This document shows, piece by piece, positions 1 to 32,839 of a stretch of DNA of 32,839 nucleotides (its first letter is position 1; each line of letters starts with the position of its first letter). Origin of the DNA: Candidatus Uhrbacteria bacterium (lineage in GTDB: Bacteria; Patescibacteriota; Patescibacteriia; JACQRZ01); assembly GCA_016209345.1 (NCBI GenBank), contig JACQWH010000026.1:1-32839 (forward strand), read 5' to 3'. The position numbers were made by a program, and so were the translations under genes. Under the pieces are notes generated by a model. It saw nothing but the letters and a program-made list of their open reading frames with translations. It ran no database searches and was not told the DNA's origin.

Positions 1-120
1 TCCGGCTCATTTCCAGCCAATTTCGCCCCAAAAATGCGCTGAACTCGTCGGAATACAGCAAGTATTCCTTCTCATTCATCATCATTTTTGGAACAAAATT
101 GTCATGGAACTGACCGGGAA
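1..120. repeat. Truncated copy of a structured repeat (same family as the core of 23670-23847); cut by the window edge
   Basis: Blocks tccggctcattt, tttcgccccaaaaa, gcgctgaactcgt, tttttggaacaaaa and gaccgggaagc are shared, in the same order, with 23706-23826. Stems: 2-15/105-117, 28-35/84-91, 50-56/62-68. Confidence 0.8.
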
Positions 121-268
121 GCTATTTTTCACCACTCTCAAAAGTACTTTATCATAGTAAAGTAATTGTGTCAAGGGGCTGCGCTGGTTTATGATATTCT
201 TGACGTCAAGAAGGGGTTCGTATCATGTCGAAGGAAAAGGTCTTCTCATGGAATGATAAGAAAATCCA

Positions 269-310
269 TTCAGTGCGTAAAACATGCTATAGCATGTTTT
301 ACGCACTGAA
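269..310. repeat. 42-bp perfect palindrome TTCAGTGCGTAAAACATGCTATAGCATGTTTTACGCACTGAA
   Basis: Reads identically on both strands; near-identical second copy at 16731-16766. Confidence 0.95.
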
Positions 311-360
311 ACACTATCCAATCACTATTCACGATGAACCGATGGGGAAATTGGTGTCAG

Positions 361-412
361 AAATTGGTGTCAAGTCCGAATTTTGAACAAAATTCGGACT
401 TGACACCAATTT
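361..412. repeat. 25-bp perfect inverted repeat with 2-nt centre (AAATTGGTGTCAAGTCCGAATTTTG aa CAAAATTCGGACTTGACACCAATTT)
   Basis: Arms are exact reverse complements; AAATTGGTGTCA is also directly repeated just upstream (348-359); followed by cccTTTTTT, so it may act as a terminator. Confidence 0.9.
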
Positions 413-439
413 TGCCCTTTTTTAATCTTCTTGATACAC

Positions 440-523
440 TGTATTGACTGGATCTCCCCGATGGTCCGATGACTCCGCTGAGGATGCATAGCGGATTCCT
501 TCGGAGCCAGCGGGGGAATGACA
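440..523. repeat. Interspersed palindromic repeat of the ctggat(c)...gg(g)aatgaca(tat) type
   Basis: Termini ctggatc and gggaatgacatat resemble the element inside the MutY-like gene (4162-4210); internal inverted repeats CCGCTG/CAGCGG. Confidence 0.5.
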
Positions 524-1201
524 TATATGTTTCACAAAAAAAAACAGAAAAAGATATACCCACTTCTCATCGCGCTGTGTGCTTTCATAATCGGGGCGGG
601 ACTTTTTTTTGTTTTCCAAGAGCGGGAAGCGCCTCAGGCGGCTGAGCAGAACAGCGCTCCGCAAGAACGTACCGCGCAAGATGAGAATAAGCCGATCATC
701 AACGAGCACGATGGTATTACTGAAATTTCACTGGCAAACGCGGAGAAAATCGTCAATAAGCCATCTTTGGAGCAGCTCAAGGAGTTTCGCAAGCGAAGCG
801 AGGAGCTGGTAAAAGAGGCCGCGGAAAGTAGAGAGAAAAAAATCGTTCATTTGCGAGACGCAGAATTAGAGGTGCTCCCTCTCTATACCTTTGAAGAGCA
901 AAAAAGAGGATTGATTGGCGTTGATTTTTTACCAAAGGATTCCGGAATGCTTTTTGTATTTCAGATGGACGATGCGGGACGCGGATTCGGTACAAAAAGC
1001 ATGAAGTTTCCACTTGACTACATCTGGATGAACAGCGATCTGACGGTGGTCCATTTGACAAAAAATGTTCCACCTGATTTTCCCGGTACTATTATGAGTA
1101 TATGGCCCGCGAGATATGTCATCGAGGCAAACGTCGGATTTATCGACGCGAATGGCATTGCCGTGGGGGATGTCGCCACATTTGAACATATCCCCCATTA
1201 G
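518..1201 (+). CDS. Hypothetical membrane-anchored protein (N-terminal TM segment)
   Basis: 227-aa ORF; KKKQKK followed by hydrophobic IYPLLIALCAFIIGAGLFFVF. The start may be at the internal ATG four codons downstream (MFHKKK). Confidence 0.7.
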   Translation: MTYMFHKKKQKKIYPLLIALCAFIIGAGLFFVFQEREAPQAAEQNSAPQERTAQDENKPIINEHDGITEISLANAEKIVNKPSLEQLKEFRKRSEELVKEAAESREKKIVHLRDAELEVLPLYTFEEQKRGLIGVDFLPKDSGMLFVFQMDDAGRGFGTKSMKFPLDYIWMNSDLTVVHLTKNVPPDFPGTIMSIWPARYVIEANVGFIDANGIAVGDVATFEHIPH

Positions 1202-1206
1202 AGGAG

Positions 1207-1298
1207 GCAGTAGCTTGTAGCCAGTAGGTTATAGTAAAAGCACGCCACCCCTACCTTCTACCAGCTACCTTCTACCTTCTACAAGCTACCAGCTACTT
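1207..1298. repeat. Intergenic word repeat/imperfect hairpin (taccttctac, agctacc)
   Basis: GTAGCTTGTAG (1210-1220) pairs with CTACAAGCTAC (1279-1289); multiple direct copies of ctacctt/cagctac. Confidence 0.6.
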
Positions 1299-1306
1299 CT
1301 TAATAT

Positions 1307-2254
1307 ATGGTTGTTTCCGCCTTCATCATCGCACTGTTTTTTCTTTTCTATCTTTTGGGTAAAAGTGCGGATGTTGTTGTCAAGCGTGTTCGGATTATCA
1401 GCGAACGGCTTGGCATCCATGTTTTTTTCATGGGGATTATCCTGGGATTGTTTACGACGCTGCCCGAGATCACCATTGCGGTCAACTCGCTTATCAACAA
1501 CATTCCCGATATTTCACTGGGGAACCTCATGGGGGGATTTATTGTTTTGCTTGGGCTTATCTTGGGAACGAGTTTAATAGCGAGCCGGCGCGTGCATACG
1601 GACGGGAATCTCATGCATTTTGCGCCCATGCTCTGTTATTTTTTTCTCCCATTCCTTTTTTTGACCGACGGAGAGATGTCGCGCATTGAGAGCTTCGTTC
1701 TCGTTGTCGCATATTTTGTCGTCCTTGTGCACGTCTATCGTTCGTATAAGAACGATATCACGAAAGACAAGCAGATTGTTAAGATTCGCACCGCAACGAT
1801 ATTGAAAGATATTTTCATCATTTTTTTTGGTATCGTATCGCTGGCCCTCCTTTCCACGGGAATCATTCGTCTGACTGAAGGGTTCTTGCTCGAAGTACAC
1901 GTCTCTCAGTTTCTTATCGGCGTGCTGCTTTTTAGTGTCGGGACGAATTTGCCCGAGATTATCGTGGCATTTCGCGCATGGCAAAAGTCGATGAAAGAGC
2001 TTACGCTGAGTAATCTGGCAGGGTCTGCATTGGCCGATCCGTTGGTCATTGGCATCATGTCGTTCATTCAGCCCTACCATCTTCAGGTCAATGCCGTGTA
2101 TTATATTTTTATGGCATTCAATGCTTTGCTTTTCATCCTTGTCGGTATTTTTTATAAAACAGGGAAAGTATTGAGCAGAAAAGAGGGGATTGCGCTCCTC
2201 GCAATGTATGGTATCTTTCTTAGTGCAGAGCTCGCATTTGGACTTAAAATTTAA
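1307..2254 (+). CDS. Sodium/calcium exchanger (CaCA) family membrane protein
   Basis: Two alpha-repeat motifs: GLFTTLPEITIAVNSLINNIPDISLGNLMGG and GTNLPEIIVAFRAWQKSMKELTLSNLAGSALADPL; many TM segments. Confidence 0.85.
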   Translation: MVVSAFIIALFFLFYLLGKSADVVVKRVRIISERLGIHVFFMGIILGLFTTLPEITIAVNSLINNIPDISLGNLMGGFIVLLGLILGTSLIASRRVHTDGNLMHFAPMLCYFFLPFLFLTDGEMSRIESFVLVVAYFVVLVHVYRSYKNDITKDKQIVKIRTATILKDIFIIFFGIVSLALLSTGIIRLTEGFLLEVHVSQFLIGVLLFSVGTNLPEIIVAFRAWQKSMKELTLSNLAGSALADPLVIGIMSFIQPYHLQVNAVYYIFMAFNALLFILVGIFYKTGKVLSRKEGIALLAMYGIFLSAELAFGLKI

Positions 2255-2266
2255 CCACGCGCATTT

Positions 2267-2638
2267 ATGATCAACGAAGGAGAAAAGAGAGAAGAAGATG
2301 ACGGGATCGATAGGGTCGTTCGTCCAGAGCTCGATTCATTCCTTACGGGGCTGCGCGATGCCATTCGCGGCGCAAACGCGGCCGTACAGGCGCGGAAGGA
2401 TGAGCTGGATTCCCTGCTTGACAAGCTTGCGCAGGCGGAAAGCAATCTTGCGGCGCTTGAGCACGATTCGCGACGCAAGTATGAACAAGTGCAGGCCCTT
2501 GCGGAAATGGAAAAAACGCTGAGAGAGATTCAGCACCTCACGAACCAAATGGGGACTCAGAATGCGGAGCAGCGTATGACCATACAGGCGATGGTTCAAA
2601 GTATTGAAGAGATTCTCGAGGCGACGGAGGAGAAGTAA
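2267..2638 (+). CDS. Hypothetical coiled-coil protein
   Basis: 123-aa ORF, charged heptad-like composition, tightly placed before rsmE. Confidence 0.65.
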   Translation: MINEGEKREEDDGIDRVVRPELDSFLTGLRDAIRGANAAVQARKDELDSLLDKLAQAESNLAALEHDSRRKYEQVQALAEMEKTLREIQHLTNQMGTQNAEQRMTIQAMVQSIEEILEATEEK

Positions 2639-2641
2639 TCC

Positions 2642-3406
2642 ATGCGGCGCCATCGATTTTATCGTAAAGATTTTGTATCGACACATACCCTGCTTGAGGG
2701 TCGTGATATCACACATCAAGTCAGTCGAGTGCTCAGAATGAAAACGGGGGAGGAGATTGTGATATGGAATGGGGACGGGAAGGAGTATGTGTTTATGGTA
2801 GAAACCATAAGCGCAAAAGGGGTTCGCGGGCGCGTTGCGCGCATTGAGGAAAATACTTCCGAGCCCTCTGTACGCGTGACGCTGTATTGCGCGTTGCTCA
2901 AACGCGAGAATTTTGAGACCGTCTGCCAGAAGGCGACCGAAGCGGGCGTGTCGGGTATCGTACCGTTGATGACCGAGCGGACCGTCAAGGTGAAGATACA
3001 TTCTGATCGTGTGAGAAAAATAATACAGGAGGCCGCAGAGCAGTCCGGTCGGGCGCGCATTCCGGTATTATGCGACGCAATGAGTTTTTCCGAAGCGCTC
3101 AAGACGTGCGAAGGGATTGAGAGAGTTATTTTTTTTGATACGGCACAAAATGACATTTCGCATGACAGGTGCTTGCCCGGTCCTCAGGCGGGGAGAAAAC
3201 CCGATGTGATACGGGATCCTTTGGCCCAAGGTCTCGGGATGGCAGAAATTATTCACATATTCATCGGCCCTGAAGGCGGATGGAGCGATACGGAGCGTGC
3301 GGCCGCACAAAAGGCCGGACTCGATACTCGGTCACTGGGTCCGTTAACGCTTCGCGCTGAAACCGCGGCAATTGTTGCCTCATATCTGGCGGCGCATGGG
3401 TTATAG
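2642..3406 (+). CDS. rsmE: 16S rRNA (uracil-1498-N3)-methyltransferase family (RsmE)
   Basis: N-terminal RHRFYR, QKATEAGVSGIVPLMTERTV, EAAEQSGRARIP, IFIGPEGGWSDTE, LGPLTLRAETAAI motifs. Confidence 0.93.
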   Translation: MRRHRFYRKDFVSTHTLLEGRDITHQVSRVLRMKTGEEIVIWNGDGKEYVFMVETISAKGVRGRVARIEENTSEPSVRVTLYCALLKRENFETVCQKATEAGVSGIVPLMTERTVKVKIHSDRVRKIIQEAAEQSGRARIPVLCDAMSFSEALKTCEGIERVIFFDTAQNDISHDRCLPGPQAGRKPDVIRDPLAQGLGMAEIIHIFIGPEGGWSDTERAAAQKAGLDTRSLGPLTLRAETAAIVASYLAAHGL

Positions 3407-3416
3407 GGATCTCTTT

Positions 3417-3668
3417 ATGAAAATTTTTGTTCAGGTAAAACCAGGCGCACGCGAAACGAGCATCAAAAAAATCAATGAAACGTCCTACGCGGTTGCCGTC
3501 AAGGAGCGTCCCCAAGAGGGCAAGGCAAACGAAGCGGTCATCAAGGCGCTTGCAGGGCATTTCGATATGCCAAAGTCGCGAATCGATATTGTTCGGGGCC
3601 ATTCATCGTCGAGAAAACACGTGAATATCGATATGGAATATGCCAAACACGGAAAAGAAAAAAATTAA
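3417..3668 (+). CDS. DUF167 / YggU family protein
   Basis: MKIFVQVKPGARE...YAVAVKERPQEGKANEAVIKALAGHF...VRGHSSSRKHVNI; start moved to the internal ATG at 3417. Confidence 0.85.
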   Translation: MKIFVQVKPGARETSIKKINETSYAVAVKERPQEGKANEAVIKALAGHFDMPKSRIDIVRGHSSSRKHVNIDMEYAKHGKEKN

Positions 3669-4575
3669 AACATTTCAAAAAATAATCCTTGAGTGGTTTA
3701 CAAAAAATGGCAGGCATGATTTGCCCTGGAGGCAGACGCAGAATCCTTATCGGATTTTGGTGTCCGAAGTGATGCTCCAGCAGACGCAGGTGGACAGGGT
3801 AAAGGAGAAATATAGCGTGTTTTTAAAGCATTTTTCGACGCCTAAGAAACTTGCCGCCGCCAGCCCGGCAGAAGTGCTGACAGTATGGAAAGGGCTTGGG
3901 TACAATCGCCGCGCACTATATCTCAAGCGCGCGGCAGAGGCGATTATTCGCGACCATCACGGACGATTCCCGCGTGCTGTTTTGGACATTGAAAAGCTTC
4001 CCGGCGTTGGTCCTTATACCGCCCGCGCGGTTGCCGTGTTTGCTTTCAACGAACCCCATGTTTTTATTGAGACCAATATCCGGCGGGTGTTTATTTATTT
4101 TTTTGGAGATGTTATTCCGCCGGAGGCCATCGGGGGAATCCAGAAAAAGAATAATTATGGGCTGGATCCCGCCCTTCGGCGGGATGACAAGGGGCGCGAG
4201 AATGACATATCAGATAAAGAGCTTTTACCCATTATTGAAAAAGCGCTGTATAAAAAAAACCCGCGACTGTGGTATAACGCGCTCATGGATTATGGCGCGC
4301 TCGCGCTTGGAGATATTCCTAATCCTAACCGGCGCAGCCGCCACTACGCGAAGCAGTCGCGCTTTGAGGGTTCGCGCCGCTATGCGCGGGCGAGCATACT
4401 GCATTATCTTCTCAAAAAAAAAGCAACCGTCCGCGAGCTGCACCGTTTCTTTTTGTCCGATCCGCATCTTGAACGATATGCGGACACACATTCTATTACG
4501 GATATCCTCACCTGTCTTAAAAAAGAGGGGTTTCTCGATGTATCACACGACAGGTGGAGCGTGAGTACAAAATGA
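3640..4575 (+). CDS. A/G-specific adenine glycosylase-like HhH-GPD DNA glycosylase
   Basis: DLPWRQTQNPYRILVSEVMLQQTQVDRV, LPGVGPYTARAVAVFAF; lacks the C-terminal Cys cluster of canonical MutY. Confidence 0.88.
   Translation: MPNTEKKKIKTFQKIILEWFTKNGRHDLPWRQTQNPYRILVSEVMLQQTQVDRVKEKYSVFLKHFSTPKKLAAASPAEVLTVWKGLGYNRRALYLKRAAEAIIRDHHGRFPRAVLDIEKLPGVGPYTARAVAVFAFNEPHVFIETNIRRVFIYFFGDVIPPEAIGGIQKKNNYGLDPALRRDDKGRENDISDKELLPIIEKALYKKNPRLWYNALMDYGALALGDIPNPNRRSRHYAKQSRFEGSRRYARASILHYLLKKKATVRELHRFFLSDPHLERYADTHSITDILTCLKKEGFLDVSHDRWSVSTK
4162..4210. repeat. Palindromic repeat inserted in frame in the MutY-like gene
   Basis: ATCCCGCC-cttc-GGCGGGAT (4166-4185) plus the flanking ctgg...aatgacatat signature; encodes GLDPALRRDDKGREND. 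Confidence 0.7.
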
Positions 4576-4598
4576 GTGACATTTGGATGTCACTCATT
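4571..4598. terminator. 12-bp stem hairpin at the stop codon of the MutY-like gene (no clear T-tract)
   Basis: AATGAGTGACAT-ttgg-ATGTCACTCATT. Confidence 0.45.
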
Positions 4599-4646
4599 AG
4601 AAAAGGAAGTTATGCACAGCACTGGGGCTTTTCTTTTTTTTATTGG

Positions 4647-4655
4647 TGCTATAAT
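4647..4655 (+). promoter_or_regulatory. Extended -10 promoter element for the giant-protein gene
   Basis: TGcTATAAT, about 98 nt upstream of the 4753 ATG. Confidence 0.65.
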
Positions 4656-4707
4656 GCAAATATGAAGAAATATTTCTTTTCTCCATATTTTAATAATACA
4701 AATACGG

Positions 4708-4741
4708 TGAAGACGTGTTCGGCGTCTTCATTTTATTTTTT
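4708..4741 (+). terminator. Terminator/attenuator-like hairpin in the leader of the giant-protein gene
   Basis: TGAAGACG-tgttcgg-CGTCTTCA followed by TTTTATTTTTT, ending 11 nt before the start codon. Confidence 0.6.
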
Positions 4742-4752
4742 AACATAATTTT

Positions 4753-7700
4753 ATGAGGCATATATTTCGCAAAGCTCGACGGTGTGTTGAGAGGGTCATG
4801 TACATTACGACGATAGCATCAACAGTCCTCTGGACGCTCGGTCCGGCAGCACTGCCGGCCAATGCGACAATTAGCATACTTACATCAGTCTCAAGCGCAA
4901 CAAGTGCGCAGACCATCGGGCCGTCGAGCGTACCAACGGCAATATTCGGCATTAACGCGGTTGGGGACGGCGGTGAGAATTTTACTTCATTTTCTCTTGC
5001 TATTACTCCGTCAGCCGGTTTTGTGATGAGCGACCTCGCTGCGCTTGGCACCGGTGCCAGCTCGGGTATTGCTCTCTATCGCGACGATGGGGCAACCCAA
5101 GGATCGTTTGATGCCGCTACTGACGCAAATATCGCCCTGGGTCTTCCGCCTATCATAACTGACGGATCAACTCGCATTTCAAAGTTGATGCCCAGCGATT
5201 CGGTCGGCGTGAGCGCGACAAATCAGGTGGTGGGTTCGGCCGGACGAGACATGAATTTTGTGGTTGGTGATCTTATTTTTGGCAACACAACGGCAAATTC
5301 AGCATCCCTCAACACCTATGATTGGCACGTTGTGACGACAGCGGAAAATATTACGACTGATGCTGCGCCAACAACCTTGCGCCTTGACGCAAACGCAGGG
5401 GGCGCGCCGACATTTGCGGCAAGCACCAGGATTTCGCAATTGACACCCGCATCAACCGGCTCGTACGTCATTAACGGAACGAGCAATACTACAACGCCCG
5501 CATTGACAACCGGCGACATTATTTTTTATCAAACCGGAGCAGGCGCAGGAACATGGGGAATGGTGACCGGTAATTTTACCGCAGCAGCGTCTCCGGTGAA
5601 TGGAGCAAATCTTGGAAATGCAACCTATCGCATTAGCAAGTTGTCCGCGCTCACGGGTTCGTTTGTTGTTTCGGGAACGGATACGATTACGGCCCCGGGA
5701 ACAGGATATACCACGCCAGTTGTTGGAGATATCGTTCTGTATCGTTCTGGCGGACAGGCACTGTGGGGCATTGTGACAAACGCAACCTTGACCAGCGGAA
5801 CGTTTGCCGTTAATAACGCGGCTCTTCCGCCGGGGACCTATCAAATTAGCAAAGTGAATGCCTATACTCCCTCAAGTGCCTTGACATCCGCCATTCCCAC
5901 AGATCAAAACGCTTTTAATACCAGTGATCTCGTCTTTGGCATGCCGACGCAAAATCCGATAACAACTTCATATAATTGGCATATCACAACTGGCGATTCA
6001 TCCGGTAATGCAGCTAATTTTCGTCTTGATGATCGCATGAGCGCTCCGGCGTTTGGATTCTCCGCAATGATTGCGACCGGTGGCGCAGAGCCGGTTCCGG
6101 CAAACAATACCGGTACTAACGAGGGGTCAGATTATTATGTTGCGCTTCGCACCTCGGCATCCGCAGTCAATGGCCACGCTTTTACCGCGGGACTTGCACC
6201 GGGGACATTTGTGCTGACGGGCGGCGTTGCGGGATTACCGACAGAGACGCCTTCACAAACCTATACCATTGCGACAACCGCTCAGCAGTCGCAGTCGGCA
6301 GGGGCAAACACCACGGTCATGGACATGACCAACGGGTTTCTCAAGCTCAAACAGAGCAGTAACTTTAAGGCGGTTGCGCGTGTTCAGTTTGGCAGTACTG
6401 AAAATACAAAAACATTGACATCCATCGCGATTTCTTTTGCCACTGCAAACAGCACAACGCCGACATGGACCGCAAGCGGTGCAGTATCATCAGAACTTCT
6501 TGACCTTGCCGCAACCGGCGGCGGTATCTCGCTATGGAAAGACGGGGGAACCGCAGGGTTTGGCTTGAACGGCGCCGGCGATACGCAAGTTACCCTGGCC
6601 GCAAGTCCGGTATATGGCGCAAGCAACGCGTTTACCATTACTCCGGCAACAGCGCCAACTATTGCGTCGGATGATGTGTACTTTATCGTACTGAAATCCG
6701 ATACGTCCGGTGTGGCAAACAATAATGCATTTACCGTGAACATGGCAACAACCGCCATTACGACCAGCGGCACATCGCCGACAATCGGTGCGTTTCAGAC
6801 ACCGCCGATCGTTATGGATACCACGGTGCCGACGATTGCAAGCGTGTCAGATGTTCCAGGCCAGACAACAAAACTCAGTGTTCGATTCAGCGAGCCGGTG
6901 CGGAAGCTTAATGATGCAGGAGCTCTTACCACATCCGATTTGACCTATACCAATGATGCAACAAACGGATCAGGACGAACCGTGAGCTCGATTTCCCATA
7001 GTCCGGGCGCGGATATTGCAGAACTCACCATGAGCGGCGCTCTAGCGGCCGGTGATTTTGACGGCACACCGTCTCGGTTGGCGGCTTCCGGAGCAGATAA
7101 AATAGAAGATATGGCAGGCAATGCCATGGCAACAACGGCAACAAATCTTGGCAGCCCCTTGATCATTACAACCTCGGTTATTCCGGCAACCTATGTGGCA
7201 GCAGTTTATGATGCCACAACACCGCTTGTCACGTTTGCGGCTCAAGGCGGGGCAGGAACCTATACCTTTGCGGGAAACACACAAGCTGATACGGATGCGC
7301 TTGTCGCGCTTTTGGGCGCAAGTCCCCTTGCCGGCGCCACAGGAAAGCTCACCGGTACGGTTCAGGCAAATACCGCAGGAACCAGGAACGTCACGATAAA
7401 AGTGACCGACGGCGCAGCCGCAACCGCAACAAAACAATTTACGATTAACGTCGCGGCAACGCAGGGAGGCGGTGTTCCCGGATTGACAAATGTCACGCCG
7501 CCATCAGGTGCGCAGAGCGCAACAAATCTGTCAATCGCTATTACCGGCACGAATACGAGTTTTACCAGCGCCAGCACCGTCGCATTCCTACTGAACGGAA
7601 CAGCCGACACCAATATTACCGTCGGAACAGTGACGGCAAATAGTGCAACATCAATCACGGTTCCCATCACTAGCATTGCGGCGGGCGCGACCGCAGGCGC

Positions 7701-10700
7701 TCGGGATGTAAGAGTGACGAGCGGCAGTCAGGTTGTCACCATGCCGGGTGGATTTAATGTCACCGGAACGGTCGCGGCTGGGCTCAATCTCGTGTTTCCA
7801 ACCGCATCGGCAACGGGAATCCAGTTGCCTACGCCCGGATTTAATTTTAATCCCTCAACAAACACCACATTTACCCATTACCGTATTGTATTGAGCGCGA
7901 CGCAGGATTTTGCAACCGCGCTGTGGAACTATGTTTTTCCAAAGCCGGATGCGCAAGGTACGAATGGAAGTCATTGTACCGCGACTTCATGCAATGTGAA
8001 TTATTCAGCGGGAAACTTTCTCACAATCACCCCCGCGTCGACGCTGACGTCAAACACAACATATTACTGGAAAGTGGAGACCTATCAGGATCCCACACCA
8101 ACAACACAGTTTGCATCATCGGATGTAATAGATCAAAACAGGAAGGAAAACACGCCGGTTCGCAGTTTCACCACCTCGGCATCAGTGACGGATGTCCAGC
8201 CGCCGCAAATAGAACATCGTCCGGTTGTCCAGGCGCGCGCAAACGCGTTGGTTACCGTGTACGCGCGCGTGCTTGACAATATCGCAAGCGCGAGCACGAC
8301 GCCGGCCCTTTCCACGACATTGTCTGCCTGTGCAGGTTCCGGATGCACGCCCTCAACATCAACACTGCCAAGCGCGGATGCAAATGACGGCGTTGTTGCC
8401 GGAACGCATGCGCAGAACGGATACTATAGCTATGTTCTCCCGTCGGCGTTTATTACCGCAACCGTAGGAACTATTGTACGGTATTATATTACCGCCACTG
8501 ACGGCACCAATACGAACAATTTTTATCAGCCGGGCGGAACAACGCCGTTTCAGTTCGCAACAACGGCGGCTATCGCATCGAGCGGCGTGACCATTACCGG
8601 TACGGTAAAAGACACCAGCGACGCATGTCCTGCCGGTGTGCAGGGATCGCTTGTGTTTGCCGAAGGCAGCGGTTTTAGCGCGACGACAGGAGCGGATTGC
8701 GCCTATACATTGGGTGCGGCAAATAACGGATTGGCCGTAGGATTCCCCTATGACCTTGTTGTGGCAAAAGACGGATACTCAACCCAACGAAGAGATGCCG
8801 TTCCGGCAGGGTCAACAAGCATTGCTGTTCAACTGGGGCAGGGCGCTACCGGCGGATTTGGCGGAGACACGACGCGGCCGCGTGTACTGCGCTCAATGCC
8901 CGGTGACAAGATGCAGAATGTGCCGGGGAATGATTCAAACATGAGGATTTTGGTGGTGTTTGACAAACCAATGAGTCAGACATCGGTACTGACAAGTGGC
9001 AATATGGTGGTCAATTCCGTGAATGTTCAGACAGGGGTCCTTACCAACATTACCGCAAACGGGTCATGGGCGTATTATTCAACCTATACCATGCCGTTTG
9101 GTGGAACAGAATCAAATGTCGCGGTATGGTCGTTTTCCGGCACAAATACGTTTGGCGATAGCAAGACGATCGCGGTAAAGGTGACGCCAAGCGTTCTTGA
9201 CACATCAGGAAACGCCGTGCAGGGAAATTTGACTGACGGGAGTTATTCATTTTCGTTCACGACCGGCTCAAGTGCAACATCCGTTGGTTTCAACACGGCA
9301 ACCGGAACGTTTGCTGACGGTGGAGTGTTCGGTCAAGGCACAAACATTGCACCGCACGTGACAACAACGGCACCGTCCATGGGTTCGCCCAGCGTACCGC
9401 GCAATACGAAGATCATGATTAACTTTGACACCTCCATGGCCGATGATGCTGTGGGTACGTATACGCTCGCAAGCGGCGTGAAGCTGTTTGAGGTGTCCTC
9501 GGCAGGTGTCGAGACAGATGTCACGTCATTGGCAGTAAACGCCGTCACGCTGACATCTGATAAGAAAGCCGCAACCGTCACGCTTAAAACCACCTATCCA
9601 AGCGAATGCACCGGCGTGGCCTGTGGCGTATTTAAGGCAACCACTCGTTATCGCCTGAAGGTGCTCGGGTCGGCAAAAGCCGCAAACGGAATGACCATGC
9701 GCGCCCCGGGACAGGAAACGCAAGTGGCGTTTATGAGCGACTTTACAACATCCGCCTCTTCTGACACTGTTGCGCCGACCATTGTCGGATCTGATCCGAC
9801 GACGAATGCGGCCGATGTTCCTTCGATGCTTGGGTCGGTGAGCGTGTCGTTTGATAAGGACATGGATTCTTCATCAATTACGACCTCAACCATGACCCTG
9901 ACGACCGGCTCAACAGCGGTCACCGGCACGGTTGAGTATCGGCCGATGGAGCGCACCGCGTATTTTATTCCGTCGCGCGTATTGACGCCGACCACGCAAT
10001 ACACGCTCTCTCTTACCGCCGGAGTTCGGGGAATCAACGGTACGGCAATAGCGGCGGCAACGCGCGCGTTTACCACCGGCTCTGCCGACACGTCCGCGCC
10101 CACTGTGACGTCGCTGACAGCGGATGACACAAACATCTCAATATCATTCAGCAAACCGATGAACTCATCACCGGCAACCGATACGACAAACTTTACGTCC
10201 AGCGTACTGCGCGTTGCCAACTATACGGTGAAATACGGAACAGCGGGGTTTAACGCGGCAACCGCGGGTACAACACTTACACTTCCCGCGACTGCGCAGA
10301 TTACCTATGATGGGAAGAACAATGCGGCGATGATTTCCGGATACCGTCCGACGAGCACGACTGCGGCGCAAGTTCAGGGACAACAGCTCTATGTCGCGGT
10401 TGCAAACGCAAAGGACATCGGAGGAAACGCAATCAGCACCTCCGGGACCGCTCCGGATACCGCAAATACCAGCCGTGCAACCGTGCAGAACAGCGCGACC
10501 ACCCAAGGACAACTCGGGCCGATGACCATTACCAATGACATGATGAAAGCGGTTGGTGATTTTAAGCCAACCACATTTTCCTCTGCAACATTCGGATTCG
10601 CGCCGCAAACGGAAGTACGGCCGTTCAATATGATGACCGGCACCACCACAATTTACGGCGTACATTTGTCTCTCTCGCGGCAGATACCGGATGGAGGCGC

Positions 10701-13700
10701 CATCGTGCTTACCTTCCCGCAAGGGTTTAATGTATCCGGCGCAAAACAGGATATCAACTCTCCGAAACGCCGCGACATAAACGGGCCGGGCACCGGCACC
10801 GTCACGTTCAAGTGCCAGACGAACGTCGCGGGAATGTCCGGCGCGAAGTCCTGCGGAGGCGGCGCGGCAAATGCCGATGATACCGGAACCGCGCAAGGAG
10901 GTCTTGCCGATGACGGGGTTGTGGTAAACGCGAATGCGCGAACCATCACCATTTATGTGAGCGGGGCAACCAACAGCGAAGGACATGATGTGCTTGATTT
11001 TGACATCGGGGGCATCGTCAACTCAACCGTTCCAAAGGATTTCAACACGAGCGGATATACCGTGAGCATCGCGACAAAGAACGGTACGACAAATCTTGAA
11101 ACACTGAGCTCAGTGCCATTCTTTATCCAGTCGGCGGGGACCACCACCTATACGCTTACCGGAACGATTACCGCGACAAACAATAATCAGAGCGGAACGA
11201 TTTCGGTATTCCTTGACTCGCCAATGACCGGCCCGCTTGAGGCAACATCTGCGGATTTTGGCGGCGGACAAACGGCAACGTATTCTTTCTCCAATCTCCC
11301 GCCCGGTGATTATGGATTGAGAACAGAACCGTACGTAAAGATTAATGACACGACTGAATTTCTCGGGAAATTTCCGGAGCGCGTGATGATGAGCGCAAAC
11401 ACCGTGCGCAATTTTACGCTCTCAAGCGCGACCGCGGCAGGTACGGGAACCTCGGTAACGGTTTCCGTTGACGGACCGTCAAGTGAGCCCATTGATATTT
11501 TCGCAAATGGTCCGGCCGGATTCCGCGTGATGCAAAAAACGCTTGACACCAATGCCGGTGCTGAAAACTTTACGATTCGCCTGTCAGACGGCGACTGGTT
11601 CCTTGGGGTTGGTCCCCAAATGCCAAAAGGACAGATGTCCGGCCCGCCGCCTTCGCCGAGCTATCTCCCGCCGCGGCCGGTCAATATCCGTATCAGCGGC
11701 GCTACTTGTGTGATTGAGGGAACCACGACGTGTACCAAAGCATTTACTCTCACCGCATCAACGAAGGAAATACGCGGTATCGTGAAAGATCTCGCAAGCA
11801 AAGTTATAGCAAACGCCAATGTGTTTGCGTACTCACCGTCCGGAACATCAATGGGAAACTTTGCGAAAACAGACACCACCGGAACGTTTATTCTCAATGT
11901 CACCCAAGGAGTGTTTAATGTCGGCGCGGTTATTGAAGGCATGCCCCAATCAAAGGAAGTGCCGGTTGAGGTGGTAAATGACGTGACTACGGGCGCGAAT
12001 ACAAACCTCAAGATTGACGGTGCCGCAACAGCAGTCACGGCTACCGCGGCCGCAACATCTTTTGTGTTGAAGTTGGCAAAACCAGATTATACGATTTCCG
12101 GAAAAGTGACTGACGGGACCAATGTTATCAACGGCGCGTCTGTCTATGCATATAAGCAGGGTGCGCCCGGACGATCCGGCGCCGCAACAGACAGTTCCGG
12201 AAATTATTCCCTCTTTGTGTCAGCTGGTACATGGAGTGTCGGCGCCTTCTTGCCCCAATACGGAAATCTGACTGAACAGACCGTCATCGTCACAACGGCA
12301 AACGCGACGGATATCAATTTCTCGCCAGGGACATCCTACGCGGTCTCCGGAACCGTCACTGTTGGCGGCACCGCGCGGGAAGGAGCCCGAGTGCGCATTA
12401 AGAACAGTTCATACTTTAATGAAACATTTACCGATACACTCGGAGCGTACAGCTTTAATGTGCCGCAAGGAAACGGCTATGTCGTTGACGGATTCGTGCC
12501 GGGTTTTGGAGATATCGCGCCATTAGCCGCGTTTAATGTATCGGCGGCTGTACCGAACAAAGATCTTACGGTCGCGACCCTGCGCACTATCACGATGACG
12601 TTTTCCTCATCGGTTGCAAGCGCGTTTGTTGAACTCCGTTCAACAACAGGGGCGAATATCCGGAAGAAAATTGAGAATTCAACCACCGGAACGCTTTCGG
12701 CGCCTGACGGCAGTTATATCGTAAATATTGATATGCAGGGAGCGCCGATTCCGTTTACCGCCGTTGCCGCAACCGATGGAAGCACGACCTATGCGAGCGC
12801 GACAGGTATTATGACGGTTGCCGACGGTAATGAAGGACTTACCGTCACCGTTCCAACATTGCGAACGATTACGGTTACCGTTCGCGACGGAGCAAGCGCA
12901 TTATTGGCAGATGCGTGGGTTGAACTTATGAATCCGACCAGCGGTGAGCACTTCGGGAGCAAAACGGGCACAAACGGTCAGGCGACGTTGCGCGCGGCTG
13001 ATGGTTCATACTTTATCAACGCAATGAAGCCCGGGTATTACCGCGTGCCGACCTCATTGACAGTCAATGCGGCTGTCGGGACGCAGGCGCTTGTTCTTAC
13101 GGCAGCAACGAAAACAATAGCGGGTACTGTGCTTATCGGCACAACAGGCGCGGCAAATGCGTTTGTGAGAGCCGAAAAGCAGGGCGGTGGATTTGCCGGA
13201 GCAATGACTGATGCAAATGGGCAGTATACGCTCTCTGTGGCGGAAGGCATCTGGAGAGTATTTGCGCGATCCGACGGATATGCAGAGGCGGAACTGAGCG
13301 CCACTGTTGATACGACAACCGCATCGGCGATCGGTAAAGATATTACCCTTACCACAACTGTCACGGTGTCAGCACCGAAGTCAAAGCCGATGACGCCGTC
13401 AACGGGCGGCAGCATTGAAGATACATCGGCAGGTATTAAGGTGAACGTGCCGGCAAACGCGCTGGGCAGCTCATCGTCAGCCGGAAATATGCAGGTGAAG
13501 AAGACGACGAATTATACGCAGACAGAGACCGCGCGACCGGTCGCCGCAGTTGAGATTAGCGCGACTGACGCAAATGGCACCCCCATTAAAACATTGACAG
13601 AAAGCGTGACGGTTGAGCTCACCTATACGAAGTCAGAGCTTGCGACAACAGCATCCTCATCGGATTCGTCCATTAACACAATGTCAGAAATTGAAAAACT

Positions 13701-14904
13701 CGATGTTGGTTTCTGGGATGAATCGGTATCAAACTGGACGACATTGTCCACGACAACGACCTATGTTGACTCAACAGGAGCAGTCGTCACGAGTCCGTCC
13801 GAAGATCTTTCCAATGTTGCGAGTGTGAAATTGAGCGCCCTGACCGATCACTTCTCCTTGTTTGCGCCGGTAGTTCCAACCGATCCGTCAGCACCATCAG
13901 CGCCGACTAACTTCGTCACAGGCACATCGACGACCAGCACAATCAACTTGCAGTGGACCGCAGTAAGCGGCGCGACCGGTTATGACATCTATCGCAGCAC
14001 ATCGTCGGACGGCACCTTTAGCCGTATTGGTTCCGAGCCAACCGTGTCGAGCGGATCAACGGTCACCTATCAGGATACGGGACTGAGTGCCGGCACGGCG
14101 TACTTCTATAAGATTTCCGCGTTGAACAATAACGGCGAGTCAGCCGCGTCAAGCGCAGCAACAACGTCAACGGCATCTTCAACGTCGAGCAGCAGTTCAA
14201 GCAGCTCCGGAGGCGGAGGAGGAAGCAGCTATGTGGCGGCGGCATCGGCAGCAACAACAACCGCAGCAGCAAAGACGGAAACAGCGACAGCAGGCGCAAC
14301 AGCCGTGACGAGCGTCGGTGCTGGCAAATTTGAGATTACTGTCCCGGCAACGGCGGCAAAAGCATCCGCAACTCCCGCAACACCGGCAACTCCAGCTGTT
14401 CCGGGCGTCTCAGCGGCACAAGCAGCAGCACCGGCAACGCCCGCCCTTGCGGCAGAAAAAGTACTCACCGCTGTTCCTGATGCGAAAATTATCGCCCTTC
14501 CGTCGTTCTCACGCTATCTTGCGCAAGGAGCTCGCGGAAAAGATGTCGAAGCGCTCCAGCTTATCTTGCAGGCGAACGGGTACTATAAAGGAAAAGTATC
14601 AGGTATCTTGAATGCGGATACAGTCAAGGCGGTCAAGACGCTTCAGACCTCGGCAAAGATTGCCACGGCAAAGACGGCAGGATACGGCGATGTCGGTCCC
14701 AAGACGCGAGCGTTCCTGAACTCACTGGTTAAGGAAGCAAAGGCAGAGGTGAAGGCGGAGCAGCAATCCATAGACGCAAAAGCCCCGGCAAAACAAGAGA
14801 CGAAAAAAGAGACGGCGGCGCATTCCGTAAAAACAGAACAGCCATCATCATCCTCGTCGGGTGGGACGGCGCTTGATCTTCTAAAGAAATTGCAAAAGCA
14901 ATAA
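4753..14904 (+). CDS. Giant exported multidomain surface protein (Ig-like/SbsA-like, carboxypeptidase-regulatory-like repeats, fibronectin type III, C-terminal peptidoglycan-binding domain)
   Basis: 3383-aa ORF with N-terminal signal/TM; SADTSAPTVTSLTADDTNISISFSKPMN-type Big_5 repeats; KEIRGIVKDLASKVIANANVFAYSPSG-type Cna-B/CarboxypepD_reg repeats; PSAPTNFVTGTSTTSTINLQWTAVSGATGYDIYRS (FnIII); YLAQGARGKDVEALQLILQANGYYKGKVSGILNADTVKAVKTLQ (PG_binding_1). Confidence 0.93.
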   Translation: MRHIFRKARRCVERVMYITTIASTVLWTLGPAALPANATISILTSVSSATSAQTIGPSSVPTAIFGINAVGDGGENFTSFSLAITPSAGFVMSDLAALGTGASSGIALYRDDGATQGSFDAATDANIALGLPPIITDGSTRISKLMPSDSVGVSATNQVVGSAGRDMNFVVGDLIFGNTTANSASLNTYDWHVVTTAENITTDAAPTTLRLDANAGGAPTFAASTRISQLTPASTGSYVINGTSNTTTPALTTGDIIFYQTGAGAGTWGMVTGNFTAAASPVNGANLGNATYRISKLSALTGSFVVSGTDTITAPGTGYTTPVVGDIVLYRSGGQALWGIVTNATLTSGTFAVNNAALPPGTYQISKVNAYTPSSALTSAIPTDQNAFNTSDLVFGMPTQNPITTSYNWHITTGDSSGNAANFRLDDRMSAPAFGFSAMIATGGAEPVPANNTGTNEGSDYYVALRTSASAVNGHAFTAGLAPGTFVLTGGVAGLPTETPSQTYTIATTAQQSQSAGANTTVMDMTNGFLKLKQSSNFKAVARVQFGSTENTKTLTSIAISFATANSTTPTWTASGAVSSELLDLAATGGGISLWKDGGTAGFGLNGAGDTQVTLAASPVYGASNAFTITPATAPTIASDDVYFIVLKSDTSGVANNNAFTVNMATTAITTSGTSPTIGAFQTPPIVMDTTVPTIASVSDVPGQTTKLSVRFSEPVRKLNDAGALTTSDLTYTNDATNGSGRTVSSISHSPGADIAELTMSGALAAGDFDGTPSRLAASGADKIEDMAGNAMATTATNLGSPLIITTSVIPATYVAAVYDATTPLVTFAAQGGAGTYTFAGNTQADTDALVALLGASPLAGATGKLTGTVQANTAGTRNVTIKVTDGAAATATKQFTINVAATQGGGVPGLTNVTPPSGAQSATNLSIAITGTNTSFTSASTVAFLLNGTADTNITVGTVTANSATSITVPITSIAAGATAGARDVRVTSGSQVVTMPGGFNVTGTVAAGLNLVFPTASATGIQLPTPGFNFNPSTNTTFTHYRIVLSATQDFATALWNYVFPKPDAQGTNGSHCTATSCNVNYSAGNFLTITPASTLTSNTTYYWKVETYQDPTPTTQFASSDVIDQNRKENTPVRSFTTSASVTDVQPPQIEHRPVVQARANALVTVYARVLDNIASASTTPALSTTLSACAGSGCTPSTSTLPSADANDGVVAGTHAQNGYYSYVLPSAFITATVGTIVRYYITATDGTNTNNFYQPGGTTPFQFATTAAIASSGVTITGTVKDTSDACPAGVQGSLVFAEGSGFSATTGADCAYTLGAANNGLAVGFPYDLVVAKDGYSTQRRDAVPAGSTSIAVQLGQGATGGFGGDTTRPRVLRSMPGDKMQNVPGNDSNMRILVVFDKPMSQTSVLTSGNMVVNSVNVQTGVLTNITANGSWAYYSTYTMPFGGTESNVAVWSFSGTNTFGDSKTIAVKVTPSVLDTSGNAVQGNLTDGSYSFSFTTGSSATSVGFNTATGTFADGGVFGQGTNIAPHVTTTAPSMGSPSVPRNTKIMINFDTSMADDAVGTYTLASGVKLFEVSSAGVETDVTSLAVNAVTLTSDKKAATVTLKTTYPSECTGVACGVFKATTRYRLKVLGSAKAANGMTMRAPGQETQVAFMSDFTTSASSDTVAPTIVGSDPTTNAADVPSMLGSVSVSFDKDMDSSSITTSTMTLTTGSTAVTGTVEYRPMERTAYFIPSRVLTPTTQYTLSLTAGVRGINGTAIAAATRAFTTGSADTSAPTVTSLTADDTNISISFSKPMNSSPATDTTNFTSSVLRVANYTVKYGTAGFNAATAGTTLTLPATAQITYDGKNNAAMISGYRPTSTTAAQVQGQQLYVAVANAKDIGGNAISTSGTAPDTANTSRATVQNSATTQGQLGPMTITNDMMKAVGDFKPTTFSSATFGFAPQTEVRPFNMMTGTTTIYGVHLSLSRQIPDGGAIVLTFPQGFNVSGAKQDINSPKRRDINGPGTGTVTFKCQTNVAGMSGAKSCGGGAANADDTGTAQGGLADDGVVVNANARTITIYVSGATNSEGHDVLDFDIGGIVNSTVPKDFNTSGYTVSIATKNGTTNLETLSSVPFFIQSAGTTTYTLTGTITATNNNQSGTISVFLDSPMTGPLEATSADFGGGQTATYSFSNLPPGDYGLRTEPYVKINDTTEFLGKFPERVMMSANTVRNFTLSSATAAGTGTSVTVSVDGPSSEPIDIFANGPAGFRVMQKTLDTNAGAENFTIRLSDGDWFLGVGPQMPKGQMSGPPPSPSYLPPRPVNIRISGATCVIEGTTTCTKAFTLTASTKEIRGIVKDLASKVIANANVFAYSPSGTSMGNFAKTDTTGTFILNVTQGVFNVGAVIEGMPQSKEVPVEVVNDVTTGANTNLKIDGAATAVTATAAATSFVLKLAKPDYTISGKVTDGTNVINGASVYAYKQGAPGRSGAATDSSGNYSLFVSAGTWSVGAFLPQYGNLTEQTVIVTTANATDINFSPGTSYAVSGTVTVGGTAREGARVRIKNSSYFNETFTDTLGAYSFNVPQGNGYVVDGFVPGFGDIAPLAAFNVSAAVPNKDLTVATLRTITMTFSSSVASAFVELRSTTGANIRKKIENSTTGTLSAPDGSYIVNIDMQGAPIPFTAVAATDGSTTYASATGIMTVADGNEGLTVTVPTLRTITVTVRDGASALLADAWVELMNPTSGEHFGSKTGTNGQATLRAADGSYFINAMKPGYYRVPTSLTVNAAVGTQALVLTAATKTIAGTVLIGTTGAANAFVRAEKQGGGFAGAMTDANGQYTLSVAEGIWRVFARSDGYAEAELSATVDTTTASAIGKDITLTTTVTVSAPKSKPMTPSTGGSIEDTSAGIKVNVPANALGSSSSAGNMQVKKTTNYTQTETARPVAAVEISATDANGTPIKTLTESVTVELTYTKSELATTASSSDSSINTMSEIEKLDVGFWDESVSNWTTLSTTTTYVDSTGAVVTSPSEDLSNVASVKLSALTDHFSLFAPVVPTDPSAPSAPTNFVTGTSTTSTINLQWTAVSGATGYDIYRSTSSDGTFSRIGSEPTVSSGSTVTYQDTGLSAGTAYFYKISALNNNGESAASSAATTSTASSTSSSSSSSSGGGGGSSYVAAASAATTTAAAKTETATAGATAVTSVGAGKFEITVPATAAKASATPATPATPAVPGVSAAQAAAPATPALAAEKVLTAVPDAKIIALPSFSRYLAQGARGKDVEALQLILQANGYYKGKVSGILNADTVKAVKTLQTSAKIATAKTAGYGDVGPKTRAFLNSLVKEAKAEVKAEQQSIDAKAPAKQETKKETAAHSVKTEQPSSSSSGGTALDLLKKLQKQ

Positions 14905-14926
14905 TACTATTTATATCCTTACGCGT

Positions 14927-16429
14927 ATGATATACAGATATGTCATTTCGGCGCTGATTTTTTCTTTCTTGTTTCTTACCGGCGCGGTATCTGCCCAAGA
15001 GCAGAATCAGCAGCAAGATCAGGCGATTGGAGGCCAGCAGCAGAACATGCAGCAGGGCCAGCAACAGAATATACAGGGTCAACAGAAAGATATGCGGAGG
15101 GTGGACGGTGATATGCGAAAAGATATAAAAAATCCCCGCGAAGATGTTCAAGGGGGCAAAGATATGAGGCGCGATGGCGACAAGATGATGGACAATCAGG
15201 GAAAGACGAACCAGCTTCAGAATAAGCAGCAGCGCCAAGGTGCTCAGATGAAGGGGCAAGAAAATCAGAATCGCGGGAAGGAAGGCGAAATGATGATAGA
15301 TGAACAAGATCAAAATGGATGCGCCGAGGGAACAACCTGTGATGGTCCCAGCGAGGAAGAGATGGCAGAGCAAGAGAAACGTATGGAAGAACAAGAAAAG
15401 AAGCGCGATGAACAGCGGTTCAAACAGATGAAGCAGGGGATGAAGCAGTTTACCGGTGGCGTGAAAAGAATGAAATCAGAGCTATCAAAGCTTGAAAAAA
15501 AGCTTGCAAAATGCGGTGCCGGAATCCCCGAAGAGTTAAAGACGGCAATTGCCGCGAGCGAAGCGGCGGTGCCCAAGATCGAAGCGGCAAAGACCGCCGA
15601 CGAGCTAGAAGAGGTCATGGACAGTATTGGCGAGAATGGCGAGATGATGCGCGAGTGGGGCCCGAAAATGGGAGACCTTCATCGAGGATGCGACATGCTG
15701 AAACGAGCGGATCAGGATCTCAAGAAGATGAAAAAGGAAGTGACCCGACTCGGAAAAAAAGTAGCGGCACAAAAAAAGTTCGATCTCTCGGAGCTTCTGA
15801 ATGACTTGAAGGTTGAGTTTGACAAAATTGCTGCTGCCTTGCAGAAAGCAAAGGATCTCGCGAAGACCGATCCGGAGGGCGCGCTTGAAGCGCTCGACGA
15901 TGAGTTTTTCGACGGGTCATCCGATTTCTATCTTACACGCGAGGCGCTTGACATGGCACTCAATGTGACAAAGGGACTGAAACAATCCGACAGCGAAATC
16001 AAACGCTATACTCGGCTCATTACCCAGCTTGAGAAGCAGAAAAAAGATGTCGGAGAGCTTAAAGATCTTCTCGCCCAGCTCAAAAGCAAGCAAACGGAAA
16101 TCACCGCCCTTGTGAAACAGAAGAAGTTTGACCCCGAAGATCTCGTATCGCTTATAGAGGAGGCATTCGATGTGCGCGATGAGCTTGTCAATGCATTGGA
16201 AGGTCTCGGCGCGATCAAGGATTACATGCCGCAATTCAAGAGCGGACCGGGAGTCAAGTTTGATCTCCCGCCCGGATTCGAACGCCAACAGCAAACGCCA
16301 CAGCGGGAACAATTTCAGAACGATGAAGGCGAGCGACAGGAAAGGGGGCTGCAGAATATGGAATTTGACATGAATGATATTCAGTCCTTCTTCCAGAAGA
16401 CAGAGAATAAAACAGTTGCCTCGCTCTAA
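14927..16429 (+). CDS. Exported Q-rich, coiled-coil hypothetical protein
   Basis: Signal peptide MIYRYVISALIFSFLFLTGAVSAQ, Q/M/D-rich low-complexity region, then long coiled coil; 22 nt after the giant gene. Confidence 0.8.
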   Translation: MIYRYVISALIFSFLFLTGAVSAQEQNQQQDQAIGGQQQNMQQGQQQNIQGQQKDMRRVDGDMRKDIKNPREDVQGGKDMRRDGDKMMDNQGKTNQLQNKQQRQGAQMKGQENQNRGKEGEMMIDEQDQNGCAEGTTCDGPSEEEMAEQEKRMEEQEKKRDEQRFKQMKQGMKQFTGGVKRMKSELSKLEKKLAKCGAGIPEELKTAIAASEAAVPKIEAAKTADELEEVMDSIGENGEMMREWGPKMGDLHRGCDMLKRADQDLKKMKKEVTRLGKKVAAQKKFDLSELLNDLKVEFDKIAAALQKAKDLAKTDPEGALEALDDEFFDGSSDFYLTREALDMALNVTKGLKQSDSEIKRYTRLITQLEKQKKDVGELKDLLAQLKSKQTEITALVKQKKFDPEDLVSLIEEAFDVRDELVNALEGLGAIKDYMPQFKSGPGVKFDLPPGFERQQQTPQREQFQNDEGERQERGLQNMEFDMNDIQSFFQKTENKTVASL

Positions 16430-16440
16430 GAGCTGATAGA

Positions 16441-16470
16441 AAATCCCCCGATTCCAATCGGGGGATTTTT
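16441..16470 (+). terminator. Intrinsic terminator
   Basis: AAATCCCCCGATT-cca-AATCGGGGGATTTTT. Confidence 0.9.
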
Positions 16471-16515
16471 GTGTTTTCCCTCCGTTCAAGCACACGAACA
16501 TTATTGATACACTTA

Positions 16516-16670
16516 GGGCTTGGAAACAAATAATCACTCAAATCTCATCTCATCTTCAGATCATCTTTACGTAAAAAAATCCTCAAAATATGACTATAGT
16601 ATTCATATTTTTTAACATAAATCTGATATAAATCTGAGCGAACTTGGAGTGATAATTTATTTCCAAGCCC
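16516..16670. mobile_element. MITE-like non-autonomous element with 24-bp TIRs and TTA flanks
   Basis: GGGCTTGGAAACAAATAATCACTC (16516-16539) versus reverse complement of 16647-16670 GGGCTTGGAAATAAATTATCACTC (22/24); TTA direct repeats at 16513-16515 and 16671-16673; no transposase inside. Confidence 0.8.
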
Positions 16671-16730
16671 TTACATACTCCCCGTTGATTTTCAGTTGGG
16701 CTCATCTTGGAAGGGGATTGGATAGAGTCA

Positions 16731-16766
16731 AGTGCGTAAAATATGCTATAGCATATTTTACGCACT
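16731..16766. repeat. 36-bp perfect palindrome AGTGCGTAAAATATGCTATAGCATATTTTACGCACT
   Basis: Perfect dyad; same family as 269-310 with one symmetric pair of changes. Confidence 0.95.
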
Positions 16767-16800
16767 GAATGAACCTTTTTATCATTTTATTCAAAGACCT

Positions 16801-16880
16801 CTACACACCATGGGTCATTCCTTAGCGGAACCTATACCGCGGATCGGCTCATCCCATCCCATTGTGTAGGTGGGTTTTTT
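16801..16880 (+). ncRNA. Candidate structured RNA/terminator region
   Basis: CTACACA(cc)ATGGG 16801-16814 pairs with CCCATTGTGTAG 16858-16869; alternative CCCAtCC/GGTGGG stem followed by TTTTTT. Confidence 0.35.
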
Positions 16881-16890
16881 GTGATATACT
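16862..16890 (+). promoter_or_regulatory. Putative promoter for the PD-(D/E)XK gene
   Basis: TTGTGT-N17-TATACT. Confidence 0.5.
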
Positions 16891-16961
16891 TAAATCTATA
16901 AGCAGGTTTGTTCTGTCATGTTTTGTTTTAACCAAAACTCCTAACTCCTAACTCCTAACCC

Positions 16962-17735
16962 ATGTCAGATTTTTACAAAGGCAGACGGACGCGAAATATC
17001 TACGATCCGGAATCAACGGCTCCGTTTAAAGTATCCCGATCAAAAATTGAGCTGTTTACGAATTGCCCTCGTTGTTTTTATATTGATGTCCGCCTTGGCG
17101 TGGGGCAGCCCCCGGGATTTCCCTTTAATTTGAATTCGGCCGTTGACATATTGCTTAAGAAAGAATTCGATATGCATCGCGCGGCAAGCACGGCGCATCC
17201 TCTTATGGAGCATTACGGCGTTGACGCGGTTCCGTATCAGCACGCGAGGATTGATGAATGGCGCGATACGTTCAAAGGAATCGCGCATCATCATACTGAT
17301 ACGAATTTTTTGGTATACGGCGGCGTTGACGATGTGTGGGTAAATCCTGCAGGTGAACTTATTGTGGTTGACTACAAAGCGACAAGCAAGGATGCGGAGG
17401 TGACCATTGATGCGGAGTGGCAGGGCGGATACAAACGCCAAATGGAAATATACCAATGGCTTTTTCGACGGAATGATTTTGCCGTTTCCCCGACAGGATA
17501 TTTCGTGTACTGTAACGGAAAGCGCGACCGGCAGGCGTTTGACGGCAAGCTGGAGTTTGATGTGAAAATCATTCCCTATAACGGAGATGATTCCTGGGTG
17601 CACGATACGCTGTTAGCCATGAAGCGAGCGCTTGACACGACAGCGGTACCCGAGCCGGGCAGAAGTTGCGACTTTTGCACCTATCGACGGGATGCGAGGG
17701 ATGTGCTGACGGAAAATGCAAAACGCAAAGCGTAA
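16962..17735 (+). CDS. PD-(D/E)XK superfamily nuclease, Cas4/RecB-like
   Basis: SRSKIELFTNCPRCFYIDVRLGV, GGVDDVWVNPAGELIVVDYKATSK, QMEIYQWL, C-terminal CDFCTYRRDAR (Cas4-like Cys arrangement). Confidence 0.8.
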   Translation: MSDFYKGRRTRNIYDPESTAPFKVSRSKIELFTNCPRCFYIDVRLGVGQPPGFPFNLNSAVDILLKKEFDMHRAASTAHPLMEHYGVDAVPYQHARIDEWRDTFKGIAHHHTDTNFLVYGGVDDVWVNPAGELIVVDYKATSKDAEVTIDAEWQGGYKRQMEIYQWLFRRNDFAVSPTGYFVYCNGKRDRQAFDGKLEFDVKIIPYNGDDSWVHDTLLAMKRALDTTAVPEPGRSCDFCTYRRDARDVLTENAKRKA

Positions 17736-17737
17736 AA

Positions 17738-17870
17738 GGGCAAGAGTAAATATCAAATAACAAAGCCCAAATGTCAAATCAAGATCAAAATTCAAAGTCA
17801 AAAGGAGCAGTCATTTGGATTTAGGATTTGATTTGATATTAGGATTTTGACATTAGGTTTTATTATATAT
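17738..17870. repeat. Long imperfect low-complexity inverted repeat (A/C-rich arm then T/G-rich arm), copy 1
   Basis: aaatgtcaaatcaagatcaaaattcaaagtcaaaa ... ttggatttaggatttgatttgatattaggattttgacatt. Confidence 0.65.
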
Positions 17871-17873
17871 CCC

Positions 17874-18869
17874 ATGGCCCTCCTAAAACTTCTTCTCATC
17901 TTCACGTCAATCGCCGGTTTTTTTCTGACGCTGTATATAGCGCGCAAGAAGCATGCGCACGAAAAGATGCTCTGCCCAATCGGCGGCAGATGCGAGCACG
18001 TCATGCATAGCGAGTACGCACGTTTTTTCGGCATGCCGCTTGAGCATATCGGCTTATCGTATTACGCGCTTATTTTTGTCGCGTATACGACGTTTTTCAT
18101 TGCGCCTGATTTTTCGCACCCTCTGGTATTGCTTGCTCTGATCGGGATCACGATCAGTGCTTTTTTGTTTTCCGCATACCTTACGTTTATCCAGGCATTT
18201 ACCCTCAAGGAGTGGTGCGCGCTGTGCCTTGTCTCGGCGGGTTTCTGTACGGTGCTATTTGCAACCGCCGTCATCACTTCGGACGGATCGCTTCTGCCAC
18301 TGCTTGCGGCATACGAACCGCTTATTGATACCGCGCATTTGTTCGTGCTTGCCGTCGGACTTGGGACAGCGACTGTTGGCGATATTTTCTTCTTCAAATT
18401 TTTAAAGGATTTCCATATTTCCGAATGGGAACACGATGTGCTGACGACTATATCGCAGGTTACGTGGTTCACGCTTGCCGCTATCATTCTTTCCGGCGCC
18501 GGACTTGCGTTGGCGCGGGTGGAGGATATCGGAGCACCATCCGCCATGCAGGTTTCCTGGATAGCGCTTGCGGTCATCATCGCGAACAGCGCCGCCGTTC
18601 ATTTGAGCATCCTGCCGCGACTCATCCATATCAGCATGGGGGAAAAACATCGGCATACCCCCGGCGAATTGCATTCAATACAGCGTTTTATTTTCACCTC
18701 CGGAGCGGTTTCGCTCGTATCATGGTATGTCTTATTTCTCTTGGCAATCGCGCGCGACATCTCGCTCTCATTTCAGGCGCTTCTGGTCACCTATGTTGGT
18801 GTTCTTGTATGCGCGGCGATAGGCGGACGCATGATGGAACATATTCTTTCAAAACAGCAGCACCGGTGA
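17874..18869 (+). CDS. VKOR (vitamin K epoxide reductase) family protein with an extra C-terminal membrane domain
   Basis: CPIGGRCEHVMHSEYARFFGMPLEHIGLSYY and KEWCALCLVSA (CxxC); further TM segments to residue about 330; start moved to the ATG at 17874. Confidence 0.85.
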   Translation: MALLKLLLIFTSIAGFFLTLYIARKKHAHEKMLCPIGGRCEHVMHSEYARFFGMPLEHIGLSYYALIFVAYTTFFIAPDFSHPLVLLALIGITISAFLFSAYLTFIQAFTLKEWCALCLVSAGFCTVLFATAVITSDGSLLPLLAAYEPLIDTAHLFVLAVGLGTATVGDIFFFKFLKDFHISEWEHDVLTTISQVTWFTLAAIILSGAGLALARVEDIGAPSAMQVSWIALAVIIANSAAVHLSILPRLIHISMGEKHRHTPGELHSIQRFIFTSGAVSLVSWYVLFLLAIARDISLSFQALLVTYVGVLVCAAIGGRMMEHILSKQQHR

Positions 18870-18892
18870 TACTAATTCAGCATCCTCGTTTT

Positions 18893-21853
18893 ATGTCCGA
18901 CATATCGAAACGCGAAGAGAAACTCATAGCATTCTGGGAGAAGAACAGAATTTTTGAAAAATCCGTCGACCAGCGGCCCGAGGAAAAGCCGTATGTGTTT
19001 TATGATGGTCCGCCGTTTGCGACCGGTTTGCCGCACTATGGCCATATATTGAGCTCGGTTATAAAAGATGTTGTTCCGCGGTATTGGACCATGAAGGGGT
19101 ATCGCGTGCGCCGGCGCTGGGGCTGGGATTGCCACGGCCTTCCCATTGAGAATCTCATCGAAAAACAGCTTAAGATTTCCGGAAAAAAAGAAATCAATAC
19201 GTATGGCATCGAGCAGTTTAACAATGCATGCCGCTCGGCTGTTTTGACCTACACGCAGGAATGGAAAAAAATGGTACGGCGCATCGGCCGCTGGGTGGAG
19301 TTTGACACCGCATACAGGACGATGGATACCTCCTACATGGAAAGCGTGTGGTGGGCGCTGAAAACGATTTGGGATAAAGGATTGATTTACGAAGGGAGAA
19401 AAGTGCTTTTGTATTGTCCTCGCTGTGAGACACCGATATCAAAAGCGGAAGTTGCGATGGACAATAGTTATCAGGACGTCACCGAGGAGGCGGTGACGGT
19501 AAAGTTCAAACTGGCAAACGCACATAAAAAACTCGGTATTGTCGGAGATGTCTATTTATTGGCGTGGACGACAACACCGTGGACATTGCCGGGGAATGTC
19601 GCGCTTGCAGTAGGGAGCGATATTGATTACTCGCTACTTGAAACGGAAGGGGGTCAGATTCTTGCTGCAAAAGAACGCATCGCGACGGTTCTTGATAAAA
19701 AAGCATACACGATGGTTAAAGAATATAAGGGTTCAGAGATCGTCGGATGTGAATATGAGCCATTGTTTGACATGCCGGCTGTTCGTGAAACAGGCAAGAA
19801 GGCATACTATGTTGCCGCAGCTGATTTTGTCACAACTGATGAAGGCACCGGCGTCGTTCACACGGCGGTCGTGTATGGCGAGGACGACTACAATCTGGGG
19901 CTTGCGTTGGATTTGCCTGTCGTGCCGATGCTCAATGAACGCGGAGAATACACCGACGTTGTTCCCGAATTTTTGCGAGGGCGCGCTATCAAACAAGCGG
20001 AGAAAGATATTAAAAAGAATCTGACTGAGCGAGGATTGATGTTTGCGTGCAATCAGCACACGCATTCCTATCCGCGCTGCTGGCGGTGCGAGACCTTCCT
20101 TATTTACAACGCGATATCGGCATGGTTTATCAATATTCAGAAAATTAAATCGCGCCTGATTGAACTGAACGAAAAAATATCGTGGTATCCGAATCATTTG
20201 AAACACGGTCGTTTTTTGCATATTTTAGAAACGGCTCCCGACTGGAATATCTCGCGCAATCGATATTGGGCAACACCGCTGCCGTTTTGGCGGTGTACAA
20301 ATAGCGATACCGACTGCAAGGAAACAGTGTGCATCGGGAGCGTTCGCGAGCTGAGAAACAAAGCGCTTAATTTTGACGAGGTCTATGGAAGCGATGCGCT
20401 TGATGCGATTGATCTGCATAAACACACGGCGGACAGAGTGCTCGTGAAGTGCGATGCCTGCGGCGGGACAATGGAGCGCATTCCCGAAGTCATTGATTGC
20501 TGGGTGGAGTCCGCATCCATGCCGTTTGCCGAGTTTCACTATCCGTTTGAAAACGAGAACGTATTCAAGAGCCGTTTTCCGGGGCAGTATATTGCCGAAT
20601 ACATCGCGCAGACCCGAGCGTGGTTTTATTATATGCATGTGATGGCTGTGGTGCTTTTTGATAATATCAGCTTTGAACATTGCGTGACGACCGGCACGAT
20701 TCTCAACGAAAAAGGCGAAAAGCTTTCAAAATCAAAAATGAACTATACCGACCCCTGGGTGGTTATCGAACAGTATGGCGTTGATGCGCTGCGCTATTAT
20801 CTCCTGACAAGCGTGGTCATGGATGCCGAGAATTTGTTTTTTAACGACCGTGAAGTGCGCGACGCGTATAACAAGGTGGTCAATATACTTCGCAATGTGT
20901 TTGAGTTTTATACCACTTATGCACCGGATGCGGGCGAGCAGGATGACGTTTCCAAAAACCCGCTTGACGCATGGATTCTCTCCCGGCTTCACTCCCTTGT
21001 CCGCGACGTCACCCTGCATATGGATACCTATGCTACGGTAAAAGCGGGCCGGCTGATGAAGGCATTCATCGATGAACTTTCGACATGGTATCTCCGCCGG
21101 TCGCGCGATCGGTTCAAGAGCGATGATATGCGCGACAGACAACAGGCATGCGCGACAATGCGGGAGGTGCTCGTCACGCTCTGTAAAATCATTGCGCCGT
21201 TCACACCCTTCATCGCCGAGGAACTATATCAAGGAATCACGCGCAAGGAATCAAAAAACCCGAAATGTGAATCGGTGCATTTGGAATCATGGCCGACCGT
21301 TCATGAAGCGCTCATTAACACATCATTGGAAGAAGATATGGCTCTGGTGCGGCAGATCGTTGAAATGGCGCACTCGTTACGCGCAGAGTCGGGTATCAGG
21401 GTTCGCCAACCGCTTATGACCCTCCAGCATACAGGGAAGATTTCCGATGAATTGAATGAGCTTATAGCGGAGGAGGTGAACGTTAAAATGGTTCAAAATG
21501 TTTCGATGACAAACGGAGAAGCATATTGTATAGAGAAGCAGTATGGCGATTTGCGCGTTGCGCTGAACACAACCCTGACACCCGAACTCAAGGAGGAGGG
21601 GATTGTTCGCGAGCTTGTTCGGCATATCAACGCTCTGCGCAAGGAGCAAGGATTGACGCCGAAGGATATCATAGCCCTGCAGTGGGATACGGATAGTACC
21701 GACCTCATTCATATAATTGAAATTCATAACGAAGAGATTGCCGCAAGCGTTATTGCCGGTACACTCCTGCGGGGAGCAACAGGGGGCATGCAGGCCGTGC
21801 CCCTTGGAGGACGGGAGATACGTTTTAAGCTTGACGTTATTTCAGTACCTTGA
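18893..21853 (+). CDS. ileS: Isoleucyl-tRNA synthetase
   Basis: FYDGPPFATGLPHYGHILSSVIKD, WTTTPWTLPGNVALAV, GEKLSKSKMNYTDP; MSDISKREEKLIAFWEKN start chosen over the upstream ORF extension overlapping the VKOR gene. Confidence 0.95.
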   Translation: MSDISKREEKLIAFWEKNRIFEKSVDQRPEEKPYVFYDGPPFATGLPHYGHILSSVIKDVVPRYWTMKGYRVRRRWGWDCHGLPIENLIEKQLKISGKKEINTYGIEQFNNACRSAVLTYTQEWKKMVRRIGRWVEFDTAYRTMDTSYMESVWWALKTIWDKGLIYEGRKVLLYCPRCETPISKAEVAMDNSYQDVTEEAVTVKFKLANAHKKLGIVGDVYLLAWTTTPWTLPGNVALAVGSDIDYSLLETEGGQILAAKERIATVLDKKAYTMVKEYKGSEIVGCEYEPLFDMPAVRETGKKAYYVAAADFVTTDEGTGVVHTAVVYGEDDYNLGLALDLPVVPMLNERGEYTDVVPEFLRGRAIKQAEKDIKKNLTERGLMFACNQHTHSYPRCWRCETFLIYNAISAWFINIQKIKSRLIELNEKISWYPNHLKHGRFLHILETAPDWNISRNRYWATPLPFWRCTNSDTDCKETVCIGSVRELRNKALNFDEVYGSDALDAIDLHKHTADRVLVKCDACGGTMERIPEVIDCWVESASMPFAEFHYPFENENVFKSRFPGQYIAEYIAQTRAWFYYMHVMAVVLFDNISFEHCVTTGTILNEKGEKLSKSKMNYTDPWVVIEQYGVDALRYYLLTSVVMDAENLFFNDREVRDAYNKVVNILRNVFEFYTTYAPDAGEQDDVSKNPLDAWILSRLHSLVRDVTLHMDTYATVKAGRLMKAFIDELSTWYLRRSRDRFKSDDMRDRQQACATMREVLVTLCKIIAPFTPFIAEELYQGITRKESKNPKCESVHLESWPTVHEALINTSLEEDMALVRQIVEMAHSLRAESGIRVRQPLMTLQHTGKISDELNELIAEEVNVKMVQNVSMTNGEAYCIEKQYGDLRVALNTTLTPELKEEGIVRELVRHINALRKEQGLTPKDIIALQWDTDSTDLIHIIEIHNEEIAASVIAGTLLRGATGGMQAVPLGGREIRFKLDVISVP

Positions 21854-21878
21854 CTTTATAATCGTATTCGTGTATACT
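21850..21878 (+). promoter_or_regulatory. Promoter for the RRM protein gene
   Basis: TTGACT-N17-TATACT; the -35 box overlaps the ileS stop codon. Confidence 0.75.
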
Positions 21879-22011
21879 TATATCAGAGTTAAGTAAGTGT
21901 CTCGTGTAATGACTTGCTGTGCTATGCGCCTCAAAAAGCGTGAGCGAGGAGGTCAAGAGGAGAGAAAGAAGGTCGCCTTACGCTCATTAATAGAAAGGAA
22001 TAGTTTCGAGT

Positions 22012-22347
22012 ATGGCATATAAAGTTTTCGTCGGAAGCTTGTCCTGGGACACCACGGACGACTCACTCCGACAGGCGTTTTCTCAAGCGGGAAACGTGCT
22101 CACGGCAAACGTCATTACCGATCGTTTTTCCGGACGATCGCGCGGCTTTGGTTTCGTTGAGTATGAGACTGAAGAGGAAGCAAACAAAGCGATCGAACTG
22201 TGGAACGGCAAAGAGCTTGATGGACGTCCAATCGTCGTCAACATGGCCCGACCGCAGGGAGATCGCGACGATCGTCCCCGACGTTCTTCGGGTGGATATG
22301 GCGGCGGCAATCGCGGCGGCCAGTCATCCGGCGGCAGTCGTTGGTAA
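22012..22347 (+). CDS. RRM-domain RNA-binding protein with Gly-rich tail
   Basis: KVFVGSLSWDTTDDSLRQAF, SRGFGFVEYETEEEANKAIE, C-terminal GGYGGGNRGGQSSGGSRW. Confidence 0.95.
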   Translation: MAYKVFVGSLSWDTTDDSLRQAFSQAGNVLTANVITDRFSGRSRGFGFVEYETEEEANKAIELWNGKELDGRPIVVNMARPQGDRDDRPRRSSGGYGGGNRGGQSSGGSRW

Positions 22348-22372
22348 TCGATTTCTTGCCAAAATAAAAAAG

Positions 22373-22399
22373 CAGCTCCCGAAAGGGAGTTGTTTTTTT
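22373..22399. terminator. Bidirectional intrinsic terminator between the RRM gene and tgt
   Basis: AAAAAAGCAGCTCCC-gaaa-GGGAGTTGTTTTTTT, A-tract and T-tract on both sides. Confidence 0.85.
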
Positions 22400-22425
22400 A
22401 TTGATATCTCTCACGCATGGGGCTC

Positions 22426-23550
<1,125 letters not shown>

Positions 23551-23669
23551 CTACAAATTACGAATATGCGAATACTATAGCAGAAATATCTATTTTTTCA
23601 TACTTTGTATGTGAATCGAGGCACGGCATCATTCTTGTCCACACGCACAATGAAATAACTATGCTATAC

Positions 23670-23847
23670 TTAAGAGACCTCTGCAAAAGTCCATTGTGTA
23701 TTTCTTCCGGCTCATTTTTGTCCAGTTTCGCCCCAAAAAAGCGCTGAACTCGTTGCTCGGCCACGGCCGGGCTCCTCATCCATCATCTTTTTTGGAACAA
23801 AACCGACTCAAAAATGACCGGGAAGCCCTTTTGCAGAGGTCTCTTAA
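23670..23847. mobile_element. MITE-like element with 20-bp perfect TIRs and a nested-hairpin core
   Basis: TTAAGAGACCTCTGCAAAAG (23670-23689) is the exact reverse complement of CTTTTGCAGAGGTCTCTTAA (23828-23847); internal stems 23704-23720/23809-23825, 23733-23740/23788-23795, 23755-23762/23765-23772. Confidence 0.88.
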
Positions 23848-23879
23848 TGCATTATTCTTGATTCGTAATTCGTTTATCT

Positions 23880-23975
23880 ATGGCACAAAAGAAACATCAG
23901 AAGCAGCGAGTCGGCGTGAAGCTTCCAAAGCTGAAATGGCGGCAGAAGGATAAAAAGCTCACTAAGAAGAAATAG
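23880..23975 (+). CDS. 31-aa very basic mini-protein MAQKKHQKQRVGVKLPKLKWRQKDKKLTKKK
   Basis: Complete ATG-TAG ORF below the ORF-track cutoff; stop lies 4 nt before the next start codon. Confidence 0.55.
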   Translation: MAQKKHQKQRVGVKLPKLKWRQKDKKLTKKK

Positions 23976-23979
23976 CGGT

Positions 23980-25347
23980 ATGCCAAAGGAAAAAAATCCG
24001 GCACATGGAAAAGCGTGGGTCATTACGGTGGATATGGGATATGGACATCAGCGCGCCGCTTACCCGCTGCATGATATTGCGTATAAGGGTATTTTGGCAA
24101 TGAATGATTATAAAGGGTTGCCAAAAGCAGAGCGCGATCTGTGGAAGCAGAGCCGTGAGGGGTACGAGATGGTATCACGCCTTCAGGCGCGATCCATCAT
24201 TGGGAAATATATATTTGAAGTGTTCGACAAAATTCAGGAAATCCCGCGGTTCTATCCCCGCAGGGATCTCTCCCGTCCGAATCTTCAGCTTCTCCAGACC
24301 TATGCCCTTATTGAAAAGAAAGGTCTTGGGAAGCATTTGTTTACAAAAGTACTGACGGAGAATCAAAGATTGCCGCTGATCGCAACATTTTTCCTTGCCG
24401 CGTTTGCGGCCGAGTTTTACGGGTACGAGGGTGAGATTTATTGTCAGGTGTGTGATGCGGATGTCAGCAGAACATGGGTTCCCAAAGACCCCAAGCGAAG
24501 CCGTATAAAATATCTTGCGCCAAACCGACGCGTTGTTGAACGGTTGAAGCTGTATGGCGTAAAAGAGGAGAACATATTTTTTACCGGGTTTCCGCTTCCA
24601 AAGGAAAATATCGGCGGACCCGGTATGGCTGCGTTGAAACATGACCTTGGATCGCGACTTATCAATCTTGATCCCAAAAAGCTCACGCTGCATAAGTTCG
24701 GACATATTATCAATTATCATCTTGGCAAGAAACATGTGCCAAAACGCGCCGGCCATCCTCTCACGCTCGTGTTCGCGGTAGGGGGAGCGGGGGCGCAAAG
24801 CGATATAGGCCAGGCAATCATAAAGAGCTTGCGGCAGCGCATTTTGGGCGGTGAGCTCTGCCTTCACCTTATCGCGGGAAGCCGGAAAGAAGTAAAAGAA
24901 TTTTTCGAGGAGGAGATAAAAAAGAATACGCTCACCGAGGAACTGGGGCGCGGTATCCATGTCCTATACCGCAAAACGAAATTTGAATACTTCCAGGCGT
25001 TCAATGCGCTCCTGCGAAAAGCCGATATGCTTTGGACCAAGCCATCGGAACTTTCTTTTTACACCGGTCTTGGGCTGCCCATTATTATGGCGCCCTCCGT
25101 CGGATCGCAAGAGGACTTCAATCGTACCTGGTTGAAAACGGTCGGAGGCGGTATTACGCAAGACGATCCGCACTATGCCGACGAATGGCTGTTCGACTGG
25201 CTGGAAAGCGGTTGGCTGGCTCGTGCCGCGCTGAACGGATTTATTGAAGCGCCGATTATGGGGGCGTACGCGGTGGAAAAGCTCGTATTGGCCGCGCATG
25301 ACCACGAAGCAGAGGCATTCGAAGAAAAATCACCTTTGGCGGTATAA
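23980..25347 (+). CDS. GT-B/MurG- or MGDG-synthase-like protein (putative glycosyltransferase)
   Basis: VITVDMGYGHQRAAYPL (GxGH motif), TLVFAVGGAGAQ, C-terminal TKPSELSFYTGLGLPIIMAPSVGSQEDFN. Confidence 0.55.
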   Translation: MPKEKNPAHGKAWVITVDMGYGHQRAAYPLHDIAYKGILAMNDYKGLPKAERDLWKQSREGYEMVSRLQARSIIGKYIFEVFDKIQEIPRFYPRRDLSRPNLQLLQTYALIEKKGLGKHLFTKVLTENQRLPLIATFFLAAFAAEFYGYEGEIYCQVCDADVSRTWVPKDPKRSRIKYLAPNRRVVERLKLYGVKEENIFFTGFPLPKENIGGPGMAALKHDLGSRLINLDPKKLTLHKFGHIINYHLGKKHVPKRAGHPLTLVFAVGGAGAQSDIGQAIIKSLRQRILGGELCLHLIAGSRKEVKEFFEEEIKKNTLTEELGRGIHVLYRKTKFEYFQAFNALLRKADMLWTKPSELSFYTGLGLPIIMAPSVGSQEDFNRTWLKTVGGGITQDDPHYADEWLFDWLESGWLARAALNGFIEAPIMGAYAVEKLVLAAHDHEAEAFEEKSPLAV

Positions 25348-25530
25348 ACGAACAAAGCACTAAGCACCAAATCAAAAATTTCAAATCACAAATAAATCAC
25401 AATTCATAAAATCCAAAACAACACTACCCGCCTTTTGAATTTTGGATTTGAAATTTATTTGGAGCTTGGAGTTTAGAATTTGTGATTTGTGTCGTGTGTT
25501 TTTGTTTTGGTGTTTTTGTATCCCCTAGGA
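25348..25530. repeat. Long imperfect low-complexity inverted repeat, copy 2
   Basis: caaatcacaaataaatcacaatt ... atttatttggagcttggagtttagaatttgtgatttg. Confidence 0.7.
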
Positions 25531-25534
25531 TTAC

Positions 25535-26533
25535 ATGCATCTCAAGAAATTGTTATTCGTATTCGTTATTATTATCGGAGCGATCTTCGCTATTTTTTTA
25601 TTTCTGTTGAATCTCCCCGGTACTCCTGCGAACAACGACACAAAGTTTGGCGTCACATTCAGTCCCGCGTACGCGGAGTCGTTTGGTGTTGACTGGCGCG
25701 CGGCATATCGCGCCATACTAGACGATTTGGGTGTGCGGTATGTTCGTCTATCTGCGTATTGGAATACGACTGAACCGGAGGACGATTATTTTACTTTTGA
25801 CGACCTCGATTATCAGCTCGACTGGGCTGCGCGCCGGAAAGCCCATGTAGTGCTGGGGGTTGGCAGGAAGCTTCCTCGGTGGCCGGAGTGCCACGACCCT
25901 GAGTGGGTAAAGGGTTTTCCAGCACCCCAATTCGATGAGAAAGTCCTGGACGCTGTGCGAGCGGTTGTTGAGCGCTACAAAGACCATCCCGCACTTTCCC
26001 GTTGGCAGGTGGAAAATGAGGTTTTGTTTCCCTTTGGCCGCTGTTCTCGGCCATATAATCTCGGCCTCTTGAAAAAAGAAATTGACCTGGTTCGATCGAT
26101 TGATCCGGGCCATGAGATTGTCGTAACGGATTCAGGGGAGTGGACCGTATGGATGCCGCTTGCTTTTTACGGCGACGTGCTGGGAGTCAGCATGTATCGC
26201 GAAGCATGGAACGATTTTTTCAATACGCACATCCCGTTTCCCATTAAGGAAGGATGGTATCAGTTCCGCGCACGACTCATCAGTCCATGGAGAAAGACAA
26301 TTATTGTGACGGAGCTGCAAACAGAACCATGGGCCGGCAAGCCCGTCGAGAGCATGGGGCCGGATGAAAGCATGCTTTTGATGCCGCTCGATAAAATCAA
26401 AGATAATGTGCGTTTTGCGCGCAATGTCGGCTTCCCTGAAGTGTATCTGTGGGGGGTGGAGTGGTGGTATGCGCTTCGGGAACAAAATCTGCCGGAAATT
26501 TGGGACGGGTTGAAAGATATTTTTGGAGCATGA
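25535..26533 (+). CDS. Membrane-anchored GH-A clan (TIM-barrel) glycoside hydrolase-like protein
   Basis: N-terminal TM; LGVRYVRLSAYWNTTEPEDDYFTFDDLDYQLDWA; WQVENEV (acid/base candidate) and VTELQTEPW (nucleophile candidate). Confidence 0.75.
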   Translation: MHLKKLLFVFVIIIGAIFAIFLFLLNLPGTPANNDTKFGVTFSPAYAESFGVDWRAAYRAILDDLGVRYVRLSAYWNTTEPEDDYFTFDDLDYQLDWAARRKAHVVLGVGRKLPRWPECHDPEWVKGFPAPQFDEKVLDAVRAVVERYKDHPALSRWQVENEVLFPFGRCSRPYNLGLLKKEIDLVRSIDPGHEIVVTDSGEWTVWMPLAFYGDVLGVSMYREAWNDFFNTHIPFPIKEGWYQFRARLISPWRKTIIVTELQTEPWAGKPVESMGPDESMLLMPLDKIKDNVRFARNVGFPEVYLWGVEWWYALREQNLPEIWDGLKDIFGA

Positions 26534-26534
26534 T

Positions 26535-27380
26535 ATGAAAACGCCGCTGCATATATTTTTAGACACCGTACATGCGCTTGGAAAGCGCCCCTTTCATTTT
26601 TTTGATAAAAAAATACAGCAAACGATTTTGTCCGAAACACGGCAAGCGTGCGTAAGGTTGAAAAACACCCTTGTAAAACAAAATCTTAAAGACACCCATG
26701 CATATCGAGTGCTTGAAATGATAGAGTCAAGCATACTGCCAAAAGAAATAAATGAGGTTATGTTTATTCAAGCGCTCGGGAATCTCATTGAGGTCTATCA
26801 GCATGGCACCCTCGATGCAAAGACAAAAAAACTTGTTCAGGAACTCCAGAGCGCAGTGCAGAGCGCGAAGAAAGGCGTTCTTGAGTACCACCTCATCATT
26901 GAATCCGTACACAAAAAAGGAGCAACGATGAGCGAGGAACAGAAGAGGAGCGCCGATCTCAACCATCTTCAGAATGTCGGCGTGTTTTATGTCCTTGAGT
27001 ATACCCTGCAGGTCCTGTACGAGTTTTCCCATCTTTCGGATGCAGACAAGAAAAAACTTCTTCAAGAGGGACTGCAAACAAAGGCGGGAAGTTTGCCGGC
27101 ATACCTTCCACTCGAAGATACGTTTCGCAAGGATTTATGCCTAAAATTACACGATTCCACGCTTCGTGAGCGGTTGCTTTGGGCATTTTACAATTTTGAA
27201 GAAGTGTTGTATGCTGGGAACATAAAAAAGATCGGCTCTGCCTTGAAACACTTTAACAGTGAGCTTTTGCATGCTTATGAGGAAAAGGGACTTACAACGT
27301 TTAAAGCATTGCTGTATAAGCCGTTTGGGAGTAATGTGTTATTAAAAGATGTTATTTATTTGGTAGAAAAGATACCGTAA
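26535..27380 (+). CDS. Hypothetical protein, mostly helical
   Basis: 281-aa ORF starting MKTPLHIFLDTVHALGKRP; no recognised motif. Confidence 0.65.
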   Translation: MKTPLHIFLDTVHALGKRPFHFFDKKIQQTILSETRQACVRLKNTLVKQNLKDTHAYRVLEMIESSILPKEINEVMFIQALGNLIEVYQHGTLDAKTKKLVQELQSAVQSAKKGVLEYHLIIESVHKKGATMSEEQKRSADLNHLQNVGVFYVLEYTLQVLYEFSHLSDADKKKLLQEGLQTKAGSLPAYLPLEDTFRKDLCLKLHDSTLRERLLWAFYNFEEVLYAGNIKKIGSALKHFNSELLHAYEEKGLTTFKALLYKPFGSNVLLKDVIYLVEKIP

Positions 27381-27407
27381 CTATATTATTTGTAACCATT
27401 TATCACT

Positions 27408-28073
27408 ATGGCACACGATCGTCCAGATGATTTAGAGGAAGGATCTGAACAGTCCGCACAGCAACAAAATGAACCGGGGGTAGCCGGTATCCCTTCGGAT
27501 GAACAACGAGCCGCGCATGCGCTCGCGCAGGCCGAAACCGGAGGAGATCGGCATGAGCGCGCAGCGCTTGAAGTATTACAGAATAGCCCCCTTCTTATAA
27601 TTGAGGATGATAAGGAGAATATTGAGAGTATCCAAGTGGAACTCAATAGGGTAAATAAAACCGACGCCGTTTTTGCAGATTCAGTGCCTGGAGTGGGGAC
27701 AAGAATTGCGGAGATGTTGAAGAATAAAGAAGGAGGAGAGCGCCTATTGGTGATTTCAGATTTACAGATTTTTAACCAAGATGGTGATGATATTGCAGAT
27801 GAACGTGCGGGGATTCGCGCGATAGCGAATGTTCAGAAAGAGGTTGAAAAATGGAATACTGCACATCCGGGCGTAGAACCAATCCGCCTCGAAATTATCG
27901 TGAATTCAAGTATGCTTAATAGTCAGCAAGACCTCGACGATTTCATAAAGGAAAATTCAGATAGATTTAAGCTACCCGAAACAATCGTTGCAGGTAATCA
28001 TGGACGTAAGGCGGAGGCCGTAGATACTTTTCTTTCCTATTTGAAAGCGCAGGAAGAACAAAAAGAACAGTAA
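27408..28073 (+). CDS. Divergent receiver (REC)-like domain protein
   Basis: LLIIEDDKENIESIQVELN, LLVISDLQIFNQDGDDI, IIVNSSML, AGNHGRK pattern. Confidence 0.5.
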   Translation: MAHDRPDDLEEGSEQSAQQQNEPGVAGIPSDEQRAAHALAQAETGGDRHERAALEVLQNSPLLIIEDDKENIESIQVELNRVNKTDAVFADSVPGVGTRIAEMLKNKEGGERLLVISDLQIFNQDGDDIADERAGIRAIANVQKEVEKWNTAHPGVEPIRLEIIVNSSMLNSQQDLDDFIKENSDRFKLPETIVAGNHGRKAEAVDTFLSYLKAQEEQKEQ

Positions 28074-28123
28074 ATAATAGAATGGACTTCAGGCAAAGAA
28101 AAGGAACCGGGTATTTTGTGGTA

Positions 28124-28152
28124 TTGAAAAAATGAGTCGAATATGGTATACT
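28124..28152 (+). promoter_or_regulatory. Promoter for the toxin-antitoxin locus
   Basis: TTGAAA-N17-TATACT. Confidence 0.7.
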
Positions 28153-28158
28153 GTCTGT

Positions 28159-28479
28159 ATGAAGAAGATCAAAAAAATGAAAAATACAGCGCAAAAACAG
28201 CGCCTTCCGGAATCGTTCCGCCCGATGTTTTGGTCGTATCCTTTCAGAGATCTCAATAAGGATGAGGACGCCTCTCTCATCATCAAACAAATTTTATCCT
28301 ACGGCGATTTGTTCCAATGGAAATGGATGATGCGGCAGTATGGGACACGAAAAATTAAGGGAATACTTTCACGAACCCCAAAAACCGCCGTTCGACCAAG
28401 TTTGGTTGAACTTTCAAAAACAGTTTTCAATGTAACTTCAATGCCTCATGCACGACGAGTGCCTCACGGGAGAAGCTAA
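28159..28479 (+). CDS. DUF6922-like putative antitoxin
   Basis: LPESFRPMFWSYPFRDLNKDEDASLIIKQILSYGDLFQWKWMMRQYG; start moved to 28159 because the track start overlaps the -10 region. Confidence 0.6.
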   Translation: MKKIKKMKNTAQKQRLPESFRPMFWSYPFRDLNKDEDASLIIKQILSYGDLFQWKWMMRQYGTRKIKGILSRTPKTAVRPSLVELSKTVFNVTSMPHARRVPHGRS

Positions 28480-29078
28480 ACGATTGTTTCCGCGTCTCGC
28501 GAACTTTCGCGGCTATCACTTAGTCGGCGGTACTGCTTTGGCGCTCCAGATCGGACATCGTGTTTCCTACGATTTTGATCTTTTTACGGAACATGCGCTC
28601 GCTCCAAACCTTCACGCAAAAGTAAAAAAAGTATTTTACGGAGAACGAGTCAAGCCGGTTTTTCGTATGACAGAACAATATGATATTTTCGTATCTGACA
28701 TCAAAACGACATTCCGTTATTACCCCTATCCGCCGGTACACCCGCTAAAAAAACATCATGGCGTTCCTGTACTCTCAATAAAAGATATTGGTGCATCAAA
28801 GACATTTGAAATCGGTCAGCGAGCGGCATATCGCGATTACGTTGACGTCTTTATTTATACTCAATGAACGGTACGCAACGCTTGACGAGCTGATACGGCT
28901 TTCGGAGAAAAAATACGGAGATGATTTTAACGGCCGGCTCTTTCTTGAGCAACTGGTGTATCTTGGTGACATCAGTGATAGAAAGGTTGAATTTCTTCGT
29001 TCACCATTGACGGAAAGGCAATTGATGTCGGGATTAAAAAAAGAAGTGAGGCGCTATATAAAAGCATTTGCTGTATGA
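28448..29078 (+). pseudogene. AbiEii/AbiGii-type nucleotidyltransferase toxin, split by a frameshift
   Basis: 28448-28867 GYHLVGGTALALQIGHRVSYDFDLFTE...RDYVDVF is continued in the +1 frame by FILNERYATLDELIRLSEKKYGDDFNGRLFLEQLVYLGDI to 29078. Confidence 0.75.
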
Positions 29079-30328
29079 TCGAGAATACAGAGGTTCCTGT
29101 TTTTTCCGTTTCTGAATTCGTCGAGTACGTTAACATCGCGCTGGGTCAGCGGCGCGTCAGTGTTGAAGGCGAGATTTCGGGATACCGCCTTAATCAGAAC
29201 AAGTGGATTTTTTTTGATTTGAAAGATGAGAACAGTATCATCGGCTGTTTTGCGGCCGCATGGAATCTTCACGCCGCGCTTGAGGACGGCATGCAGGTCG
29301 TCGTACACGGTGTTCCGCGCGTGTACGGCAAGAGCGGAAAGTTTTCGATTACCGTTGATGCCGTTGAGTTAAGGGGTGAGGGTGCTCTGCGCCGCGCCTA
29401 CGGGATCACGAAGAAAAAACTTGATCAAGAGGGACTCTTTGATCCTGCTCGGAAGCGGGGACTCCCGCGCTTTCCGGAAAAAATCGGTGTGATTGCATCA
29501 CGGGAGTCAGCCGCGTACACGGATTTTATGAGAATCGTCAATGCTCGATGGGGCGGACTTGAGATTTCTCTTTTTCACGTGCAAGTGCAAGGGCATCGAG
29601 CGATCAGGGATATTGTCAGCGCTTTTGAGTGGTTTAATACGGATGGAATACAGCAGGGTATTCAATCGCTCGCGCTCATTCGCGGCGGTGGCTCTCTTGA
29701 AGATCTCCAGGCGTTTAATTCTGAGTCAGTTGCCCGCGCGGTGTTTGGTTCAAAGATTCCGATCATCTGCGGCGTAGGCCATGAGCGCGACGAGAGTTTG
29801 GCAGATTATACGGCGGATGTGAGGGCCGCAACGCCGACCCATGCGGCCACGTTGATGGTTCCCGACAGGGAGGAGGTGGGCGGAGTGGTGAGCGATTCAC
29901 TATCGTCTTTAAGCCGGTCGCTTGAGTACGCGCTTGAATGGTACGGCGGTCGCATTCATACATCTACGCTCTCCATCCACGCATCTGTGCGTGATACCGT
30001 TGCCCCCATTGGCGCGCTGATGCATCGGTTTGACGTGGCTGGCGGGCAGGTACATGCGACGATAGCCACGCTTCGCCATACGTGCGCGCAGAATGCTCTG
30101 CGTCTCGCAGATTACCTCGCTTCACACGTATCGTCCGCTCGGCAGTCGCTGGCGTTTATGGATCGTACGCTCGGACACATGAATCCATTGACCGTCCTTG
30201 CGCGCGGGTATACAATCGTTAAAAGAAACGGCGCGCTTATCACGAGAAAAGCACATCTGAAAAAAGGAGATGAGCTTGCGCTGACATTTGCCGATGGCAG
30301 TGCGCTAACTGAAGTAAAACATCTATGA
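29075..30328 (+). CDS. xseA: Exodeoxyribonuclease VII large subunit
   Basis: FSVSEFVEYVNIALGQRRVSVEGEISGYR, PEKIGVIASRESAAYTDF, ALIRGGGSLEDLQAFNSESVARAVF, PIICGVGHERDESLADYTADVRAATPTHAA. Confidence 0.95.
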   Translation: MIENTEVPVFSVSEFVEYVNIALGQRRVSVEGEISGYRLNQNKWIFFDLKDENSIIGCFAAAWNLHAALEDGMQVVVHGVPRVYGKSGKFSITVDAVELRGEGALRRAYGITKKKLDQEGLFDPARKRGLPRFPEKIGVIASRESAAYTDFMRIVNARWGGLEISLFHVQVQGHRAIRDIVSAFEWFNTDGIQQGIQSLALIRGGGSLEDLQAFNSESVARAVFGSKIPIICGVGHERDESLADYTADVRAATPTHAATLMVPDREEVGGVVSDSLSSLSRSLEYALEWYGGRIHTSTLSIHASVRDTVAPIGALMHRFDVAGGQVHATIATLRHTCAQNALRLADYLASHVSSARQSLAFMDRTLGHMNPLTVLARGYTIVKRNGALITRKAHLKKGDELALTFADGSALTEVKHL

Positions 30329-30546
30329 CTTTGGCAAAAACAAAAAAAGACCAATCGTTTCAAGAAGCATTTGATGAACTTGAAAAAATCGTCAAAAAAT
30401 TTGAAGAAGGGAAACTTGATCTTGATGAGAGCATCTCACTCTACGAGCGCGGACTCGAGCTTGCCGCGGTATGCAAAAAACGTCTTGCCGCTGTCGAGAA
30501 TCGCGTGCAGGAAATCAAGAAAAAATTCGGCGACCTTGATGATTAA
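30325..30546 (+). CDS. xseB: Exodeoxyribonuclease VII small subunit
   Basis: SFQEAFDELEKIVKKFEEGKLDLDESISLYERGLELAAVC; ATGA overlap with xseA. Confidence 0.95.
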   Translation: MTLAKTKKDQSFQEAFDELEKIVKKFEEGKLDLDESISLYERGLELAAVCKKRLAAVENRVQEIKKKFGDLDD

Positions 30547-30549
30547 TGC

Positions 30550-30666
30550 ATGATTTATTTCGTCCTTCTCGCAAATGGCAAAAAATTATTTTTTTCGAAG
30601 CGCGAGAGATATGGGGAAGTACGACCATTTGACAATCACCCTCGCACAAATAATTATGATGAGTAG
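30550..30666 (+). CDS. Small ORF, 38 aa (MIYFVLLANGKKLFFSKRERYGEVRPFDNHPRTNNYDE)
   Basis: Complete ATG-TAG ORF immediately after xseB and 14 nt before the next gene. Confidence 0.35.
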   Translation: MIYFVLLANGKKLFFSKRERYGEVRPFDNHPRTNNYDE

Positions 30667-30680
30667 AGGAATACAACTAT

Positions 30681-31673
30681 ATGCATCCGGACGGAAATGA
30701 AAAAAATATAAAAATTGAGCTCGGAACACAGGAAGCTGTTCTCAGTCATTTTTTGGCGGCTGCAACGCGCGTCGGGCTTCCAAATCCTGAAAAATATATC
30801 AAAGATACTGCCGGAATCCCCGCGCTTAACCTGCCCCCAGGAAAAGAAATTGATTGGAGCGCTGTTGCATTTTCACTTTCTGGGATTCCTCACACGCACA
30901 GCCGCAATGCGGTGGGTGAATTTTATCGCGATTTTTTTTCACCGTATCCGCATGGAGACGAGCTTGCTACGTTTATGGACCGTCTAAACATCGCGCCCTG
31001 CTTTAGGGTGTATGGACCTGTTTCGGAAGATCAAAATAGCGCACATTGGCAGATTGTAGGCGCACAGGAAGATGCCGAGGATTGTATCGCGATACTTCAG
31101 CGACAATACGATATGGAAAGAGATCTGCAGGTGAAAATTGTTTCATCACTGGATGAGATTTCAGGATGGCGTTCCACCTCGAGCTTGTGCATGCTTGAAG
31201 CGGGAGAGTTGCTCCATGATAGAATGAAACAAGTAATGGGTGAGCACGCAACAGATGCGTTGGTGGGCATAGCAATAGGGGCGGGGAAAATCCATGTCTT
31301 AGGCGAACTTGTTGCTGCCCCTGATGATGTTTTTCATGACGCTATGGCTCAGATTCGGCGTGTTGAAAAAGTGCGGCGAGCGACAAGCGGTACGGAAACG
31401 CGCGATCTTTTGACAGCGTTGCTAAAAAATGCCGCTGAGGTACACGATTGGGCTGCTGCTTCGGCATTGGGGAATAATGCAGCTTATCACGTCCTCTATC
31501 TTGCCGGGCAGGAGATATTTGCGCGGGATGGCAAGACAGAAGATCCATTTATAAAAATTATCAATCTTGCGTATGAGCGAGGAACATTTTTAATGGGAGT
31601 GTATGAAAATCCGCAAACTGATGAAGATACCCTGGTCTTTCGTATGCTGTCGGCAGGAGCTCTCCCGGAGTAA
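30681..31673 (+). CDS. Hypothetical protein
   Basis: 330-aa ORF MHPDGNEKNIKIELGTQEAVLSHFL...; no recognised motif. Confidence 0.7.
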   Translation: MHPDGNEKNIKIELGTQEAVLSHFLAAATRVGLPNPEKYIKDTAGIPALNLPPGKEIDWSAVAFSLSGIPHTHSRNAVGEFYRDFFSPYPHGDELATFMDRLNIAPCFRVYGPVSEDQNSAHWQIVGAQEDAEDCIAILQRQYDMERDLQVKIVSSLDEISGWRSTSSLCMLEAGELLHDRMKQVMGEHATDALVGIAIGAGKIHVLGELVAAPDDVFHDAMAQIRRVEKVRRATSGTETRDLLTALLKNAAEVHDWAAASALGNNAAYHVLYLAGQEIFARDGKTEDPFIKIINLAYERGTFLMGVYENPQTDEDTLVFRMLSAGALPE

Positions 31674-31690
31674 AATAGGCAGTAGTTCGT

Positions 31691-32086
31691 TTAATGCGAT
31701 CGGAGATAGTCCTCAATCACGGGCCTGATATTCGGCGCGCAGTCGGATGGGAGGTTATGAATATCGTGCCATGCCCACTGTGTTGTGTCGCCACTGGCGA
31801 CTACCTCGCCAATACGACGTGAAAGCCAATGGATAAGCACGATTATTGTGGAGTCGTCCTTTTTTATCATCATCGGTTTGAGCGGTCGGATGATTTCAAT
31901 ATCAATTCCCATTTCTTCCTTTACCTCTCGACGCGCCACTTCCTCCAGTGAACTCTCCCAGTCGGAAAAATCGCAGAGCTCCCATTTTCCTCCTGGAAAT
32001 TTCCAAAAAAAATCCACCACGTCCTTATTGAGCAGCACGGTATCATGTTCAATAATCACCGGTCCGGACGCAATGATATATTCCAT
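31691..32086 (-). CDS. Nudix hydrolase
   Basis: FPGGKWELCDFSDWESSLEEVARREVKEEMGIDIEI Nudix box. Confidence 0.85.
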   Translation of the reverse strand: MEYIIASGPVIIEHDTVLLNKDVVDFFWKFPGGKWELCDFSDWESSLEEVARREVKEEMGIDIEIIRPLKPMMIKKDDSTIIVLIHWLSRRIGEVVASGDTTQWAWHDIHNLPSDCAPNIRPVIEDYLRSH

Positions 32087-32091
32087 ATACC

Positions 32092-32649
32092 CTAGATACC
32101 TTTCTGGAAAAAATGCAAGACGCTGCTGATTTTTTCCTCGACAGTGAGAAGCTCTGAATTCAGCGTAATATGATACCCGCTGGCGTCGCGATAGTCATAG
32201 TCCGTTCCGTATAGCTTCTTTGCCAGCGCAAGCTGTCTTTCCTCGCGCTCATTGAGCAGTGCTTTGACTTCGTCAAATGTTTTTCCCGCAATTTCCTTTT
32301 TGTCGGTGTTCATGCCGCGCCGCGCGCGAATATCAAGGGGAGCAGTGATGAAAACGCGCAAGATAGGAAGTCCCTCGCCAATGATACCGTGCCACATATC
32401 GCCGATAATGGTTCCCTGCGCCAGCATGTCGTGAGCACGCCGGTCCATTGCACGATCTTCTTCCAAAGTAATTGAGCGAATAAAATTTTCAAATGAGACC
32501 TCGCCATCGGGATATTTTTTTGTCCACTCTTCCCGCCACAGGCCGCCAACATAAAAAACCTGCCAGCCAAGCTTTTCTGCAAGTTGCCGTGACGTTGTCG
32601 TCTTACCCGACCCGGGAAGACCGGAGAAGAGAATACCGTTGAAACGCAT
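32092..32649 (-). CDS. P-loop (cytidylate/adenylate kinase-like) protein
   Basis: GILFSGLPGSGKTTTSRQLAEKLGW Walker A; RVFITAPLDIRARRG; start moved to the internal Met. Confidence 0.75.
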   Translation of the reverse strand: MRFNGILFSGLPGSGKTTTSRQLAEKLGWQVFYVGGLWREEWTKKYPDGEVSFENFIRSITLEEDRAMDRRAHDMLAQGTIIGDMWHGIIGEGLPILRVFITAPLDIRARRGMNTDKKEIAGKTFDEVKALLNEREERQLALAKKLYGTDYDYRDASGYHITLNSELLTVEEKISSVLHFFQKGI

Positions 32650-32839
32650 AGAAATAATAAAATCGCAAATTCGAAATCTCAAAGCTTGAATCTCAAAGCA
32701 CTAAATTCAAAATTCCAAATCACAAATAAATTACAATCTCAAAATTCAAAAAATGACGCTCATCTGTTTTGTTTTAGATTTGTGATTTATTTGGAGCTTT
32801 ATGATTTTGAATTTGTAATTTGAACGATTGGTGTTTGCA
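32650..32839. repeat. Long imperfect low-complexity inverted repeat, copy 3 (runs to the window end)
   Basis: caaatcacaaataaattacaat ... gatttatttggagctttatgattttgaatttgtaatttg. Confidence 0.7.

Follow-up and report, generated by a model that had tools for sequence, protein, structure and literature searches.

A candidate structured RNA carried by IS5-type MITEs in the Patescibacteria

The window analyzed here, a 32,839-nucleotide stretch of Candidatus Uhrbacteria DNA (contig JACQWH010000026.1), carries at 23670-23847 a 178-bp MITE whose body belongs to a family of folded elements spread across the Patescibacteria. Members of this family are mobile, in two related genomes match IS5 elements in their TIRs, and fold in a strand-specific manner into a structure whose base pairs covary and whose internal loops are conserved. 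The explanation that we favor, with moderate confidence, is that the MITE is moved by an IS5-type transposase and that its body represents a phylum-wide family folded on the minus strand, most likely as RNA. The best reading of the family is a mobile structured RNA carried by IS5-type MITEs, i.e., a candidate RNA. The family is apparently undescribed, and the structured element appears to be abundant in CPR genomes.

Anatomy, mobility, and exchange of termini

An earlier note on this DNA, made from its letters alone, had described a 178-bp element with perfect 20-bp inverted ends, and both its coordinates and its ends (23670-23689 and 23828-23847) stand. The ends are best resolved into a TTAA target duplication of 4 bp and the 16-bp TIR GAGACCTCTGCAAAAG, giving the following features.

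23670..23673, no strand: left TSD, TTAA; TTAA flanks GAGACC...GGTCTC on both sides
23674..23689, plus strand: left TIR GAGACCTCTGCAAAAG, type A; perfect inverted repeat
23702..23824, minus strand: core, a folded rod of ~123 nt (RNA or ssDNA); match to model R1, strand preference, and covariation
23828..23843, minus strand: right TIR CTTTTGCAGAGGTCTC; perfect complement of the left TIR
23844..23847, no strand: right TSD, TTAA; same evidence as the left TSD
1..119, minus strand: second core copy, lost beyond the contig start; homology and a match to model R1 (G000:C11:1-119)
121..139, minus strand: right TIR of the second copy, type B, GCTATTTTTCACCACTCTC; TIR common to L016, L017, L019, L021, and L023

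The rod of the core bears an apex hairpin and GA-rich internal loops. The second copy (1-131) to which the element had been compared is real, but it is cut off at position 1, the first base of the window falling inside it, and its TIR differs from that of the 178-bp element (GCTATTTTTCACCACTCTC, type B, versus GAGACCTCTGCAAAAG, type A).

The TIR-bounded elements are 99-198 bp long, and thus below 500 bp, and contain no transposase gene; they combine TIRs with TSDs and are multicopy. Exact 4-bp duplications of varied sequence flank 27 of 56 elements with the type A TIR, against 1.5 expected, and the element's own genome (G000; 84 contigs, 93% complete) contains approximately 22 copies or fragments. 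The element is thus a MITE, as the earlier note had proposed. Copies also occur in four genomes of the same family, and further multicopy genomes include G007, with many copies, and G692, with at least 12. Since many copies lie at contig ends, where assemblies break, the copy number is a minimum; the element accounts for many contig breaks in CPR assemblies. Of 384 genomes of the class, 17 contain the exact TIR 15-mer GAGACCTCTGCAAAA (reversed control pattern, 0), which where read occurs mostly as pairs 99-198 bp apart.

One core occurs under at least seven TIR types within the family of the window element, and many more TIR types are found elsewhere. Because the same core lies under many unrelated TIRs, core and TIR are separable, and core and transposase are only loosely coupled. 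Two genomes hold an IS5 element whose TIRs are matched by those of a resident MITE, the TIR types being other than A. In G002, a transposase gene assigned to IS5 by NCBIfam NF033581 (over the cut-off), with the Pfam domains DUF772 and DDE_Tnp_1, is bounded by TTGAGTCTGGTGAAAAA, the same TIR (type E) that ends the co-resident MITE L034. The second case is G467, where the TIR of a degraded IS5-type element, GAACCTGTTCAAAATCTT, is close to that of the resident MITE L208. No autonomous element with the type A TIR of the window element was found, and no kb-scale autonomous element with GAGACCTCTGCAAAA appeared among the matches listed for the 384 genomes or at the four matches of this 15-mer in viral contigs. 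An IS5-family DDE transposase would act in trans on the TIRs and thereby generate the 4-bp target duplication, an ordinary step that is well supported.

Several smaller or composite forms were also seen. Solo mini-hairpins, e.g., TATAGAGCCCTCTGCAAAAGGGCTCTATA, occur in L076 (~2950-2982, G000:C22), L077 (G000:C30), and L060 (G205:C2); consisting of one TIR and the last 5-6 bases of the other, they are likely footprints of MITE deletion, or else a minimal element. The exact type A TIR GAGACCTCTGCAAAAG also bounds a hairpin element of 91 bp at 2530-2620 of L199, a G+C-rich IMG/VR contig labelled viral, hinting that this TIR may extend beyond the Patescibacteria. Nested hairpin insertions were seen in L159 and L090 (G381), where the body of 130-nt family elements is interrupted by a further palindrome, CCCGCCCGAACGACTGA....

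Strand-specific folding, covariation, and conserved loops

As the earlier note held, nested hairpins form over the whole body (DNA fold z -7.4, with 0 of 200 shuffles as good). Folded as RNA, the window element reaches -71.2 kcal/mol on the plus strand and -91.5 kcal/mol (z -10.4) on the minus strand, and under RNA parameters the minus strand is the more stable in all 47 cores of the family. Among 41 aligned cores with 40 consensus pairs on the minus strand, 134 cells are G-U versus 12 that are A-C. Other families give G-U:A-C counts of 77:8, 36:1, 11:2, and, as a weaker case, 25:15 after orientation, which for f47, f41, and the other families was assigned partly by motif. Median strand asymmetry is 0.20, whereas 23 hairpins taken from the same loci as controls give 0.09 (p = 1e-5), and by hand count a consensus derived from the plus strand, and biased towards it, still holds 16 A-C versus 6 G-U. 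The selected strand is the minus strand, with L068 as a true exception to the rule.

Covariation was measured at two depths. Within the family, double changes occur at 22 of 40 pairs, with a score of 0.298, compared with at most 0.100 in slid controls and 0.148 in shuffles. Class-wide, in a MAFFT alignment unfitted to structure, they occur at 34 of 38 pairs, with a score of 0.596 versus at most 0.166 in slid controls. The phylogenetic null was an approximate, R-scape-like re-implementation in which the substitutions of each tree branch were re-placed at random columns. In the unfitted MAFFT alignment, significance against this null is reached by 5 of the 38 structural pairs and by none of the 7465 other column pairs. 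The counts are 17 of 38 and 0 of 7465, respectively, in a model-fitted alignment, whose 62 sequences were aligned to the model and which leans towards structure. Covariation above the phylogenetic null, the mark of a structured RNA and the result without which the earlier note was prepared to abandon its reading, was thus found in this approximate form of the test. The double changes that had been noticed between the two copies in the window hold as well, apart from one mismatch in the first stem of the second copy.

The covariance-model search that had been suggested showed the range of the family, with the minus-strand model R2 matching 49 of 384 genomes sampled across the Patescibacteria. 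The helices of these elements enclose recurrent minus-strand loops, in which UUCGAGCGAAA lies opposite UUUGCAGCCGAAA and the conserved segment UUUCGAGCGAAA faces UUUGCAGCCGAAA. GAGGA opposite GACGA flanks the apex hairpin, and the central pair of this loop itself covaries (G-C 26, C-G 5). By eye, many members have a similar loop module near the base. Searched for exactly, with 40-66 free bases between its parts, the two-part motif was found in 11 genomes, and no genome contained the reversed control. A box C/D or k-turn reading of GAUGAUGA was dropped, as it has no CUGA partner on the same strand. Rfam gave no match in the window and only two sub-threshold matches to microRNA precursors at five loci, and a search of viral contigs for the family returned nothing.

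Since the pairs change in step and the internal loops stay fixed, selection appears to act on the fold itself. The earlier note was correct in ascribing the changes to selection on a folded RNA or ssDNA, as covariation above both chance and the null indicates, but it missed that the strand is minus, not plus. The blocks that it took for conserved and unpaired are unpaired on the plus strand only; on the minus strand they form G-U helices and purine-rich internal loops. Its suggestion of a structured RNA or ssDNA carried by a MITE is likewise supported, though it overlooked the exchange of TIRs and the phylum-wide range.

The selected molecule and its alternatives

Conserved loops between freely changing helices resemble a structured RNA bound by protein or by another RNA. 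In the proposed mechanism, the minus strand would be transcribed by read-through from neighboring genes, and RNA rather than ssDNA would be the selected molecule. Its rod would consist of short helices, free in sequence as long as pairing is kept, between conserved purine-rich internal loops; these loops may be recognized by a conserved protein or RNA partner, and such recognition would aid the persistence or movement of the element. In the family of the window element, ~19 nt separate the end of the TIR from the start of the core, leaving the RNA strand no room for a promoter inside the element, hence the expectation of read-through. Orientation relative to flanking tandem genes is balanced (34 same, 34 opposite), and with copies lying in either orientation no cis role is apparent. 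Together, the lack of internal promoter room and the balanced orientation would favor a trans role of the folded transcript, with recognition of ssDNA second. A further-reaching version, which we put forward only tentatively, is that the family is a selfish, phylum-wide, transposase-less ncRNA, a mobile RNA gene bearing conserved internal-loop modules, that survives as it borrows successive IS5-type TIRs and acts in trans via a dedicated partner.

The main rival, possible although we think it unlikely, is that ssDNA is selected, i.e., that folding of the minus strand takes place when the DNA is replicated, transposed, or taken up and that a protein recognizes the folded strand, much as the integron integrase recognizes the bottom strand of attC. 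The minus-strand bias persists with DNA parameters (46 of 47 cores), DNA tolerates G-T better than A-C, and tandem G-A pairs are stable in DNA. This rival also accommodates the random orientation to genes, the lack of promoter space for the RNA strand, and the fact that the element is always mobile. However, the bias is smaller with DNA than with RNA parameters (median 5.4 versus 12.1 kcal/mol), and the ~8% of G-U among standard pairs resembles, in our judgement, ordinary RNA. Moreover, the TIRs and the 4-bp length of the TSDs suggest a DDE transposase that acts on double-stranded DNA and has no need of a folded strand.

Less probable still is action in cis within host mRNAs, whereby the element would alter their stability or termination and the host would keep the fold. 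ERIC and Correia elements do act in cis on transcripts, and orientation is crucial for ERIC (PMC2229807; PMC10969869). The present copies are almost all intergenic and close to genes, as such a role would have it, but the 34:34 orientation to tandem genes speaks against it, and host selection at single sites alone would not keep the same loops in unrelated insertions across the phylum.

We give very little weight to the possibility that the fold is an unselected mutational by-product of template switching in an imperfect palindrome (quasi-palindrome correction). In a long palindrome, both arms can undergo correction at once, and whole apex stems are swapped blockwise, with GGCC and GGAATAC types under both TIR A and TIR B. 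In L150 (1573-1696, G007:C13), the apex loop is now a perfect palindrome, ACTCGTCGAAATAC...GTATTCCGACGAGT; it is a candidate template-switch event of this kind, which suggests that templated repair also occurs. Such correction is blind to strand, yet G-U and A-C cells stand at 134:12; it would remove asymmetric internal loops, yet these are kept phylum-wide; and wobble intermediates of single steps are frequent on the minus strand. The G-U/A-C asymmetry and the conserved loops rule out pure quasi-palindrome correction as the sole cause.

Finally, a short conserved peptide, suggested by ~40-codon open frames seen by eye on one strand of several copies, can be rejected as having almost no probability, since single-base differences in the length of the apex and the loops shift the frame even among close copies, just as the earlier note had argued from the apex, and changes track base pairing rather than codons.

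Relation to known elements and other repeats of the window

MITEs with hairpin transcripts are a known kind, represented by ERIC, Correia/NEMIS, and YPAL (PMC2229807; PMC2267715; PMC10969869). ERIC (IRU/RU-1; 127 bp; enterobacteria and Vibrio) is likewise a small intergenic mobile repeat with a long imperfect stem-loop, foldable transcripts, and several size classes. As described in the literature, it differs in its 7-bp TIR and TA termini, in contrast to the 16-bp IS5-type TIRs and 4-bp duplications found here, and its predicted fold has been reported on both strands (PMC2267715), whereas one strand is favored here and internal loops are conserved across the phylum. Correia/NEMIS elements of Neisseria are MITEs with ~24-bp TIRs whose hairpin transcript is an RNase III substrate; compared by description, they are set apart from the present family by the covariation and loop motifs of its body and by its exchangeable TIRs. 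The YPAL/RU-2 repeat of Yersinia is mobile, palindromic, ~168 bp long, and folds over its full length, but by its description it has no such TIRs and makes duplications of 3-26 bp.

IS5-family MITEs share with the present family the match of TIRs to IS5-family IS elements, seen here in two genomes for TIR types other than A, and the lack of an internal transposase gene. However, the body described here is an independent conserved fold that occurs across many TIR types and not an internal deletion of the IS found. The attC site is also an imperfect palindrome with one better-folding strand, presumably the active one. In contrast to attC, the present elements have TIRs and 4-bp duplications, and the loci read showed no integrase context, R/L boxes, or cassette array. 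The present family differs from known MITEs in folding on one strand, conserving its loops, exchanging its TIRs, and ranging across a phylum. Within the limited literature searched, no paper dealt with MITEs of Patescibacteria or CPR, which is weak evidence of novelty. Hairpin transcripts of bacterial MITEs are usually viewed as a passive product of inverted repeats. The fold here is strand-specific, covaries above the null, keeps its loops, and outlives the TIRs that move it; the testable claim is that a transposable element is selected as RNA (or as a folded single strand), not as DNA alone.

An origin as RAYT/REPIN elements was rejected. Y1 transposase genes are present in 8 of 10 genomes, but the palindromes in those of their flanks that were read are different ones, not REP ends shared with the present elements, which moreover have 4-bp duplications; the RAYT gene that adjoins a truncated element with TIR A (L046) looks like a chance neighbor. 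Separately, the window contains at 361-412 a perfect 25-bp palindrome, AAATTGGTGTCAAGTCCGAATTTTG, whose arm GACTTGACACCAATTT is found again in the same genome, immediately downstream of a RAYT gene (L101). Given this position of GACTTGACACCAATTT beside a RAYT (Y1 transposase) gene, the palindrome is probably a REP of that RAYT.

Other repeats in the window include two copies of the perfect hairpin AGTGCGTAAAACATGCTATAGCATGTTTTACGCACT (269-310 and 16731-16769), set in longer inverted repeats (84% over 70 nt), and a pair of A/T-rich repeats, CAAATCACAAATAAATCACAA..., at 25355-25481 and 32689-32816, which have internal inverted symmetry and flank several genes. A single open frame of 3383 codons at 4753-14904, with many repeat-like extracellular segments, probably encodes a giant surface protein.
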